Positions 1 through 12,537 of a stretch of DNA of 12,537 bases are shown piece after piece. The position numbers and the translations under genes were made by a program. The notes below the pieces were generated by a model. The model saw only the letters and a list, made by a program, of their open reading frames with translations, was not told where the DNA came from and ran no database searches. The stretch is from contig JADFSZ010000032.1 of assembly GCA_022560555.1 (NCBI GenBank), positions 1 to 12,537 on the forward strand, read 5' to 3'. This DNA is from JADFSZ01 sp022560555 [NCBI: PVC group bacterium]. GTDB taxonomy: Bacteria > GCA-001730085 > JADFSZ01. Position 1 is the first letter of the stretch, and every line of letters starts with the position of its first letter.

Positions 1-426
1 GGCTCGTCCCGCAACGCTGTTCGCATTCCCCGTGACAAAAAGATTCGGAACCGTAAGGTGGAGTTTGCCGTTGCCGTCGGCATCAATCTCAATGTTACCA
101 AGGTCCCCTGCATGGGCTGCTTCAAGGCCATCTTTCACGACATCGCCGTGGTCGTGCTGATCCGGATTGTAATGTCCGCCGGCGGCTTTGCCGTTGTTGG
201 ACGTGTCACCAAATTCATGGATATGAAATCCATGAATGCCTTCCGGTGCCCCGTGGATTTCTACCGAAATATGAAGCCCCTGAGTAGTGTCCTCAAACGA
301 CGCAACACCGGAAATGCTCGAAGCTTCTGCTGTTCCCTTAATGTTGGCTTTTGCCGAAGCTGCACTTAGGGTTTGGGCCCATATAAGGCATAGGCAGATT
401 GTAAGAAGTGATACGATGTAACGCAT
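1..426 (-). CDS. sodC: Secreted Cu/Zn superoxide dismutase, C-terminus cut by window edge
   Basis: Reading the minus strand from the ATG at 426-424 gives 142 open codons running off the left edge. The product dismutates superoxide to peroxide and oxygen outside the cytoplasm. Residues 1-22 form a Sec signal peptide with a hydrophobic core and an LSA/ASA-type cleavage region. The metal site is clear: HGFHIHEFGD supplies two copper histidines, GGHYNP the bridging histidine, the following QHDHGD a zinc histidine, and AHAGDLGN the last zinc histidine and aspartate. The missing part would carry the fourth copper histidine and the active-site arginine. The visible mature chain has no cysteine, so the usual subunit disulfide appears absent. 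The start is supported by GGGAGG (433-438), five bases upstream. The gene is divergent from ilvD. Family assignment is very secure; only the C-terminus is unseen. Confidence 0.93.
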   Translation of the reverse strand, partial: MRYIVSLLTICLCLIWAQTLSAASAKANIKGTAEASSISGVASFEDTTQGLHISVEIHGAPEGIHGFHIHEFGDTSNNGKAAGGHYNPDQHDHGDVVKDGLEAAHAGDLGNIEIDADGNGKLHLTVPNLFVTGNANSVAGRA

Positions 427-432
427 GGCCAG

Positions 433-438
433 CCTCCC
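433..438 (-). promoter_or_regulatory. Ribosome binding site of sodC
   Basis: Minus-strand GGGAGG lies five to six bases before the ATG at 426-424. It is a strong Shine-Dalgarno match and fixes the start of the superoxide dismutase gene. Confidence 0.7.
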
Positions 439-482
439 GGAGATAATGATGAGAAAATTATTTCTAAATACTTGAAGACAAA

Positions 483-511
483 AGGCTATCATTTGTCCAT
501 AACTCTGTCAA
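483..511 (-). promoter_or_regulatory. Candidate sigma70-type promoter of sodC
   Basis: On the minus strand a perfect TTGACA (511-506) is followed, after exactly 17 bases, by TAGCCT (488-483). A TGA directly before it provides an extended -10 TGn motif. The -10 hexamer is weak (three of six consensus bases). Predicted transcription start is near 476, giving a leader of about 50 nt before the ATG at 426. Inferred from consensus only. Confidence 0.45.
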
Positions 512-530
512 TATGGAAAAACGGGAACGG

Positions 531-562
531 CTTTCAATTGAGAAACAATTTGACATTGAAAG
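531..562. repeat. 8-bp inverted repeat overlapping the ilvD -35 box, possible operator
   Basis: CTTTCAAT (531-538) is matched by its exact reverse complement ATTGAAAG (555-562), with 16 bases between and half-sites 24 bp apart centre to centre. The right arm begins on the last base of the TTGACA box (550-555), and the left arm lies just upstream. A dimeric regulator bound here would compete with RNA polymerase at ilvD. The regulator is unknown, and an 8-bp repeat can arise by chance. Confidence 0.35.
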
Positions 563-578
563 GTCTTCATGATTAAAT
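550..578 (+). promoter_or_regulatory. Candidate sigma70-type promoter of ilvD and downstream genes
   Basis: Perfect TTGACA (550-555), 17-base spacer, then TTAAAT (573-578, four of six consensus bases), preceded by TGA, which gives an extended -10. Predicted start is near 585, about 70 nt before the ilvD ATG. No leader peptide rich in branched-chain residues and no terminator is visible in that leader. Confidence 0.55.
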
Positions 579-657
579 CGACAGTTCGCAATTCATCTAA
601 GGCTTACGATCTAAAGAGATTAAACTAAAACAAATTTCCGGACTCCGGTAGTAAAAA

Positions 658-2373
658 ATGTCTCAGGCTAAAAATAAATCAAAACAAAGCACAGGGAACC
701 GAAAATATTCATCGCTTGTTCTTGATGGTGTCCAAAGAGCTCCAAGTCGTGGCATGCTTTATGCCGTAGGTTATCAAGAAGAAGATTTTCAAAAGCCGCA
801 GATCGGTGTTGTTTCCACAGGCAGTCAAATCACTCCCTGCAATATGCATATCAATCAATTGGCCCAAGAATCTCTCAAGGGCGTGAACGACCATCAAGGA
901 AAAGGACTTCTCTTTCATACCATCACTATTTCAGACGGTATCTCAATGGGAACAGAAGGAATGAAATATTCTCTTGTCTCCCGTGAAGTGATCGCAGATT
1001 CTATTGAAACCGTTGTCGGATGCCAAGGCTTTGACGGCCTCGTAGCCATTGGGGGATGTGACAAAAATATGCCGGGATGCCTTATGGCGATGGCACGCCT
1101 CAACCGGCCAAGTATTTTTGTGTATGGGGGAACCATTCTGCCCGGGAAATTGCACAATCGGGATGTAGATATTATTTCCATATTTGAAGCTGTAGGGGCC
1201 CATGCGAGTCATAAAATTTCTGATCATGAACTTAAGCAAATTGAGTCGTGTGCTATTCCCGGAGCGGGATCCTGCGGAGGGATGTATACGGCGAATACCA
1301 TGGCTTCAGCCATCGAAGCTCTCGGGATGAGCCTGCCGAACAGTTCCGCGCAAGCGGCCATTTCTCGTGAGAAAAATGAAGATTGCCGTAAAGCCGGTGA
1401 GACCTGTGTCCGTCTTATTCAGCAGAACATCCGGCCTCGGGATATCATGACGAAAAAGGCTTTTGAAAATGCGATAACAGTTGTGATAGCTCTGGGAGGA
1501 TCAACAAATGCCGTTCTTCATCTGATAGCTATAGCTCATTCGGCGAACATCAAACTGCGCCTTGAAGATTTTACACGCGTCTCAAAGCGTGTTCCCGTTT
1601 TAGCGGATTTAAAACCAAGCGGAAAATATGTGATGGCGGATCTGGTCCGGATTGGCGGCCTAACGCCGTTGTTAAAAATCCTTATGGACAACAATTTTCT
1701 TCACCCGGATTGTTTAACGGTAACGGGAAAAACCATAAAAGAGAATCTTTCAGATGCCCCTGCTTACCCTCAGGGACAGACAGTCATCCGTTCCTTAGAT
1801 CATCCGATTAAAAAAGAGGGGCATATTGTTATCCTCTACGGAAATCTGGCACCCGAAGGAGCTGTTGCGAAAATTACCGGGAAAGAAGGCCTTCGGTTCA
1901 CAGGCCTTGCCAAAGTGTTTGACTCGGAGGAAAAAGCTCTCGCAAAAATACTGGGCGGAACCATCAAAAAAGGACATGTGATCGTGATTCGCTATGAAGG
2001 TCCTAGAGGTGGTCCTGGGATGAGAGAAATGCTCTCTCCGACATCCGCGATAATGGGAAAAGGCCTCGGAAAAGACGTGGCTCTGATTACCGACGGACGT
2101 TTTTCTGGCGGAAGCCACGGATTTGTGGTTGGCCATATCACACCGGAGGCTTACGACGGAGGCGTGCTGGCGATTATCAGGGATGGAGATCCGATTACTA
2201 TTGATGCCGAGAAGAGAGAAATTAATCTTGAAATTCCAAAGACTGAAATAAAAAAGCGCCTCAAAAACTGGAAAGCCCCCCGGGTTAAATATCGTCGTGG
2301 TGTTTTGGCGAAATACAGAGCCAGCGTTACATCCGCTAGCGAGGGTGCGGTTACGGATATCTTTGAGAAATAG
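658..2373 (+). CDS. ilvD: Dihydroxy-acid dehydratase
   Basis: IlvD dehydrates 2,3-dihydroxyisovalerate and its methyl homologue to the 2-oxo acids that precede valine/leucine and isoleucine. The 571 residues match the family's usual length of about 560. Iron-sulfur ligand candidates are Cys61 in TPCN, Cys134 in [10 protein letters not shown] and Cys206 in [13 protein letters not shown] cysteine in the first motif is typical of the [2Fe-2S] branch (plant, cyanobacterial, mycobacterial) rather than the E. coli type. TISDGISMG near residue 93 and DK at 135-136 are magnesium and carbamyl-lysine region motifs. The C-terminal SPTSAI (460-465) and [11 protein letters not shown] (around 478-488) are conserved, and Ser463 is the likely catalytic base. 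The ATG has only a poor Shine-Dalgarno, but conserved sequence begins soon after it and no better start exists. No other ilv or leu gene is present in the window. Confidence 0.96.
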
Positions 2374-2377
2374 GTTG

Positions 2378-2926
2378 ATGAGAATTTTCTATAAATTTAT
2401 TATCGTTATTTTCTTTCTGAGTGCATTCAGCCTGTGCATGACGGAGTGTGAAGCGTCAAGAAAGACGGACACTTTTAAAAAAAAGAAAAAACAAGCACCC
2501 TCTCAGGTGCATCTCAATATGATGTCCAAACACGGGCCGAGCTGGTGGTATCGATACCATTACAAGAACTGGAAGGCGTCTCACGAAGATCTTATTTTCA
2601 GGATAGACGGTAATCTGCCTGTCAGGCGACGGAACTTTAATAATACACTGCAGAGTTTATACGGCATGCAGATGTTTTTGCCGGATACATACGGACAAAA
2701 TTTGCAGGAGCAAATCGATCGCTTGGAGCATTTGGAGAGGGACGTGCTAAAAGCCATTATGAAAACGACTCAAATAGGAAAGGTCACACCGAGACTTGAA
2801 AAAGTTTACCGGGCTGTTCATCGTGACTTTTCTTATACAGAGTTTAATGACGGGATCTTTGTTATGCCGGAAGCCTACCGCCAAATGATCGAAGAGGAAA
2901 GGTCTTTTGGAGATTTAAATGAGTAA
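2378..2926 (+). CDS. Unrecognised exported protein with N-terminal signal sequence
   Basis: I do not recognise this 182-residue protein. It opens with a positively charged end and a hydrophobic stretch (about residues 4-21, ending near MTECEA), which looks like a Sec signal peptide with possible cleavage after CEA. The nearby cysteines do not fit a lipobox. A lysine-rich stretch follows, then an aromatic segment with SWWYRYHYKNW, and a charged, probably helical middle (QEQIDRLEHLERDVLK). The ATG at 2378 is preferred, four bases after the ilvD stop. The frame is open further upstream to 2297, but that start would bury the signal sequence and overlap ilvD by 77 bases. Its last codons overlap the next gene by 8 bases, so it is probably co-transcribed with ilvD and the phosphatase gene. 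The likely location is the periplasm or membrane. No function is proposed. Confidence 0.75.
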   Translation: MRIFYKFIIVIFFLSAFSLCMTECEASRKTDTFKKKKKQAPSQVHLNMMSKHGPSWWYRYHYKNWKASHEDLIFRIDGNLPVRRRNFNNTLQSLYGMQMFLPDTYGQNLQEQIDRLEHLERDVLKAIMKTTQIGKVTPRLEKVYRAVHRDFSYTEFNDGIFVMPEAYRQMIEEERSFGDLNE

Positions 2927-3467
2927 GAACGCAACATATGTTTTTTTAGATCGGGACGGAGTGATCAATAAACGATTGAAAGGATATGTTTCTTCTTTAG
3001 ACGAGTTTCAGTTCTTGCCCAAGGCTCAAAAGGCCATAAAATTATTTCATCAAAATCGCTTTCGGGTCATTGTGGTATCGAATCAGGCCGGTGTTGGAAG
3101 AGGTCTTGTTAAAAAGGAGGAGCTCAAACGCGTGACGGATTCTATGGTTCGTGAAGTCCGGGCTTCCGGCGGAGACATTCTTGCGGTTTATTACTGCCCA
3201 TGCCGGAAAGAAGACCACTGTTCGTGTCGTAAACCAAATCCCGGCCTTTTGCTTTCGGCCGCTCGAGAATTTGACATTGATCTGGAAAGCTCCTGGATGA
3301 TCGGGGATGAGTTAAAAGACATGCAGGCCGGAAAAGCTGTCGGGGCCAAAACGATTCTTGTGGACACGCCCATCAACAGGGTCCCCAAGAAACATCGTCA
3401 AAAAGTAGATTATGGCGCCAAAGATCTTTTAGCAGCGTATGCGATTATCAAGAAAAATGTTCAATAA
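2919..3467 (+). CDS. gmhB: HAD-family phosphatase, D-glycero-D-manno-heptose 1,7-bisphosphate 7-phosphatase-like
   Basis: This 182-residue HAD hydrolase resembles GmhB, which removes the 7-phosphate of heptose bisphosphate during synthesis of the ADP-heptose precursor of lipopolysaccharide core. Motif I is FLDRDGVIN, with nucleophile Asp11 and acid/base Asp13. Motif II is VVSNQAG (Ser54-Asn55). Lys105 in CRKPNPG is the motif III lysine, and motif IV is IGDELKDMQAG (Asp130, Asp134). A zinc loop stands before motif III: Cys93, Cys95, His100, Cys101 and Cys103. It is shorter than the E. coli loop and has Cys where the second ligand is usually His. The same subfamily includes histidinol-phosphate phosphatases, and no other heptose or histidine gene is nearby, so substrate is inferred. 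It overlaps the preceding gene by 8 bases. Confidence 0.82.
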   Translation: MSKNATYVFLDRDGVINKRLKGYVSSLDEFQFLPKAQKAIKLFHQNRFRVIVVSNQAGVGRGLVKKEELKRVTDSMVREVRASGGDILAVYYCPCRKEDHCSCRKPNPGLLLSAAREFDIDLESSWMIGDELKDMQAGKAVGAKTILVDTPINRVPKKHRQKVDYGAKDLLAAYAIIKKNVQ

Positions 3468-3520
3468 AAAAAGTGTTTTAATAAAAATTATTGTTCAGTG
3501 AAAAGATAAGGGTTTGCACA

Positions 3521-3997
3521 ATGAGTATCGAGAGAACGCTCGTTATTATAAAGCCGGATGCTGTCGATCGCAGATTAACCGGGAAAATTATAGACCGTTT
3601 TTTGGCCAAGGGTCTCGATGTTGTGGCCATGAAAATGAAGCGCTTGGAAGCGGACACTGTTCAAAAGCATTATGAAGTGCATAAGGGAAGAGATTTTTAT
3701 GGTGATCTTTTGGAATTCATGCTGTCGGGACCTGTTATTCTCATGGTGCTCGAGGGAAAAGAGGCCGTCCAAGTCGTTCGTGTATTGCTTGGCCCCACAG
3801 ATGCTGCTCAAGCTTCCCCCGGTACCATTCGCGGTGATTGGGGGCTGAGTACCCGGTACAATCTTGTGCATGCTTCGGATTCTTTAGGCTCGGCGCAAAA
3901 AGAGATTGATTTGTTCTTTCAGGACTCTGAGATTTGTGACGTTCATGAGCAAGACAGACGGTGGATTTTGGCCAAAAAAAATGACGAATGGATTTAA
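3521..3997 (+). CDS. ndk: Nucleoside diphosphate kinase
   Basis: Ndk transfers the gamma phosphate from ATP to nucleoside diphosphates through a phosphohistidine, balancing NTP and dNTP pools in the cytosol. The N-terminus ERTLVIIKPDAV is typical, as is the SGPV segment. PGTIRGDWGLS and NLVHASDS carry the nucleotide-binding and active-site region, with the catalytic histidine in the latter. From the ATG at 3521 the protein has 158 residues, longer than the usual 140-145. The excess is a C-terminal tail rich in charged and aromatic residues. The chosen ATG has ATAAGGG eight bases upstream. A TTG at 3491 would add ten residues without family support. The gene's end overlaps the possible psd starts. 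Confidence 0.95.
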   Translation: MSIERTLVIIKPDAVDRRLTGKIIDRFLAKGLDVVAMKMKRLEADTVQKHYEVHKGRDFYGDLLEFMLSGPVILMVLEGKEAVQVVRVLLGPTDAAQASPGTIRGDWGLSTRYNLVHASDSLGSAQKEIDLFFQDSEICDVHEQDRRWILAKKNDEWI

Positions 3998-4656
3998 TGA
4001 TGAGCCGATTTATTGATAATTTACTGAAGAAGATGCATATATCGCACGAAGGGAAATCAGTCCTTATGGCCGGATCGGTTCTCTCGCTTGTTTTTTTTAT
4101 CTGGGCGCCCTCTTTGGCCGTGTATGGGTTCCTTCTTTTAATTTTCATGATGTCTTTTTTCCGGGATCCCGTGCGACAAATTCCGGATAACCCCCAGGTG
4201 GTTGTTTCTCCCGCCGATGGGCGTATTAGTGATATTGACATTGTCCGGTTTGACGCCTTCGGCGACATTCCCGTTCGGCGTATTGGGATATTTTTATCTG
4301 TGTTTGACGCACATGTGCAGCGTTATCCCTTTTCAGGAATCATCGAAAAAGTTCAATACAGAAAAGGGCGCTTTCATGCGGCCTTTTCTGAAAAAGCTTC
4401 TCAATGCAACGAATCGAATACCGTTGTGATCGGGACAGACCACGGGCCCTTTGCCGTTCGCCAAATAGCGGGTTTTATCGCAAGACGCATTGTGTGTCAC
4501 GCCAAACCCGAAAAAGAGGTTGTCAAAGGAGCCCGGCTTGGTATAATCATGTTTGGATCCCGCGTGGAATTATATATCCCAGAGCACATTGACCTTACGG
4601 CGCATGTGGGTGATCGGGTTAAAGCAGGAGAAACCATTTTAGGAGTTATTTCGTGA
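3988..4656 (+). CDS. psd: Phosphatidylserine decarboxylase proenzyme, short form
   Basis: Psd decarboxylates phosphatidylserine to phosphatidylethanolamine at the inner membrane. The 222 residues match the short PSD-related family rather than the longer E. coli form. Two hydrophobic segments lie at about 24-40 and 43-58. SPADG (Asp77) and DAHVQR (His109) fit the Asp-His-Ser self-cleavage triad. FGS at 189-191 is the cleavage site where Ser191 becomes the pyruvoyl group of the small alpha chain. The start is uncertain: ATG codons at 3988, 3997 and 4000 are in frame, and 3997 gives a TAATG stop-start junction with ndk. None has a good Shine-Dalgarno, so translational coupling is likely. pssA follows with a 4-base overlap and makes the substrate. 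Confidence 0.94.
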   Translation: MDLMMSRFIDNLLKKMHISHEGKSVLMAGSVLSLVFFIWAPSLAVYGFLLLIFMMSFFRDPVRQIPDNPQVVVSPADGRISDIDIVRFDAFGDIPVRRIGIFLSVFDAHVQRYPFSGIIEKVQYRKGRFHAAFSEKASQCNESNTVVIGTDHGPFAVRQIAGFIARRIVCHAKPEKEVVKGARLGIIMFGSRVELYIPEHIDLTAHVGDRVKAGETILGVIS

Positions 4657-5387
4657 AAAAAACGTATCTATTACCGAATTTTATATCCATGGGCAATTTT
4701 TTAGCCGGATTATATGCTATCATCTTTGCCATTCAGGGGCGTATTCTTATGGCCGCCTATCTGATTCTTTTGGCGATGCTCTTTGATTTTGTCGATGGAA
4801 CCGTCGCCAGATTGACGAAGACAGAGAGTCATTTTGGCATGCAGCTGGACTCTTTATGTGATATCGTTTCATTTGGCGTAGCTCCGATGGTTCTCGTGTA
4901 TATGCTATTTATGAGTCAAGCCGAAAAATTTGGATGGTTTTCCGGAGTGTTATTTGCCGCCTGCGGAGTTTTGAGACTCGCTCGCTACAACACGCAAGCG
5001 AAGACAGACGGAAAGCACTATTTTGATGGTCTTCCGATTCCCGCAGCTGCGGGATTTATCGTGTCTTACGTCATCTTTTGCTATACCAAAAGTTTATCGT
5101 TCCTTCTGGCTTTAACGCCGCTCCTTGTTATGGCAACAGCGCTTCTCATGGTTTGCGGAATTCGCTATCCGAGTTTTCGAAAGCTTGATTTTAAACGCAG
5201 GCGCAGCCTCGAATCGATGCTTTTAATCATTTTAATCGCGATTTTAGCGACGCGGGATTTTCATGTATTTCTCGTTTGGTGTTTTACGGGATATGTTTTG
5301 ATCGGGGTCATCTCTCACGTCTGGAAGCATCCGCTGTGGACAAAGAAAAAGACAGAGGAAGTTCTCGCCTCAGAGGAAAAACCATGA
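4653..5387 (+). CDS. pssA: CDP-diacylglycerol-serine O-phosphatidyltransferase
   Basis: PssA joins serine to CDP-diacylglycerol, giving phosphatidylserine and CMP, the step before Psd. It is a membrane enzyme of the CDP-alcohol phosphatidyltransferase family. The full signature D-x2-DG-x2-AR-x8-G-x3-D-x3-D is present as Asp45, Asp48, Gly49, Arg53, Gly62, Asp66 and Asp70. Several hydrophobic helices are visible, including about 10-30, 31-48, 71-90, 93-106, 132-150, 152-167 and 188-222. The 244 residues are normal for this subtype. The start is GTG, with AGGAG (4641-4645) seven bases upstream. It overlaps the psd stop as GTGA. Psd and PssA form a complete phosphatidylethanolamine branch. Confidence 0.95.
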   Translation: MKKTYLLPNFISMGNFLAGLYAIIFAIQGRILMAAYLILLAMLFDFVDGTVARLTKTESHFGMQLDSLCDIVSFGVAPMVLVYMLFMSQAEKFGWFSGVLFAACGVLRLARYNTQAKTDGKHYFDGLPIPAAAGFIVSYVIFCYTKSLSFLLALTPLLVMATALLMVCGIRYPSFRKLDFKRRRSLESMLLIILIAILATRDFHVFLVWCFTGYVLIGVISHVWKHPLWTKKKTEEVLASEEKP

Positions 5388-5421
5388 ATACCGTAAAAAC
5401 ATACCGGGCAGAAACCCCAAG

Positions 5422-5453
5422 TTTTTCATAAAACTGATTTTTCATAAAACTGA
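5422..5453. repeat. Two perfect 16-bp tandem repeats with a degenerate third copy
   Basis: TTTTTCATAAAACTGA occurs at 5422-5437 and again, without a gap, at 5438-5453. A third copy at 5455-5470 matches at 12 of 16 positions. The first copy with its flank also reads AGTTTT-TCAT-AAAACT, a six-bp stem with a four-base loop (5420-5435). The array fills much of the gap between pssA and the histidine kinase. It could be a regulator-binding array, a weak hairpin or a replication-slippage product. Confidence 0.75.
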
Positions 5454-5477
5454 CCTTTTCACAAAAATAATATTTCC

Positions 5478-6158
5478 ATGGATGCAGGGTTCAATCACGA
5501 ACAAACGAAAAAGATAGAAAAGCTCGTCGCATCCATTGCGCATGAAATTAAGAATCCTCTTGCCGGAATAAGTTCAACCGTCCAAATCTTATCAAGTAAG
5601 CTTCCGCCCGAAGACCACAGGCGTAATTGTATTGATATCATCCTGGAAGAAGTGTCCCGTCTTGAAAGAATTCTGGACCGCTTTCTGATGTTGGCTCGGC
5701 CTCGAAAGCTCACAAAAACCCTGCTGGATGTTAATGAAATTATTGAGAAAGTTATCACTCTCGAACAAAAAAATTATGACCGGAAAAAGATTCAAATGAA
5801 TTTTTATCCGTCTCCGACCACTGACAAGATCCTTGGGGATGCCGAACAAATACAACAAGTCATTCTGAACCTTCTCATCAATTCCAGAAATGCTCTTAAG
5901 GTAGGGGGGGTCGTTGACATTAAGGTTGAATCCTATCCGGAACATGTAAAGATTATGGTGATCGATAACGGTCCCGGAGTTTCTCTCCGGAGCACGCAGG
6001 AGATTTTTGAGCCCTTCTATTCAACGACCCGAAAGGGAGTGGGTTTGGGGCTGGCCATTAGTCGCCGAATTATGAGGGAGCATGGGGGAGATCTCGTTTA
6101 TGAATCGCCGAAGCAGGGGGCCGTTTTTGTTATGAATTTACCGCGAAACCAGATATAG
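5478..6158 (+). CDS. Sensorless soluble histidine kinase
   Basis: This 226-residue protein consists only of a two-component transmitter core. Residues 15-75 are the dimerisation/phosphoacceptor domain, with ASIAHEIKNPLAG carrying phosphoacceptor His22. The catalytic ATPase domain has the N box ILNLLINSRNAL (Asn135), the G1 box IDNGPG (163-167), the F box EIFEPFYST and the G2 box GVGLGLAISRR. The motifs resemble the NtrB/AtoS-type group. There is no membrane segment and no PAS, GAF or other input domain, and no response regulator is nearby. It probably acts in the cytosol and may receive input from a partner protein. The ATG at 5478 has no clear Shine-Dalgarno, and an in-frame stop at 5451 prevents an extension. 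Function is secure at family level, but the pathway is unknown. Confidence 0.88.
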   Translation: MDAGFNHEQTKKIEKLVASIAHEIKNPLAGISSTVQILSSKLPPEDHRRNCIDIILEEVSRLERILDRFLMLARPRKLTKTLLDVNEIIEKVITLEQKNYDRKKIQMNFYPSPTTDKILGDAEQIQQVILNLLINSRNALKVGGVVDIKVESYPEHVKIMVIDNGPGVSLRSTQEIFEPFYSTTRKGVGLGLAISRRIMREHGGDLVYESPKQGAVFVMNLPRNQI

Positions 6159-6169
6159 ATAGTTCATAA

Positions 6170-6197
6170 CATTATTATCGACAGTATCTTAATAATG
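6170..6197. repeat. AT-rich 8-bp inverted repeat after the kinase gene
   Basis: CATTATTA (6170-6177) and its exact reverse complement TAATAATG (6190-6197) are separated by 12 bases, just after the kinase stop. No T run follows, so it is not a typical terminator. It could be a protein-binding site or a weak 3' hairpin on the kinase mRNA. Confidence 0.35.
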
Positions 6198-6250
6198 AAT
6201 TGGACTCCATCGGCTTTTAGAGCTTGCTTGGGACTGCTGAGAAAACCGGC

Positions 6251-6278
6251 TTGACTTTTATCATGATTTTGCTAATAT
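6251..6278 (+). promoter_or_regulatory. Candidate promoter with extended -10 in the 6159-6503 gap
   Basis: TTGACT (6251-6256), a 16-base spacer ending in TGC, then TAATAT (6273-6278). The -35 box matches five of six consensus bases and the -10 four of six, with an extended -10 TGn. The predicted start is near 6284-6286, at the first bases of a stable hairpin. It is the best promoter candidate for a small RNA or for the glmU-to-dnaB operon. Confidence 0.55.
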
Positions 6279-6283
6279 GCACG

Positions 6284-6430
6284 TTCCTCTGTTCGAGCTT
6301 CTTTTTGAGAAATCTGCCAGAGGGATGGCTCCTGTTAAAAAAATGTAACACTTTTTTGAGTTTGATCTTATGAAAATTTTTTTAGGATTCCATGGGTCGG
6401 AAGCCCGGCTTTGATGAATCCTATTTTTTT
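6284..6430 (+). ncRNA. Candidate small RNA or attenuating leader, about 147 nt
   Basis: The ends are inferred from the promoter at 6251-6278 and the terminator at 6383-6430. The 5' end forms a stem: 6282-6291 pairs with 6318-6327 (ten pairs, two of them G-U), around a 26-nt loop. The middle has A7 (6337-6343) and T6 (6352-6357), able to pair weakly. The 3' end is the intrinsic terminator. A second pairing, 6330-6333 plus 6337-6343 against 6377-6387, would remove the terminator's 5' arm. I see no match to 6S, SRP, tmRNA or a riboswitch that I know. It may be an independent small RNA or the leader of the downstream operon. Confidence 0.4.
6383..6430 (+). terminator. Intrinsic terminator before the glmU-type gene
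   Basis: TAGGATTC (6383-6390) pairs perfectly with GAATCCTA (6416-6423), followed at once by seven T (6424-6430). The 25-nt loop is GC-rich and can form a small GGG/CCC inner pairing. It stands 73 bases before the next start codon. Either it ends transcription from the kinase/small RNA unit, or it acts as a conditional attenuator of the operon beyond it. Confidence 0.7.
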
Positions 6431-6503
6431 CGGCATAATCGGCTATATAAACAAAACTTTCTAAAGAATAAAGACAGCCAATAGTAAGGGTCGATACGAA
6501 ATC

Positions 6504-7259
6504 TTGAAATCACCCGCTCCAAGACCCATTATTTTAATTTTAGCAGCCGGAAAAGGAAAACGGATGAAGTCCCGTATTCCGAAAGTGTTGCATGAAATAT
6601 TTGGTGTTTCCATGCTCGAGCATGTTGTGAACACCTCAAAAAAAATACATCCACGGGATATTATTATTGTCGTGGGATACAAGGCGCGGCTTGTCAAATC
6701 CCGCATGGGTCCCCTGTTCCAATACGTTGAGCAAAAAAAACAATTAGGAACGGGGCATGCTGTGTTTCAGGCGGAGAAAAAACTAAAACAAAAGAAAGGG
6801 TCCGTGCTCATTCTCTCCGGAGATGTCCCTTTTATAACAGCCGGAACCCTCAGGCGCTTCATGGCGACTCACAACAGGCAAAATGCCGATGGATCGGTTT
6901 TGACAGCCCTCTTGAAGAAGCCGAAACACTATGGGCGTATTGTGAGAAACAAAAGAGGGGAGCTCAAACATATTGTTGAATTTAAAGACGCGGCACGGCC
7001 GGAACGAAATATAAAAGAAATTAACACGGGAATATATTGTTTCAAAATTCAAAAATTGTTTTCGGCGCTGAAATCAGTGAAACCTCACAATCAACAAGGC
7101 GAATATTACCTTACGGATGTTGTAAAGATTTTTATCAAAGACGGTCATAAAATGTTGGCCGTAAGATCAAAATGCTCCAAAGAAATTGAAGGCATCAACA
7201 CAAGAGAAGAACTTAAAAAACTCGAGAAGCAAAAATCTCAAAATCGAATAAAGGAGTGA
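6504..7259 (+). CDS. glmU: GlmU-like N-acetylglucosamine-1-phosphate uridylyltransferase, single domain
   Basis: The 251 residues match the N-terminal nucleotidyltransferase half of GlmU, which makes UDP-GlcNAc for peptidoglycan and lipopolysaccharide. LILAAGKGKRMKSRIPKVL (11-29) is the nucleotide-binding signature. LGTGHA (81-86) and SGDVPF, with metal ligand Asp107, follow. EINTGIYCF (172-180), QGEYYLTDV (198-206) and EGINTREEL, with Asn232 as the likely second metal ligand, are GlmU hallmarks. The left-handed beta-helix acetyltransferase domain (about 200 residues) is missing. The reading frame ends at a stop that overlaps prs, so this is not an obvious frameshift. Acetylation must be done elsewhere if the pathway is complete. 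The start is TTG at 6504, with AAGGG 13 bases upstream, a long spacing. No other in-frame start follows the stop at 6462. Confidence 0.85.
   Translation: MKSPAPRPIILILAAGKGKRMKSRIPKVLHEIFGVSMLEHVVNTSKKIHPRDIIIVVGYKARLVKSRMGPLFQYVEQKKQLGTGHAVFQAEKKLKQKKGSVLILSGDVPFITAGTLRRFMATHNRQNADGSVLTALLKKPKHYGRIVRNKRGELKHIVEFKDAARPERNIKEINTGIYCFKIQKLFSALKSVKPHNQQGEYYLTDVVKIFIKDGHKMLAVRSKCSKEIEGINTREELKKLEKQKSQNRIKE
7251..7256 (+). promoter_or_regulatory. Ribosome binding site that fixes the prs start
   Basis: AAGGAG ends on the first base of a GTG at 7256, so that codon cannot be the start for this site. The in-frame GTG at 7265 lies eight bases downstream, which is ideal spacing. Confidence 0.75.
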
Positions 7260-7264
7260 CCAAC

Positions 7265-8200
7265 GTGGAAGTTTTTACAGGGAATGCCAACAGGAATCTA
7301 GCGGAAAAGATTTGTGACTACCTTGATATTCAGCTGGGAAACATTGATGTGGGTCGTTTTAATGACGGGGAGTGCATGGTTAAAATCAACCAGGATGTTC
7401 GTGGAAAAGATATTTTTATCGTTCAGCCCACGTGCGCACCGGTCAATGATAATTTGATGGAGCTTTTGATCATGATTGACGCGTTTGTGCGGGCGAGCGC
7501 AGAGCGCATTACGGCTGTTATTCCTTATTTTGGTTATGCGAGGCAGGACAGAAAAGACCAGGGGCGTGTTCCCATTTCAGCGAAGCTGGTGGCTAATCTT
7601 TTGGTCAGTTCGGGTGTGGATCGTGTTTTAGCCATGGATTTGCATGCCGGGCAAATTCAGGGATTTTTTGATATCCCCGTGGATCACATTTATTCTAATC
7701 CTGTTTTTATCGGGTATTTTAAGAGCAAAGATTTTGATGGATTGGAAAATATGGTAGTTGTGTCCCCGGACGTGGGGGGGATTAAAATGGCGCGGGCTTT
7801 TGCGAAGAAACTGGAATGCGGCTTGGCGATTGTGGACAAACGTCGTGTGTCTTCAGACACGGCTCATGTGATGAATGTGATCGGTGATGTTAAAGGAAAA
7901 AATGTAATGATCGTAGATGACATTATCGCGACAGCCGGATCTGTCCAGGAAGCGGCCATCGCGCTGAAAGAACAGGGTGCCAAGAAGATTTTTGTCTCGG
8001 CAACACACCCTGTTTTGGCGCCTCCGGCCATTGAGCGGCTTGAAAATTCACCGATCGAAAAGATATTTCTATCTAATACTATCCCTGTTCCGTCGGATAA
8101 AATGTCATCCAAGATCCATATTTTAAGCGTGTCTCCCGTTTTAGGAGAGGCTATCCGTAGAATTCATAACAAACAATCAGTGAGTTCTTTGTTTATTTAG
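7265..8200 (+). CDS. prs: Ribose-phosphate pyrophosphokinase (PRPP synthetase)
   Basis: Prs makes 5-phosphoribosyl 1-diphosphate from ribose 5-phosphate and ATP, feeding purine, pyrimidine, histidine, tryptophan and NAD synthesis. Numbered from the GTG at 7265 the protein has 311 residues, normal for class I enzymes. MEVFTGNAN is the expected N-terminus. YARQDRKDQGR (91-101) is the ATP/flexible-loop region. DLHAGQIQGFFD (125-136) is the family signature with His128. SPDVGG and DKRR (191-194, Lys192) line the active site. IVDDIIATAGS (216-226) is the PRPP-binding loop. A GTG at 7256 would add three residues but collides with the Shine-Dalgarno AAGGAG. That start would overlap glmU, while the chosen one leaves five bases. 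Confidence 0.96.
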   Translation: MEVFTGNANRNLAEKICDYLDIQLGNIDVGRFNDGECMVKINQDVRGKDIFIVQPTCAPVNDNLMELLIMIDAFVRASAERITAVIPYFGYARQDRKDQGRVPISAKLVANLLVSSGVDRVLAMDLHAGQIQGFFDIPVDHIYSNPVFIGYFKSKDFDGLENMVVVSPDVGGIKMARAFAKKLECGLAIVDKRRVSSDTAHVMNVIGDVKGKNVMIVDDIIATAGSVQEAAIALKEQGAKKIFVSATHPVLAPPAIERLENSPIEKIFLSNTIPVPSDKMSSKIHILSVSPVLGEAIRRIHNKQSVSSLFI

Positions 8201-8253
8201 AAATTCGATCACAGCATTATTTTTCGGTATTAACCTATGGAGGAGTTAAATCA

Positions 8254-8928
8254 ATGGATCAATTAGTACTTATAGCTAAGCTTAGAAAAGAGTTAGGATC
8301 TTCGGCATCACGACGCCTGAGAAGAGAAAAGATTATCCCTGCTGTTCTCTATGGTCAAGATAAAGAGACGCACAATCTCAAAATTGCATTTGATGAGTTT
8401 GACAAAATCAGAAAAGCCCGCAAAAGTGAGCATGCTGTCATTGATTTAAACGTAGTGGATTTGAATAAAAAAATTCATGTGATTATCAAAAAGGTCGAGC
8501 ACGACCATATCAAAGGGGATCCAATACATATCGATTTCCTATCCATTGCCATGAATAAGGAGATACTGACAAAAGTCGCTATAGAATCCACCGGGGAGGC
8601 AGCGGGTGTGGCTGAAGGCGGTATTTTGGATCACCCTCTGTGGGAATTGGAAATCAAGTGTTTCCCCAAAGATATTCCGGATAAAATTGAAGTGGATGTG
8701 TCCGGGCTGAATATTGGAGATACGATTACCGTAGCCGACTTAAAATTACCCCAAAATGTAGAGGTGACTACGGATTCGGAGCACATTGTCTTTTCTGTCA
8801 TTGAGCACAAAGAAGAAGTGGAAGAAGTGAAAATCGAGGGAGAAGAAGAAGCGGCCGAACCTGAAGTCATTACGGCCAAAAAGGAAGAACCGGGAGAAGA
8901 AAAAGCTGAAGACGGGGAGAAAAAATAA
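8254..8928 (+). CDS. rplY: 50S ribosomal protein L25, Ctc/TL5 long form
   Basis: L25 binds 5S rRNA in the large ribosomal subunit. The 224 residues are the long Ctc/TL5 form, not the short E. coli form of about 94. An N-terminal 5S-binding domain covers about 1-95 (ASRRLRREKIIPAVLYG, then DHIKGDPIHIDFL). A beta-rich C-terminal domain covers about 98-186 (EAAGVAEGGILDHPLWELEI, DVSGLNIGDTI). The remaining 35-40 residues are a low-complexity tail of Glu, Lys and Ala, common in this form. The ATG follows GGAGGAG by eight bases. pth starts three bases after the stop, the usual neighbour. Confidence 0.95.
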   Translation: MDQLVLIAKLRKELGSSASRRLRREKIIPAVLYGQDKETHNLKIAFDEFDKIRKARKSEHAVIDLNVVDLNKKIHVIIKKVEHDHIKGDPIHIDFLSIAMNKEILTKVAIESTGEAAGVAEGGILDHPLWELEIKCFPKDIPDKIEVDVSGLNIGDTITVADLKLPQNVEVTTDSEHIVFSVIEHKEEVEEVKIEGEEEAAEPEVITAKKEEPGEEKAEDGEKK

Positions 8929-8931
8929 GGC

Positions 8932-9555
8932 GTGACCTCTTTTTCAAGATTTTCAAGATTAATTGTAGGTCTGGGGAATCCGGGGAGTAAGTACCATTTG
9001 ACACGTCACAATGTTGGTTTTTTGATCGTGGATGCTTTGGCCTTTGATCTGGGCCTTTCCTTTAAGCCCTGCCCTCAAGTTCGGGATGTTGATTGGGCGT
9101 ATAGTGATCAAGATCAGCTTGTGATTGCGAAGCCAAAAACGTACATGAATCGAAGCGGGCACGCCGTCAAAGCGATGCTGGATGCATTCGAGATCCCTTT
9201 AGAAAATTTGATTGTTGTCTGTGATGACGTCTGCCTTTCTTCTGGCGTGTTGCGCTTAAGAGCCAGGGGAGGTGACGGAGGACACAATGGTCTGGGGTCT
9301 ATGATACAAGTTCTTGAGACACAGGAATTCTCTCGCTTGCGTTACGGTGTTGGTACCGAGAAACCTGTTAAAGGAGCCGATTTGGCGGATTTTGTTTTAG
9401 GAGAGATGACCCCGGTCGAACAAAATGTCATTCAGAAGTCGAAAAATCAAACAAATGCCATCTTAAAATCATTCATCCGGGATGGGTTTCAAAGTGCCTT
9501 GAATGACTATAGCCGAATGGAAAAACATGAAAAACAAAAGGAGATAAAAGAATGA
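8932..9555 (+). CDS. pth: Peptidyl-tRNA hydrolase
   Basis: Pth cleaves the ester of peptidyl-tRNA released by stalled ribosomes, recycling tRNA. The 207 residues fit the bacterial family. LIVGLGNPG, with Asn16, opens the domain. TRHNVGF holds catalytic His26, and KPKTYMNRSG holds Asn73. VVCDDVCL supplies the Asp that orients the histidine (Asp98 or Asp99), and GGDGGHNGL holds His118-Asn119. The GTG at 8932 is the most plausible start: the family usually has only two to five residues before LIVGLGNPG, and here there are nine. Part of the excess is a 9-bp in-frame tandem duplication (8941-8958) encoding FSRFSR. AAGG directly abuts the GTG, and GGGGAG lies 12 bases upstream, so ribosome binding is not ideal. 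The stop overlaps rpsF. Confidence 0.95.
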   Translation: MTSFSRFSRLIVGLGNPGSKYHLTRHNVGFLIVDALAFDLGLSFKPCPQVRDVDWAYSDQDQLVIAKPKTYMNRSGHAVKAMLDAFEIPLENLIVVCDDVCLSSGVLRLRARGGDGGHNGLGSMIQVLETQEFSRLRYGVGTEKPVKGADLADFVLGEMTPVEQNVIQKSKNQTNAILKSFIRDGFQSALNDYSRMEKHEKQKEIKE

Positions 9556-9854
9556 TGTACGAAGTGATGATACTTCTGGATCCGAAATTAACGGATTTAC
9601 AACGAAAAGAAGAAATGGACGGGATTGCTTCCGCGATTGAACAGCATCAGGGGAAAGTGCTTAAACTTGTTGATCAGGGACGTCGAAAATTGGCCTATCC
9701 TGTGAAAAAAAGTTATGAAGGATACAGCCTTTTGTATTATGTTGAAGGCCTTGGGGACATGGTGAAAAATTTGAGCCGGCTTTTTAAGATTAAAGAACAG
9801 ATTCTTCGATTTATGATTTCTCAATCCGAAGATGTCCTGGAAAAAACATCCTAA
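9552..9854 (+). CDS. rpsF: 30S ribosomal protein S6
   Basis: S6 binds the central domain of 16S rRNA as a dimer with S18, which is encoded two genes downstream. The 100 residues and the features MYEVMILLDPKL, DQGRRKLAYPVKKSYEGYSLLYYV and LKIKEQILRFM-like C-terminus match the family. ATG codons at 9552 and 9555 are both possible. AAGGAG at 9538-9543 is eight bases before the first, which is preferred. The start overlaps the pth stop (ATGA). In many bacteria the S6:S18 pair represses this operon through a leader RNA element; I could not identify that element in the pth 3' end. Confidence 0.95.
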   Translation: MMYEVMILLDPKLTDLQRKEEMDGIASAIEQHQGKVLKLVDQGRRKLAYPVKKSYEGYSLLYYVEGLGDMVKNLSRLFKIKEQILRFMISQSEDVLEKTS

Positions 9855-9880
9855 ACCCTAACTCTAAAAAGGGGAATGCC

Positions 9881-10309
9881 ATGGCGAGTTTAAACAAAGT
9901 TTTGCTTATGGGAAATTTGACGAGAGATCCTGATGTTCGGTATGTACCAAGCGGGACGGCTGTGGCCGAATTCAGCATGGCCATGAATCGTATATACACA
10001 AATCAGGCCAAAGAGCGTAAAGAAGAGGTCTGTTACGTGAAAATTGTTACGTGGGGTAAATTGGCAGAAAATTGCAGTAAGTATCTCACCAAAGGAAGCC
10101 CCGTATTTGTTGAAGGGCGGCTCCAGAGCCGGTCTTGGGAAACCAAAGACGGAGAAAAGCGCAATATCCTTGAGGTTGTGGCGGATCGTGTGCAGTTTTT
10201 ATCCTCCCGCCCAAAGACCGAAGGGGCCCAGAAAGAAACAGCTGATATGGTGTCATCAACGGATGCCGTGCCGGATGTGTCGTCCGATTTAGATGATGTT
10301 CCGTTTTAA
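9881..10309 (+). CDS. ssb: Single-stranded DNA-binding protein
   Basis: SSB coats single-stranded DNA at forks and repair sites and recruits partners through its tail. Residues 1-106 form the OB fold: NKVLLMGNLTRDPDVRY, then AEFSMAMNR, YVKIVTWGKLAENCSKYL, FVEGRLQSRSWETKDGEKR. A short linker follows, rich in Ser, Thr and Asp. The acidic tip ends in DLDDVPF, the protein-interaction motif (usually DDIPF). The 142 residues are on the short side of normal. AAGGGG lies six to seven bases before the ATG. Its position between rpsF and rpsR is the standard order. A CCCT at 9856-9859 could pair with the Shine-Dalgarno AGGG (9870-9873), but the stem is only four bp. Confidence 0.96.
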   Translation: MASLNKVLLMGNLTRDPDVRYVPSGTAVAEFSMAMNRIYTNQAKERKEEVCYVKIVTWGKLAENCSKYLTKGSPVFVEGRLQSRSWETKDGEKRNILEVVADRVQFLSSRPKTEGAQKETADMVSSTDAVPDVSSDLDDVPF

Positions 10310-10321
10310 GAGGTAAAATTG

Positions 10322-10360
10322 ATGAAAGCTAAAGTCAGAATAAGGAGCCGGTGTCTATGA
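10322..10360 (+). CDS. Possible 12-residue basic leader peptide coupled to rpsR
   Basis: Between ssb and rpsR, GAGGT (10310-10314) is followed after seven bases by an ATG and 12 codons encoding [12 protein letters not shown]. The stop TGA overlaps the rpsR ATG (ATGA, 10357-10360). The rpsR Shine-Dalgarno AAGGAG lies inside this frame. The arrangement would couple rpsR translation to the small ORF. It has no known homologue and may be fortuitous. Confidence 0.3.
10342..10347 (+). promoter_or_regulatory. Ribosome binding site that fixes the rpsR start
   Basis: AAGGAG stands nine bases before the ATG at 10357 but only three before the alternative GTG at 10351, favouring the ATG. Confidence 0.65.
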
Positions 10361-10626
10361 GAAAAAACACGAGAAATACGAAGGGATCCAAAGGGAAGGG
10401 CAAAGGGCTCTCGATCCTAAAATTTAAAAGGCGCAAATGCTACTGCTGTGTGAACAAGGTGGAGACCATTAATTACAAAGAAGTGGACCTCTTGAAGCGT
10501 TATGTTACGGATCGCGGAAAAATTATTCCCAGGAGAACAACGGGCGCGTGTGCTAAACATCAACGCCGCATTGTAAGCGCGATCAAAAAGGCAAGAAGCA
10601 TCGCCTTGTTACCTTTTGTCGCGTAA
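10357..10626 (+). CDS. rpsR: 30S ribosomal protein S18
   Basis: S18 pairs with S6 on the small-subunit platform. From the ATG at 10357 the product has 89 residues. The core [23 protein letters not shown], then [18 protein letters not shown] and the end IALLPFVA are diagnostic. The cluster Cys-Tyr-Cys-Cys plus the cysteine and histidine in GACAKHQ could bind zinc, as in cysteine-bearing S18 variants. The basic N-terminal tail (Lys, Arg, Gly, Asn) is somewhat long. An in-frame GTG at 10351 would add two residues but is too close to the Shine-Dalgarno. The ATG overlaps the stop of a possible 12-codon ORF. Confidence 0.95.
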
Positions 10627-10650
10627 GGTGAAGAAAAAAGGAGGATTGAT

Positions 10651-11094
10651 ATGCGAGTGATTCTGCGAGATTCGACCAAAGGCTTGGGTGAAATCGGAGA
10701 TGTGATTCAGGTGAAGGTAGGATTTGCCCGAAATTATTTGTTCCCTCAAAAAAAAGCTCTTCCGGAAACGGAAGAAAATCTCAAGATCGTTGTTCGGCTA
10801 AAAGAACGAAAGAAAGTCAAAGAAGAATCGGTTCGTCAAGAAGCCCTCCTGCGGGCTAAAAAGATTGAAGAGTGTTCATTGACGATACTAGCTGAAGCGG
10901 GAGAAGATGAACGTCTTTTTGGCGCTGTGACTCGTGAGCACATTGCTGAGGCCATAAAAAAAGAAGGCGTTTCTGTTGATAAAAAGCACATTCAGCTGGA
11001 GGCCCCGATTAAAAAGCTGGGTATTTACGACATTGATATTAACGTTTTTGGCGATATTGACGCCAAAGTCAAAGTGTTTGTCATGAAAAAATGA
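10651..11094 (+). CDS. rplI: 50S ribosomal protein L9
   Basis: L9 binds 23S rRNA near the L1 stalk and helps maintain reading frame. The 147 residues contain the N-terminal domain signature GLGEIGDVIQVKVGFARNYL and FPQKKAL. A long charged connecting helix (about 41-76) follows, rich in Lys, Glu and Arg. The C-terminal domain has ERLFGAVTREHIAEAIK and ends in a DINVFGDIDAKVKVFV strand pair. The ATG follows AAAAGGAGG by six bases. The stop overlaps the dnaB start as ATGA, so the two genes are translationally coupled. Confidence 0.96.
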   Translation: MRVILRDSTKGLGEIGDVIQVKVGFARNYLFPQKKALPETEENLKIVVRLKERKKVKEESVRQEALLRAKKIEECSLTILAEAGEDERLFGAVTREHIAEAIKKEGVSVDKKHIQLEAPIKKLGIYDIDINVFGDIDAKVKVFVMKK

Positions 11095-12446
11095 CCGTGC
11101 AAAACACATTGTTAACAAAAGTCCCTCCGCAAAATATTGAAGCCGAAATGGCTGTCTTGGGTTCGATGCTTTTATCCAATGAGGCCATCATTAGGTCGAT
11201 TGAATTTCTCTCGGAAGATTCTTTTTACAAAACTTTACATGGACATATTTATCGAAATGTTGTTGAACTCTTTGACGCGGGTGAGCCCGTGGATATCGTG
11301 ACTCTGACTGAACGCTTGAAAAAGAAAGGGCAGCTTGAAGCGATCGGAGGAGCCAGCTATTTGACAAATATTATGGAGACCGTGCCGACGGCGGTGAATG
11401 TGGATACCTATATCAAAATTGTTCGGGAGAAAAAGATACTAAGGTCTTTGATCCATATCACAAATTCCATATCTCAACACGCGTATGACCAAGTGGATGA
11501 TATGGATAGTTTCTTAGACATTTCCGAACAGCAGATGTTTGATGTGTGTCAAGATCGAATTAGTCATGATGTTGTTTCATTGAAAGATATTGTCAAAAGC
11601 AGTTTTGAGACCATTGAAAGGCTTTATACAGGCCAAGAAACGATTACGGGGATTCCGTCCGGGTTTCATGATTTGGATATGATGACGTCAGGATTCCAGC
11701 CTTCGGAATTGATCGTTATTGCCGGGCGGCCGTCCATGGGGAAATCGGCTCTGGCCACGTGTATAGCGGAACACGTCGGGGTTGTAAAGGGCCTCCCCTT
11801 GGCGATCTTTAGTTTAGAAATGTCCAAAGAATCTCTTGTGCAGAGGATGCTTTGTTCTCAAGCCAAGGTCAATTTTCACTCTTTGAGAAACGGGTTTCTC
11901 GGAGAAGAGGACTGGGTTAAGCTGACCAATACGGCAGGCAAATTGTCCGAATCCCCGATTTATATTGATGACACTCCGAGCTTATCGGCTTTTGAACTTC
12001 GCGCAAAAGCCCGTCGTCTGAAACAAAGGTATGACATTAAACTCATTATTGTCGACTATCTTCAGTTAATGCATACGGCGGGTCGGGCGGAAAACCGGCA
12101 ACAGGAAATTTCTCAAATATCAATGGGTTTAAAATCTCTCGCACGGGAGCTTGATGTCGCTGTTTTGGCTTTATCGCAGCTCAGCCGGGCCGTCGAGTCA
12201 CGCACGGATCATCGGCCGATGCTATCGGATTTAAGAGAATCCGGCTCCATTGAACAAGATGCCGATGTGGTTCTCATGCTTGTCCGGGAGGAATACTATA
12301 ATCCAACGGAAGAAAACCGCGGAATTGCCGAGATCATTGTGGGCAAACAACGTAACGGCCCCACAGGCTCGTTTAAACTCGCATTTTTGCATAAATACAC
12401 GCGTTTTGAGTCCCTGTCAAACCGGGAAAGTTCACAACCCAAATAA
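11091..12446 (+). CDS. dnaB: Replicative DNA helicase DnaB
   Basis: DnaB is the hexameric 5'-3' helicase that drives the replication fork and recruits primase. The 451 residues are a normal length. The N-terminal helical domain covers about 10-115 (PPQNIEAEMAVLGSML at 12-27). A linker follows to about 185. The RecA-like motor has Walker A GRPSMGKS (212-219, Lys218) and catalytic Glu243 in SLEMS. Walker B is LIIVDYLQL (318-326, Asp322), LSQLSRAVE (361-369) is motif H3/H4, and KQRNGPTG (419-426) has arginine-finger candidate Arg421. No intein interrupts the motor motifs, a common insertion site. No separate Shine-Dalgarno is evident; the ATG overlaps the rplI stop. It ends the visible operon. 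Confidence 0.97.
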   Translation: MTVQNTLLTKVPPQNIEAEMAVLGSMLLSNEAIIRSIEFLSEDSFYKTLHGHIYRNVVELFDAGEPVDIVTLTERLKKKGQLEAIGGASYLTNIMETVPTAVNVDTYIKIVREKKILRSLIHITNSISQHAYDQVDDMDSFLDISEQQMFDVCQDRISHDVVSLKDIVKSSFETIERLYTGQETITGIPSGFHDLDMMTSGFQPSELIVIAGRPSMGKSALATCIAEHVGVVKGLPLAIFSLEMSKESLVQRMLCSQAKVNFHSLRNGFLGEEDWVKLTNTAGKLSESPIYIDDTPSLSAFELRAKARRLKQRYDIKLIIVDYLQLMHTAGRAENRQQEISQISMGLKSLARELDVAVLALSQLSRAVESRTDHRPMLSDLRESGSIEQDADVVLMLVREEYYNPTEENRGIAEIIVGKQRNGPTGSFKLAFLHKYTRFESLSNRESSQPK

Positions 12447-12494
12447 AACTCCATGTAGACCCTATGAAGAGTTAACGGCTTAAAAGGATTACAC

Positions 12495-12537
12495 TTGCCA
12501 ATAAATATATTTTTTTTAGCATTTATGATATTATGCG
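12495..12537 (+). CDS. Possible start of a further gene with hydrophobic N-terminus, cut by window edge
   Basis: TTG at 12495 follows AAAAGG (12482-12487) by seven bases and opens a frame MPINIFFLAFMILC that runs off the right edge. The 14 visible residues are hydrophobic, like a signal peptide or first membrane helix. An in-frame ATG at 12525 is an alternative start. Too short to identify. Confidence 0.3.
   Translation, partial: MPINIFFLAFMILC

Follow-up and report, generated by a model that had tools for sequence, protein, structure and literature searches.

The 345-nt intergenic gap that separates a histidine kinase gene from a glmU-like gene in the analyzed window (the whole 12,537-nt stretch of DNA) probably gives rise to a short non-coding RNA of ~145 nt, as judged from a promoter and a terminator predicted within it. 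The explanation that we prefer, with a probability of roughly 45%, is that of an independent short non-coding unit at an operon boundary, whose terminator also serves the upstream gene row and which leaves glmU to be started separately. The window is an entire contig (C196); the draft genome to which it belongs comprises 1.66 Mb, is 91.54% complete, and has a G+C content of 0.433 in the readable sampled sequence and 0.383 in the gaps. From ilvD on, the upstream row on the plus strand comprises, by Pfam analysis, ilvD, a 209-aa ORF, a gmhB-like gene, ndk, psd, pss, and the histidine kinase (5478 to 6158), whose stop codon ends at 6158 and for which the Pfam search recovered HisKA and HATPase_c domains only and no sensor domain; no response regulator was named among the window proteins scanned. 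The 209-aa ORF (2297 to 2926), which lies between ilvD and the gmhB-like gene, matched no Pfam family at an E value of 0.001. Beyond the gap, the downstream operon on the plus strand has the order glmU-prs-rplY-pth-rpsF-ssb-rpsR-rplI-dnaB. Its first gene (6504 to 7259; TTG start) was assigned by Pfam and profile matches to the uridylyltransferase half of GlmU: the 251-aa product aligns to approximately positions 3 to 240 of profiles of ~450 positions, and the acetyltransferase half is absent, as it likewise is at the Smithella locus (L005; 245 aa).

The predicted unit begins with a promoter, P6251 (6251 to 6278, plus strand), all the elements of which were found on checking the sequence where the initial annotation had placed them: TTGACT at 6251 to 6256, a 16-nt spacer, and an extended −10 element consisting of TGC and then TAATAT at 6273 to 6278, which would set the start of transcription at about 6284 to 6286. 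By a consensus count, the window alone contains 19 promoter-like sites against 19.0 in shuffled versions, and because this is the shuffle level we undertook a calibration against contigs of the same genome. The sample consisted of 80 contigs or contig parts and the window, with 540,627 readable bases (22 of the 80 loci are N throughout, which removes 71,909 of the 612,536 bases of the 80 loci and the window, and they contain no gaps, so that the gap statistics are unaffected). ORFs in the sample were called by a simple greedy rule, and promoters were scored with a weight matrix of E. coli-like consensus values, untrained on this genome. P6251 scores 9.62, more than any other promoter in the gap. 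At or above 9.61, there are 59 sites in gene-facing gaps (41,698 nt; 1.415 per kb), compared with 5 in wrong-facing gaps (34,126 nt; 0.147 per kb), 9 in mononucleotide-shuffled gene-facing gaps (0.216 per kb), and 14 in the N-free coding sequence on which the coding class was counted (134,700 nt; 0.104 per kb). The density of such sites in gene-facing gaps is thus ten times that in wrong-facing gaps and 6.5 times that in the shuffled ones, a contrast from which we would expect roughly 85 to 90% of gene-facing sites of the grade of P6251 to be real and 10 to 15% to arise by chance. P6251 therefore stands above chance only on the genome-wide calibration and not within the window. The scale was checked on RNA genes, upstream of which the best sites score 14.45, 13.75, 13.2, 6.65, 6.06, and 4.75 (six tRNA genes), 11.57 (tmRNA), and 7.99 (6S RNA); with these weights, nothing above 6.65 precedes three of the six tRNA genes, and the scale is sensible for some of these RNA genes and silent for others.

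At the other end of the unit, the perfect 8-bp terminator stem and the run of seven T's ending at 6430 that had been annotated are also present as described. The outer stem pairs TAGGATTC (6383 to 6390) with GAATCCTA (6416 to 6423), is accompanied by a 7-bp inner stem, and is followed by T7 at 6424 to 6430. This hairpin (6383 to 6430, plus strand; −18.4 kcal/mol) ranks 8th among 194 terminator-like sites in the sampled gaps, a count in which one hairpin may figure twice, once on each strand, and its outer stem has a mean probability of 0.96 in the folded 147-nt RNA. It is absent from the list produced by the tool's own terminator scan of the window, which presumably reflects the limit of 8 nt that the scan sets on loop length. 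Besides it, the plus strand of the gap has a single terminator-like site, a weak one (−8.7; 6248 to 6299). The terminator lies 224 nt past the stop codon of the histidine kinase. Of the 36 co-oriented sites that have a T-rich tail and an energy no higher than −9, the distance to the stop codon before them is at most 90 nt for 23 and greater for 13; as weak sites are counted in this set, the argument from distance rests on the strong ones (−14 or lower, with a T-rich tail), for 11 of 14 of which, by hand count, that distance does not exceed 47 nt. The three farther strong ones are at 206 nt (L045), 224 nt (the window), and 298 nt (L023, opposite the tmRNA gene). By eye, the first of these (L045, 6115 to 6164 and upstream, minus strand) belongs to a coaE-like gene with a frame seemingly broken at a run of nine T's, and it is probably coding sequence. 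The window terminator is hence the one clean case, among the strong ones, that is far from a stop codon, and given where most strong terminators fall it is oddly placed for a plain gene terminator.

Promoter and terminator together delimit a predicted plus-strand RNA from 6284 to 6430 (~145 to 147 nt), which by the Rfam, folding, and ORF analyses is probably non-coding and has no Rfam family. It had been proposed as a discrete RNA of about 147 nt with structure at both ends; a unit of ~145 nt is indeed the likeliest product and the 3′ terminator is strong, but the 5′ structure is at the level of chance. The stem of ten pairs reported at the predicted start (6282 to 6291 with 6318 to 6327, including two G-T pairs) does exist, and eight of its pairs would be retained in an RNA starting at 6284 (6284 to 6291 with 6318 to 6325, forming a putative hairpin from 6284 to 6325). 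The hairpin is favored with a transcription start no later than 6286 and is lost with one at 6287 or later. An eight-pair 5′-end stem recurs in 336 of 2,000 shuffles, the hairpin energy is equaled in 114 of 1,000, and the fold of the whole 147-nt RNA has a z score of −1.41, with 20 of 200 shuffles as good. Neither the 5′ stem nor the overall fold is better than chance.

The initial annotation could not match the sequence to a named family, and searches for known RNA classes gave none either. At gathering thresholds, Rfam yielded no match for the gap, and at E values up to 10 it yielded four sub-threshold ones, three of eukaryotic snoRNA type and one to Pseudomonas P9 (13 bits); no riboswitch, T-box, or ribosomal-protein leader family appeared at either setting. 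ARAGORN detected no tRNA or tmRNA in the window. The 6S RNA (RF00013), which resembles the predicted RNA in being a single-copy non-coding RNA of comparable length, was rejected as an identity for it, as the sole match in the genome lies elsewhere (contig C18, locus L030, 2497 to 2679; 65.4 bits). Hfq (PF17209) was found in neither of the two genomes of the phylum, namely the window genome, in which the gene may be missed because the draft is incomplete, and G001, against 5 of 14 control genomes; an Hfq-dependent role for the predicted RNA is thus unlikely. Among the publications listed by a literature search, none was on this gap to judge by its title.

The conservation searches neither support nor refute a function, since near relatives are absent from the comparison set, in which G001 is the one other genome of the phylum. 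A DNA search with the gap in its own and 97 other genomes, scoring at most 7 first-look candidates per genome, recovered in the others only one 31-nt AT-rich match (G012). A structure model built from one sequence entered twice, run with stricter filters and with up to 53 candidates scored per genome, found only itself and nothing in 58 other genomes, G012 included. Searched against 17 sources (the window and 16 loci), this covariance model, R1, recovered its own sequence and two matches at noise level (E = 0.45 and 2.7). The eight relatives of the glmU gene come from Smithella, an Epulonipiscium-labelled MAG, Syntrophaceae, Deltaproteobacteria, three Proteobacteria MAGs, and Chryseobacterium; model R1 had no match in the stretches preceding glmU in seven of them (all but L012), and these seven stretches are too distant to align. 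By eye, one (L006) has a hairpin and a T run some 150 nt before the glmU frame, and another (L011) has a tRNA-Pro gene on the opposite strand. The gene order in G001 is ispE-spoVG-tRNA-Gln-glmU-prs, with the likely glmU start 177 nt after spoVG (69 nt to the longest reading frame). The gap there holds the tRNA-Gln (ttg) gene (L101, 1037 to 1109, minus strand); promoter scores in it do not exceed 6.82, and the hairpin that precedes a T8 run is weak (−7.2). That the window gap might be a decayed tRNA-Gln was rejected, as its local alignment with the G001 tRNA-Gln is equaled by 333 of 500 shuffles; a similarity search with this tRNA found no tRNA-Gln in the draft genome of the window, the best matches being a tRNA-Arg and a 15-nt stretch. 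Just before ispE, G001 also has a tiny lysine/arginine-rich frame (L101, 2485 to 2600, minus strand), the product of which presumably resembles the small AURKAIP1/COX24-type proteins.

The distance of 73 nt previously given from the terminator to the downstream operon is correct (6431 to the glmU start at 6504), and a candidate second promoter lies close to this stretch. P6411 (6411 to 6439, plus strand; TTGATG, 17 nt, CATAAT; score, 8.11) has its −35 element inside the terminator, and its −10 element ends 64 nt before glmU, compared with 225 nt for that of P6251. For the 26 divergent-gap promoters scoring at least 9.6, the median distance from the −10 element to the ORF is 62.5 nt, and 25 of the 26 are within 138 nt, although these distances are taken to longest-frame ORF starts and so lean short. 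The comparison speaks for, but does not prove, an independent unit with a distinct glmU promoter after it. P6411 itself is only a moderate match: sites scoring at least 8 occur at 2.638 per kb in gene-facing gaps, 0.85 per kb in wrong-facing gaps, and 1.079 per kb in shuffled ones, an approximately threefold excess over the wrong-facing gaps, and a third to two fifths of this score class is due to chance. Under our preferred explanation, RNA polymerase would start at P6251, at about 6284, and stop at the strong intrinsic terminator at 6424 to 6430, to give a non-coding RNA of ~145 nt. The same terminator would end the transcript of the histidine kinase row, as no comparable one was found in the gap, and the operon from glmU and prs to dnaB would most likely be started by the terminator-overlapping P6411, with some read-through. 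The explanation supposes that the RNA accumulates and that P6411 works; any regulatory role would be expected to proceed by base pairing in trans without Hfq, because no Hfq gene was found. Elsewhere in the genome, there is a second such unit (L091 on contig C118, 2129 to 2250), with a promoter that scores 14.1 and a terminator of −12.5. The next gene, which by eye encodes an Rrf2-like regulator, has a promoter of its own at 2291 (10.87). This second unit gave two eukaryotic sub-threshold Rfam matches only and has no relative in 40 other genomes.

A simpler account, which we consider somewhat unlikely, is that the gap is a plain operon boundary, where the hairpin ends the histidine kinase mRNA after a long 3′ untranslated region (UTR), the promoter match is fortuitous or too weak, and no discrete RNA with a role is made. 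The strength of the terminator and its correct orientation after the histidine kinase agree with this, as do the share of promoter matches at this score that chance would supply, the want of any conservation seen, and the lack of a structural signal beyond the terminator. It has to contend, however, with a separation of 224 nt that is large for a strong terminator in the genome sample and with the standing of P6251 among the better promoter matches, and the downstream operon would need a promoter in the gap unless it depends on read-through. A very improbable alternative is that one of the short reading frames of the gap is translated into a small protein. By codon score, the frames at 6277 to 6348 (23 aa), 6370 to 6415 (14 aa), and 6325 to 6348 (7 aa) fall in the top 6, 5, and 2% of intergenic ORFs, respectively, but the ORFs of the reference set are 20 to 50 codons long, which makes the comparison unequal for the 7- and 14-aa frames, and the 23-aa frame starts upstream of the predicted transcript start with an ATG that overlaps the −10 box. 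A 30-aa frame (6392 to 6484) has AGGA just 5′ of its ATG; against this, it contains part of the terminator, scores like non-coding sequence (43% of intergenic ORFs are at least as good), and found nothing better than an E value of 0.012 in 58 other genomes. The codon score of a 49-aa frame is at or below those of all but 0.6% of coding stretches. There is accordingly no convincing reading frame in the gap, as the initial annotation had held, although codon use is no guide at lengths of 7 to 23 codons.

The remaining explanation makes P6251 the main promoter of the operon from glmU to dnaB and the hairpin ending at 6430 an attenuator, relieved by a ligand, a protein, or a translation event. We regard such an arrangement as unlikely. 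A distance of 73 nt from terminator to start codon is usual for leaders and speaks for it, as does the rank of P6251 as the top-scoring promoter of the gap, and the succession of promoter, ~145 nt, terminator, and then start codon has the layout of a leader with premature termination. A mutually exclusive fold in which 6325 to 6344 pair with 6376 to 6393 would break the terminator at a cost of 5.1 kcal/mol (−31.7 versus −36.8 kcal/mol). When the upstream part was shuffled with the terminator kept fixed, however, the energy gap was equal or smaller in 173 of 500 shuffles, and the duplex energy with the 5′ arm was equaled in 261 of 500; hence, the putative antiterminator fold shows no evidence of selection. 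Unlike leaders of this type, the gap has no recognizable aptamer, no convincing leader peptide, and no match in Rfam to the regulatory leader families sought above, P6251 is farther from glmU than nearly all of the comparable promoters, and P6411 offers a bypass. In PMC7815308, premature termination in 5′ UTRs is described as widespread in E. coli, with short RNAs as a common product, which is in keeping with an attenuator. The earlier suggestion of a small RNA or a leader thus survives in its first half, as a predicted transcription unit, and its second half gained no positive evidence.

The predicted unit, as our preferred explanation has it, can be compared with several established kinds of RNA. 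According to PMC9438474, an early working assumption in screens for intergenic small RNAs was that parts such as a promoter and a Rho-independent terminator should be sought, and the gap has predicted counterparts of both in P6251 and the hairpin at 6383 to 6430. With a sigma-70-type promoter of its own, an intrinsic terminator, a length of ~145 nt, and an otherwise empty gap, it resembles a classical intergenic small RNA gene (100 to 200 nt); it differs from one in that the locus comes without seen conservation, a target, or an Hfq gene found and is predicted from sequence only. It is also like a 3′-end small RNA with its own promoter, as it follows the histidine kinase gene and ends at what is apparently the only terminator of that gene in the gap, but its start would be ~125 nt after the stop codon, and the upstream mRNA is only presumed to reach this far. 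Given the early intergenic screens (PMC9438474) and the commonness in E. coli of short RNAs from premature termination (PMC7815308), the unit is ordinary in kind. That it is a lineage-specific leader or small RNA, absent from Rfam, which ties the cell-wall/PRPP/ribosome/replication operon to a signal in a poorly sampled phylum in which Hfq was not found, appears improbable; apart from the layout of the gap, nothing found here speaks for a regulatory role. The calibration of promoters and terminators within the same genome is a useful output in itself, as it turns a result that is not above chance at the level of the window into one that is probably real. If the RNA exists, it would be a further orphan transcript between operons, from a phylum that is represented in the set by two genomes, Hfq having been found in neither, and it would become weightier if it were shown to gate the essential operon downstream.
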